NCBI GenBank assembly: GCA_040756905.1
Contig: JBFLYD010000017.1
Coordinates: 1-41,988, forward strand
DNA: 41,988 bases
Source: Acidobacteriota bacterium
Lineage (GTDB): Bacteria; Acidobacteriota; Aminicenantia; JBFLYD01
Direction: 5' to 3'
Made by a program: the position numbers and the translations under genes. This document shows, in pieces, positions 1 through 41,988 of the stretch. Within the stretch, counting starts at the first letter, position 1; every line of letters begins with the position of its first letter. Under the pieces are notes generated by a model. It ran no database searches. It was given only the letters and a program-made list of their open reading frames with translations, and was not told the DNA's origin.

Positions 1-600
1 AACTTTTTCAAATTCTGATTTCATCGAAAAAGTGGCCGGAATAAATCGGAATGGGTGGCCACTTTCAATCAGAATCAGTGGCCGGTTTGAATCGGAATCG
101 ATGGCCACTTTGGATCGGAATATACAAACAAGAGATTTGAATATTTTTCCTCTATCAAGAGCAATAGGAATTGTTATATCTTTTTTATTTATAAAATCAT
201 TAATTATTTTTATATTTTGGTCAGAAATTCCTACCACTTCTATTCCTTTATTTTCATAAAAACTGATATTTCTCTGGGCATTTATTAGATAGCTGTAACA
301 GACATCACAATCGCTGAATTTAAAATAGATTAGAAGAAGATTATTTGATTTTAGTTCTGATAAATCAATATAATTATTGTCAAAAGTTTTAAAAATAAAA
401 TTAGGAAGATAATCACCTTTCTTATAAATTTGAGCATCCTTTTTTTGAGTGGGTTTTTCAAATTGGTTTTTTGCAATCTCTGTAAGAAGGAGATTATATT
501 TATTTAAAAGAGATGAATTTTTAAGAATTAGTATTAAATTTAATGATATAGAAAAAATCAAAATAATGAATAAAATAGAATGCAAAAATTTTGACCTCAT
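1..600 (-). pseudogene. TlpA/AhpC-like membrane-anchored thioredoxin, truncated by a repeat array
   Basis: The minus-strand reading frame starts with ATG at 600 and stays open to the window edge. The first ~160 residues look native: a short basic start, one hydrophobic segment (about residues 5-27) that would anchor it in the inner membrane, then a thioredoxin-like domain with a strand-turn reading IYFKFSDCDVC at about 91-101. The CxxC there (C-D-V-C) is the expected redox pair of TlpA/peroxiredoxin-like reductases. After residue ~160 the protein runs into the 23-bp repeat array and the sequence stops resembling a thioredoxin fold (the C-terminal cis-Pro half is missing), although the frame remains open for another 40 codons. 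It begins 13 bases after the stop of the propeller gene, so it is the last gene of that operon. Start choice: first Met before the hydrophobic segment; the Shine-Dalgarno (GAAAGA) is weak. I infer it is disrupted; a functional fusion is possible. Confidence 0.7.
32..123. repeat. Four-unit 23-bp tandem repeat array, probable insertion-sequence end
   Basis: Four units begin at 32, 55, 78 and 101, an exact 23-bp period. Each has the core (G/A)TGGCC followed by GG or AC in alternation and then an AATCGGAAT-like tail. The alternation (GGCCGG, GGCCAC, GGCCGG, GGCCAC) suggests a 46-bp higher-order unit. IS21-like elements are known to carry several copies of a short repeat at their ends, so this is plausibly one end of such an element lying to the left of the window; no transposase is visible here. 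The array begins exactly where homology-like sequence of the thioredoxin gene ends. Confidence 0.7.
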
Positions 601-613
601 ATTTGAATCTTTC

Positions 614-1612
614 TTATGTCTCAATTTTAAATTTCCGTACTATAAAGTCTTCATCAATAATGTAAATTGTATTGTTTGAGATATTAAACTCTTCTATGAA
701 ATAAGGAAAATACATTTCTCCTAAATAATTTCCCTCATTGTCATATTTAAATATGATTTTTGATGCCTGAAACTTTTCTGTCTCCCTTGAAATAGAAGCT
801 AAAATATAAATATCTCCTTTCTCATCGACTCTGATCCTTTTATTTATAAGAATAGGAATTGGGTTTAAGTCTTTTAAATTCGTTGGCTTAATTTTTTTCT
901 CTGTGAAAATTGATTTAAGCTCTTTTATTTTTTTCCCATCTTTGTTAAATTTGATTATTTTGTTCAAAAAAAGATAAGCAACCCAGATGTTTCCATTTTT
1001 ATCCATATCCATTGAGGAGTAATTTAACAAAGAGAAAAAGGAAAGATTTAAAGGTTTTAAATATTCACAAAAATTTAAGTCAACTTGATTATTTAAAAGA
1101 TTTACTCTATGGCCGAGATACCCTTCAGTAGAACCTTTTAGTTGTAAAGATACAGCTGCAAATGAGGAAAATTTTAAAATGTAAAGATAATTCTGAAAAT
1201 AATTAATATTTTTTACTGAATATGGTGTATTTATACTTGATACATACTCTTCATTTTTATTGAAGAATAAAATTTTTCTTTTGCTTGGGTCAGCAATAAA
1301 GATATTTTTATCTGTTAATTCTATATCAACCGGTTCAAGCACCTGATCAGGCCCTTCTCCTCCTTTTACTATACTTTTTAAAAACTCTCCATTATGGTTA
1401 AATTTTTGAACCCTTTTATTTTTTGTATCAGCGATAAAAATATATTTATCATCTTGAATCTCTATATCCTTCGGTTCATGAAACATATAGTTTTCATCAT
1501 TCTGAATGCCGATTGCAAAATTTTCCTCTTTTACATGGATGACTCTTATTTCAATAGATTGATTTCTACATGATATCAGAGTAAATAATATAATAATGAA
1601 ACTTAATAACAC
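614..1612 (-). CDS. 6-bladed beta-propeller lipoprotein (NHL-like)
   Basis: 332 residues. The N-terminus is a lipoprotein signal: hydrophobic stretch then L-I-S-C at residues 12-15, so it should be exported and lipidated. The rest is a series of propeller blades in which the recurring phrase is a short strand 'D-x-x-(I/Y)-(Y/F)-(I/V)-A-D-x-x-x-x-(R/K)-(V/I)-x-x-F' (clear at about 55-70, 100-115 and 205-225), typical of NHL/6-bladed propellers that bind ligands rather than catalyse. The start codon is GTG at 1612; the only in-frame codons upstream lead directly to the TGA of the preceding peptide gene, so no earlier start exists. It sits 18 bases after that gene and 13 before the thioredoxin gene. 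Ligand unknown. Confidence 0.8.
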   Translation of the reverse strand: MLLSFIIILFTLISCRNQSIEIRVIHVKEENFAIGIQNDENYMFHEPKDIEIQDDKYIFIADTKNKRVQKFNHNGEFLKSIVKGGEGPDQVLEPVDIELTDKNIFIADPSKRKILFFNKNEEYVSSINTPYSVKNINYFQNYLYILKFSSFAAVSLQLKGSTEGYLGHRVNLLNNQVDLNFCEYLKPLNLSFFSLLNYSSMDMDKNGNIWVAYLFLNKIIKFNKDGKKIKELKSIFTEKKIKPTNLKDLNPIPILINKRIRVDEKGDIYILASISRETEKFQASKIIFKYDNEGNYLGEMYFPYFIEEFNISNNTIYIIDEDFIVRKFKIET

Positions 1613-1630
1613 TACGATATCAGATTTTTT

Positions 1631-1927
1631 TCAGCAACCAAATATTCCAAAAACCCAGCAGCAAGCTAATCTCATAGAGCAATTAAAGTTATCCAGAGAA
1701 TAGTATCTAGAACATTGTAGATTACAGTAATATTCCATTAATCCTCTTGTAGTTTTACTACAATTGTCGTGGCATCTTATAGCTCTATTATGAGCACTTC
1801 TTACGCATTCATCATATTCGTCGCCACATGCTCTCCAGCCATAGACTGGTTTTGGCATCAATAGAAAATATGAAACTATCCCTAATACTATAAACACACC
1901 CAAAGAGATTGAAATTAATTTTTTCAT
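1631..1927 (-). CDS. Small secreted cysteine-rich peptide
   Basis: 98 residues. A basic start and one hydrophobic segment (about 4-23) ending in a plausible signal-peptidase region before W31 suggest export; the remaining ~68 residues hold ten cysteines, including an adjacent pair (CC at about 89-90) and a Cys as the very last residue. A clear Shine-Dalgarno (GGAGG) lies a few bases before the ATG. I do not recognise the family. The neighbours, a propeller lipoprotein and a membrane thioredoxin with CxxC, fit a peptide whose disulfides are formed or reshuffled outside the cytoplasm. In Bacteroides, short Cys-containing NVEALA-type peptides occur beside 6-bladed propeller and TlpA genes; this is an analogy of layout, since the NVEALA motif itself is not seen. 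Confidence 0.7.
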   Translation of the reverse strand: MKKLISISLGVFIVLGIVSYFLLMPKPVYGWRACGDEYDECVRSAHNRAIRCHDNCSKTTRGLMEYYCNLQCSRYYSLDNFNCSMRLACCWVFGIFGC

Positions 1928-2107
1928 CTTTTACCTCCATTAAAAATATAGCAATTGAGATGCCATAATTAATAAAATTTATAATTAATTGATAATTAAG
2001 AAGATATAATTTTAAAAAAGTAAAAATATGGATTAATATTCTTGCAAATGTTACACTCTGATGTTACATAAAAGGAAAAAATCATTTATTTTATTATGTC
2101 TTTGAGA

Positions 2108-2144
2108 GTGTAACATGTTACACCTAAAATTGTAACATGTTACA
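2108..2144. promoter_or_regulatory. Pair of perfect palindromes, putative operator
   Basis: GTGTAACATGTTACAC (2108-2123, 16 bp) and TGTAACATGTTACA (2131-2144, 14 bp) are both perfect palindromes. Their centres are 22 bp apart, close to two helical turns, which suits two repressor dimers on one DNA face. Further TGTTAC half-sites lie at 2049-2054 and 2062-2067, and AGAGTGTAAC at 2105-2114 is the inverse of GTTACACTCT at 2050-2059. The pair lies about 180 bp upstream of the peptide gene and 300 bp upstream of the symporter, so the regulated side is uncertain. No regulator gene is nearby. Confidence 0.5.
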
Positions 2145-2180
2145 GTGTTATTAATTTATTTAAAAAGATTTTTTTTATAT

Positions 2181-2309
2181 TAATACAAACGAACTAAATA
2201 ATTTGAAATGCAGGGCAAGGCTTCAGCCTTGTATTGCGCAACCCCCGAATCAACCCATGAAACAAGTTCAGGGCAAGGTTCGGGGCAGGCTCTAAAGGGT
2301 GCCCTACAT
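2181..2309. repeat. GC-rich miniature inverted-repeat element (family 2)
   Basis: A GC-rich islet in AT-rich surroundings. The left part reads ATGCAGGGCAAGG and the right end inverts to ATGTAGGGCACCC; an internal hairpin CAAGGCTTCAGCCTTG sits at 2216-2231. The left flank from 2181 (TAATACAAACG...) is matched again at 41771-41808, so both belong to one dispersed family. Confidence 0.55.
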
Positions 2310-2373
2310 ATATATAATACAATATAGCAATAAATATATCGCAATGTCTTTAATCCTTTTTTTAAAAATATTG

Positions 2374-2402
2374 TTGAACTCAGAAAATTAAAAAAATATA
2401 AT
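2374..2402 (+). promoter_or_regulatory. Sigma-70-type promoter of the symporter/mannosidase operon
   Basis: TTGAAC at 2374-2379, a 17-bp spacer, then TATAAT at 2397-2402. The expected transcription start is near 2409, giving a leader of about 40 bases before the symporter and only a few bases before the leader ORF at 2416. Confidence 0.6.
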
Positions 2403-2415
2403 TAGAGAATAAAAA

Positions 2416-2448
2416 ATGAGAAAAATCGATATAAAAAGAAATACATAA
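2416..2448 (+). CDS. Ten-codon leader ORF coupled to the symporter
   Basis: ATG at 2416 opens a ten-residue frame (MRKIDIKRNT) whose TAA overlaps the symporter ATG as TAATG. The start lies about 7 bases after the predicted transcription start. Neither this ORF nor the symporter has a strong Shine-Dalgarno, so ribosomes terminating here could reinitiate on the symporter. There is no proof that it is translated; chance occurrence is quite possible. Confidence 0.3.
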   Translation: MRKIDIKRNT

Positions 2449-4016
2449 TGATCAAGTTTGCATTTCTCGATTGGCTCTGGCTATTTCTATATCTTGTTTT
2501 AATGACAGGATGTGGGATTCTATTTTACAGACTTGGTAAGCGTTCTGAAGCTGATTTTTTCCTCGCAGGTCGGGGGCTTCCCTGGTGGATTCCAGGAATG
2601 AGTGTTTATGCTACCCATACTGCCACTGATACGCCAATGTGGGTTAGTGGTGTAATTTACAAGCATGGGCTCAGAGGACTATGGTATACATTCTTTTCTG
2701 CCTGGTGCGCCATAGCGGCCTTTGTTTCTGCCCGTATATTCCGTCGTTCCCTTGCCTATTCCCAGGCTGAATGGCAGAGCTTGCGCTATTCTGGACTGGG
2801 AGCTGAGCTCCTTAGAGGATGGATGTCCGGATGGGGTGCCTTCCTTAACATGTTTATTCTCGGCTGGGTGGGAATGGCAATGGGGAAGCTCTGCAACTAT
2901 CTTTTTGGCTGGCAAAACTGGATAGGTCTTGTTATCCCATCCATAATTGTGGCTATCTATGTCCTATCTGCAGGTTTCTGGGGGGTAGTGATGGCTGATT
3001 TCCAGCAGGGTATTATTGCCTTCTTTATAATCTTAATAGCTTCACTGTGGGGAGTTATGGTGGCAGGAGGTCCATCCGCTATAGTAGAGAAACTTTCAAA
3101 TATTGGTGAGATATGGAGACTTGATCCTTTTAATTTCACAGGCTTTCTAAGAGGAGAATTTCCTTTTGCCTGGTTCATTACAATGATCTTTATAGCAGTA
3201 CTGGGTGGGTTTGGAATGGGAACAAGCATAGACTGGTATGCTGAAGCCCAGCGTATCCAATCCTCCAGAACTGTAAGGGATGCATCCTATTCTATCTGGT
3301 GGGGAACAGCTCTGACTCTTACCAGAAATTCTATCTGGGCAGTTGCCATCATCGCCTTCTTTATTCTCCACCCTGGATTGACCGATCCAAAAGAATATGA
3401 GATGGCATGGTATCGTGTAGCATTTGAAAATCTACCCATAGGATTAACTGGATTTCTGTTTGCAGGCGTAATTGCCATTCACTTCTCTACTATCTCAACC
3501 CATCTTAATCTTGGAGCTGTCTATCTCACAAGGGACCTGTATCATCATTACATTAATCCAGAATCCAGTGAGAAGATGCTGGTTCTTGCAGGAAGAATTT
3601 CTACCGCACTCCTCCTCATAGGTTCCTTTATATATGGAAGCATGATGGAGGAGATAACAAAATGGCTGATTTTTGCTCTATGGATTATGGGAGCAGGAAT
3701 GTGGTTACCCAACATCCTCCAGGTTATATGGTGGAGATTTAATAGCTGGGGATATCTTTCAGCATGGATTGCAAATCTTGGCATGAGCTGGCTCGTTGTC
3801 TGGATTCTTCCTTCCTTTGGTCTCATTCCAGAGCTTCCTGATTACCTACAGTTCTGGGTTCTTATGTTCCTGACAGCCCTTGTGTATATACCAGTGACTC
3901 TGCTAACCAAACCGGAGGATATGCGTCACCTTACAAGATACTATGCCATGACTAAACCAATTGGATGGTGGAAAACAGTGGAAATTGAGGCGAAAAAGCT
4001 TGACCTTCTCAAATAG
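2448..4016 (+). CDS. Sodium:solute symporter (SSS family)
   Basis: 522 residues with about 13 hydrophobic helices through the whole length. The start of the family is recognisable: after the first helix comes EADFFLAGRGLPWWIPG (about 34-50), the usual SSF signature, followed by 'SVYATHTATD'. The protein sits in the inner membrane and moves an organic solute with Na+. The substrate cannot be read from sequence; the co-directional alpha-mannosidase downstream makes a sugar or oligosaccharide likely. It is the first large gene of the operon, followed 9 bases later by a small two-helix protein. By eye the gene is noticeably more GC-rich than its neighbours, which could mean acquisition from another genome. 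Start: ATG at 2448, overlapping the leader ORF stop. Confidence 0.88.
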   Translation: MIKFAFLDWLWLFLYLVLMTGCGILFYRLGKRSEADFFLAGRGLPWWIPGMSVYATHTATDTPMWVSGVIYKHGLRGLWYTFFSAWCAIAAFVSARIFRRSLAYSQAEWQSLRYSGLGAELLRGWMSGWGAFLNMFILGWVGMAMGKLCNYLFGWQNWIGLVIPSIIVAIYVLSAGFWGVVMADFQQGIIAFFIILIASLWGVMVAGGPSAIVEKLSNIGEIWRLDPFNFTGFLRGEFPFAWFITMIFIAVLGGFGMGTSIDWYAEAQRIQSSRTVRDASYSIWWGTALTLTRNSIWAVAIIAFFILHPGLTDPKEYEMAWYRVAFENLPIGLTGFLFAGVIAIHFSTISTHLNLGAVYLTRDLYHHYINPESSEKMLVLAGRISTALLLIGSFIYGSMMEEITKWLIFALWIMGAGMWLPNILQVIWWRFNSWGYLSAWIANLGMSWLVVWILPSFGLIPELPDYLQFWVLMFLTALVYIPVTLLTKPEDMRHLTRYYAMTKPIGWWKTVEIEAKKLDLLK

Positions 4017-4025
4017 GAGGCAATT

Positions 4026-4322
4026 ATGGGTATTATAAGAAGAGAATGGAAACCAGAAGAAGCGGATACCTGGACAAAGGAGGATGTAATTTCAATAATC
4101 ATTTCTCCTGTTTGCTATGCTCTTTTGATGATAGGATTGGCATTGGTGTGTCTACTGAGAAATGAAGGCTTTATTATCCTCGGCATAGGGATTTTTTTAA
4201 CATGGATTCTCCATTGGATTATTGATCCAAAACTTAGAGCCATCTCAGAGGATTACGAAAAAAGGCAGAAAGATTATCTGGAGCATCTCGATAGGATTAT
4301 AAAGTGGAGGGAATATGAATAA
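4026..4322 (+). CDS. Small two-helix membrane protein
   Basis: 98 residues. A short charged N-terminus (RREWKPEEADTWTKED) precedes two adjacent hydrophobic helices (about 24-45 and 48-66), then a charged, probably helical, C-terminal tail ending KWREYE. Shine-Dalgarno AGGAGG directly precedes the ATG. I do not recognise a named family. Its place between the symporter and two even smaller membrane proteins suggests an accessory subunit of the transporter. Its last codons overlap the start of the next gene. Confidence 0.7.
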   Translation: MGIIRREWKPEEADTWTKEDVISIIISPVCYALLMIGLALVCLLRNEGFIILGIGIFLTWILHWIIDPKLRAISEDYEKRQKDYLEHLDRIIKWREYE

Positions 4323-4437
4323 GGGGTTATTTATTGTCATAGGAATGACCATTGCTTATGTGGTCTCATTTCTCGGTCTTATTCTTGCCTATTATTCCTA
4401 CAAAAAAAGAAAAAGAAAGGGAAGGAAGGATGAATGA
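4315..4437 (+). CDS. 40-residue single-helix membrane peptide
   Basis: A 40-residue protein with one hydrophobic helix (about 5-28) and a strongly basic tail (KKRKRKGRK), so the tail should lie in the cytoplasm. GGAGG at 4306-4310 gives a good ribosome site. Start and stop both overlap neighbours (8 bases each side), the usual sign of translational coupling. Very small single-pass subunits accompany several secondary transporter families; this looks like one of those for the upstream symporter, which is inference. Confidence 0.65.
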   Translation: MNKGLFIVIGMTIAYVVSFLGLILAYYSYKKRKRKGRKDE

Positions 4438-4567
4438 ACAGATTTTAATCTATGGAATAATTATTCCTGCTACTATTTTTATCCTATCATTTTCTATAAC
4501 CTATCTTTTATACAGAAGATTTTCTGTAGAGCTTCAAAAAAGGGATAAGGAATCTTCTGAAAAATAA
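4430..4567 (+). CDS. 45-residue single-helix membrane peptide
   Basis: 45 residues with one hydrophobic helix (about 4-24) followed by a charged tail ending KRDKESSEK. The start is set at ATG 4430 because a purine-rich ribosome site (GGGAAGGAAGG) immediately precedes it and it overlaps the previous stop; a longer in-frame reading from 4352 would need an unlikely start inside the preceding gene. Same likely role as its neighbour: a small accessory membrane subunit. Confidence 0.6.
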   Translation: MNEQILIYGIIIPATIFILSFSITYLLYRRFSVELQKRDKESSEK

Positions 4568-4591
4568 ATTGCAATCATGAAGGAGGTATGC

Positions 4592-7500
4592 ATGAAAAGA
4601 AAAGCTAAAATATTTATTCTTTCTTTTATTTTAATTCAGATCCCTGTTATTGCTGGAAAAGATGTTCAATCTGTTATAGACCAGCTTCAATCAGCCATTG
4701 ATACCAATGTAAAAAATTGGATCTTTACAAAGGATGTAACAATTGATCCCCTCAAGATTGAAGACTTTTCCAGTTGGGAACCATACAAGCTGGGAAAAGA
4801 TATTGGAGGAGAAACTGCCTGGTTAAAAGGAAGCATAAGGCTTCCTAAAAAATTTCTTGGTTATGATGTTTCAGGGAGTAAAGTTTTTCTTAATCTTGAA
4901 CTTGATGATGCTGGTCTTCTCTGGACTAATGGTGTTGAGAAAGGGCGTTTTGAATGGAATGGAAGATATGTTCTAACCGATTCTGCCCTGCCAGATGTGG
5001 AATACATACTGATTTTAAGAGGGATTAATTATGGCGGACCGCTCAGATTGCTAAAGGCATCTATAGAAATTGAACCTGCTGTAGAACTTGTAAATAGAAT
5101 AGAAGATTTGATTTTAAGTCTGAAGACAAGCAAGAAGCTCCTTAGCTTTGATACCTATCAGAGAGGAGCATGGATAAGCTATGATCCAAAGATAGATAAA
5201 TCCATCGTTCCAAAGAAAAGAAAGCTGAATTTACAAAAAACCCTGGATGAGGGTTCATTATTAATAGACACAAAGGCTCTGGAAAATGGAGATCGAACTG
5301 CTCTTCTTAATTCTCTGGATAAATCACTTAAAAGTTTGAAGCCAGTAAAGGATTTTATCAAGGAATTTACTCTGGAACTAATTGGGAATGCACACATAGA
5401 TGCAGCCTGGCTATGGAGGAAATCAGAAACCATAGAGGTTTCTAAAAGTACCTTTGATAATGCACTCAGATTGATGGATTCTTACCCTGATTTTACTTTT
5501 GCTCAGAGTTCTGCTTATTACTATAAATGGATGGAGGATTTATATCCGGAGACCTTTAAGGGAATCAAAAGTAAAGTAAAAAGCGGTTACTGGGAGCTTG
5601 TGGGCGGGATGATGATCGAGCCTGATTGCAACCTCATAAATGGAGAATCTTGGGCAAGGCATATCCTTTATGCCAAGCGATATTTTAGAGAAAAATTTGG
5701 AATAGATGTGAATATAGGATGGAATCCAGATTCTTTTGGATACAACTGGAATATGCCTCAGATTTATCTAAATGGAGGTATTAACGCTTTCATTACCCAG
5801 AAGATCTCCTGGAATGATATAAATGTCTTTCCCCATCGAGTCTTCTGGTGGGAAGGACCTGATGGTTCAAGGATTCTTGTATACTTCCCCTTCAGCTATG
5901 TCTATGATTTTAAAGATCCATTTAGATTGGTTGACCAGCTCAGACAATTCGAAGCCAACACTGGCTTCCGCAATATGCTTGTTCTTTATGGAGTTGGAGA
6001 CCATGGTGGAGGACCATCTGAAGAGATGCTAAAAGTTATCGCAAGGCTTAAATCCCTTCCCATATTTCCCACTGTAAAATTTAGCACCTCAAAAAAATAT
6101 TTCGAGGATTTTCTTCTCAAACAGGACTTGAGCAAGATACCAGTCTGGAACGATGAGCTTTACCTCGAATACCATCGAGGAACTTTTACTACCCAGGCAG
6201 AAATAAAAAGACATAATAGAATAGCTGAGAATCTCCTGGCCAATGCAGAAGGGATATCTGTAGTTTCTCATCTTCTTGGAGGATATTATAATCGTGAAGC
6301 TTTTAAAGAGGCGTGGAGATTGGTTTTATTCAATCAATTCCATGATATCCTTCCCGGTTCAAGCATAAGGGAAGTTTATGTTGATGCTTTGAAGGACTAT
6401 GAGATAGCTGAAGCTCTGACCAAGAAAGAAATGGAAAAATCCCTTAAATATATTGCCTCAAAGATCAATACGAGTGGAATTAAAGGGGAGCCTCTGATTG
6501 TTTTCAATCCATCACCATGGAAGAGAAGAGATGTAGTAAAAATAGAAATTGCAAGAAAGGCAAGAAACGAGGAAATAGTTAATTATATTGTTGCTGATCC
6601 TGACGGAAAAGAGATTCCATCCCAGATAATTAGTTTAAAAGAAGGGCTACCGCCGGATATAACACCAAAAGCCTTGCTCTTCGTAGCTGAGGATGTCCCA
6701 GCGTTCGGGTATAAGGTTTTTGACCTGCAGAGAATTGAGAAAAAAGAGAAGCTACAAAAAACATGGCCTCAGGGAGATTCTATAGAAAATGAATTTTTTA
6801 GAATAAAAATGGACAGGGAGAAAGGCTGGATTAAAAGTATTTTTGATAAAAAGAATGGAAAAGAGATACTTTCAGGAGCTGGAAATTTATTACAGCTTTT
6901 TGGAGACAAGCCTCCTCGTTGGGATGCATGGGATATTGGATATACTGGGAAGGAATGGACTCCAGGATTCAGAAAATTGGAGCTAATTGAAAATGGTCCA
7001 GTTAGAAAAGTTCTAAGGGCATACCTTGATTTTTTCAATCCTGAATCAAAAGCAAAAAGACTAAATGCAGAGCCAACCCTTAATTATCCAAATTCATTCT
7101 TTACCTGCGATACAATCCTTTACGATAAAATTAATCGGATTGAATTTAAAACACAGGTTGATTGGTGGGAAGAGCATACATTGCTTAAAACAGCATTCGA
7201 TGTAGATGTAAAGAACAATATGGCAACCTATGAGATTCCCTTCGGTTCTATTCAGCGCCCTACCACAATGAATAACGACTGGGAGAAGGCTCGCTATGAG
7301 GTTCCTGGCTTAAAATGGATTGACTTTTCGGCAGAGGACTATGGAGTGAGTATACTTACAAGGTCAAAATACGGATATGATGTCCATGGGAATCGCATGA
7401 GAATAAGCCTTCTCCGTTCACCCAAAGACCCTGATCCCACTGCAGACAGAGGACAGCATGAGATTGAATATGCTCTTTTTCCTCATAAAGGATGCTGGAG

Positions 7501-7870
7501 AATGAACAATACTCCCCGCCTTGCATATGATTACAATAACCCTTTAATAGCATTTTTATCAGAAAAGCACGATGGCTCATTGCCCATCTCCAATTCCTTT
7601 CTCAATTTAGAGCCGGAGAATATTATTCTCTCCTCCCTGAAACTTTCTGAAGACGATAAATCAATAATTTTAAGAACCTATGAAGCCCATGGTAAGGACA
7701 CTGAAGCCAGGATTGTGTTACCTTTTACTCCCGAAGAAGTTTTCACCGTTGATTTCCTTGAAAAAACAAAAGCCAAAGTAGAATTCAGTAATAATACAAT
7801 AAAGATCTTCATGCCAAAGAACAAGGTGGTCACCTTAAAAATTATTTTAAAAAACTCATCCGTATTATAA
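4592..7870 (+). CDS. Secreted alpha-mannosidase, glycoside hydrolase family 38
   Basis: 1092 residues. Start set at ATG 4592, not the in-frame ATG at 4577, because AAGGAGGT (4580-4587) is ideally placed for it and the protein then begins with a normal signal peptide (MKRKAKIFILSFILIQIP). GH38 marks are clear: zinc-binding HIDAAWLW (H268, D270), WNPDSFGYNWNMPQI with the expected nucleophile D380, GVGDHGGGPS near 470, and NQFHDILPGSS with H584. The C-terminal half matches the beta-sandwich region of GH38. Family members are retaining, zinc-dependent enzymes that remove alpha-mannose from glycans. With the signal peptide it should act in the periplasm or outside, releasing sugar for the symporter upstream. 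It is the last gene of the operon and converges on the efflux operon. Confidence 0.9.
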   Translation: MKRKAKIFILSFILIQIPVIAGKDVQSVIDQLQSAIDTNVKNWIFTKDVTIDPLKIEDFSSWEPYKLGKDIGGETAWLKGSIRLPKKFLGYDVSGSKVFLNLELDDAGLLWTNGVEKGRFEWNGRYVLTDSALPDVEYILILRGINYGGPLRLLKASIEIEPAVELVNRIEDLILSLKTSKKLLSFDTYQRGAWISYDPKIDKSIVPKKRKLNLQKTLDEGSLLIDTKALENGDRTALLNSLDKSLKSLKPVKDFIKEFTLELIGNAHIDAAWLWRKSETIEVSKSTFDNALRLMDSYPDFTFAQSSAYYYKWMEDLYPETFKGIKSKVKSGYWELVGGMMIEPDCNLINGESWARHILYAKRYFREKFGIDVNIGWNPDSFGYNWNMPQIYLNGGINAFITQKISWNDINVFPHRVFWWEGPDGSRILVYFPFSYVYDFKDPFRLVDQLRQFEANTGFRNMLVLYGVGDHGGGPSEEMLKVIARLKSLPIFPTVKFSTSKKYFEDFLLKQDLSKIPVWNDELYLEYHRGTFTTQAEIKRHNRIAENLLANAEGISVVSHLLGGYYNREAFKEAWRLVLFNQFHDILPGSSIREVYVDALKDYEIAEALTKKEMEKSLKYIASKINTSGIKGEPLIVFNPSPWKRRDVVKIEIARKARNEEIVNYIVADPDGKEIPSQIISLKEGLPPDITPKALLFVAEDVPAFGYKVFDLQRIEKKEKLQKTWPQGDSIENEFFRIKMDREKGWIKSIFDKKNGKEILSGAGNLLQLFGDKPPRWDAWDIGYTGKEWTPGFRKLELIENGPVRKVLRAYLDFFNPESKAKRLNAEPTLNYPNSFFTCDTILYDKINRIEFKTQVDWWEEHTLLKTAFDVDVKNNMATYEIPFGSIQRPTTMNNDWEKARYEVPGLKWIDFSAEDYGVSILTRSKYGYDVHGNRMRISLLRSPKDPDPTADRGQHEIEYALFPHKGCWRMNNTPRLAYDYNNPLIAFLSEKHDGSLPISNSFLNLEPENIILSSLKLSEDDKSIILRTYEAHGKDTEARIVLPFTPEEVFTVDFLEKTKAKVEFSNNTIKIFMPKNKVVTLKIILKNSSVL

Positions 7871-7908
7871 AATAAAAAATAAAGAAGTTAGGAAGCATTA
7901 AAGACTGA

Positions 7909-10900
7909 TTAAGTCCTTATTTTCGCAAAGATTTCATAGAGGAGGGGGAGAATTATCAATCTCAAAAGAAGGGCAAAGATAAAACCTCCAATGTAAACAA
8001 CTGCTAAGGGCTTATGAATCTCAGAGCCTGTAGAAAATCCAAGAGCTAAAGGAATAACCCCTACTATCATTACCATATCCGTCATAAAAATCGGCCTGAA
8101 CTTTGTTAATGCACCTTGAATAACAGCTTCCCTTAAAGGATATCCTTTATTCCTCAATTCATTTATCTTTGCTACGAGAATAATATCATTCTGAACACAA
8201 ATGCCGAGAAGAGCGATCATCCCTATTGCTGAAGAGACATTTATTGTCTGTCCTGTTACGAGAAGCCCTATTATCCCTCCAATCAAAGTGGATGGAGCAT
8301 TTAGTAAAATCATGAATGCCTGTCTCATCGAACCGAATGAGGAAAAAAGAATTACAAACACAATCAGAGCAACAAGAAGCATGAACCATGTTAATTGTTT
8401 TATTGCTCTCTGCTGGCTTTCAAACTGACCTCCGAATGTTACAAAATATCCCTTAGGCAATGAAACTTTCTTACTTATTTTTTCTTCTGCTTCTTTTACA
8501 AAGCTTCCCACATCTCGGTTCACCACATTGCAGAGAATGATTTTTCTTCTCATTAAATTTTCCCGAAAAATAGTCTGGGGACCTTCACTTTTTGTTAACT
8601 CAGCAAGTTCAGAGAGAGGAATCCTCTGTCCATCAGGAGAATCTATAAGGAGATTTTTTATTGTCTCTTCATTATTTCGATATTCCTCGGGAAGCCTGAT
8701 GAGCACAGATGTAATTCTATCTGGCTCATAAACATCCGTGACCTCTATTCCATTCAAAGCTGTTTCAATAACATCTGCTACCTGCTCAACGGGGATGCCG
8801 AACCTTGCTAATTTTTCTCTTTTTAATCTAATAATAAGCTGAGGAATTCCGGTGGTCTGTTCCACTTGCAAATCTGCAATACCTTTTATATCTGAAAGGA
8901 CTTCTCTTATTTCTCCTATTTTTTCATTCAAAGTTTTTAAATCATGGCCGAAAAGCTTTACTGAAATCTGTCCTTCAGTTCCTGTTAGCATTTCAGCGAG
9001 CTTATTTGCAATCGGCTGTTCAAATATATAGGCTATCCCTGGTATCCTGTCCAGTTCTTTTCTCATTTCCAGGGTCAATTTTCTAAAATCTCTTTTCCTT
9101 TTTTCTCTTGGCAGAAGTTCTATCATGTAATGACTGTGATTTACAGGATGAAGGTGCTCTGATGCTTCAGCAGTTCCCGTTGTCCTTGTCACAGAAACTA
9201 CTTCTGGAAAAGACAAAAATATCTTCTCAATTTTTCTTCCCGTTCTAATTGACTCCTCCAGAGAAGTTTCTGGAAGCATTACTGTTGATGCTATTATTGA
9301 ACCTTCATCTAAAGGAGGAACAAATTCTTTTCCTAAAAAATTGTAACAAATTCCAGCGATAAAAATTAAAATAAAGAACACAATCAAAATCGACTTTTTA
9401 TGTTCAAAAGCTTTTTTCAATACAGAAAGATAAAATTTGTTGAGAAATTCTATGATAGGGTTTTTTCTATCTGAAAGATATTTTTCCTTTAAAACTACTG
9501 AAGCTAAAACAGGTTGAAAGGTTATGTTTAAGACTAACGAACCAAAAAGAGCTGCAGCCACAGCAAAAGCTGTGGGTTTAAACATCTTTCCTTCTATTCC
9601 GTGTAATGTTAGCAAAGGAATAAACACTAAAATAATTATAAGGCTTGCTGAAAAAAGATATTTCCCAACCTCTCTGGCTGCTTCTGAAGTCATCCGTTCG
9701 TTTGAAGCTTTTCCTTTTTTCTCTTTAAGAATCCTGAATATATTCTCGACCATTATTATAGACCCATTTGCCATCTTGCCAATTCCAATCGCAAGACCTC
9801 CGAGAGACATAACAGTTAAGGATACATTAAAAATTTTCATGAATATTAAAGATATCAGGATTGAAAATGGGATCGTAAGTGAGGCAATTAGAGCGCTCCT
9901 GATATTTCCCATAAATATGAGCATGATAAGAATTATTAGAACACCCCCTTCTATAATCGACACTCCAACATGTTTAAGAGATTTTAAGATTAAGATTGAT
10001 TGGTCATAATAGGGTTTGATTTTTATGGATTCGAGTAAATCTTTTTCAATCTGAGAAAGAGTTCTTTTAATGTTAGCAATCGTAGTTAAAGTATCGCCTC
10101 CATATTGCTTTTCAACTGTAACATTCACTGCTTCTTCTCCATCATGACTTGCAGCCTCCCTCCTAAATTTTTCGCCTATTCTTACATCTGCTACATCTTT
10201 CACATATACAGGAACATTATTTCTTGAAGTAATAACTGTATTTTTAATGTGCTCTAATTCCTCTATTCTTCCCAGCCCTTTTATCAGAATCTCCTGGGAG
10301 CCCTTTCTGATTATCCCCCCAGAAAAATTTCTGTTACTTTTTTCAATAGCATCTTTTATTTGACTAATAGTTAGCTTGTAATTTTTTATCATTTCAGGTT
10401 TTAGAAAAACCTGGTATTGCTTTACAAATCCTCCTAAATTTATGACAAACGAGATCCCAGGAGTACCCTGCAATCTGTAACGAATAATCCAATCAGCTGT
10501 ACTTCTTAATTCCATCGGATCAACCCCATCTCCTGTAACAGCAAACTCAAATACCTCTCCCATTCTTGAAGATATAGGCCCTAAAATTGGCGGAGACGTT
10601 CCGATCGGTAATCTTCCTGCTATTAGCTCCAATTTTCCAAGAACGATCTGTCGGGCTAAATAAATATCTGTTCCCCAGTCAAATTCTACTGTCACAACAG
10701 AGTTTCCTGTGGTTGATTCAGACCTAACTCGAGTTACATGAGGTTCACCATTCATCAAACTCTCAATTGGAAAAGAGATTAACCTCTCTACATCCTCTGA
10801 AGCCATTCCAGGGTTTTCCGTAATAATCTTAACAAGAGGGGCATTAAGATCAGGATAAATATCTTTTGGCAACTGAAAATAGACTAAAACTCCGATAATA

Positions 10901-10971
10901 GCTGTTAATATTGTTATGAATATAATTAAAAGTTTATTCTTCAATGAAAAATCTATAAGCTTATCGATCAT
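7909..10971 (-). CDS. Heavy-metal RND efflux pump, CusA/CzcA type, with altered relay residue
   Basis: 1020 residues with the two-fold RND layout: one helix, a large periplasmic loop (about 35-335), six helices, a second loop, six helices. The start matches HME pumps (LPKDIYPDLNAPLVKI). It would expel metal cations from the periplasm through the adaptor and TolC-like gene products. Odd point: transmembrane helix 4 reads AIGIGKMANGSIIMVEN. In CusA the matching helix has an essential aspartate (D405; D408 in CzcA) at the position that here is N402. The later Glu is kept. The codon AAT (plus-strand 9766-9768) is unambiguous. The AIG form of the motif is closer to the Cu/Ag branch than to DFG-type Zn/Co pumps. 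Substrate is therefore uncertain. Confidence 0.88.
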   Translation of the reverse strand: MIDKLIDFSLKNKLLIIFITILTAIIGVLVYFQLPKDIYPDLNAPLVKIITENPGMASEDVERLISFPIESLMNGEPHVTRVRSESTTGNSVVTVEFDWGTDIYLARQIVLGKLELIAGRLPIGTSPPILGPISSRMGEVFEFAVTGDGVDPMELRSTADWIIRYRLQGTPGISFVINLGGFVKQYQVFLKPEMIKNYKLTISQIKDAIEKSNRNFSGGIIRKGSQEILIKGLGRIEELEHIKNTVITSRNNVPVYVKDVADVRIGEKFRREAASHDGEEAVNVTVEKQYGGDTLTTIANIKRTLSQIEKDLLESIKIKPYYDQSILILKSLKHVGVSIIEGGVLIILIMLIFMGNIRSALIASLTIPFSILISLIFMKIFNVSLTVMSLGGLAIGIGKMANGSIIMVENIFRILKEKKGKASNERMTSEAAREVGKYLFSASLIIILVFIPLLTLHGIEGKMFKPTAFAVAAALFGSLVLNITFQPVLASVVLKEKYLSDRKNPIIEFLNKFYLSVLKKAFEHKKSILIVFFILIFIAGICYNFLGKEFVPPLDEGSIIASTVMLPETSLEESIRTGRKIEKIFLSFPEVVSVTRTTGTAEASEHLHPVNHSHYMIELLPREKRKRDFRKLTLEMRKELDRIPGIAYIFEQPIANKLAEMLTGTEGQISVKLFGHDLKTLNEKIGEIREVLSDIKGIADLQVEQTTGIPQLIIRLKREKLARFGIPVEQVADVIETALNGIEVTDVYEPDRITSVLIRLPEEYRNNEETIKNLLIDSPDGQRIPLSELAELTKSEGPQTIFRENLMRRKIILCNVVNRDVGSFVKEAEEKISKKVSLPKGYFVTFGGQFESQQRAIKQLTWFMLLVALIVFVILFSSFGSMRQAFMILLNAPSTLIGGIIGLLVTGQTINVSSAIGMIALLGICVQNDIILVAKINELRNKGYPLREAVIQGALTKFRPIFMTDMVMIVGVIPLALGFSTGSEIHKPLAVVYIGGFIFALLLRLIILPLLYEIFAKIRT

Positions 10972-11000
10972 GTTGTTTCTCCTTTCTCATTAGACAAACT

Positions 11001-12230
11001 TTAGTGAACATGACCTTTTTTTAAAACTTCTTCGTGGAGCTCAGATTTAAGCTGATAATTTCCTTTTACAACAACCTCATCTCCCTTTTTTACTCCCTTT
11101 AGAATCTCTGTGTATCCATTATAGCTACTGCCGACTTCTACTTCCTCCACGAGAAAGCCGTCTCCTTTTTTTAAAAAAACAATCTTTCTATCTCTATCAT
11201 CTAATATCGCCCTCTCTGGCAAAGCGATAACTCTATTTTTTTTATCAATGAAAATTTTTATATCAGCAAACATCCCGGGCTTTAATTTATATCCATTATT
11301 TATTACTTCAGTTCTTACAGTAATTGTTCTGGTTTCTTCATTCAGAGTATCACTTATAAAACTTACCTTTCCGGAAAATTTTTCTTCTTTAAAAGCTAAC
11401 ACTGAGATTTCAACCTCCTGAGCTATTTTAATTTTATCAATGTCTTTCTCATAAATTTCAGCATCGATCCAGAGAACTGTAGGGTCCATGATGGTCAATA
11501 TTTCTGTTGTTTGATCCACCATTGCTCCAAGAAATGCATTATTTTTAATGATTTTGCCAGCAATTGGAGCATAAAGCACTATAACAGGGCTGATCTGGTG
11601 AGTTTCAATTAAAATTTTTATCTGTTCTTCGTTAAATCCGAGCAGATGCAATTTTTTCTCAGCGGCATTCAAATTAGCCTGGGCAACTTTATACTCAGCT
11701 TCAGCTGCTAAAAGATTTTTTCTCGCTCCTATATCCTGTTTGAACAATCTCTCCTCTCTTTCATAATTTGCTTTAGCGAGTTCATAATCAGCTATTGCTT
11801 TATAAAAAATGGATTTTGCCTCCCCTACTTCAACACTTTCTAACTCTATAAGCTTTTGTCCTTTTTTGACCCAATCACCTATCCTTACATAAATCTTTGA
11901 AATCCTTGCTGGAAAAACATAACTGACAATCGCGATTCTATTCTGAGGTGCAATAACTTTTCCCACAGCTTGAAGAAACAATTTAAAAGGTCGATATTCC
12001 GCTTTTACAGTTTCGATTTCGATAATTTTTTTTGTTTCTTCAGACAAATGAATAATTTTATTTCTATCAGAATTTTCATGAATATTATTATTTTTCTGTT
12101 CTTTATACTTCTCAGTTAAGCGTGATTCATTAGAACAACCCAGAAAAAGTTGAGCAAAGGCAGCTAAAAGGACGACTACAAAAAACAAATTCTTTCTTTT
12201 CTTCATTACATTAAAAATATTTATTTTCAT
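11001..12230 (-). CDS. RND efflux periplasmic adaptor (membrane fusion protein), lipoprotein
   Basis: 409 residues. The N-terminus is a lipoprotein signal with L-F-L-G-C at about 28-32. After it come the usual adaptor parts: barrel-sandwich start (APQNRIAIVSYVFPARISKI, about 113-132), a helical hairpin (about 155-205), the second lipoyl half and a beta-barrel plus membrane-proximal C-terminus. It links the inner-membrane pump to the outer-membrane channel. ATG at 12230 is preceded by GGAGAGA; an alternative Met eight codons in has no better site. It lies 29 bases ahead of the pump gene and 17 after the channel gene. Confidence 0.88.
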   Translation of the reverse strand: MKINIFNVMKKRKNLFFVVVLLAAFAQLFLGCSNESRLTEKYKEQKNNNIHENSDRNKIIHLSEETKKIIEIETVKAEYRPFKLFLQAVGKVIAPQNRIAIVSYVFPARISKIYVRIGDWVKKGQKLIELESVEVGEAKSIFYKAIADYELAKANYEREERLFKQDIGARKNLLAAEAEYKVAQANLNAAEKKLHLLGFNEEQIKILIETHQISPVIVLYAPIAGKIIKNNAFLGAMVDQTTEILTIMDPTVLWIDAEIYEKDIDKIKIAQEVEISVLAFKEEKFSGKVSFISDTLNEETRTITVRTEVINNGYKLKPGMFADIKIFIDKKNRVIALPERAILDDRDRKIVFLKKGDGFLVEEVEVGSSYNGYTEILKGVKKGDEVVVKGNYQLKSELHEEVLKKGHVH

Positions 12231-12247
12231 TCCGTCTCTCCTCCAAT

Positions 12248-13516
12248 TTAAATTTTCTTTCCTATTGCTTTTTCTAACTCAGCAATAGAAAGATTATAAT
12301 TAAATAAAGCCTCCGCATATGATTTTTTTGCTTCAATCAAAGTCCGTCTTGACTCAATTAGGTCAAGGCTCCCTACAGCACCTTCCTGATAACTCAAGAT
12401 TGTCATTTCATAGACCTTCTCTGCCTGCTTTAATATCTGCTCCTCAAATAACCTGATTTGATTTTCCAAGGCAATGGAGTTTAAATAGGCCTCTTCTACC
12501 TCAAGAGAAATTAAATTTTTAATGTATTCTAATTCATATTTGAAAGAGTCAATATTAGCTTTTGCTTCAGCAATTTCTCCTTTTTTCCTCTGCCAGAAAA
12601 AAACTGGCAGCGATAAAGAAAAAGCCACTCTTCCAAAATTTTCTGCTGATTCTTTGATTCGATGTTCAGATACATTCAAATTAAAATCTGGCATGTAACC
12701 TAAAGAAGCATATTTGTAAGATAAATTCTCCCTTTCAATCGAATTATTTATTTTTCTCATCTCAGGTCTGTTTATAAAAGCTAAATTTTGCAAATCTTCC
12801 AATTTTAATCTGAGAGGCTCTCTTTTCAGTTTACCAAGAATCTCTAATGGTTGATATTTTTCTCTTGCCAGTAGAAAATTCAATCGTGCTATTGATAACT
12901 TTATTTCATTTGTAGCTATTTTTAATTCATTTTCTGCCTTGGCTACTTCTACTTCAGCCCTTAAGACTTCAAATCTTGCAACATCACCTGTTTCATATTT
13001 AATTCTTGCCTTATCAAAGAAATCTTTCGAAAGACTTAAATTTTCCCTTGCATAACTTTCAATTTCATGGGATAAGAGCAACTTATAAAATGCTTTCGCT
13101 AGCTGAAAAATCAAATCCAATTTTATAATTTCTACTTCAGCTAAAAATTCATCTGACTCTTTTTTTGCTATTTTTCCTCTTAAAAATCTCTTTCCAGGAA
13201 ATTCTAATAATTGATTCATCCCTAAATAGGATTCCTTGGCCTCTCTGAAATTAAAAAAAATTGGCTGAAAATCAGAATCGTAAGCAATCTCTGGTTGAGG
13301 AAAAGCTTTTGCCTGATATACTCTTGCTTTTGATGCTTCATATCTCTTCAATGCAGATACAATCATTGGATTCTTATTCAAGGCTATTGATACACATTCA
13401 TCCAGTGTTAAACCATTTACAGATGAGGAGATTTCTTTAGAAGATACACTACAGGTTAGTAGAAACATCACAGTAAACAATAAGGTAAAACTTTTATTTT
13501 TTTTCTTAAAAATCAT
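12248..13516 (-). CDS. TolC/CusC-like outer-membrane efflux channel
   Basis: 422 residues from ATG 13516, chosen over an upstream in-frame ATG at 13555 because GGGAGG sits just before it and the protein then begins directly with a signal peptide (KKKNKSFTLLFTVMFLLTC). The body shows the repeated long-helix pattern of outer-membrane efflux proteins: 'LTLDECVSIALNKNP' at the start, heptad-rich Ala/Glu/Lys helices and a second similar half. A cysteine at the end of the hydrophobic stretch may be a lipidation site. First large gene of the efflux operon; supplies the outer-membrane duct. Confidence 0.85.
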   Translation of the reverse strand: MIFKKKNKSFTLLFTVMFLLTCSVSSKEISSSVNGLTLDECVSIALNKNPMIVSALKRYEASKARVYQAKAFPQPEIAYDSDFQPIFFNFREAKESYLGMNQLLEFPGKRFLRGKIAKKESDEFLAEVEIIKLDLIFQLAKAFYKLLLSHEIESYARENLSLSKDFFDKARIKYETGDVARFEVLRAEVEVAKAENELKIATNEIKLSIARLNFLLAREKYQPLEILGKLKREPLRLKLEDLQNLAFINRPEMRKINNSIERENLSYKYASLGYMPDFNLNVSEHRIKESAENFGRVAFSLSLPVFFWQRKKGEIAEAKANIDSFKYELEYIKNLISLEVEEAYLNSIALENQIRLFEEQILKQAEKVYEMTILSYQEGAVGSLDLIESRRTLIEAKKSYAEALFNYNLSIAELEKAIGKKI

Positions 13517-13530
13517 TATTTCCTCCCTTG

Positions 13531-13549
13531 CGAAAGATTTAATCTTTCG
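13531..13549. promoter_or_regulatory. Inverted repeat just upstream of the efflux channel gene
   Basis: CGAAAGATTTAATCTTTCG has 8-bp perfect arms around a 3-base loop, ending a few bases before the ribosome site of the channel gene. It could be an RNA hairpin tuning expression between the small first gene and the channel gene, or a protein site. Nothing else supports either reading. Confidence 0.4.
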
Positions 13550-13582
13550 ATTCAAAACAATTAAAGGAACTTGTTAAGTTTT

Positions 13583-13858
13583 TTAAATTATGGGAGGATC
13601 TCTTGAAGAAAGATTTCTGATAAATATATTATGGAAATTTAATGGATTGCAAAGTTTTAAATTATATAAAAAGTATACCTGAGGTAATTGAAAACTGGAT
13701 ATATCATCAGTTCCAATAGAAGATTTATGATAATTACAGGCAGGACAATATTTGCTTTCAAAAAAATTAGTTTCTACATGAAAGAAATCGATAAAAAAAG
13801 CAGTTGAGGAAAATAAAAGAAAAATTAAAACATTGAATAATAATTTTTCTTTTCTCAT
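13583..13858 (-). CDS. Small membrane-anchored CPxCxxH protein heading the efflux operon
   Basis: 91 residues. One N-terminal hydrophobic segment (about 6-23) acts as a signal or anchor; then comes KYCPACNYHKS (about 36-46), a CPxC-xx-H set suited to binding a soft metal or to redox chemistry, and the tail ends SSRDPPII. Small proteins with a hydrophobic start, Cys/His pair and an R-x-P-P tail (DUF2946-like) are often found at the head of heavy-metal RND operons; I see resemblance but cannot confirm membership. It is the first gene after the promoter at 14005-14032, separated from the channel gene by 66 bases. A role as periplasmic metal sensor or chaperone is inference. Confidence 0.6.
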   Translation of the reverse strand: MRKEKLLFNVLIFLLFSSTAFFIDFFHVETNFFESKYCPACNYHKSSIGTDDISSFQLPQVYFLYNLKLCNPLNFHNIFIRNLSSRDPPII

Positions 13859-13964
13859 TTTATAAATTTATACAAGCTTTTAATTTTTCAGCAGAATTCC
13901 TCTTGCTTGCTCTTTCAAGTTCTTCCATATAAGTTTTTTCCCTTATACTTAAATTTTTACCATT

Positions 13965-13984
13965 TTGATATTGCAATATCCAAA
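13965..13984. promoter_or_regulatory. 20-bp perfect palindrome, putative operator 2 of the efflux operon
   Basis: TTTGATATTGCAATATCAAA is a perfect 20-bp palindrome lying just downstream of the predicted transcription start of the efflux operon. It shares GATAT-N4-ATATC with the palindrome at 13999-14012; centres are 31 bp apart, about three helical turns. Confidence 0.6.
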
Positions 13985-13998
13985 TTTTCTCCAATTTC

Positions 13999-14012
13999 GA
14001 TATTATTATATC
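13999..14012. promoter_or_regulatory. GATAT-N4-ATATC palindrome over the -10 box, putative operator 1
   Basis: GATATTATTATATC overlaps the -10 hexamer of the efflux promoter, a position where a bound protein would block RNA polymerase. Its arms equal those of the downstream palindrome. Metal-responsive repressors of the ArsR or CopY type act this way at similar operons, but no regulator gene is in the window. Confidence 0.55.
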
Positions 14013-14032
14013 TAAATTTGTATATTTGTCAA
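14005..14032 (-). promoter_or_regulatory. Consensus sigma-70 promoter of the metal efflux operon
   Basis: On the minus strand TTGACA (14032-14027), a 16-bp spacer and TATAAT (14010-14005): both hexamers match consensus perfectly. Predicted start near 13998, giving a ~140-base leader before the small CPxC gene. Confidence 0.75.
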
Positions 14033-14164
14033 AAAATTCTTAACATGGATAAGTTTCATATTAGGAGTTATCAATGAAGCTCTGCTTCAGCTCTGAAATT
14101 AAGCCTTAGCTCTATGAATATCTAAATAAATTAATAATTAACTAAAGGTTTTCAGTAAAAATAT

Positions 14165-15535
14165 CTATTTTAAAAATTCAGGTATTAACTGATTTCTTAA
14201 TAAATCCTTGTAGCTTTCTCTTTCCCTTATTAAATAATATTTTCCGTTTAAAACTAAAACCTCAGCTGGGAATGGTCTTGAATTGTAAGCGGAAGCCATT
14301 GAAATTGCATATGCTCCAGCATCGAGAAATGCTAATAAATCGTTTTCTTCAACCTTTGGAAGTAATCTATCCTTTGCTAAAATATCACCTGATTCACAGA
14401 GATTTCCAGCTACATAAACCTCTTCTTCTGATTTTTCATTCACCCTGTTTGCTAAAACCACTTCATGGTAGGCATCATAAAGAACAGGCCTTACGAGTGT
14501 GTTAAAACCAGCATCCACTCCTATAAATTTTTTAAAAGGAGTTTTTTTGATTGTGCTGACTCTTGTAAGAAGAATTCCAGCATCTCCTACAATCCATCTT
14601 CCAGGCTCCAGGTATAAAAGTGGTTGTTTTAAATTGTATTCCTTGATTTTTTCTTTGATTGTCTTAACTATATCTTCTGCAAAATTCTTGATTGGAACAC
14701 TTTTCATATCTTTCTTATATCTGATTCCAACTCCTCCTCCAACATCTATAAAATCAAGTTCAACCCCCAGATGATTTTTCAATTTTCCTGCAAGGTCCAT
14801 CAGTTTTGAAGTTGCCTCTTTATAAGGCTCAGAATCAAGAATCTGTGAACCAATGTGCATATGTATTCCTGAAATCTTAAAATATTCAAAACCCTTTGCA
14901 GATTTATAAGCCTCGAGAACAGAATCTTCATGGATTCCAAACTTGCTTTTCCATAGGCCTGTCGCAAGATGGGGATGAGTCTCAGGAGAAACAGATGGAT
15001 TAACCCTGAATGAAACTCTTACGATTTTTTTCTTTTCAGCGCAAATTTTTTTCAGCCTTTCCATCTCATGGATTGAATCAAAATTAATTATCACTCCTGC
15101 ATCTAAAGCCATTCGGAGTTCTTCATCTGTTTTATTATTTCCGGTAAATATAATTTTTTCTGGCGCAAGGCCGATTGTCATCGCCACATACAATTCTCCT
15201 CCTGAAACAATGTCAGCTCCAGCTCCCTGATTTTTTAAAATTTTTAATACAGCTAAAGATGTATTTGCTTTATAAGCATACTTAATCTCAACTTTTGGAT
15301 ATAATGAATCAAAAGCCCTCAGGAATTCTTTATATCTTTCAATGATTCTGTTACCATCGATCACATAGAGAGGAGTGCCAAATTCTTCAGCAAGATTTAC
15401 TACATCAACCCCTCCAATTGTTAAATGATTTTTCTCATTTATACCTAAATGAGTCTTCTCTTCCAGAAACCATTGTTTTCCCTGGGAATAAAGACTTAAA
15501 ATTATCATGAAAAAGATTAAAAAAACTCTTCTCAT
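14165..15535 (-). CDS. lysA: Diaminopimelate decarboxylase-like PLP enzyme with signal-like N-terminus
   Basis: 456 residues. Fold-III PLP decarboxylase features are complete: KYAYKAN with the Schiff-base lysine K89, HMHIGSQ (about 225-231), the Gly-rich DVGGGVG near 264-270, LEPGR (309-313) and CESGD (380-384), the Cys that the partner subunit supplies to the active site. The usual role is meso-diaminopimelate to L-lysine in the cytoplasm. Unusual: the first ~18 residues (MRRVFLIFFMIILSLYSQG) are a basic-hydrophobic stretch like a signal peptide, and the canonical enzyme start aligns only after it. ATG 15535 has GAGAGG six bases before it, and no alternative Met lies nearby, so the extension appears real. 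It may be exported, or the stretch may be a membrane tether. Single-gene transcript with its own promoter. Confidence 0.85.
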   Translation of the reverse strand: MRRVFLIFFMIILSLYSQGKQWFLEEKTHLGINEKNHLTIGGVDVVNLAEEFGTPLYVIDGNRIIERYKEFLRAFDSLYPKVEIKYAYKANTSLAVLKILKNQGAGADIVSGGELYVAMTIGLAPEKIIFTGNNKTDEELRMALDAGVIINFDSIHEMERLKKICAEKKKIVRVSFRVNPSVSPETHPHLATGLWKSKFGIHEDSVLEAYKSAKGFEYFKISGIHMHIGSQILDSEPYKEATSKLMDLAGKLKNHLGVELDFIDVGGGVGIRYKKDMKSVPIKNFAEDIVKTIKEKIKEYNLKQPLLYLEPGRWIVGDAGILLTRVSTIKKTPFKKFIGVDAGFNTLVRPVLYDAYHEVVLANRVNEKSEEEVYVAGNLCESGDILAKDRLLPKVEENDLLAFLDAGAYAISMASAYNSRPFPAEVLVLNGKYYLIRERESYKDLLRNQLIPEFLK

Positions 15536-15572
15536 CTCTAACCTCTCAAGTTCATAAAATTAAATCAGATAT

Positions 15573-15600
15573 ATTATATTGGGAATAATTCAATTTTCAA
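15573..15600 (-). promoter_or_regulatory. Promoter of lysA
   Basis: TTGAAA (15600-15595), 16-bp spacer, TATAAT (15578-15573) on the minus strand, about 40 bases before the ATG. Confidence 0.6.
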
Positions 15601-15669
15601 GCATTCAGTCCAAAACAAAATTCTAAGATTGACCTCTCAAAAAAATCCGAATGCATATTTAATTATCAA

Positions 15670-15944
15670 GAGAGGTCAACCATCCCTTTCGCTCAAGAGA
15701 TAGTCTTTCTTATGTTTTATATAGTGATCAGCAAGGGTGACTTCGAAAACACGCTGTATTTTCCCCAGCGAGGAAAACTACAGCTCGGCACTCATGCTCC
15801 GCTCTTCCTCCCCAATTCCTTGGGGAGGAAACCATGCCCGCTACGCATTCGTGACGGTTTTCTTCGCCACCCTTCCTGCTCACCCTGTCTCTCTGTAGAT
15901 TTTGATCCTTTTTAATATATCGCTCAGAAGATGGTTGACCTCTC
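15670..15944. repeat. Full-length miniature inverted-repeat element (family 1, copy A)
   Basis: 275 bp bounded by perfect 15-bp inverted ends: GAGAGGTCAACCATC (15670-15684) and GATGGTTGACCTCTC (15930-15944). The inside is GC-rich and holds a perfect 11-bp-stem hairpin at 15805-15830 (arm TTCCTCCCCAA). A segment at 15725-15768 (AGCAAGGGTGACTTCGAAAA...) recurs in copy E. No transposase is encoded. It occupies most of the 489-bp gap 15536-16024 between lysA and hutU; the rest of that gap holds the two promoters. Confidence 0.8.
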
Positions 15945-15978
15945 AAAAAAAATTCCAATGTCTCCTTAATTTTAAAAA

Positions 15979-16007
15979 TTTAAATTAAAAATAAATTTCA
16001 GTATAAT
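15979..16007 (+). promoter_or_regulatory. Possible hutU promoter
   Basis: TTTAAA (15979-15984), 17-bp spacer, TATAAT (16002-16007). The -10 box is perfect but the -35 is weak, and the start site would fall at the ribosome-binding site, so the transcript would have almost no leader. Confidence 0.35.
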
Positions 16008-16024
16008 AACCTCAGGAGGAAAAG

Positions 16025-17689
16025 ATGGGAGCAGTGGAATATAAATATGAATATAAAGAAGTGAGGGCTCCAAGAGGCTCTGCAATTACCTGTAAAGGGT
16101 GGGGACAGGAAGCTGCGATGAGAATGCTTATGAACAACCTTGACCCCGAGGTTGCAGAAAAGCCGCAGGAGTTAATAATATACGGAGGAACCGGAAAGGC
16201 AGCCAGAAACTGGTTATGTTATCATAAAATAGTTGAAGCTTTAAGAGATTTAGAGAATGATGAAACTCTTTTAATTCAATCGGGAAAACCTGTTGGAATC
16301 TTTAAAACCTACGAGGATTCCCCAAGAGTTTTAATTTCAAACGCAATGGTTGTTCCAGCCTGGGCTACATGGGATGAATTCAGGCGTCTTGAGGCGATGG
16401 GACTTACAATGTTTGGTCAGATGACAGCAGGAAGCTGGATTTATATAGGAACCCAGGGAATTTTACAGGGAACATACGAAACCCTTGCTGCAGTGGCAAA
16501 GAAACATTTTAGAGGCTCTTTAAAAGGGAAGCTTGTTTTAACAGCAGGCCTCGGAGGAATGGGAGGCGCCCAACCCCTTGCCATAACGATGAATGAGGGA
16601 GTTGGAATTATCGTAGAGGTTGACAAAGAAAGAATCCAGAGAAGACTCAAAACAGGATATTTAGATATGATGGTAGAGAATTTAGATGAAGCCCTTGATA
16701 AAGCTTTTGAGGCAAAGAAAAAAGGAGAGGCTCTTTCAATCGGACTCCTTGGAAATGCAGCTGATGTTATTCCTGAATTCGCAAGGAGAGGAATCGTTCC
16801 GGACGTTCTTACTGACCAGACATCTGCCCATGACGAACTAAATGGATATGTTCCCAATGGAATTCCATATGAAGAGGCTCTTAGACTGAGAAAAGAAAAT
16901 CCTCAGGAATACATTAAAAGATCTATGAAAGCAATGGCAGAGCATATGGAAGGCTTGCTTAAACTGAAGAGAATGGGTGCAATAGCTTTTGACTATGGAA
17001 ACAACATAAGAGGACAGGCATATAAGGAAGGTGTTAAAGATGCTTTTGAAATTAACGGGTTTGTTCAGGCATACATAAGACCTTTGTTCTGCCTTGGAAA
17101 AGGCCCTTTCAGATGGGTTGCTCTTTCAGGAGACCCGCAGGATATAATCGAAACTGATAAAGCTGTATTAAAGCTATTTCCAGAGGATGAAACTCTCAAA
17201 AGATGGATCACTATGGCAGAAAAAAAAGTTAAATTTCAAGGACTTCCAGCGAGGATATGCTGGCTTGGTTACGGAGAAAGGGCTCAGTTCGGGGAAAGAA
17301 TTAACAACCTCGTAAAAAAAGGCAAAATAAAAGCTCCGATAGTAATCGGAAGGGACCATCTTGATACTGGTTCAGTTGCATCCCCTAATAGAGAAACCGA
17401 GGGAATGAAGGATGGCTCGGATGCAATCGCTGATTGGCCAATTTTAAATGCCTTGCTTAATGCTGTATCAGGTGCCACATGGGTATCTGTTCACCATGGA
17501 GGAGGAGTGGGTATAGGGCTTGCAATCCATGCAGGAATGGTAATCGTGGCTGATGGAACTGCAAAAATGGCAAAAAGATTGAATAGAGTCCTTACATGTG
17601 ATCCCGGAATCGGAGTGGCAAGACATGCTGATGCAGGATATGAAGAAGCAATAAAAACCGCCAAGGAGAAAGCTATAAAAATTCTTTGA
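16025..17689 (+). CDS. hutU: Urocanate hydratase
   Basis: 554 residues, the normal length. Converts urocanate to imidazolonepropionate, the second step of histidine breakdown, in the cytoplasm with tightly bound NAD+. Diagnostic stretches include [11 protein letters not shown] near 53-63, [20 protein letters not shown] (139-158), the nucleotide-binding [15 protein letters not shown] and the C-terminal [15 protein letters not shown]. Start ATG follows AGGAGGAAAAG. The other hut genes (hutH, hutI, formimino-handling enzymes) are not in the window, so the pathway is split or used only partly. Ten bases separate it from the helicase gene. Confidence 0.95.
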
Positions 17690-17699
17690 TTGAATTAAT

Positions 17700-20081
17700 A
17701 TGGATGATAATTTCTATCTTTCGGAAGAATCTGATAAGGACTCAAGGATAATTGAAGCCCTTGATAAAATAGAGTTCTTAGCAAAAAGTGAAAACTCATC
17801 TATAAATATTAAGGAAATTTCGTCTCGAGAACCAAAATATGGAGAGTTTCCTGAATTTTTAAACCCTGACCTCATTGAGGCGATAAGAAAAATCGGGATA
17901 AACTCCCTTTTTTCCCATCAGGAAAAAGCTATAAAACATATAAATGACGGAAAAAATGTAGTAATTGTAACACCCACAGCATCTGGCAAGACTCTCTGTT
18001 ACAACATTCCTGTTTTAAATTCAATCATAAATGAAATTAGCCCAAGAGCATTCTACCTTTTCCCTACAAAAGCTCTCTCCCAGGATCAAAGAGCCGAGCT
18101 GGATGAAATTACAAATAATTTAAATTTAGACATAAAAATCTTTACCTATGATGGAGATACTCCCCAGGATGCAAGGAAAGCCATAAGAACACAGGGTCAT
18201 ATCATAATCACAAACCCTGACATGCTTCATACCGGAATACTACCCCATCACACAAAATGGATAAAAACTTTTGAAAATTTAAGATATGTGGTGATTGATG
18301 AGCTTCACCATTATAAAGGAGTTTTTGGAAGTCATTTGGCAAACATAATAAGGAGACTCAAAAGAATATGTAAATTCTATGGCTCAAAACCTCAATACAT
18401 TCTCTCATCCGCAACAATTTCAAACCCGAAAGAATTGGCAGAAAAAATGATTGAGGAAGAAGTAACTCTTATCGATGAAAATGGCGCACCCTCAGGAGAA
18501 AAATATTTTGTCTTTTTTAACCCTCCGGTTGTTAATCGGAGTTTGGGAATCAGAAAATCTTACGTAAATGAAACAAGAAATTTATCGACAATATTTATCA
18601 AAAATAAACTACAAACAATCATATTCACTCAAACGAGACTACTTACAGAGGTTCTTGTAAATTATTTAAAGGAGGGAATCGAAAAAGGTATTAAAGATGA
18701 GGGTTTAATTCGAGGATACAGAGGAGGGTACCTTCCTCTCAAGAGAAGAGAGATTGAAAAAGATCTAAGGGAAGGGAAAATTCTTGGGGTTGTTTCCACA
18801 AACGCCCTTGAACTTGGAATAGACATAGGTTCCCTGGATGTATCAGTTTTAGCAGGTTATCCAGGTACAATCTCTTCAACATGGCAGAGAGCAGGAAGAG
18901 CTGGAAGAAGGAAAGGAAAATCGGTTGCAATTCTTGTCGCCTCAAGCTCACCTCTTGACCAATTCATCGTAAATAACCCTGACTATTTTTTTGAGAAAAA
19001 TCCAGAGAAAGGACTTATTAATCCTGATAATCTATCAATTCTTTTAAGCCATATAAAATGTGCTGCTTTTGAACTTCCCTTTGAAAAAAGGGAGAAATTT
19101 GGAAATGAGAATTTAGAAGAGTTTCTGAAGTTCCTCGAAGAGGACAAATTCTTACATTACACAGATGATAAATGGTTCTGGATTTCAGAATCCTATCCAG
19201 CTGATGCAATAAGTTTAAGATCTGTAACATCGGACAATTTTGTAGTAGTTGACATAACTGGAAGACCTAAAGTAATTGCAGAAGTTGACTATACTTCTGC
19301 TCTTGAGGCATTGCATGAAAAAGCAATATACATGGTTGAAGGAGAGCAATACTATGTGGAAAAGTTAGACTTTAATGAAAGAAAAGCCATGGTTAAAAAA
19401 GTAAATGTTGATTATTTCACTGATGCTATAACCTACACAAACCTTAAAATACTGGATGTATTTCAAAGAAAAAAAGAGTTCAACTCTTATGCTTCAGAAG
19501 GAGAAGTTCATGTTCAGAGTCAGGTAGTCGGGTTTAAAAAAATAAAATTTCACACAATGGAAAGCGTTGGAGCCGGAGAACTCAGCCTTCCAGAACAGGA
19601 AATTCATACATCTTCTTACTGGGTTACGATACCAAAAGACCTGTACCAGAATCTTCCTTTTAAGCCTGATGAGAAAGTTAGCGGCATTTTTGGTATCTCC
19701 TATTTGTTCCATCACATAGCTCCTCTTTTTTTGATGTGCGATTGGAAAGATTTAGGAGTAACAGTAGGAGATAACTCCACAGGACAATCTCTACCAAACA
19801 GAAATGTGATAGAAAAAAGGATGAGGACTATGAGGTCAGAGGTAGCTGCTTATTCGGGAGAATTCGAACCAAATATTTTTGTCTGGGATAACTACCCAGG
19901 AGGAGTAGGGTTCAGCCAGGGATTATATGATTGCCATGAAGAACTGATTAAATCATCTATCGATATTATAAATTCCTGCCCATGTTATGAAGGATGTCCC
20001 TCATGTATAGGACCATCAAAAGAAACTGGAAAACTGGCAAAGAAAGTGGCTTTGTATATTCTGAATAAATTACTAAGTTAA
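17700..20081 (+). CDS. mrfA: DEAD/DEAH-type helicase with DUF1998 domain (MrfA/YprA family)
   Basis: 793 residues. Walker A is TPTASGKT (91-98), Walker B DELH (200-203), motif III SATIS follows near 238-242, and motif VI reads QRAGRAGRR around 398-406. The C-terminal part ends with a four-cysteine cluster (C760, C762, C766, C769) typical of DUF1998, likely an iron-sulfur or zinc site. In Bacillus subtilis MrfA works with the exonuclease MrfB in repair of mitomycin-type DNA damage independent of UvrABC. The next gene here is the MrfB homologue, which supports the assignment. Weak ribosome site; possibly coupled to hutU ten bases upstream. Confidence 0.88.
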   Translation: MDDNFYLSEESDKDSRIIEALDKIEFLAKSENSSINIKEISSREPKYGEFPEFLNPDLIEAIRKIGINSLFSHQEKAIKHINDGKNVVIVTPTASGKTLCYNIPVLNSIINEISPRAFYLFPTKALSQDQRAELDEITNNLNLDIKIFTYDGDTPQDARKAIRTQGHIIITNPDMLHTGILPHHTKWIKTFENLRYVVIDELHHYKGVFGSHLANIIRRLKRICKFYGSKPQYILSSATISNPKELAEKMIEEEVTLIDENGAPSGEKYFVFFNPPVVNRSLGIRKSYVNETRNLSTIFIKNKLQTIIFTQTRLLTEVLVNYLKEGIEKGIKDEGLIRGYRGGYLPLKRREIEKDLREGKILGVVSTNALELGIDIGSLDVSVLAGYPGTISSTWQRAGRAGRRKGKSVAILVASSSPLDQFIVNNPDYFFEKNPEKGLINPDNLSILLSHIKCAAFELPFEKREKFGNENLEEFLKFLEEDKFLHYTDDKWFWISESYPADAISLRSVTSDNFVVVDITGRPKVIAEVDYTSALEALHEKAIYMVEGEQYYVEKLDFNERKAMVKKVNVDYFTDAITYTNLKILDVFQRKKEFNSYASEGEVHVQSQVVGFKKIKFHTMESVGAGELSLPEQEIHTSSYWVTIPKDLYQNLPFKPDEKVSGIFGISYLFHHIAPLFLMCDWKDLGVTVGDNSTGQSLPNRNVIEKRMRTMRSEVAAYSGEFEPNIFVWDNYPGGVGFSQGLYDCHEELIKSSIDIINSCPCYEGCPSCIGPSKETGKLAKKVALYILNKLLS

Positions 20082-20108
20082 TTTTTAAAGTTAAAATAAG
20101 GGGTCTAA

Positions 20109-21437
20109 ATGGATTTAAAAGATAGATTAGAAATTCTGAAAAAAATTCAGAGAGAAAAAACTGAAAGGAGTTTTCTAAAAGATGAGAAAATAGCAAAGGA
20201 ATGGGAGAATATCCAGAAAGAAGAATTATCAAAAAGAGAAAAGCTTGAAAAGCTTATTGAGATATCTCAAAAAATAAAGGAAAAAACAGCACAAAAGGAG
20301 GCAGAAAAAATTGAAACATTTAATTATTTTGAAATTCCTGATGAGTTTGAACATCCATTCAATGCTGATTTCAAATTAGGAAAAATCTTGATAAGGGATG
20401 GGTTCTCTGATTTCAGAAGAGAGCTCGGCATTCTTGGCAAGGATTTGACTTTCCATTCTTTAAATTTAAATGAAACCCTGTTTTTAGACCTTGAAACAAC
20501 AGGTCTTTCAGGAGGAACAGGCGTAATACCTTTCCTTATCGGTCTTGGATTCTATGAAGAAGAAAAATACAAAATAAAACATTACTTCATAAGAGATTTA
20601 AAGGAGGAAAGATACATTCTTGAAAAGTTTCAATGTTTTCTACAAGAGAGAAACTTCTCAGGGCTTATAACCTATAATGGAAAAAACTTTGATTTGCCCA
20701 TCCTTGAGGCAAGATTTATTTTGAATAGAGTTCCGAATCCTTTTGTAAACATTCCTCATTTAGATTTTTTGTATCCGGCAAGAAAAATCTGGAAATATAA
20801 ATACCAGAACTGCAGCCTGTCTTACCTGGGAGAGATGATATTAAACATAAAAAGGGATGAGGACATTCCCAGAGAAGAAATACCGCTCAGATATTCCACA
20901 TACCTCAGAACAGGAAACTTTTCCCTTATTGAACCTGTTATCTATCACAATGAGCTCGATTTAATAGCTCTACTCGGCCTTGTTGTAACAGCTTCTCTCA
21001 TTCTAAAATCTCCGGAGAATCAGACAGAAGATCCTATAGAGATATTCGGTATTTCAAGAATTTATGAAACAGTTGAAGATGAGGAAAATTGTCTTTACAA
21101 TTTAAAGATGGCTGTTGAAAGAGGCTTACCAGGAGAACTAAATATAATTGCAAGGAAAAAACTTGCTTTGAATCTAAAAAGGAAGAATCAATGGAAAGAA
21201 GCAATAAAAATATGGGATGAAATCCAGCAGATAGATTTCGAATCTGCTGTGGAGCTTGCAAAATATTATGAACATAAAGAGAAAAAAATAGACAGAGCAT
21301 TTGAGCTGGTAGAAAGTCTATATGAAAAAATAAACGATCTAAGTTTCAGTAAAAAAGATGAACTTGAGATAAGAAAAAATCGACTTATCAAAAAATTAAT
21401 CCATTTAAAAAAGAGTGAAGGTTTTATTGGAAAATAA
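20109..21437 (+). CDS. mrfB: RNase H-like 3'-5' exonuclease (MrfB/YprB family)
   Basis: 442 residues. A charged coiled-coil-like N-terminus (1-70) leads into a DEDD exonuclease core: FLDLETTG gives D127 and E129, NGKNFDLPILEARF gives D195, and HNELDLIALLG near 285 gives the last His/Asp. A TPR-like helical tail (about 340-430, with 'AIKIWDEIQQIDFESAVELAKYYEH') follows, as in YprB. It would degrade DNA at lesions opened by the adjacent helicase. Spacing to mrfA is 27 bases and to the next gene 9, so it is in the same transcript. Confidence 0.85.
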   Translation: MDLKDRLEILKKIQREKTERSFLKDEKIAKEWENIQKEELSKREKLEKLIEISQKIKEKTAQKEAEKIETFNYFEIPDEFEHPFNADFKLGKILIRDGFSDFRRELGILGKDLTFHSLNLNETLFLDLETTGLSGGTGVIPFLIGLGFYEEEKYKIKHYFIRDLKEERYILEKFQCFLQERNFSGLITYNGKNFDLPILEARFILNRVPNPFVNIPHLDFLYPARKIWKYKYQNCSLSYLGEMILNIKRDEDIPREEIPLRYSTYLRTGNFSLIEPVIYHNELDLIALLGLVVTASLILKSPENQTEDPIEIFGISRIYETVEDEENCLYNLKMAVERGLPGELNIIARKKLALNLKRKNQWKEAIKIWDEIQQIDFESAVELAKYYEHKEKKIDRAFELVESLYEKINDLSFSKKDELEIRKNRLIKKLIHLKKSEGFIGK

Positions 21438-21446
21438 CTGAAACAT

Positions 21447-22367
21447 ATGAAAAGATTATTTCCCATATTTATTCTATATATAGGAATATTTTATTCGGTA
21501 AATATGGAGAAAGTTAACATGAAGGACTTAATACCCTATGAAATTCATGGATGGAAAGCTAAAGGAGAAGACATAATTTACAACCCTCAAAACATTTTTG
21601 ATTACATCAATGGGGCTGGAGAAGTTTATCGTTCTTACAATTTTCGTGAGCTTTTAGTTCGGAGATTCTTCAAACAAGGTAATCCAGAGATAATTGTTGA
21701 TTTATTCGATATGGGCTCATCAGAAGATGCTTTTGGTATATTTACTCATGACCGAGAAGGTAATGATATAGGCATTGGACAGGGCTCTGAATACAGGTCC
21801 GGCTTGTTATCATTCTGGAAAGACAGATATTTTATTTCAATTTTAACAGAACAGGAAACAGAAGCTTCCAAACAAGCTTTATTATCCTTGGGAAGATCCA
21901 TTTCAAATTCGATTAAATCCACTGGCTTTGAACCAGAATTGCTAAAACTTTTGCCTTCCAACGGCCTCATCAACAACAGTATCAAATATTTCCATAATCA
22001 CAACATTCTTAACTACCACTATTTTTTATCTGATAAAAATATTCTCAACCTAAATCAGGAAACAAGAGTCGTGCTCGCAGAATACTTGAGGGAAAAAGGT
22101 GGATCTCTTCTTTTACTTGTTCAGTATCCTGATGAAAAAAAGGCTAAATCAGGATTAAATAATTTTTTAAAATTATACTTTCCAGAAAGCAAGATTTTCG
22201 AATATTTTCAAAATGAGAATAATAAATGGATTGGCGCAATTAATTATAATGATTTAATAATAATAGTGCTCGATGCTTCTTCAAAAAGCCTTGCAGAGGA
22301 ATTGATAAAAAGTGTTAGAAATAATTTTTATATTAAAAATTTGAGCAGCAAGGGTGACCCGAGATGA
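21447..22367 (+). CDS. DUF6599-like exported protein
   Basis: 306 residues with a short signal-like start (KRLFPIFILYIGIFYSV). The body contains 'NIFDYINGAGEVYRSYNF' near 49-66 and 'LFDMGSSEDAFGIFTHDREG' near 92-111, phrases I associate with DUF6599 proteins, which commonly stand beside DUF362 proteins in Aminicenantes-like genomes; family name from recall only. Function unknown. The last residues (SSKGDPR and stop) lie in sequence that matches the GCAAGGGTGAC segment of the family-1 repeats, so the C-terminus may have been rewritten by a repeat. Confidence 0.65.
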   Translation: MKRLFPIFILYIGIFYSVNMEKVNMKDLIPYEIHGWKAKGEDIIYNPQNIFDYINGAGEVYRSYNFRELLVRRFFKQGNPEIIVDLFDMGSSEDAFGIFTHDREGNDIGIGQGSEYRSGLLSFWKDRYFISILTEQETEASKQALLSLGRSISNSIKSTGFEPELLKLLPSNGLINNSIKYFHNHNILNYHYFLSDKNILNLNQETRVVLAEYLREKGGSLLLLVQYPDEKKAKSGLNNFLKLYFPESKIFEYFQNENNKWIGAINYNDLIIIVLDASSKSLAEELIKSVRNNFYIKNLSSKGDPR

Positions 22368-22387
22368 GGAACACATATGATTTCTTA

Positions 22388-22505
22388 GAGAAGTCAGCCA
22401 TCCCCTTCGCTCAGAGGTTTCAGAGTGTTCAATCTTTCAGAATCAACGGTTTCTCAAGTATTAAGATGCTCGTCGATATATCGCTCAAAAGATTGTTGAC
22501 CTCTT
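22388..22505. repeat. Family-1 miniature element, copy B
   Basis: Inverted ends GAGAAGTCAGCCATC (22388-22402) and GATTGTTGACCTCTT (22491-22505). The inside includes GTCGATATATCGCTC, matched in inverted order in copy D. It fills most of the gap between the DUF6599 and DUF362 genes. Confidence 0.7.
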
Positions 22506-22523
22506 ATTTACATAAAATATGTT
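22496..22523 (+). promoter_or_regulatory. Possible hybrid promoter formed by repeat copy B
   Basis: TTGACC from the element end (22496-22501), 16-bp spacer, then TATGTT (22518-22523) in unique DNA, 35 bases before the DUF362 ATG. Confidence 0.35.
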
Positions 22524-22557
22524 TTCTTGGTCACCCTTTCTGCCCCGAAAAGAAAAA

Positions 22558-23442
22558 ATGAAAATTATTACCCGCCGGGATTTTCTTTATAATGCCACTT
22601 TGGCTGCTCTCTTTAGTTTATCGGGATTGTCTTCGATAAAAAAATCAAAAGCTGAAGCCACGAAGAAGACAAAGGTAGTTCTTGTTCGTGACGAAAATGC
22701 TCTTGAACGGAAAAGATTGAACCAGAAAGTTATCCAAAGAATGTTCGATGATGGAATTGCAGCACTCTTGGGAGAAAAAGATCCAATTAAAGCATGGAAA
22801 CTTTTGATAAAACCTGATGATGTTGTTGGAATTAAAAGTAATGTATGGAGTCCTCTTCCAACACCGAAGGAGATTGAACAGGCTATAAAAAATAGAATTT
22901 TAGATGCAGGAGTTCAGGAAAAACATATCAGTATCGATGATCGAGGAGTGTTAAATAATCCAATTTTTAAAAAAAGCACTGTTCTTATTAATGTCCGTCC
23001 CCTTAGAACTCATCATTGGTCTGGAGTCGGAGGATGCATAAAGAATTACATCATGTTTGTACCCTTCCCCTTTCTCTACCATAACAATTCATGTGCCAAC
23101 CTTGGGGCAATATGGAATTCTTCAAGAGTTAAGGGAAAAACTAAATTGAACATATTAGTTATATTAACCCCGCTTTTTCATGGAATAGGGCCTCATCATT
23201 TCAATCCTGAGTATGTATGGGAATATAAAGGTATCATTCTTGGAAAAGATCCAGTTTCAGTGGACTCAACTGGTGTTCGAATTTTACAGGCGAAGCGATT
23301 ATCTTTTTTTAAAAAAGTAAGACCGATAAGTCCTCTTCCGACTCACATAATTATCGCGGATAAAAAATTCAAACTCGGTCCCTCAGACCCTGAACAGATA
23401 GATTTAATTAAAATCGGATGGATGGAGGATTGTTTAATTTAA
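22558..23442 (+). CDS. DUF362 protein with Tat signal
   Basis: 294 residues from ATG 22558; a longer in-frame reading from 22519 lies partly in repeat-adjacent sequence and would push the signal inward. The N-terminus is a twin-arginine signal (TRRDFLYNATLAALFSLSG), so the folded protein should be exported, often with a cofactor. The body has DUF362 features: VVGIKSNVWSP near 94-104, LINVRPLRTHHWSGVGGCIKN near 142-162 and GKDPVSVDSTGVRIL near 237-251. Catalytic role unknown. No ferredoxin-type CxxCxxC is present. Eleven bases before the DUF1177 gene. Confidence 0.8.
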   Translation: MKIITRRDFLYNATLAALFSLSGLSSIKKSKAEATKKTKVVLVRDENALERKRLNQKVIQRMFDDGIAALLGEKDPIKAWKLLIKPDDVVGIKSNVWSPLPTPKEIEQAIKNRILDAGVQEKHISIDDRGVLNNPIFKKSTVLINVRPLRTHHWSGVGGCIKNYIMFVPFPFLYHNNSCANLGAIWNSSRVKGKTKLNILVILTPLFHGIGPHHFNPEYVWEYKGIILGKDPVSVDSTGVRILQAKRLSFFKKVRPISPLPTHIIIADKKFKLGPSDPEQIDLIKIGWMEDCLI

Positions 23443-23452
23443 GGAGTAAAAA

Positions 23453-24397
23453 ATGCTATTAAAACAAATAACTGAAGTCTGTGATTTATTAGATACTCCT
23501 GATATATCCGGAGATAAAGTAAAAAAATTTCTAAAAAACAAAGGACTGAAAGATTCAGAAATTGAAGTTGTAAAAATTGAAGGCAAGAAAGGTTGTACAG
23601 ACTTGATAAAAATAAAGATTGGAGGAACAAATGGAAAATCAAAGAGTTTAAAATCTCCAACACTGGGCATAATAGGAAGGGTCGGTGGACTCGGTGCAAG
23701 GCCTGAAAAAATAGGTCTCGTATCTGATGCCGATGGAGCAATAATTGCAATTTCGTGTGCTTATAAAATTGTTGAGATGAGAGAACGAAAGGACTTTCTA
23801 CTTGGAGATATAATAATTTCAACCCATATCTGTCCTAATGCTCCAACCATTCAACATGAATTGGTAAAATTTATGGATTCGCCAGTTGACATTCATGTTC
23901 TCCTTAAGCACGAGGTTGACGCTGAAATGGATGCAATCCTTTCAAATGACACCACCAGGGGTAACAGGATTATAAATCATCGAGGATTTTCAATATCTCC
24001 TACAGTAAAAGATGGGTATATTTTAAGAGTAAGTGAGGATCTTCTCGATATAATGCAAAATGTAACGGGTAAACCTCCGGTTGTTCTACCGATAACAATG
24101 CAGGATATAACTCCTTATGGAAATAATATCTATCATCTTAATAGCATAATGCAGCCTTCAACAGTCACTTCTGCACCAGTTGTAGGAGTTGCAATAACTT
24201 CAGAGCTTCCCATTGCCGGATGTTCCACAGGAGTTACACAGATAATAGACATCGAAATGGCAGCAAGGTTTAACATTGAAGTGGCAAAAGCTTTCGGTAA
24301 AGGAAATTGCAAATTCTATAATGAAAAAGAGTTTGAAGAAATATTAAAAAGATATGGCCCAAGTATGCTTTCTCACAAATACTTTCGTATGAAGTAA
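23453..24397 (+). CDS. DUF1177 protein
   Basis: 314 residues, no signal peptide or membrane helix. The N-terminal 'EVCDLLDTPDISGDKVKKFL', followed by LGIIGRVGGLGARPEKIG (about 71-88), 'STHICPNAPT' and FMDSPVDIHVL (about 139-149), match my memory of the DUF1177 family, whose members are often next to amino-acid or peptide metabolism genes. Conserved His, Cys and Asp residues in these blocks suggest an enzyme, reaction unknown. AAGGAGT precedes the ATG. Last gene of the plus-strand run; followed by hairpin terminators. Confidence 0.75.
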   Translation: MLLKQITEVCDLLDTPDISGDKVKKFLKNKGLKDSEIEVVKIEGKKGCTDLIKIKIGGTNGKSKSLKSPTLGIIGRVGGLGARPEKIGLVSDADGAIIAISCAYKIVEMRERKDFLLGDIIISTHICPNAPTIQHELVKFMDSPVDIHVLLKHEVDAEMDAILSNDTTRGNRIINHRGFSISPTVKDGYILRVSEDLLDIMQNVTGKPPVVLPITMQDITPYGNNIYHLNSIMQPSTVTSAPVVGVAITSELPIAGCSTGVTQIIDIEMAARFNIEVAKAFGKGNCKFYNEKEFEEILKRYGPSMLSHKYFRMK

Positions 24398-24465
24398 AAA
24401 AGGGGATAATCCCTTTTTCAAAAACAAGAATGCTTTCTCATAAAAAAGGGGAGGATCTCCTTTTT
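24396..24465. terminator. Two back-to-back bidirectional hairpin terminators
   Basis: Hairpin 1 (24396-24418): AAAAAGGG-loop-CCCTTTTT. Hairpin 2 (about 24442-24465): AAAAAGG...CCTTTTT. Because A- and T-tracts flank both stems, each can end transcription from either side, suiting convergent DUF1177 and MFS genes. Hairpin 2 lies inside the last codons of the MFS gene. A short duplication (ATGCTTTCTCA at 24365 and 24430) precedes each hairpin. Confidence 0.65.
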
Positions 24466-25607
24466 ATGAATTTTTTAAAAATGAGATACAAAAATGTTGA
24501 AGAAATGATCATTAAAAGAGAAAGAGAGCGAAACATTTCTGAATATCCAAAACTTTCAACAAACCACCCTGAGATTGGAGGACCTATTGCAAATCCCAGG
24601 TCGATTAATGCAGTAAATATACTCAAAGCTTTTCCCCTTTCTTTCTCATCCACCTCAGTCACAGCCATTGTAAGCAGGTTTGGAAATAGAAATCCCATCC
24701 CTCCTCCATAGATCAAACCTGAAATTATTACCATGGGATTTCCTCTGGCATAAGAAGTCAAAAATATTCCCAGACCCAGTATGTAAAAGGAGAAAAGCAC
24801 TGTTTCTCCTTTAGCCCAGAATTTGAATCTTCCACCTATAAAGAATCTGATCAAAACTGCAATAAGGGCAGCAGAGGTGAAAAAAAATCCAATTTTTACA
24901 GAGGGAAAATTTTTTATCCACAAAGGAACAAATGTATTCGTAGAGGAAAGTCCAAGTCCAAGAAAAAAAGAAAAAATTGATACTATAAGGAATTTCGAAT
25001 TTCTGATTAAACTGAAAAAATTTCTACTTTTAGTCGATTCTGTTCTTTTCCACTCAAATTTTATTCTGGAAGAAATAATTAATGCAGTTACGCACAGAAT
25101 AAAAGCGAACATGAAATAAAGAAAAAAACCAGTTTTCTCAATAATCCATTCTCCAATGAATGGCATAAATAAATTGGGGAGGAGAAAGAATATAGAAAGA
25201 ATACTTAGAACATGAGCTCTGTTTGTCTCATCTGAAAATATAACTGCCAATAACAGTAAAGAAATTAATATGGAAGAATAACTCATTCCCTGACCTGCTC
25301 TTACAAATATAAGAAAAAAACCCAATTTCTTTACAACCAAATAGCAGAACACAAAAAATGACAGGAAAATAAGCCCGGTTAGCAATATCCTCTTTGGATT
25401 TACAACATCGATTATCCAACCTATTATCGGCCTTGAGAAAAAAGTGAATATGAAATAGATTCCAACATAAATGCCCACTATATCTGGTGTTGCCCCTAAT
25501 TTTTTTAAGAAAAGTGGAAGAAGGAGCATCAGGGAATTTGTACAGTATAGTAGAAGAATAATAACATCAATTTGATAAATTTCTTTCGGGAAAAAAACTC
25601 TCTTCAT
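24438..25607 (-). CDS. Major facilitator superfamily transporter
   Basis: 389 residues with about 12 hydrophobic helices in two halves. The loop after helix 2 reads FFSRPIIGWIIDVVNPKRILL (about 54-74), the usual MFS loop G-x-x-x-D-x-x-x-(K/R)-(K/R) region. The second-half counterpart is weaker. Substrate cannot be told; drug/proton or sugar export are both possible. The C-terminus (FKKFIKRRSSPFL) is encoded within a terminator hairpin. Transcribed alone, with a possible promoter whose -35 is donated by repeat copy C. Confidence 0.8.
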   Translation of the reverse strand: MKRVFFPKEIYQIDVIILLLYCTNSLMLLLPLFLKKLGATPDIVGIYVGIYFIFTFFSRPIIGWIIDVVNPKRILLTGLIFLSFFVFCYLVVKKLGFFLIFVRAGQGMSYSSILISLLLLAVIFSDETNRAHVLSILSIFFLLPNLFMPFIGEWIIEKTGFFLYFMFAFILCVTALIISSRIKFEWKRTESTKSRNFFSLIRNSKFLIVSIFSFFLGLGLSSTNTFVPLWIKNFPSVKIGFFFTSAALIAVLIRFFIGGRFKFWAKGETVLFSFYILGLGIFLTSYARGNPMVIISGLIYGGGMGFLFPNLLTMAVTEVDEKERGKALSIFTALIDLGFAIGPPISGWFVESFGYSEMFRSLSLLMIISSTFLYLIFKKFIKRRSSPFL

Positions 25608-25659
25608 TAAGAATAATATGAAAAAATATCAAAAAATAACCCTATAAGCAAATTTATTG

Positions 25660-25704
25660 AAGAGGTCAACCATCCCCTTCGCTCAGAAGATAGTTGACCT
25701 TTCT
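25660..25704. repeat. Minimal family-1 element, copy C
   Basis: About 45 bp: AGAGGTCAACCATC at 25661-25674 and GATAGTTGACCTTTC at 25689-25703 with only 14 bases between, that is, two ends with the middle lost. Its left end faces the MFS gene with TTGACC, a 17-bp spacer and TATAGG; this may be that gene's promoter. Confidence 0.7.
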
Positions 25705-25725
25705 TAAAAATAACAAATTAGTGGG

Positions 25726-25754
25726 TTGACTTAGGTAAAATGGTAAAATAAAAT
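25726..25754 (+). promoter_or_regulatory. Promoter of the galT operon
   Basis: TTGACT (25726-25731), 17-bp spacer, TAAAAT (25749-25754). Predicted start near 25761, only about five bases before the 35-codon ORF. Confidence 0.55.
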
Positions 25755-25765
25755 TTAAGCCTGAA

Positions 25766-25873
25766 ATGAAAAAAATAAAGAAAAGAAAAAATGATGGAAG
25801 GTATGTAATCTATTATTCCTTTAAGGCAAAAAATAAATCTTCAAAGATTAAAAAGAAAAAAAAGAATGAATGA
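25766..25873 (+). CDS. 35-residue lysine-rich ORF coupled to galT
   Basis: A 35-residue frame, about half Lys/Arg, with a central GRYVIYYSFKA. Its stop overlaps the galT start (ATGAATGA, 8-base overlap). The ATG lies almost at the predicted transcription start and has no ribosome site. It may be a leader peptide controlling galT translation or a small nucleic-acid-binding protein; the aromatic-basic core is more than random lysine codons in AT-rich DNA would give, but I do not recognise it. Confidence 0.45.
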   Translation: MKKIKKRKNDGRYVIYYSFKAKNKSSKIKKKKKNE

Positions 25874-26834
25874 GCTGAGATTTCATCCATTTCTTAATGA
25901 ATGGGTAGCCATTGCTACTCATAGACAGAACAGAGATTTTTTACCACCTGAAGATTTCTGTCCTCTATGCCCAACGAAAGATAAACAAAAGCCAACAGAA
26001 ATTCCTGAGAAGAATTTTGAAATTGTTGTATTTGAAAATAAATATCCAACCTTTGTCTTAAATGCTCCTGAAGTTATTCAGGAAAATTTTTTAAAAAAAA
26101 GAAGAGCATCAGGAATATGTGAGGTTGTGGTCTATTCTCCAGATCATAATCTTCCTCTTGAAAAGTTTCCTCTCAAAAAAATTGAGAATTTAATCGAAGT
26201 CTGGATTGACAGGTATAAGGAGCTCTCGGAGGAAAAGTTCATAAAATATGTATTAATCTTTGAAAACAAAGGAAGGGAGATTGGAGTTACTCTCGATCAT
26301 CCCCATGGACAGATATATGCTTATCCCTACATTCCTCCAATTGTGAAAAAGGAGCTCAATTCTGCCTTAAATTATTTTAAAAAAAATAAAAAATGTTTAT
26401 TCTGTCAAATACTCTCCCATGAGGAAAATGAAAGAAAAAGAGTAGTGATAGAAAATAAAAGTTTCTTTGGTTTTATTCCTTTTTACGCAAGATATCCTTA
26501 TGAGGTTCATGTTTTTTCAAAAAGACATATCTGCTCTCTTAGAGAAATTGACAATTTTGATAAAAAAAACTTAGCTTCTATATTAAAATCTCTTGTTAAT
26601 AAATACAACAATCTTTTCGGTTTTCAAATGCCCTACATGATGGTTATTCATCAATCTCCCACTGATCAGAGAGATTATTCAAAATGGGTTCATTTTCATA
26701 TCGAATTTTACCCTCCCTATCGAACAAAGGATAAATTAAAATTTTTAGCCAGTTCTGAACAAGGAGCAGGCACATTCATAAACGATACACTTCCAGAGGA
26801 AAATGCAATAATCTTAAGAAATGTTAAAATTTAG
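25866..26834 (+). CDS. galT: Galactose-1-phosphate uridylyltransferase-like protein
   Basis: 322 residues. Two zinc-type pairs, C32-P-L-C35 and C177-L-F-C180, and the active-site HPHGQ (145-149, nucleophile H147) place it in the GalT branch of the HIT superfamily. The normal reaction transfers UMP between UDP-glucose and galactose-1-phosphate in the Leloir pathway; some homologues are ADP-glucose or AMP transferases, so substrate is not certain. No galK or galE is in the window. The ATG lacks a clear ribosome site, which fits coupling to the preceding mini-ORF. The next gene, a phosphofructokinase, would use the sugar phosphate produced. Confidence 0.85.
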   Translation: MNELRFHPFLNEWVAIATHRQNRDFLPPEDFCPLCPTKDKQKPTEIPEKNFEIVVFENKYPTFVLNAPEVIQENFLKKRRASGICEVVVYSPDHNLPLEKFPLKKIENLIEVWIDRYKELSEEKFIKYVLIFENKGREIGVTLDHPHGQIYAYPYIPPIVKKELNSALNYFKKNKKCLFCQILSHEENERKRVVIENKSFFGFIPFYARYPYEVHVFSKRHICSLREIDNFDKKNLASILKSLVNKYNNLFGFQMPYMMVIHQSPTDQRDYSKWVHFHIEFYPPYRTKDKLKFLASSEQGAGTFINDTLPEENAIILRNVKI

Positions 26835-26959
26835 AGAGATCTCTGAAAAAGTCCATCTGCTGCGTTGCAGTATCAGCTTTATCGCTCCAACGTACAGGAA
26901 GTACGCCTCCGCTCAAAGCTTCACTGCGCCTTGCATCTGGAGCTTTTTGAGAGATCTCT
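26835..26959. repeat. 125-bp long palindromic repeat
   Basis: Begins right after the galT stop. Ends are AGAGATCTCTGAAAAAGTCC and, inverted, AGAGATCTCTCAAAAAGCTCC; the middle folds around CGTAC-AGGAA-GTACG. The motif GCGCCTTGCATCTGGAGCTTTTT resembles a palindromic repeat I recall from many proteobacterial genomes. It is richer in GC than the flanks. As RNA it would form one long hairpin between galT and the phosphofructokinase gene. Confidence 0.75.
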
Positions 26960-26992
26960 TAGTATTTAGTGAAAGTCTAAAGGGAGAAAAAG

Positions 26993-28078
26993 ATGATTAA
27001 AAGAATTGGAATACTCACCGGCGGTGGAGATTGCCCGGGTCTAAACGCGGTAATAAGAGCAGTGGTCAAAATAGCAATAATGGAATTTGGAATCGAATGT
27101 TATGGTATAGAAGATGGCTATAAAGGTCTTGTAACAAAAAAGGTAAAAAAGCTCGAGCTGGATGATGTTGCTGGAATAATTGCTCGAGGAGGAACCATTC
27201 TTGGAACTTCAAATCGTGACAATCCGTTCAAGTGGCCTGTGATAATAAACGGAAAAAAAGAATATCGTGACTATTCAAATGAAGCATTGAAGACAATTGA
27301 ATACAATGAACTGGATGCTCTAATTATTGTAGGAGGTGATGGGACCCAATCCATTGGATATAAATTTCATGAATTAGGAGTACCAGTGATTGGCATTCCG
27401 AAAACCATAGATAATGATATCTCTGGAACCGATGTATCTTTCGGGTTTGATACAGCATTGAGTGTTGCTACAACATCCCTTGATAAACTTCATTCCACGG
27501 CTGAATCCCATCATAGAGTAATGGTCATGGAAGTAATGGGAAGGTATGCTGGATGGATAGCATTGCACGCCGGTGTTGCTGGAGGAGCAGATGTAATATT
27601 AATTCCAGAGATTCCTTTCAGAATTGAGAAGGTAGCTGAGAAAATTTCTGAGAGAGGAAAGAAAGGGAAAAGGTTCTCAATGGTTGTGGTTGCTGAAGGA
27701 GCAAAGCCAGAAGGAGGAGAAATGGTTTACAAAAAGAAAGTCGATGACCCTGATGCTCCATTTAGATTAGGCGGAATTGGTAATAAGGTAGGAGAAGAAG
27801 TTGAAAAACTCACAGACATTGAAACTCGTGTTACAGTTTTAGGACATCTTCAAAGAGGGGGAAGCCCCACCCCATTTGACAGACTCCTTGCAACAAGATT
27901 TGGATACCATGCGATTCTTTCAGCTATAAATGGAGACTCGGGAAAAATGGTTGCATTGAGATGTGCCAATATAATAACTATTCCAATAAAAGAAGCCATC
28001 GAAACATTAAGACGTGTATCTCCTGAATCTGATCTTGTAAAATTCGCCCAATCGATAGGCACATCTTTTGGGGTATAG
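26993..28078 (+). CDS. pfkA: 6-phosphofructokinase, probably ATP-dependent (group III type)
   Basis: 361 residues. Phosphorylates fructose-6-phosphate in glycolysis. The donor-binding motif is GGDGT (114-118); glycine in the fourth position goes with ATP, whereas PPi enzymes have Asp. PKTIDND (136-142) carries the catalytic D140 and a lysine (K137) where bacterial ATP enzymes of the E. coli type have glycine; this Gly/Lys combination is known from the mixed group III enzymes. Good ribosome site (AAAGGGAG). No strong promoter is visible, so it likely depends on the galT promoter across the long palindromic repeat. Confidence 0.9.
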   Translation: MIKRIGILTGGGDCPGLNAVIRAVVKIAIMEFGIECYGIEDGYKGLVTKKVKKLELDDVAGIIARGGTILGTSNRDNPFKWPVIINGKKEYRDYSNEALKTIEYNELDALIIVGGDGTQSIGYKFHELGVPVIGIPKTIDNDISGTDVSFGFDTALSVATTSLDKLHSTAESHHRVMVMEVMGRYAGWIALHAGVAGGADVILIPEIPFRIEKVAEKISERGKKGKRFSMVVVAEGAKPEGGEMVYKKKVDDPDAPFRLGGIGNKVGEEVEKLTDIETRVTVLGHLQRGGSPTPFDRLLATRFGYHAILSAINGDSGKMVALRCANIITIPIKEAIETLRRVSPESDLVKFAQSIGTSFGV

Positions 28079-28079
28079 G

Positions 28080-28180
28080 AAGTCCAACCATCCTCTGAAC
28101 GATATATCGACGAATATCTTAATACTTAATAAAGAATAAATTCTAAATAACTTCTGAGCAAAGGGGAGGGTTGACCTCTT
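28080..28180. repeat. Family-1 element, copy D (inverted orientation)
   Basis: Ends AAGTCCAACCATCC and GGGAGGGTTGACCTCTT. The inside (GAACGATATATCGACGAATATCTTAATACTT) is the reverse complement of the middle of copy B, so B and D are longer relatives in opposite orientation. It starts directly after the phosphofructokinase stop. Confidence 0.65.
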
Positions 28181-28224
28181 TTAAAATGATTGAAAAAAAG
28201 CAGGAATTTAGATAATATTCTTCT

Positions 28225-29100
28225 GTGAAAAGAGTATTGATCATTGGAAATCCACGAGCTGGTATCAGCAAAAAAGAAAAATATTACAAATTAATAAAAA
28301 ATTATCTTTCTGAGCACTTTGACCATGTAGAAATTATATTTTCCAAAGAAAAGGGAGAAAATCATTTAATAGCAAAACAGGAAAAGGATAATTATGATTT
28401 AATTGTGGCATGGGGAGGGGACGGCACAATCAATGAGGTAGGAACTGCACTCATCAATACAGAGAAACCCCTCGGAATTATTCCCGGTGGATCAGGAAAC
28501 GGGCTGGCAAGAGGATTAAACATTCCTTTAAATTTAAAACAAGCGCTCAATATTATTGCAAATGAAAGAGATATAAAAATAGATGTAGGAAAAATTAACG
28601 ATAAATATTTCTTGAATGTGGCTGGAGTAGGATTCGATGCAAAAATTTCTTACGACTTCAACTCTCAGATGAAAAAAAGAGGGATACTGGGATATATATA
28701 CTGTGGATTAATAAATTATTCAAATTTTAAACCATTTGAACTTGAAATTAATCAAAATGGAAATAAAATGGTTTTCTCCTCCATAATCATAACTGCTTTT
28801 GCAAATTTCAGAGAATACGGTGGGAAAGCAATCATTGCTCCTTTTGCATCTCCATATGATGGAATGCTTGACATCTGTATAGTTACTAAAATGCCTTTTT
28901 TAAAAGCTCTATCAAAGTTGAATTATTTATTCTCTGGAAAAATTCATAAACTTCCTACCTATCAAACTTTTAAAATAGAAAACCTAAAAATATCTCTCGA
29001 TAAACCTGAATACTTCCATTATGATGGAGAAATTGGATATCAAACTCAGGAAATAAATATATCTATTTTTTCTCGAGCTTTAAAAGTAAGGATTATTTAA
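28225..29100 (+). CDS. Diacylglycerol/lipid kinase family protein
   Basis: 291 residues. GGDGTINE (64-71) and PGGSGNGLARGL (87-98) are the nucleotide-binding and second glycine-rich motifs of the diacylglycerol kinase catalytic domain (YegS/DgkB/BmrU group). It would phosphorylate a membrane lipid with ATP; substrate unknown. The start is GTG 28225; the protein then begins with a normal first beta-strand (KRVLIIGNP). The ribosome site is poor. It converges on exbD with a 42-base gap in which I see no clear terminator. Confidence 0.85.
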   Translation: MKRVLIIGNPRAGISKKEKYYKLIKNYLSEHFDHVEIIFSKEKGENHLIAKQEKDNYDLIVAWGGDGTINEVGTALINTEKPLGIIPGGSGNGLARGLNIPLNLKQALNIIANERDIKIDVGKINDKYFLNVAGVGFDAKISYDFNSQMKKRGILGYIYCGLINYSNFKPFELEINQNGNKMVFSSIIITAFANFREYGGKAIIAPFASPYDGMLDICIVTKMPFLKALSKLNYLFSGKIHKLPTYQTFKIENLKISLDKPEYFHYDGEIGYQTQEINISIFSRALKVRII

Positions 29101-29142
29101 AAGAACTATTTTATGTTAAACTTGTAAATCCTGTTTTATTAA

Positions 29143-29565
29143 TTAATCTATCTCTTCGTGGGCCTTCTGCTCTGTAACTATTCCTAAAATTTCAATTCCC
29201 GCTTCTCTAATGATGTTCATGATTTTAACGATGGATCCATAATCCAGCTCAGCATCTGCTTTTAAGTACAATGTCTTATCAGTTCTGTTTTCAAAAAGCT
29301 CTTCTATTTTTGGCTTTAAGTTATTTTCGTTAACCTGTTCCTGATTCAGATAAATCGAACCATCAAATTTTATTGCAACAACAATCTGGTTTGCAGGATC
29401 AGGCTGGCCTACTGTGTTAGCTGCTTCAGGCAATCTTACATCAACACCTTTCTGAAGCATTGGAGTTACAACCATGAATATAATCAATAGAACTAAGAGG
29501 ACATCACAAAGAGGAACTACATTGGGTTCAGACTTTGCTTCGCCTGCACCTAATTCAACTCCCAT
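29143..29565 (-). CDS. exbD: ExbD/TolR-type biopolymer transport protein
   Basis: 140 residues: a short cytoplasmic start, one helix (about 17-40, VPLCDVLLVLLIIFMVVTPM) with the conserved intramembrane Asp (D21), then a periplasmic domain. Works with ExbB to use the proton gradient to drive TonB. Four bases after exbB; last gene of the tonB-exbB-exbD operon. Confidence 0.9.
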   Translation of the reverse strand: MGVELGAGEAKSEPNVVPLCDVLLVLLIIFMVVTPMLQKGVDVRLPEAANTVGQPDPANQIVVAIKFDGSIYLNQEQVNENNLKPKIEELFENRTDKTLYLKADAELDYGSIVKIMNIIREAGIEILGIVTEQKAHEEID

Positions 29566-29569
29566 TTAT

Positions 29570-30244
29570 TTATGCTCCTGTTTTTTGAATGAAAAACCCC
29601 ACAAGCTCAGATGAAGAGTTTGCCATTTCAGCAGAAAAAACCTCAATTTGATTCAAAAAGAAATTGTAAAACCAAACAGCTATTACCGCCACACCAATTC
29701 CAGTTCCAGTGGTAACAAGTGCTTCAGCAATTCCTGCTGCGACTGCACCTATTCCTCCAGAGCCTGTTATAGCCATGCCATGAAATGCGTTTATAATTCC
29801 AAAAACTGTGCCAAACAATCCAACAAATGGAGCTGTGCTTCCTATTGTAGCGAGGGCATTTAATCCTTTTTTAAAATCCTGAACTCCTATTAATGTCGCT
29901 CTTTCAATTGCTCTTTTGGATGATTCAATTTTTTCTTCAACCTTGTTTGTGGTTTCTAATTGATACATGAATTCCTCTAATCCTGCTGCAACTACTTTAG
30001 CTAAATGGGAATTCTTGTTTTTCTTATCTATGGCTAAAGTAATCGCATCTTTTGTTTTTCCCTCTTTTAATAATTTAGCCAATTGGGGTGCCAGCTTTCG
30101 AGATTGTTTTCTCGCTTTTGTATAGGTTATGATTTTCTCAATTCCAACTGTAAAAGTCCAGATAGAAAGAAAAAGCAATATGAAAACTACTCCCTTTGCT
30201 AAGGCTCCCATCTGCTGCCACATCTCAAGCAACCCGAACTGCAT
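29570..30244 (-). CDS. exbB: ExbB/TolQ/MotA-type proton channel protein
   Basis: 224 residues, three helices (about 15-33, 128-150 and 170-195) with a large cytoplasmic loop after the first. 'ALATIGSTAPFVGLFGTVFGI' (about 128-148) and the following TGTGIGVAVIAVW are the family signature. Forms the inner-membrane motor with ExbD. Ribosome site AAGGAGG before the ATG. Confidence 0.92.
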   Translation of the reverse strand: MQFGLLEMWQQMGALAKGVVFILLFLSIWTFTVGIEKIITYTKARKQSRKLAPQLAKLLKEGKTKDAITLAIDKKNKNSHLAKVVAAGLEEFMYQLETTNKVEEKIESSKRAIERATLIGVQDFKKGLNALATIGSTAPFVGLFGTVFGIINAFHGMAITGSGGIGAVAAGIAEALVTTGTGIGVAVIAVWFYNFFLNQIEVFSAEMANSSSELVGFFIQKTGA

Positions 30245-30277
30245 TTTTAAACCTCCTTTTTATTCTAAAATAAGTTT

Positions 30278-31012
30278 TTATTTCTTAAGTTCGAATGTAA
30301 CCGTAACAACAAAAATAACCGGCCTTGGCCTTCCACTAATGAATAATGGCTCATAGACCCATTGTCTCACAGCGTCAATAGCTGCCTGATCCAGAAGGGG
30401 AATAGACCTTAAAACTTTAACTGTCTGAACACGTCCATATATATCAGTCATCGCCTCTAAAATAACAATCCCTTCTACTCTCGCCTGAACTGCGATTGGA
30501 GGATATACAGGTTCCACTTTCTTTATTAATTTTGGCTGTTTGATATCTCCTATTGCTCTTACTGGAGCTTCTATATCACCTCCAACAACTCCTCCAATTA
30601 CTCCTCCAACAACTCCTCCAAGAACTCCTCCAATTACTCCTCCTTCTACTCCTCCTTCTACTCCTCCTTCGATTCCAATATCACTCAATACTTCTTCAGC
30701 AATTGTATCAGGGATCTCCATTGGAGCAACAAGCTTCCCTGGCTCAATTGGCTTAGTTTCCTTAACTTCTTTAGTTTGAGTTTCAGCCTGTTTTTTCTTT
30801 GCGGGTGGGGGTGGGGGTGGGGGAGGTGGGGGAGGTAGCGCCAAAAATGCTGTTGTAATGGAAAATTTTGGTAGATTCTGGGTTAGTAAAAGAGGTATAA
30901 TTATTGCAGACAATATAACAACTCCATGAATTATTATAGAAACAGGAAAAGTTATCCATTTTTTTGTTCTTTTTTTTGCCATTGTGGATACAATCATCCA
31001 TTCTTCAAACAT
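30278..31012 (-). CDS. tonB: TonB energy transducer with poly-Pro tract and GGV repeats
   Basis: 244 residues. The anchor helix (about 20-45) has S25-x3-H29, the SxxxH motif needed to couple to ExbB/ExbD. Then come eleven consecutive prolines (30803-30835), a Lys/Glu linker, eight tandem tetrapeptides of the type x-G-G-V (30575-30670) and a TonB C-terminal domain (about 155-244, with the KVEPVYPPIA start and final VTVTFELKK strand). It spans the periplasm and opens outer-membrane receptors. GGV-rich TonB linkers are common in Acidobacteriota. Start ATG 31012 has AGAGG upstream. Confidence 0.9.
   Translation of the reverse strand: MFEEWMIVSTMAKKRTKKWITFPVSIIIHGVVILSAIIIPLLLTQNLPKFSITTAFLALPPPPPPPPPPPAKKKQAETQTKEVKETKPIEPGKLVAPMEIPDTIAEEVLSDIGIEGGVEGGVEGGVIGGVLGGVVGGVIGGVVGGDIEAPVRAIGDIKQPKLIKKVEPVYPPIAVQARVEGIVILEAMTDIYGRVQTVKVLRSIPLLDQAAIDAVRQWVYEPLFISGRPRPVIFVVTVTFELKK
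30575..30670 (-). repeat. 12-bp tandem coding repeat (eight x-G-G-V units) in tonB
   Basis: Eight 12-nt units, each encoding x-G-G-V with x = E, E, E, I, L, V, I, V; the last unit ends in D. Such an array can gain or lose units by slippage in steps that keep the frame, changing linker length. Confidence 0.85.
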
Positions 31013-31054
31013 TTTATTTTTCCTCTCTTTTAAATAATCCTTTTATCAAATAAA

Positions 31055-31083
31055 ATTATAATTTTATTTTTTTCAATTTTCAA
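31055..31083 (-). promoter_or_regulatory. Promoter of tonB-exbB-exbD
   Basis: TTGAAA (31083-31078), 17-bp spacer, TATAAT (31060-31055) on the minus strand, about 43 bases before the tonB ATG. It separates this operon from the sec genes upstream. Confidence 0.6.
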
Positions 31084-31117
31084 GAAAAATTTTTCTCACA
31101 GTATCATATTATTTTCT

Positions 31118-32275
31118 TTATTTAAATCTCTTCTTTCTTAGATATTTTTCCCATAAGTATACAATCGAACAGCTCTGATAAATCGTAGAATAACTTCCCG
31201 TTATAACTCCAACAATCATGGTAAATGCGAACCCATTTATTATCTCTCCTCCAAATAAATAGAGGATCACAACAGTTACAAAGACAACTCCAGAAGTTAT
31301 AATTGTTCTACTTAAAGTTTGATTTATAGAATTATTCAGTATCTCTTCAAAATTATGCTTCTTCATTGATTTTAAATTATCCCTGACCCTATCGAAAATT
31401 ACTATCGTATCGTTTATAGAATATCCAACTATTGTTAACAATGCTGCAACTACATTGAGTGAGATTTCTTTATTAAAAAAAGATATGAATGCTAATGTAA
31501 CAAGTGTATCATGAAACAGTGTTATAACCCCAGCAATTCCATACTGAATTTTAAATCTTAATGCTATATAAACCAACATTCCAAGCAATGCCCAGATGAT
31601 AGCAAGAGTAGCCTTTTTTCTTAAATCTTTTCCAATCTGAGGCCCAACTATTTCAACTCCAAGAGTAGTGAAACTGCCTAAAAATGAATCCTTTTTTATT
31701 CCTTCCACAATTTTGCCATCAAGCCTAAGATTATACAATTCATCGTAATTAGTGATCAAACCCATTCTTCCATTTCTATATTCTATTATCTTTTTTGCAA
31801 TCTCACTTGCTCTTTTCCTATCATTTAAATAATTCTCAACAATTTTTGCTATTCGAATCTCATTTGAATTGTTTAGATCTATTTTCCCTTTTTTTAACTC
31901 TTGTTCTTCTTTTTCTGTTCTCATGATATCAACTATCAACTTCGCCATTCTTTCATGGTCTTCCATCCTTTCTTCTTCAAATTTTTTCTCGCTTATTCTT
32001 TGAGTTTTGATTAAAAACTCATTTCTTTCCCCAAACCTTTGAATCAGACTATCGCCCAGTCCAACTTTTGCAAGTTTTGATCGAATATCAGCTACTGTTG
32101 TGTCTTCTTTAAAAGCCAACTCAACCAGTGTTCCTCCAGAAAAATCAATTCCATATATGAAACCATCTTTTGAAATGTATGAGATTATTCCAAGAGCTAT
32201 TACAATTCCGCTCAAGACAAAGGCTAAGTATTTATACTTCATGAACTTAATGTTTGAGGTTTTAAAAAACTCCAT
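31118..32275 (-). CDS. secF: Protein translocase subunit SecF with enlarged periplasmic domain
   Basis: 385 residues. GIDFSGGTLVEL (42-53) after helix 1 and VEIVGPQIGK (207-216) before helix 2 are standard SecF marks, followed by five more helices. The stretch between those marks is about 150 residues, roughly 70 more than in E. coli SecF; the extra part (about 95-195) is charged and helical, with 'RNGRMGLITNYDELYNL' near its end, recalling a helix-hairpin-helix-like fold. SecF works with SecD to pull secreted proteins outward using the proton gradient. Twelve bases after secD. Confidence 0.9.
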   Translation of the reverse strand: MEFFKTSNIKFMKYKYLAFVLSGIVIALGIISYISKDGFIYGIDFSGGTLVELAFKEDTTVADIRSKLAKVGLGDSLIQRFGERNEFLIKTQRISEKKFEEERMEDHERMAKLIVDIMRTEKEEQELKKGKIDLNNSNEIRIAKIVENYLNDRKRASEIAKKIIEYRNGRMGLITNYDELYNLRLDGKIVEGIKKDSFLGSFTTLGVEIVGPQIGKDLRKKATLAIIWALLGMLVYIALRFKIQYGIAGVITLFHDTLVTLAFISFFNKEISLNVVAALLTIVGYSINDTIVIFDRVRDNLKSMKKHNFEEILNNSINQTLSRTIITSGVVFVTVVILYLFGGEIINGFAFTMIVGVITGSYSTIYQSCSIVYLWEKYLRKKRFK

Positions 32276-32287
32276 TAAAACTTCACC

Positions 32288-33835
32288 TTATATACTGAGC
32301 TTTTCAATTTTTCTCCTTTTGCTGATTATAAGTTCAAATATATTTCTCGATACAAATACTGCAGTGAACATAGAAGCTACAATACCTATTATCAATGTTA
32401 CAGCAAAACCTTTAACAGGTCCTGTTCCAAATTGAAAAAGAAATACTGCAGCGATTATGGTTGTGATATTTGAATCTAAAATTGTCACAAAAGCTTTTGA
32501 GAACCCGCTGGCAATTGCTGCTCTAACAGTCTTCCCAAGCCTCAAGTCTTCTCTTATCCTTTCAAAAATCAAGACATTGGCATCGACGGCCATACCCACG
32601 GTCAATATAATTCCTGCAATTCCAGGAAGTGTAAGAGTTGCCTTAAAATAGCTCATAACACCCAGAAGGATAATCATATTAAAGATAAGGGCCACAAATG
32701 CATTTACTCCGGCTGCTTTATAATAAATTATCATAAACAAAATAACCAGAACCAATGCTATTAAATAAGAGGTTAATCCTTTTCGAATAGAATCGATTCC
32801 AAGGGACGGACCTACTGTTCTCTCCTCAAGATACTTGATAGAAGCAGGAAGGGAGCCTGACCTTAATACAAGAGATAAATCATCAACCTCTTCAATTGAA
32901 AATCTTCCTGTGATAATTCCCTGGTCCCTGATAGTAGCTTGAATAGTTGGTGCACTTATAACTTTATTATCGAGGACAATAGCAAGGGGCTTTCCAATAT
33001 TCTGAGATGTAACTTTTTCGAATATCTTTCCTGCAGCAGAACTCAATGTAAAGCTCACCACAGGTTGATTAAATTCATCTGTGGATCTTCTTGCATTTCT
33101 GATATCTTTTCCAGTAACTGCAGCTACTTTCTTTAAAAGATAAAAACCCTCTACCCCCTTTCTTGGGTCTCCCCTTACAACGTCTGCATCACCTGGTACA
33201 ACTCCTCCAAAATCTTTTAAAAGAGCTTCTTCACTCGGAGCAGGACCAGCAACAACAAGTTTCCATTCAAGAAGGGCTGTGCTTTTTATTATGGCTTTCA
33301 CCCTGTCAGGATCGCTTACACCTGGAAGCTGAACGAGAATTCTTTCTCCTCCCATTCCCTGTCTCTGAATTACTGGCTCTGCCACTCCAAATTCATCTAC
33401 TCTATTCCTTATTGTTTCAATTGCCTGGGAGACAGATTGATCCCTTATTTGAGTTGCTATATTCAGTCTCATCGATAATCTCACAACATTACTAAAAATC
33501 GAATAATCCCAATCTATAAAATACTGGTCAAGGATATTTTTAATTTCATCTTCCTGAGAGGAGTCAATTCCCTCGATTTCGAATGAACTTACCCCTAATT
33601 TTTTTATCGAAGAATATTTAATTATTTTCTCCTTGAAAAGATCCTGAATCCTAAGAATTTGATGATCGGTTTCCATATTAAGGGCATCATTAGTTTCCAC
33701 TTTCAGGACTAAATGCATTCCTCCTTTTAAATCCAGGCCAAGTTTTATTTTTTGTTTTGGAGGAAAAGTCAAAAATCCTGTTCCGATTACTACAATAGCT
33801 ATCAAAATCCATTTCCACATTAAATCTTTCTTCAT
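32288..33835 (-). CDS. secD: Protein translocase subunit SecD
   Basis: 515 residues. LGLDLKGGMHLVL (32-44) follows helix 1, then a large periplasmic P1 domain with RNRVDEFGVAEPVIQRQG, and five C-terminal helices with GMAVDANVLIFERIREDLR. Normal single SecD length. Partner of SecF in the same operon. Confidence 0.95.
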   Translation of the reverse strand: MKKDLMWKWILIAIVVIGTGFLTFPPKQKIKLGLDLKGGMHLVLKVETNDALNMETDHQILRIQDLFKEKIIKYSSIKKLGVSSFEIEGIDSSQEDEIKNILDQYFIDWDYSIFSNVVRLSMRLNIATQIRDQSVSQAIETIRNRVDEFGVAEPVIQRQGMGGERILVQLPGVSDPDRVKAIIKSTALLEWKLVVAGPAPSEEALLKDFGGVVPGDADVVRGDPRKGVEGFYLLKKVAAVTGKDIRNARRSTDEFNQPVVSFTLSSAAGKIFEKVTSQNIGKPLAIVLDNKVISAPTIQATIRDQGIITGRFSIEEVDDLSLVLRSGSLPASIKYLEERTVGPSLGIDSIRKGLTSYLIALVLVILFMIIYYKAAGVNAFVALIFNMIILLGVMSYFKATLTLPGIAGIILTVGMAVDANVLIFERIREDLRLGKTVRAAIASGFSKAFVTILDSNITTIIAAVFLFQFGTGPVKGFAVTLIIGIVASMFTAVFVSRNIFELIISKRRKIEKLSI

Positions 33836-33880
33836 CTCAAGGAATCATTGTTAGAAATGATAAATCATCAAAAAAGTAAT

Positions 33881-34194
33881 TTATTTATGTTCTTTTCCTA
33901 AAACTCCGGAAATAGCATTTTTTGCTATATCTATTTTTACATTCGTTGCTATTCGAAGCTCTATCTTATCTTCATGAACGCCCATAACAACACCATAAAT
34001 TCCACCTGTTGTAATTACTTTATCGCCAGGCTTTAGACTTCCTATCATCTGCTGGTGTTTTTTCTGTCTTTTCCTTGCTGGTAAAATCAAAAGTAGATAG
34101 AAAACTATAAAGACTAAAATAAAAGGAAGTAAGCCTGCTAAAACACTACCAGAAGGTTGAGAAGACTTTTGCTGTGCGAAAAGAAACAAACTCA

Positions 34195-34195
<1 letters not shown>
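33881..34195 (-). CDS. yajC: Preprotein translocase subunit YajC
   Basis: 104 residues: one membrane helix (about 20-40) ending PARKRQKKHQQM, then the small KOW-like domain 'LKPGDKVITTGGIYGVV'. Associates with SecDF. Its ATG overlaps the tgt stop as TAATG, so the two are translationally coupled. Confidence 0.93.
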
Positions 34196-35343
<1,148 letters not shown>

Positions 35344-35356
35344 TCATAGGCTCAAC

Positions 35357-35375
35357 TTTGGGGCTTCGCCCCAAA
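35357..35375. other. GC-rich perfect stem-loop
   Basis: TTTGGGGCTTCGCCCCAAA forms an 8-bp perfect stem with a 3-base loop in the gap between the ychF-like gene and tgt. No T-tract follows on either strand, so it is not a standard intrinsic terminator. Confidence 0.5.
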
Positions 35376-35439
35376 CCCAATATTTCATTTTACCTCAAAG
35401 CATTTTTAAATAATAAGGATTTTCCTTCTTTATCAATAT

Positions 35440-35470
35440 AAACCTGAATTACCCTATGTAATTCAGGTTT
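35440..35470 (-). terminator. Hairpin at the end of the ychF-like gene
   Basis: AAACCTGAATTAC-CCTAT-GTAATTCAGGTTT: a 13-bp perfect stem that overlaps the stop codon of the GTPase gene. The stem is AT-rich and the following sequence is only partly T-rich, so termination is likely but not certain. Confidence 0.5.
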
Positions 35471-36536
35471 AAGAATGAGAAAATCTGATATAAATCACAT
35501 CTCCATCTTTTACTATGCAGTCCTTACCTTCCAGTCTAACAGCTCCTTTATTCTTTGCATTCTGAATTGATCCATGATTTAACAACTCTTCGTATGGGAT
35601 AATTTCAGCTTTTATAAAACCTTTCTCAAGGTCAGAATGAATTACTCCTGCAGCTTTATTGACTGTCATCCCTTTCCTCAGAGGCCACAATCTAACTTCA
35701 TCCTTCCCGATGGTAAAAAAAGAAATAATGTGGAGAACCTCAAGAGAGGCTTTTATGATTTTTCGACTTGTAAATTCTTTTAGACCCCACTCTTCCATAA
35801 AAGAAAGCCTCAAATCTTCCTCAAGTTCCATTATTTCTTCTTCGATTTTTCCACAGAAATTAATAGCAACTGCATTATCCTGTTTTTCAAAATATTTCAA
35901 TGAATCATATAGTTCAGAAATATTTTTTTCATCAAGATTAATCGCATAAATAATCGGCTTTCTGGAAAAAAATCCAAATCCTTTTATAATCTTTTCTTCT
36001 TCTCCATCCAATGTCACATTTCTTAATGGATAATCCTCATCAAGGGCAATTTTCAGTTTATGGAGTATCTTCAATTCTCTTTCTCTATTGATATCTTTAA
36101 CCTTTTTCAACTCTTTCTCGATTCTTTCTGTAGAGGATTCGATCGCAATCATGTCTACAAGTCTTAACTCTTCTTCAATCTCATAAATTTCTTTTTGAGG
36201 GTTTATCTCCTGCCTGAAATAGGGAACCGATGGACTTGAAAAAGCCCTGATTACAAATATCAAAGCGTCAAATTCTCTAAAATTTTCAAGATATACTGTA
36301 TTTTTAACTTCCCCGAAAGAAAACCCAGTCAGGTCTCCATAATCTATATGGAAACTTACTTTGTTCTTTTCAGGATAAAGGGATGAGAGATTGTCGAGCC
36401 TTTTATCTTCTATTTTTGCTGAACCAATCCTTATCTCTTTTGTTCCTTTATGCTCCTCTACTCTCTTCGAAACAGTCAAGAGATTCCACAGGCAAGTTTT
36501 GCCAACTTTTGGATATCCGAGGATCCCTATCTTCAT
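35469..36536 (-). CDS. YchF-type GTPase/ATPase, divergent
   Basis: 355 residues. Walker A is GYPKVGKT (7-14). The G4 motif is NLDE (near 214-217), the NxxE form that in YchF shifts preference from GTP to ATP. A TGS-like domain ends the protein (about 265-355, with LRKGMTVNKAAGVIHSDLEKG and DCIVKDGDVIYIRFS). Divergent points: where YchF has DIAGL it has D65-Y-G-D-L, and the coiled-coil part is shorter. It may be a second paralogue rather than the housekeeping copy. YchF binds ribosomes and helps in stress. Overlaps lpxB by 4 bases; last gene of the rpsO-pnp operon. Confidence 0.8.
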   Translation of the reverse strand: MKIGILGYPKVGKTCLWNLLTVSKRVEEHKGTKEIRIGSAKIEDKRLDNLSSLYPEKNKVSFHIDYGDLTGFSFGEVKNTVYLENFREFDALIFVIRAFSSPSVPYFRQEINPQKEIYEIEEELRLVDMIAIESSTERIEKELKKVKDINRERELKILHKLKIALDEDYPLRNVTLDGEEEKIIKGFGFFSRKPIIYAINLDEKNISELYDSLKYFEKQDNAVAINFCGKIEEEIMELEEDLRLSFMEEWGLKEFTSRKIIKASLEVLHIISFFTIGKDEVRLWPLRKGMTVNKAAGVIHSDLEKGFIKAEIIPYEELLNHGSIQNAKNKGAVRLEGKDCIVKDGDVIYIRFSHS

Positions 36537-37660
36537 TTCAAAAATTTATAAATTTCTTCCACCGCTATTTTTGAAGCATTTTCATATCCTAATTTCTCTT
36601 TTATTTCCCTAAAATGAGTTTTCATTTCTTCTATTTTATCTTGAGATCTAAGAATTTTTAGAGCCTCGTTATAGATATTTCCTGGAGTTAATCTCGTTTG
36701 TATCAATTCTGGAATTATTTCTTTTCCGGCTAAAATATTTACAATACTGAATTTATCAATTTTTACAAACTTTCTTCCCAAAAGGTATGAAATGGGCATC
36801 ACTTTATAAACTACTATCAACGGTATTTCTAAAAGTAATGCTTCTAAATTTGAAGTTCCACACGATGCTATTATCAAATCTGAATTTCCCATAACATCAT
36901 AAACTTTATCTTTTACAATATTAATTCGAATTTCATTTAAGTACCTGTTTAGATATTCTTTATCTATATTTCTTGCTAAAATCAAAAATGTCTCAATATC
37001 GAATTCTTTTTTTAGCATTTTAACAGCCTCGACTATCACTGGAAGATGATATTTAACTTCTCTCATCCTTGAACCAGGAAGAATTGATATTACTTTCTTT
37101 CTATCCAATATGTTAAAATTCTTCCTGAATTCTGAATCTGTCATATTTTTTACCACTCTGGAGACAAGAGGATGGCCTATATATTTATGTTTAATTTTTT
37201 CTTTTTCGTATATTTCAGCTTCGAAAGGAAAAATCAATAACATTAAATCAACGTATTTTTTTATCTTATTCAATCTTCTTCTTCTCCATGCCCATATAGT
37301 AGGACTTATGTAATAAACAACAGGTATTCCGTATTTTTTCAGTTTCTTTGCGATCATTAAATTGAAATCAGGAAAATCAATTAATATGGAAAGGGCTGGC
37401 TTTCTTCTTTCAATCTCTTTTTCCATTCTTTTTTTTATTTTCCATATTTTTCCTATCTGAGTTATGACTTCAAATATTCCGATAAAAGAAAGCTCATTTA
37501 CATCAAAAAGAATTTCCATTCCGGAATCTCTCATAAACTGGCCACCTGTTCCAAAGAATCTGTATTCATCTGTAAAATTCTTAAATTCCTTGATCAACTC
37601 GGCACCATACCTTTCAGCGGATTCCTCTCCAGCTATTATCAGGATACTTTTATTTTTCAT
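36533..37660 (-). CDS. lpxB: Lipid-A-disaccharide synthase
   Basis: 375 residues. Joins UDP-diacylglucosamine and lipid X in lipid A synthesis at the inner-membrane face. Recognised by IIAGEESAERYGAEL (about 8-22, GE-S-x-D-like), SFIGIFEV (58-65), LIDFPDFN near 91-98, YYISPTIWAWR near 115-125 and GHPL near 161-164. Its presence implies a lipopolysaccharide outer membrane. Overlaps the upstream gene by 11 and the downstream gene by 4 bases. Confidence 0.93.
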   Translation of the reverse strand: MKNKSILIIAGEESAERYGAELIKEFKNFTDEYRFFGTGGQFMRDSGMEILFDVNELSFIGIFEVITQIGKIWKIKKRMEKEIERRKPALSILIDFPDFNLMIAKKLKKYGIPVVYYISPTIWAWRRRRLNKIKKYVDLMLLIFPFEAEIYEKEKIKHKYIGHPLVSRVVKNMTDSEFRKNFNILDRKKVISILPGSRMREVKYHLPVIVEAVKMLKKEFDIETFLILARNIDKEYLNRYLNEIRINIVKDKVYDVMGNSDLIIASCGTSNLEALLLEIPLIVVYKVMPISYLLGRKFVKIDKFSIVNILAGKEIIPELIQTRLTPGNIYNEALKILRSQDKIEEMKTHFREIKEKLGYENASKIAVEEIYKFLK

Positions 37661-38183
37661 TCTCTCCTGCTTTTTCAGGCTTAAAATATTCCATTTTTAC
37701 AGTTTCATCCTGTTTTTTGCCATAATAAAAAAACCATTTGTTATAATGCTCTGCTTTATCATAAATTTTTATCGATTTTTCAGGATTAGAAGATACCACT
37801 CCTATAATTTGAGGCACATCTCTATAATATTTCAAGTATTTATTTGAAATGATCAACAAACTCCTTAATGCTTGCTTGGAAACTTCAATCTTGCTCGGGA
37901 TGACAATCAAATCCCATCCAGAAGAATTATTTGTAGGATCCTTGTACAACTTTCTTATACATTTCTGTTTCAGTAGTTCGTCCAGGGAGGATGGAAATTT
38001 TCCAGGATTTTTTATTTGATAAATTCTTATGGCTTCAACATACTGGCTTCCTCTGAATATCAATTCTTTTTCCCTCTCTCTCTTCATTGCAGTGGACCAC
38101 AGGGGATATATTGAGAGAAGAATTATTGCCATTATAGATACAGCTATCATTAAAATTACTATAGATATTCCTTTTTTTAACAT
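37650..38183 (-). CDS. Degenerate pseudopilin-like protein
   Basis: 177 residues. Begins MLKKGISIVILMIAVSIMAI, which has the charged leader, Gly and hydrophobic helix of a type IV pilin but lacks the Glu at position +5 (it is Ile) and the usual Phe +1. The following helix and 'PGKFPSSLDELLKQKCIRKLYKDPTN' resemble the GspG-like pattern 'YP-x-x-L-x-x-L...-DP' of its two neighbours, so common origin is likely. A minor pseudopilin of the GspK kind also lacks Glu5 and caps the pilus tip; that role is a guess. No ribosome site is visible before the ATG. Confidence 0.65.
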   Translation of the reverse strand: MLKKGISIVILMIAVSIMAIILLSIYPLWSTAMKREREKELIFRGSQYVEAIRIYQIKNPGKFPSSLDELLKQKCIRKLYKDPTNNSSGWDLIVIPSKIEVSKQALRSLLIISNKYLKYYRDVPQIIGVVSSNPEKSIKIYDKAEHYNKWFFYYGKKQDETVKMEYFKPEKAGENEK

Positions 38184-38219
38184 ATATATTATGAAAATTA
38201 TATTATTTGATATGAATTT

Positions 38220-38633
38220 TTACCAGCTATTATATGGAGAACCCTCTGAGGAAATTTCGCTCGACCCGCTTTTCACATCAATTATCCCCAATTCCTCCCC
38301 TGTTTTATGTTCTTCCAGAGAAGGCTCTTCACGAATGACAATCCAAGTGTCTTTTGATCTTGTAACCGGATCGATTGGAATTTCTCTGATATATCCTTCT
38401 TTAACAAGATCCTGTAAAGATAAAGGATATTTTCTTTTATCTGCAAAGTACTGATCTATTACTTTTCTTAATTGGAAAAGGTTTTCCTTGAGAACAACCT
38501 CTCTTGCCTTCCGAGTTGAGCCTTTAAATTGTGGAAGAGCAATTGCAGCAAGAATTCCTATCAATGTCAAAACTACCAGAAGCTCGATAAAAGTAAAGCC
38601 TCTTTTTCCCTGTTTTCCTTTTTTAAAAATCAT
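38220..38633 (-). CDS. GspG-like type II secretion pseudopilin
   Basis: 137 residues. Prepilin site KRG-FTFIELLVVLTLIGILAA: cleavage after G12, F13 at +1 and E17 at +5 as expected. Then an amphipathic helix and 'YFADKRKYPLSLQDLVKEGYIREIPIDPVT', the GspG C-terminal pattern. Ends SPYNSW like its upstream neighbour (TKYNTW), supporting duplication. Processed by a prepilin peptidase (not in this window) and assembled into a periplasmic pseudopilus. Confidence 0.85.
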   Translation of the reverse strand: MIFKKGKQGKRGFTFIELLVVLTLIGILAAIALPQFKGSTRKAREVVLKENLFQLRKVIDQYFADKRKYPLSLQDLVKEGYIREIPIDPVTRSKDTWIVIREEPSLEEHKTGEELGIIDVKSGSSEISSEGSPYNSW

Positions 38634-38652
38634 TTTTACCTCTTTCTACTTA

Positions 38653-39123
38653 TTACCATGTGTTATACTTTGTCCCATCAAGGCCTATGGCTTCACTTTT
38701 TGTATACACATCCCATACATTCTTTCCACCCCATACTTTTGAATCAGGACTGTCCTGATAAGACCTCAATCCCCAATCATAGGAATTTGTCATTGGATCA
38801 AGCGGAACCCTTCTTAAAAATTTTATAATTTTTCCTTTTGGCTCCAGTAATTCTACTCCATTAACAAGAGTCTGAAGGTCAGGAGGATATCCTTCACTTT
38901 CAGGCTCGATTTTTATCTTTTTTTCATCTGCCAATCTTTTGTATTGATCAATTGCTTCTCTCATTATTCTTAGATTTTCTCTTAATTCAATCTCTTTTTC
39001 CCTCTTTACTGCTAACTTCGCAAGGGGAAGAATCGAGGCAGCTAAAATTGAAAGTATTGATAAAGTCACAAGGAGTTCTATAAGTGTTAATGCTTTATCT
39101 TTTTTATTGGAAAGAGAATTCAT
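38653..39123 (-). CDS. Pseudopilin with alanine at the cleavage site
   Basis: 156 residues. Leader MNSLSNKKDKA then LTLIELLVTLSILSILAASI: Glu is at +5 but the -1 residue is Ala (A11), not the preferred Gly, and +1 is Leu. A GspG-like pattern follows ('YPPDLQTLVNGVELL...RRVPLDPMT') and the protein ends TKYNTW. The start codon is three bases after the pnp stop, so translation is probably coupled to pnp. Confidence 0.8.
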   Translation of the reverse strand: MNSLSNKKDKALTLIELLVTLSILSILAASILPLAKLAVKREKEIELRENLRIMREAIDQYKRLADEKKIKIEPESEGYPPDLQTLVNGVELLEPKGKIIKFLRRVPLDPMTNSYDWGLRSYQDSPDSKVWGGKNVWDVYTKSEAIGLDGTKYNTW

Positions 39124-39126
39124 TAA

Positions 39127-41268
39127 TCAGAAGAGTCTATTTCTTCTTCTATTATTAAATGTTGTTTTTGGTTTTCGATGTTTTTCTTCCTTGGAATCTA
39201 TAGCTTTCTTGCTCAATTTTACCCTGTTGTATTCGTCAATGTCTATTACCTTTACGAAAAATTCTTGACCTTCTTTTATCTCATCTTTTATGTTTTTAAT
39301 CCTGTAGGGTGCAATCTCTGAAATGTGAAGTAAACCCAACACATTTGGCATAATTTCGAGAAAAGCTCCGTAATCTTCAATTCTTTTTACTTTCCCAAGA
39401 TAGATTTTTCCAACTTCAACCTCAACTACGATTTCTTCTATCAGAGAGATCGCCTTTTTCATAGTCTCAGGGTCTGAGGCTGCGATGGTTACTTTTCCAT
39501 TATTTTCGATATTTATTTTTGCCCCTGTTTTTTCAATTATACTCTTTATGGTTTTCCCTGCTGGACCTATCAGATCTTTAATCTTATCAGGATTTATATC
39601 CATCTTCACAATTCTCGGAGCGAATTGAGATATTTGTTTCCTTGGCTCGGAAATTATGTTTAACATCTTTTCCAATATCTGAAGTCTTGCTTCTTTTGCC
39701 TGTTCCAGTGCCTCTTTCATTATTTGTGGTGTAACACCTTTTACTTTAATATCCATCTGTAATGCGGTAATGCCTTTTTTTGAGCCAGCTACTTTAAAAT
39801 CCATATCACCATAATGGTCTTCTAACCCTGCTATATCTGTTAATATTGCATAATGACCATTTTCGATAACAAGACCCATGGCAATTCCTGCTATAGGCAT
39901 TTTTAATGGAACGCCTGCATCCATTAATGCAAGACTCCCTCCACAGACAGTAGCCATAGAAGAAGATCCATTTGACTCTAAAATATCAGATACAAGTCGT
40001 ATCGTGTAAGGAAAACCTTCCTCCTCTGGAATAGATGGAAAAATGGCTCTTTCTGCAAGGGCTCCATGCCCAATCTCTCTCCTTCCAGGGGCTCTTAAAA
40101 ATGCAACTTCTCCAACAGAAAAAGGAGGGAAATTATAATGGACCATAAATCTTTTTGTAGCATTTTCTTCGTCGAGAATATCAAGATGCTGGACATCTTC
40201 AAATGTTCCTAATGTTACCGTAACCAGAGCCTGGGTCTCTCCCCTTGTAAATAACGCAGAGCCATGAGTTCTTGGAAGGAAACCCACTTCAATTGAAATG
40301 GGCCTTATCTCTTTAAAATCCCTTCCATCCGGTCTTCTTCTGTTGAAAACAACATCATTCCTGAACAATTCCTTTTTTATTTGTATAAATATTCTTTCAG
40401 TCTCTTTCCTCTCTTCTTCGTTCTCTTCTGGAATTGTTGAAATTAACGAGTCCAGGATCTCTTTTATTCTCGTTTCGCTCTCTTTCTTCCCAGGAGTATG
40501 AATCGCTGAAATTAAACTCTCCCTTATCTGCTCTTCAATCTTACTTCTTTTTTCAGGATCAATTATTTTTGGTTCCAGCGGTGTTTTTTTAGGGTTTATT
40601 CTGTGAAACAATTCTTTCTGGCAATTTACAATTTGCTTGATGTATTCGTGGGCAAACTGAATTGCTCCCCATATCTTATCTTCTTCAACTTCTTTTGCTC
40701 CTGCCTCAACCATAACTATTCCTTCTTCTGTTCCTGCAATAACTATGTTTAACGGACTCTCTTTCAGCTCCTCAGATGTAGGGTTTATACGATAATTATC
40801 GTTGATAATCCCAACTCTAACTGCCCCCACTGGGGTGTTAAAGGGAATTTCTGAAATGTACAATGAGGTGGATGCCCCGATTATTCCAAGGACATCCGGG
40901 TCATTAGCTAAATCAGCTGATAGAAGAAGAGCAACAATCTGAGTTTCATTACAATATCCTTCAGGAAATAAAGGCCTTATCGGTCTGTCAATTAATCTGC
41001 TTACAAGAATTTCTCTCTCTGAGGGCCTTCCTTCCCTCTTAAAAAACCCTCCTGGGATTTTACCAGCTGCATATGTATTTTCTCGATAATCGACAATAAG
41101 AGGTAAGAAATCTCCATTTTCCACTGGCTCTTCTTTAGCTGCAGCAGTTACAAGAACTATCGTATCTCCATACCTAATCAATGAAGATGCAGAGGATTGT
41201 TTTGCAAGAGAACCTGTTTCAATTATAAGTTTTCTACCCCCTATCTCCAGCTCTACTTTTTCCTTCAT
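39127..41268 (-). CDS. pnp: Polyribonucleotide nucleotidyltransferase (PNPase)
   Basis: 713 residues, normal. Two RNase PH-type cores (about 1-210 and 310-540; signature LLSADLANDPDVLG, and the second-core FMVHYNFPPFSVGE), a KH domain (about 550-610, with IGPAGKTIKSI) and an S1 domain (about 620-690, 'GKVKRIEDYGAFLEI'). Degrades RNA 3'-5' by phosphorolysis in the degradosome. Lies after rpsO, the classical arrangement, with a 31-base gap. Confidence 0.96.
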   Translation of the reverse strand: MKEKVELEIGGRKLIIETGSLAKQSSASSLIRYGDTIVLVTAAAKEEPVENGDFLPLIVDYRENTYAAGKIPGGFFKREGRPSEREILVSRLIDRPIRPLFPEGYCNETQIVALLLSADLANDPDVLGIIGASTSLYISEIPFNTPVGAVRVGIINDNYRINPTSEELKESPLNIVIAGTEEGIVMVEAGAKEVEEDKIWGAIQFAHEYIKQIVNCQKELFHRINPKKTPLEPKIIDPEKRSKIEEQIRESLISAIHTPGKKESETRIKEILDSLISTIPEENEEERKETERIFIQIKKELFRNDVVFNRRRPDGRDFKEIRPISIEVGFLPRTHGSALFTRGETQALVTVTLGTFEDVQHLDILDEENATKRFMVHYNFPPFSVGEVAFLRAPGRREIGHGALAERAIFPSIPEEEGFPYTIRLVSDILESNGSSSMATVCGGSLALMDAGVPLKMPIAGIAMGLVIENGHYAILTDIAGLEDHYGDMDFKVAGSKKGITALQMDIKVKGVTPQIMKEALEQAKEARLQILEKMLNIISEPRKQISQFAPRIVKMDINPDKIKDLIGPAGKTIKSIIEKTGAKINIENNGKVTIAASDPETMKKAISLIEEIVVEVEVGKIYLGKVKRIEDYGAFLEIMPNVLGLLHISEIAPYRIKNIKDEIKEGQEFFVKVIDIDEYNRVKLSKKAIDSKEEKHRKPKTTFNNRRRNRLF

Positions 41269-41299
41269 TTTACCTCCAGTTCAAACCCCAAGGGGAAAA

Positions 41300-41569
41300 T
41301 TATTTTCTAAGGCCTAATTCTTTCAATATCCTTCTATATTTTTCGTAATTATTTTTTTTAAGATATTCAAGAAGCCCTTTTCTTCTTCCAACAAGTTTCA
41401 TCAGCCCTGTCTTTGAATGATAATCTTTTTTGTGAATTTTAAAATGTTCGGTTAAATAATTAATTCTTTCAGTAAGTAATGCGATCTGAATCTCCGTAGA
41501 TCCAGTATCATTCTCATGAATTTTAAATTTATCTATTAACTCTTTCTTTCTGGTATCCGTAACAGCCAA
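41300..41569 (-). CDS. rpsO: Ribosomal protein uS15
   Basis: 89 residues, normal length. Four-helix 16S rRNA-binding protein; '[38 protein letters not shown]' family signature spans about 17-55. The start codon is TTG at 41569, chosen because AGGAGGAAAGA is ideally placed and the protein then begins MAVT as usual. In many bacteria S15 represses its own translation at a leader structure; I did not find a clear equivalent here. Confidence 0.96.
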
Positions 41570-41597
41570 TCTTTCCTCCTCTTTTAATTAATATATA

Positions 41598-41626
41598 ATA
41601 TTAACAGAATATTAAATAGAAGTAAA
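41598..41626 (-). promoter_or_regulatory. Promoter of rpsO-pnp
   Basis: TTTACT (41626-41621), 17-bp spacer, TAATAT (41603-41598) on the minus strand; the start would lie about 20 bases before the TTG start codon. Confidence 0.5.
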
Positions 41627-41665
41627 GGTATTTTTTAAAACATGGTTATATCCTTGCTATTCTCA

Positions 41666-41755
41666 GAGAGGCCAAACATCCCCTTCGCTCAGAGAATTTA
41701 GAGTAATCAGTAAGGGTGACTCCGAAAACACGCTGTATTTTCCCCAGTCCCGCAC
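41666..41755. repeat. Family-1 element, truncated copy E
   Basis: Left end GAGAGGCCAAACATC (41666-41680), then the inner block TAAGGGTGACTCCGAAAACA at 41711-41730 continuing to TTTTCCCCAG, which matches copy A at 15732-15768. After about 41748 the match stops and no right end is found before the window edge, so the copy is broken, perhaps by the family-2 repeat beside it. Confidence 0.65.
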
Positions 41756-41770
41756 TAACTTATTATTACC

Positions 41771-41808
41771 TAATACAAACGCATTGAATAAATTGTAGGG
41801 CAACCCTT
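41771..41808. repeat. Partial family-2 repeat
   Basis: TAATACAAACGCATTGAATAA then TTGTAGGGCAACCC matches the left part of the element at 2181-2223. The GC-rich middle and right end are missing. Confidence 0.5.
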
Positions 41809-41834
41809 ATAGTTATTTCATATGATTAGTACTC

Positions 41835-41862
41835 TTTACTTGTTAATATCTTTAGTTATAGT
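41835..41862 (+). promoter_or_regulatory. Promoter of the edge gene
   Basis: TTTACT (41835-41840), 16-bp spacer, TATAGT (41857-41862), ending 20 bases before the ATG at 41882. Confidence 0.45.
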
Positions 41863-41881
41863 TCTTTCTCAGGAGGTTTTG

Positions 41882-41988
41882 ATGGAAAGAGACCAGAAGA
41901 ATGAGAGAATAGAGAGGTTGATGAGTAAAGGGTTAGACGAGGTTTTCAAGAAGGAGGTAATGGAAGGCTTGCGTTGTTCCCATTTTGA
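41882..41988 (+). CDS. 5' end of an unrecognised gene, cut by the window
   Basis: AGGAGG at 41871-41876 and ATG at 41882 open a frame of 35 codons to the window edge: MERDQKNERIERLMSKGLDE and onward to GLRCSHF. It is charged and helical, without signal peptide. The phrase 'EVMEGLRCSHF' recalls the start of DUF1670 proteins, which are spread with mobile DNA, but 35 residues are too few to be sure. Confidence 0.55.
   Translation, partial: MERDQKNERIERLMSKGLDEVFKKEVMEGLRCSHF

Follow-up and report, generated by a model that had tools for sequence, protein, structure and literature searches.

An insertion-interrupted operon for a cysteine-rich exported peptide, a beta-propeller and a TlpA-like protein as a possible copy of a peptide secretion and maturation module in Aminicenantia

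One end of a contig from an Aminicenantia genome carries an operon for a short cysteine-rich exported peptide, a six-bladed beta-propeller and a TlpA-like protein, the last of which is cut by an insertion sequence (IS), and comparable gene groups recur in the same genome and in other genomes of the class. We consider the chances about even that this locus is an IS-damaged copy of a peptide secretion and maturation module widespread in Aminicenantia, which would combine export, thiol handling, binding by a propeller and ABC-2 transport. The window analyzed here (41,988 nucleotides) is the whole of contig C17 (GenBank JBFLYD010000017.1) of a 2.56 Mb genome in 69 contigs (GCA_040756905.1), which is the sole representative of its order in the set of genomes compared. 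Its class is that of the Candidatus Aminicenantes and Saccharicenans records, since identical propeller loci turn up in both collections.

The peptide gene (1631-1927, minus strand) has a Shine-Dalgarno sequence (GGAGG) upstream, which makes a good ribosome-binding site. It encodes 98 amino acids with an N-terminal hydrophobic signal segment followed by ten cysteines, all located C-terminal to that segment, in agreement with the first-pass annotation of a ten-cysteine exported peptide. Sec-dependent export is the best reading of this sequence, and signal cleavage and disulfide formation are predicted from the hydrophobic N-terminus and the cysteine content. The peptide had no Pfam match at E ≤ 1 and no NCBIfam match, and direct searches found no recognizable relative in 142 genomes of the class or in 396 genomes of the phylum. 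The best outside matches (E 0.001-0.1) were short, partial or interrupted by stop codons. Upstream of the operon, two perfect 14-bp palindromes, TGTAACATGTTACA (2109-2122 and 2131-2144), are spaced 22 bp from each other in the region separating the operon from a divergent transporter-like gene (2448-4016). Such palindromes are expected 0.12 times per shuffled window and were absent at all other loci fetched; they represent a possible candidate operator.

The adjoining propeller gene (614-1612, minus strand, GTG start) encodes a protein with the lipobox LISC. It matched the Pfam profile DUF5128 (E = 1.5e-8, 34.7 bits, cut-off 22.9), and its AF2 model (pLDDT 73, pTM 0.75) gave the NHL domain of Brat as the best Foldseek match (1.1e-15), with further resemblance to the Bacteroides propellers DUF4221 (3s9j) and BF0058 (4raa). 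Profile score and predicted fold thus both place the protein among the DUF5128/NHL six-bladed propellers. It had been described as a lipidated propeller, and while the lipobox and the fold stand for the window protein, the lipobox is not kept across related loci, so the lipid anchor is not a conserved feature. A propeller search of the source genome returned 24 matches, mostly separate paralogues. About two dozen DUF5128-like matches in 2.56 Mb is an unusually large set, and their neighbors vary (TlpA, radical SAM, ABC).

The third gene was proposed to complete a three-gene operon with a CxxC membrane thioredoxin. The peptide and propeller frames are present and the spacing is tight (18 nt between peptide and propeller, 13 nt between propeller and tlpA), but tlpA is not complete. 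Its 5' part (127-600, minus strand, 158 codons) encodes a membrane-anchored TlpA/AhpC-TSA-type thiol-disulfide oxidoreductase that matched AhpC-TSA (Pfam; E = 3.5e-12, 46.8 bits, cut-off 26) and a leave-one-out profile (E = 7.9e-16). Its translation contains a CDVC motif (298-309, minus strand) that aligns with the CxxC of related loci. The AhpC-TSA/thioredoxin fold, the N-terminal membrane anchor and the CxxC are those of TlpA/ResA-like proteins, while the gene is broken at position 127, and the cis-proline expected before the last strands is missing. The ORF given as 1-624 in the original list joins tlpA to sequence of the IS. Positions 1-126 are the end of a high-copy IS with its outer terminus ...CGGAATATACA at 126, and the contig breaks within it. 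This stretch recurs at 24 contig ends of the source genome, and the opposite IS end, with terminus ...GGAATATGCA, was found at 16 more. The element is putatively IS21-like, judging by its termini. With at least 24 ends of one type and 16 or more of the other, it breaks up much of the assembly, so that many genes next to contig ends are cut by it.

The other half of the gene could be located from a 7-bp target-site duplication, AACAAGA (127-133), whose reverse complement, TCTTGTT, comes right behind the opposite IS end on contig C50, the only one of the 16 opposite ends to continue in this way. When the two flanks were joined as an empty site, the TlpA-like frame ran uninterrupted into C50 and ended in a typical thioredoxin-fold C-terminus save for the proline. 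The tlpA gene of the window is therefore interrupted by the IS, and its remainder lies at the start of C50. Read across the insertion, the protein has FTSFRILIN (FTSF), with no proline at the cis-Pro position, and no WCxxC motif, so its activity is uncertain.

On C50, the tlpA remainder is followed by an ABC-2 permease gene (ABC2_membrane_2, 1.2e-11) and then by an ABC ATPase gene. The order peptide, propeller, TlpA, permease, ATPase in isolate Kmv29 (L175) is that of the window joined to C50, the ATPases being 49% and the permeases 27% identical between C50 and Kmv29. Saccharicenans-type loci have a fused permease-ATPase gene, either divergent or downstream, and the ABC genes of the module were seen only at the window/C50, Kmv29-type and Saccharicenans-type loci. 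The system was thus rightly recognized as a recurrent trio but is larger than that. A defense-system reading was rejected, as PADLOC matched only the generic ABC ATPase. No radical SAM maturase gene, as expected for a sactipeptide or other radical-SAM RiPP, was present in positions 1-2450 of the window or in C50 up to position 1780.

At seven loci of the source genome, genes for an exported Cys-rich peptide (6 to 13 Cys), for a propeller and for a TlpA-like protein lie no more than a few hundred bases apart. Besides the window, these are on C31, C48, C51, C56, C57 (two peptides) and C64, and a TlpA-like gene is found at each; gene order varies. The TlpA-like gene of C57 encodes a tandem double domain with CxxC only in the second domain (L086:13411-14367), and that of C51 shows weak similarity (leave-one-out E 0.0018). 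At C64, an IS200-like transposase fragment (L090:1435-1830) separates a 10-Cys peptide from the propeller, a further case of a transposon striking a locus of this type, and C19 has a propeller and TlpA with a transposase nearby and no peptide detected. A MauE gene lies beside the C57 locus. The peptides of the different loci are unrelated in sequence and cannot be aligned with one another; they may be separate kinds of protein that occupy comparable positions. Among propeller loci, the presence of TlpA and the presence of a peptide co-occur (Fisher p = 1.6e-4). A filter for exported Cys-rich ORFs picked out seven, at six loci, in the 85 kb lying up to 1.5 kb from propellers. The other 143 kb of source-genome sequence scanned gave none, and 505 kb surrounding distant propellers from other phyla gave one spurious match; these statistics are descriptive, since the filter was designed with the first peptides already known and misses the C31 peptide.

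Other propeller paralogues have different company. Leader-type Cys peptides on C58 (L079:4862-5050) and C20 (L078:2622-2822) adjoin propeller paralogues and ABC genes, and on C37 a 62-aa signal-less Cys peptide (L087:3617-3805) lies between a 179-aa Cys-rich protein and a propeller, neighbors for which no family was found. The C58 and C20 peptides resemble CA_C0660-type sactipeptides (NF035954), with E = 3e-7 and E = 1e-3, respectively, both below the curated cut-off, and a radical SAM gene is present at C20. This family shares with our loci Cys-rich peptides adjoining propeller paralogues, whereas it lacks a Sec signal and has a radical SAM gene, and the window peptide does not match it. Together with the ABC genes at both loci, these observations point to a reading that would extend, rather than exclude, the module proposed here: the propeller would serve exported Cys-rich products in general as a partner, among them sactipeptide-like products modified by radical SAM enzymes, and the TlpA loci would be the disulfide branch of a single natural-product system. 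We regard this as unlikely, given that such loci number two or three, that their scores are below the family cut-off and that several propeller loci have no peptide at all.

We also doubt that the operon is, in its present host, a decaying remnant without function. An IS inside tlpA with its target duplication, along with the transposase genes at C64 and C19, is what such decay would look like. Against it, neither the reading frames of peptide and propeller nor the ABC genes downstream are damaged, and seven paralogous loci persist.

Recurrence across the class was the test proposed for the trio, and it was borne out for the gene setting. For the propeller, a single-protein scan of genome contigs gave no match and the full alignment was too diverse, but a tighter alignment worked. 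The best full-length propeller relatives in other genomes have a 4-Cys exported peptide upstream and a CxxC thioredoxin-like gene downstream. From propeller-linked peptides of this kind, we built a CX6C...CX6C profile, which was searched without restriction to propeller loci and matched in 35 of 142 class genomes. At the best 30 CX6C loci, a propeller gene adjoined the peptide in every case, and a TlpA-like gene lay within the locus of about 3 kb in 19, a count to be read with the fact that the fetched locus often ends before the expected TlpA position. Surroundings were viewed at the named loci L175 to L186. Peptide and propeller genes either overlap or lie very close together. Outside the class (396 genomes of the phylum), the single CX6C match was weak and lay inside a 1537-aa frame. 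In the AF2 model of a CX6C peptide, a signal helix is accompanied by a hairpin of two helices in which the CX6C pairs sit (mean pLDDT 67, moderate confidence), and none of the exported peptides tested belonged to a Pfam or NCBIfam family. MauE was considered as a constant part of the module and rejected: at the class loci examined it lies mostly away from propeller and peptide, and with rhodanese genes in the loci read. At L263, L256 and L282, the gene before MauE encodes a small protein, exported or membrane-bound (rhodanese-like in the source genome), and the two form a separate pair.

The window peptide itself has a CX6C at its start and another near its end, and MAFFT put four of its cysteines in register with the CX6C peptides, but a later test of profile against shuffled sequences was negative. 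It scored -5.9 bits against the CX6C profile, and 1,363 of 2,000 shuffled copies scored as high, so its membership in the CX6C family was rejected. The suggestion that it belongs to a distinct peptide family is consequently not supported, the direct searches having also yielded no relative. As the family profile does not recognize it, it is the setting that is conserved and not the peptide sequence.

If the proposed module is correct, a short peptide with a Sec-type signal would be exported, and the membrane-anchored TlpA-like CxxC protein would oxidize or isomerize its cysteines. The six-bladed NHL-type propeller at the membrane might then bind the peptide once folded, acting as its partner, carrier or receptor, while the ABC-2 permease and ATPase could export the product or protect the producer. 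The peptide part would diversify quickly while its partner genes stay. Gene content, adjacency, recurrence, folds and the IS interruption with its second half are observed, and the functional steps of this scheme are inferred from them. The occurrence of peptides in tandem, the seven loci of a single genome, the patchy distribution and the strong divergence are compatible with a product for antagonism or signaling, without proving it.

A different role for the peptide, not as a released product but as a small subunit (structural or redox) within a periplasmic complex of propeller and thioredoxin, with its cysteines as substrate or sensor and its diversity as drift, seems to us improbable. The nearest structural pairing is NHLRC2, which has a thioredoxin fold and a six-bladed NHL propeller and for which the authors report no conserved operon in bacteria (PMC6107167). 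NHLRC2 and SOQ1 fuse the two domains, with a Cys motif facing the propeller (PMC6107167; PDB matches), and a subunit would suit both the tightly spaced or overlapping peptide and propeller genes and the existence of propeller and TlpA loci without a detected peptide (C19). The thioredoxin-NHL pairing is common to both, but in NHLRC2 and SOQ1 it is one polypeptide with a CCINC motif and no peptide gene. In addition, a different peptide sequence at every source-genome locus and tandem peptides would be unusual for an obligate subunit, and an ABC-2 transporter accompanies the module. Finally, a methylamine-dehydrogenase-like complex, in which a Cys-rich small subunit with a Trp-derived quinone would join a propeller large subunit under maturation by MauD (TlpA) and MauE, is very improbable: the part types match those of MauA/B/D/E (secreted Cys-rich small protein, propeller, TlpA-like and MauE-like parts, the last beside the C57 locus), but the lack of a conserved Trp for the quinone cofactor (the Kmv29 peptide has none) mostly refutes it, the window operon is without MauE, MauE genes of the class usually accompany a rhodanese gene and lie apart from propeller and peptide, and the fold search gave NHL six-bladed domains with no methylamine dehydrogenase large subunit among the matches listed.

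Returning to the secretion and maturation module, a close counterpart in gene content would be the Bacteroides arrangement named in the first-pass annotation, in which NVEALA peptides (PF14055) are encoded with six-bladed propeller and TlpA genes. The likeness would lie in a short exported Cys peptide adjoining a DUF5128-type propeller and a TlpA-like gene. The ABC-2 transporter is additional here, and the window peptide has no match to the PF14055 profile, which also gave none over the cut-off in 100 class genomes; by profile, the peptide is indeed distinct from NVEALA, as first proposed. Our literature search found no paper describing the present peptide-propeller-TlpA system and none on NVEALA. 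Judging from the available text of PMC7794033, the nearest published idea is that of MauE/MauD homologues modifying Streptomyces precursors with at least eight Cys: the candidate RiPP families found there with decRiPPter have such precursors beside MauE (one family also MauD), which are proposed peptide modifiers. Both cases place a Cys-rich gene beside a Mau-type gene, whereas the Streptomyces families belong to another phylum, with no propeller mentioned in that text, and MauE is not constant in our loci.

As far as the literature searched shows, a Cys-rich peptide with its own maturation and partner genes is undescribed for Aminicenantia. As a tentative extension, it is possible that the class has a general peptide-export system, in which fast-diversifying Cys-rich peptides would be disulfide-bonded by TlpA-like proteins or crosslinked by radical SAM enzymes, each with a dedicated six-bladed propeller that would serve it as a carrier, receptor or immunity protein. 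Annotation easily overlooks small secreted peptides, and a recurrent module with a thiol enzyme, a propeller partner and a transporter would, in bacteria that are little studied and largely uncultured, supply a peptide family for antimicrobial or signaling testing. It would also explain what some of the many unassigned six-bladed propellers do.
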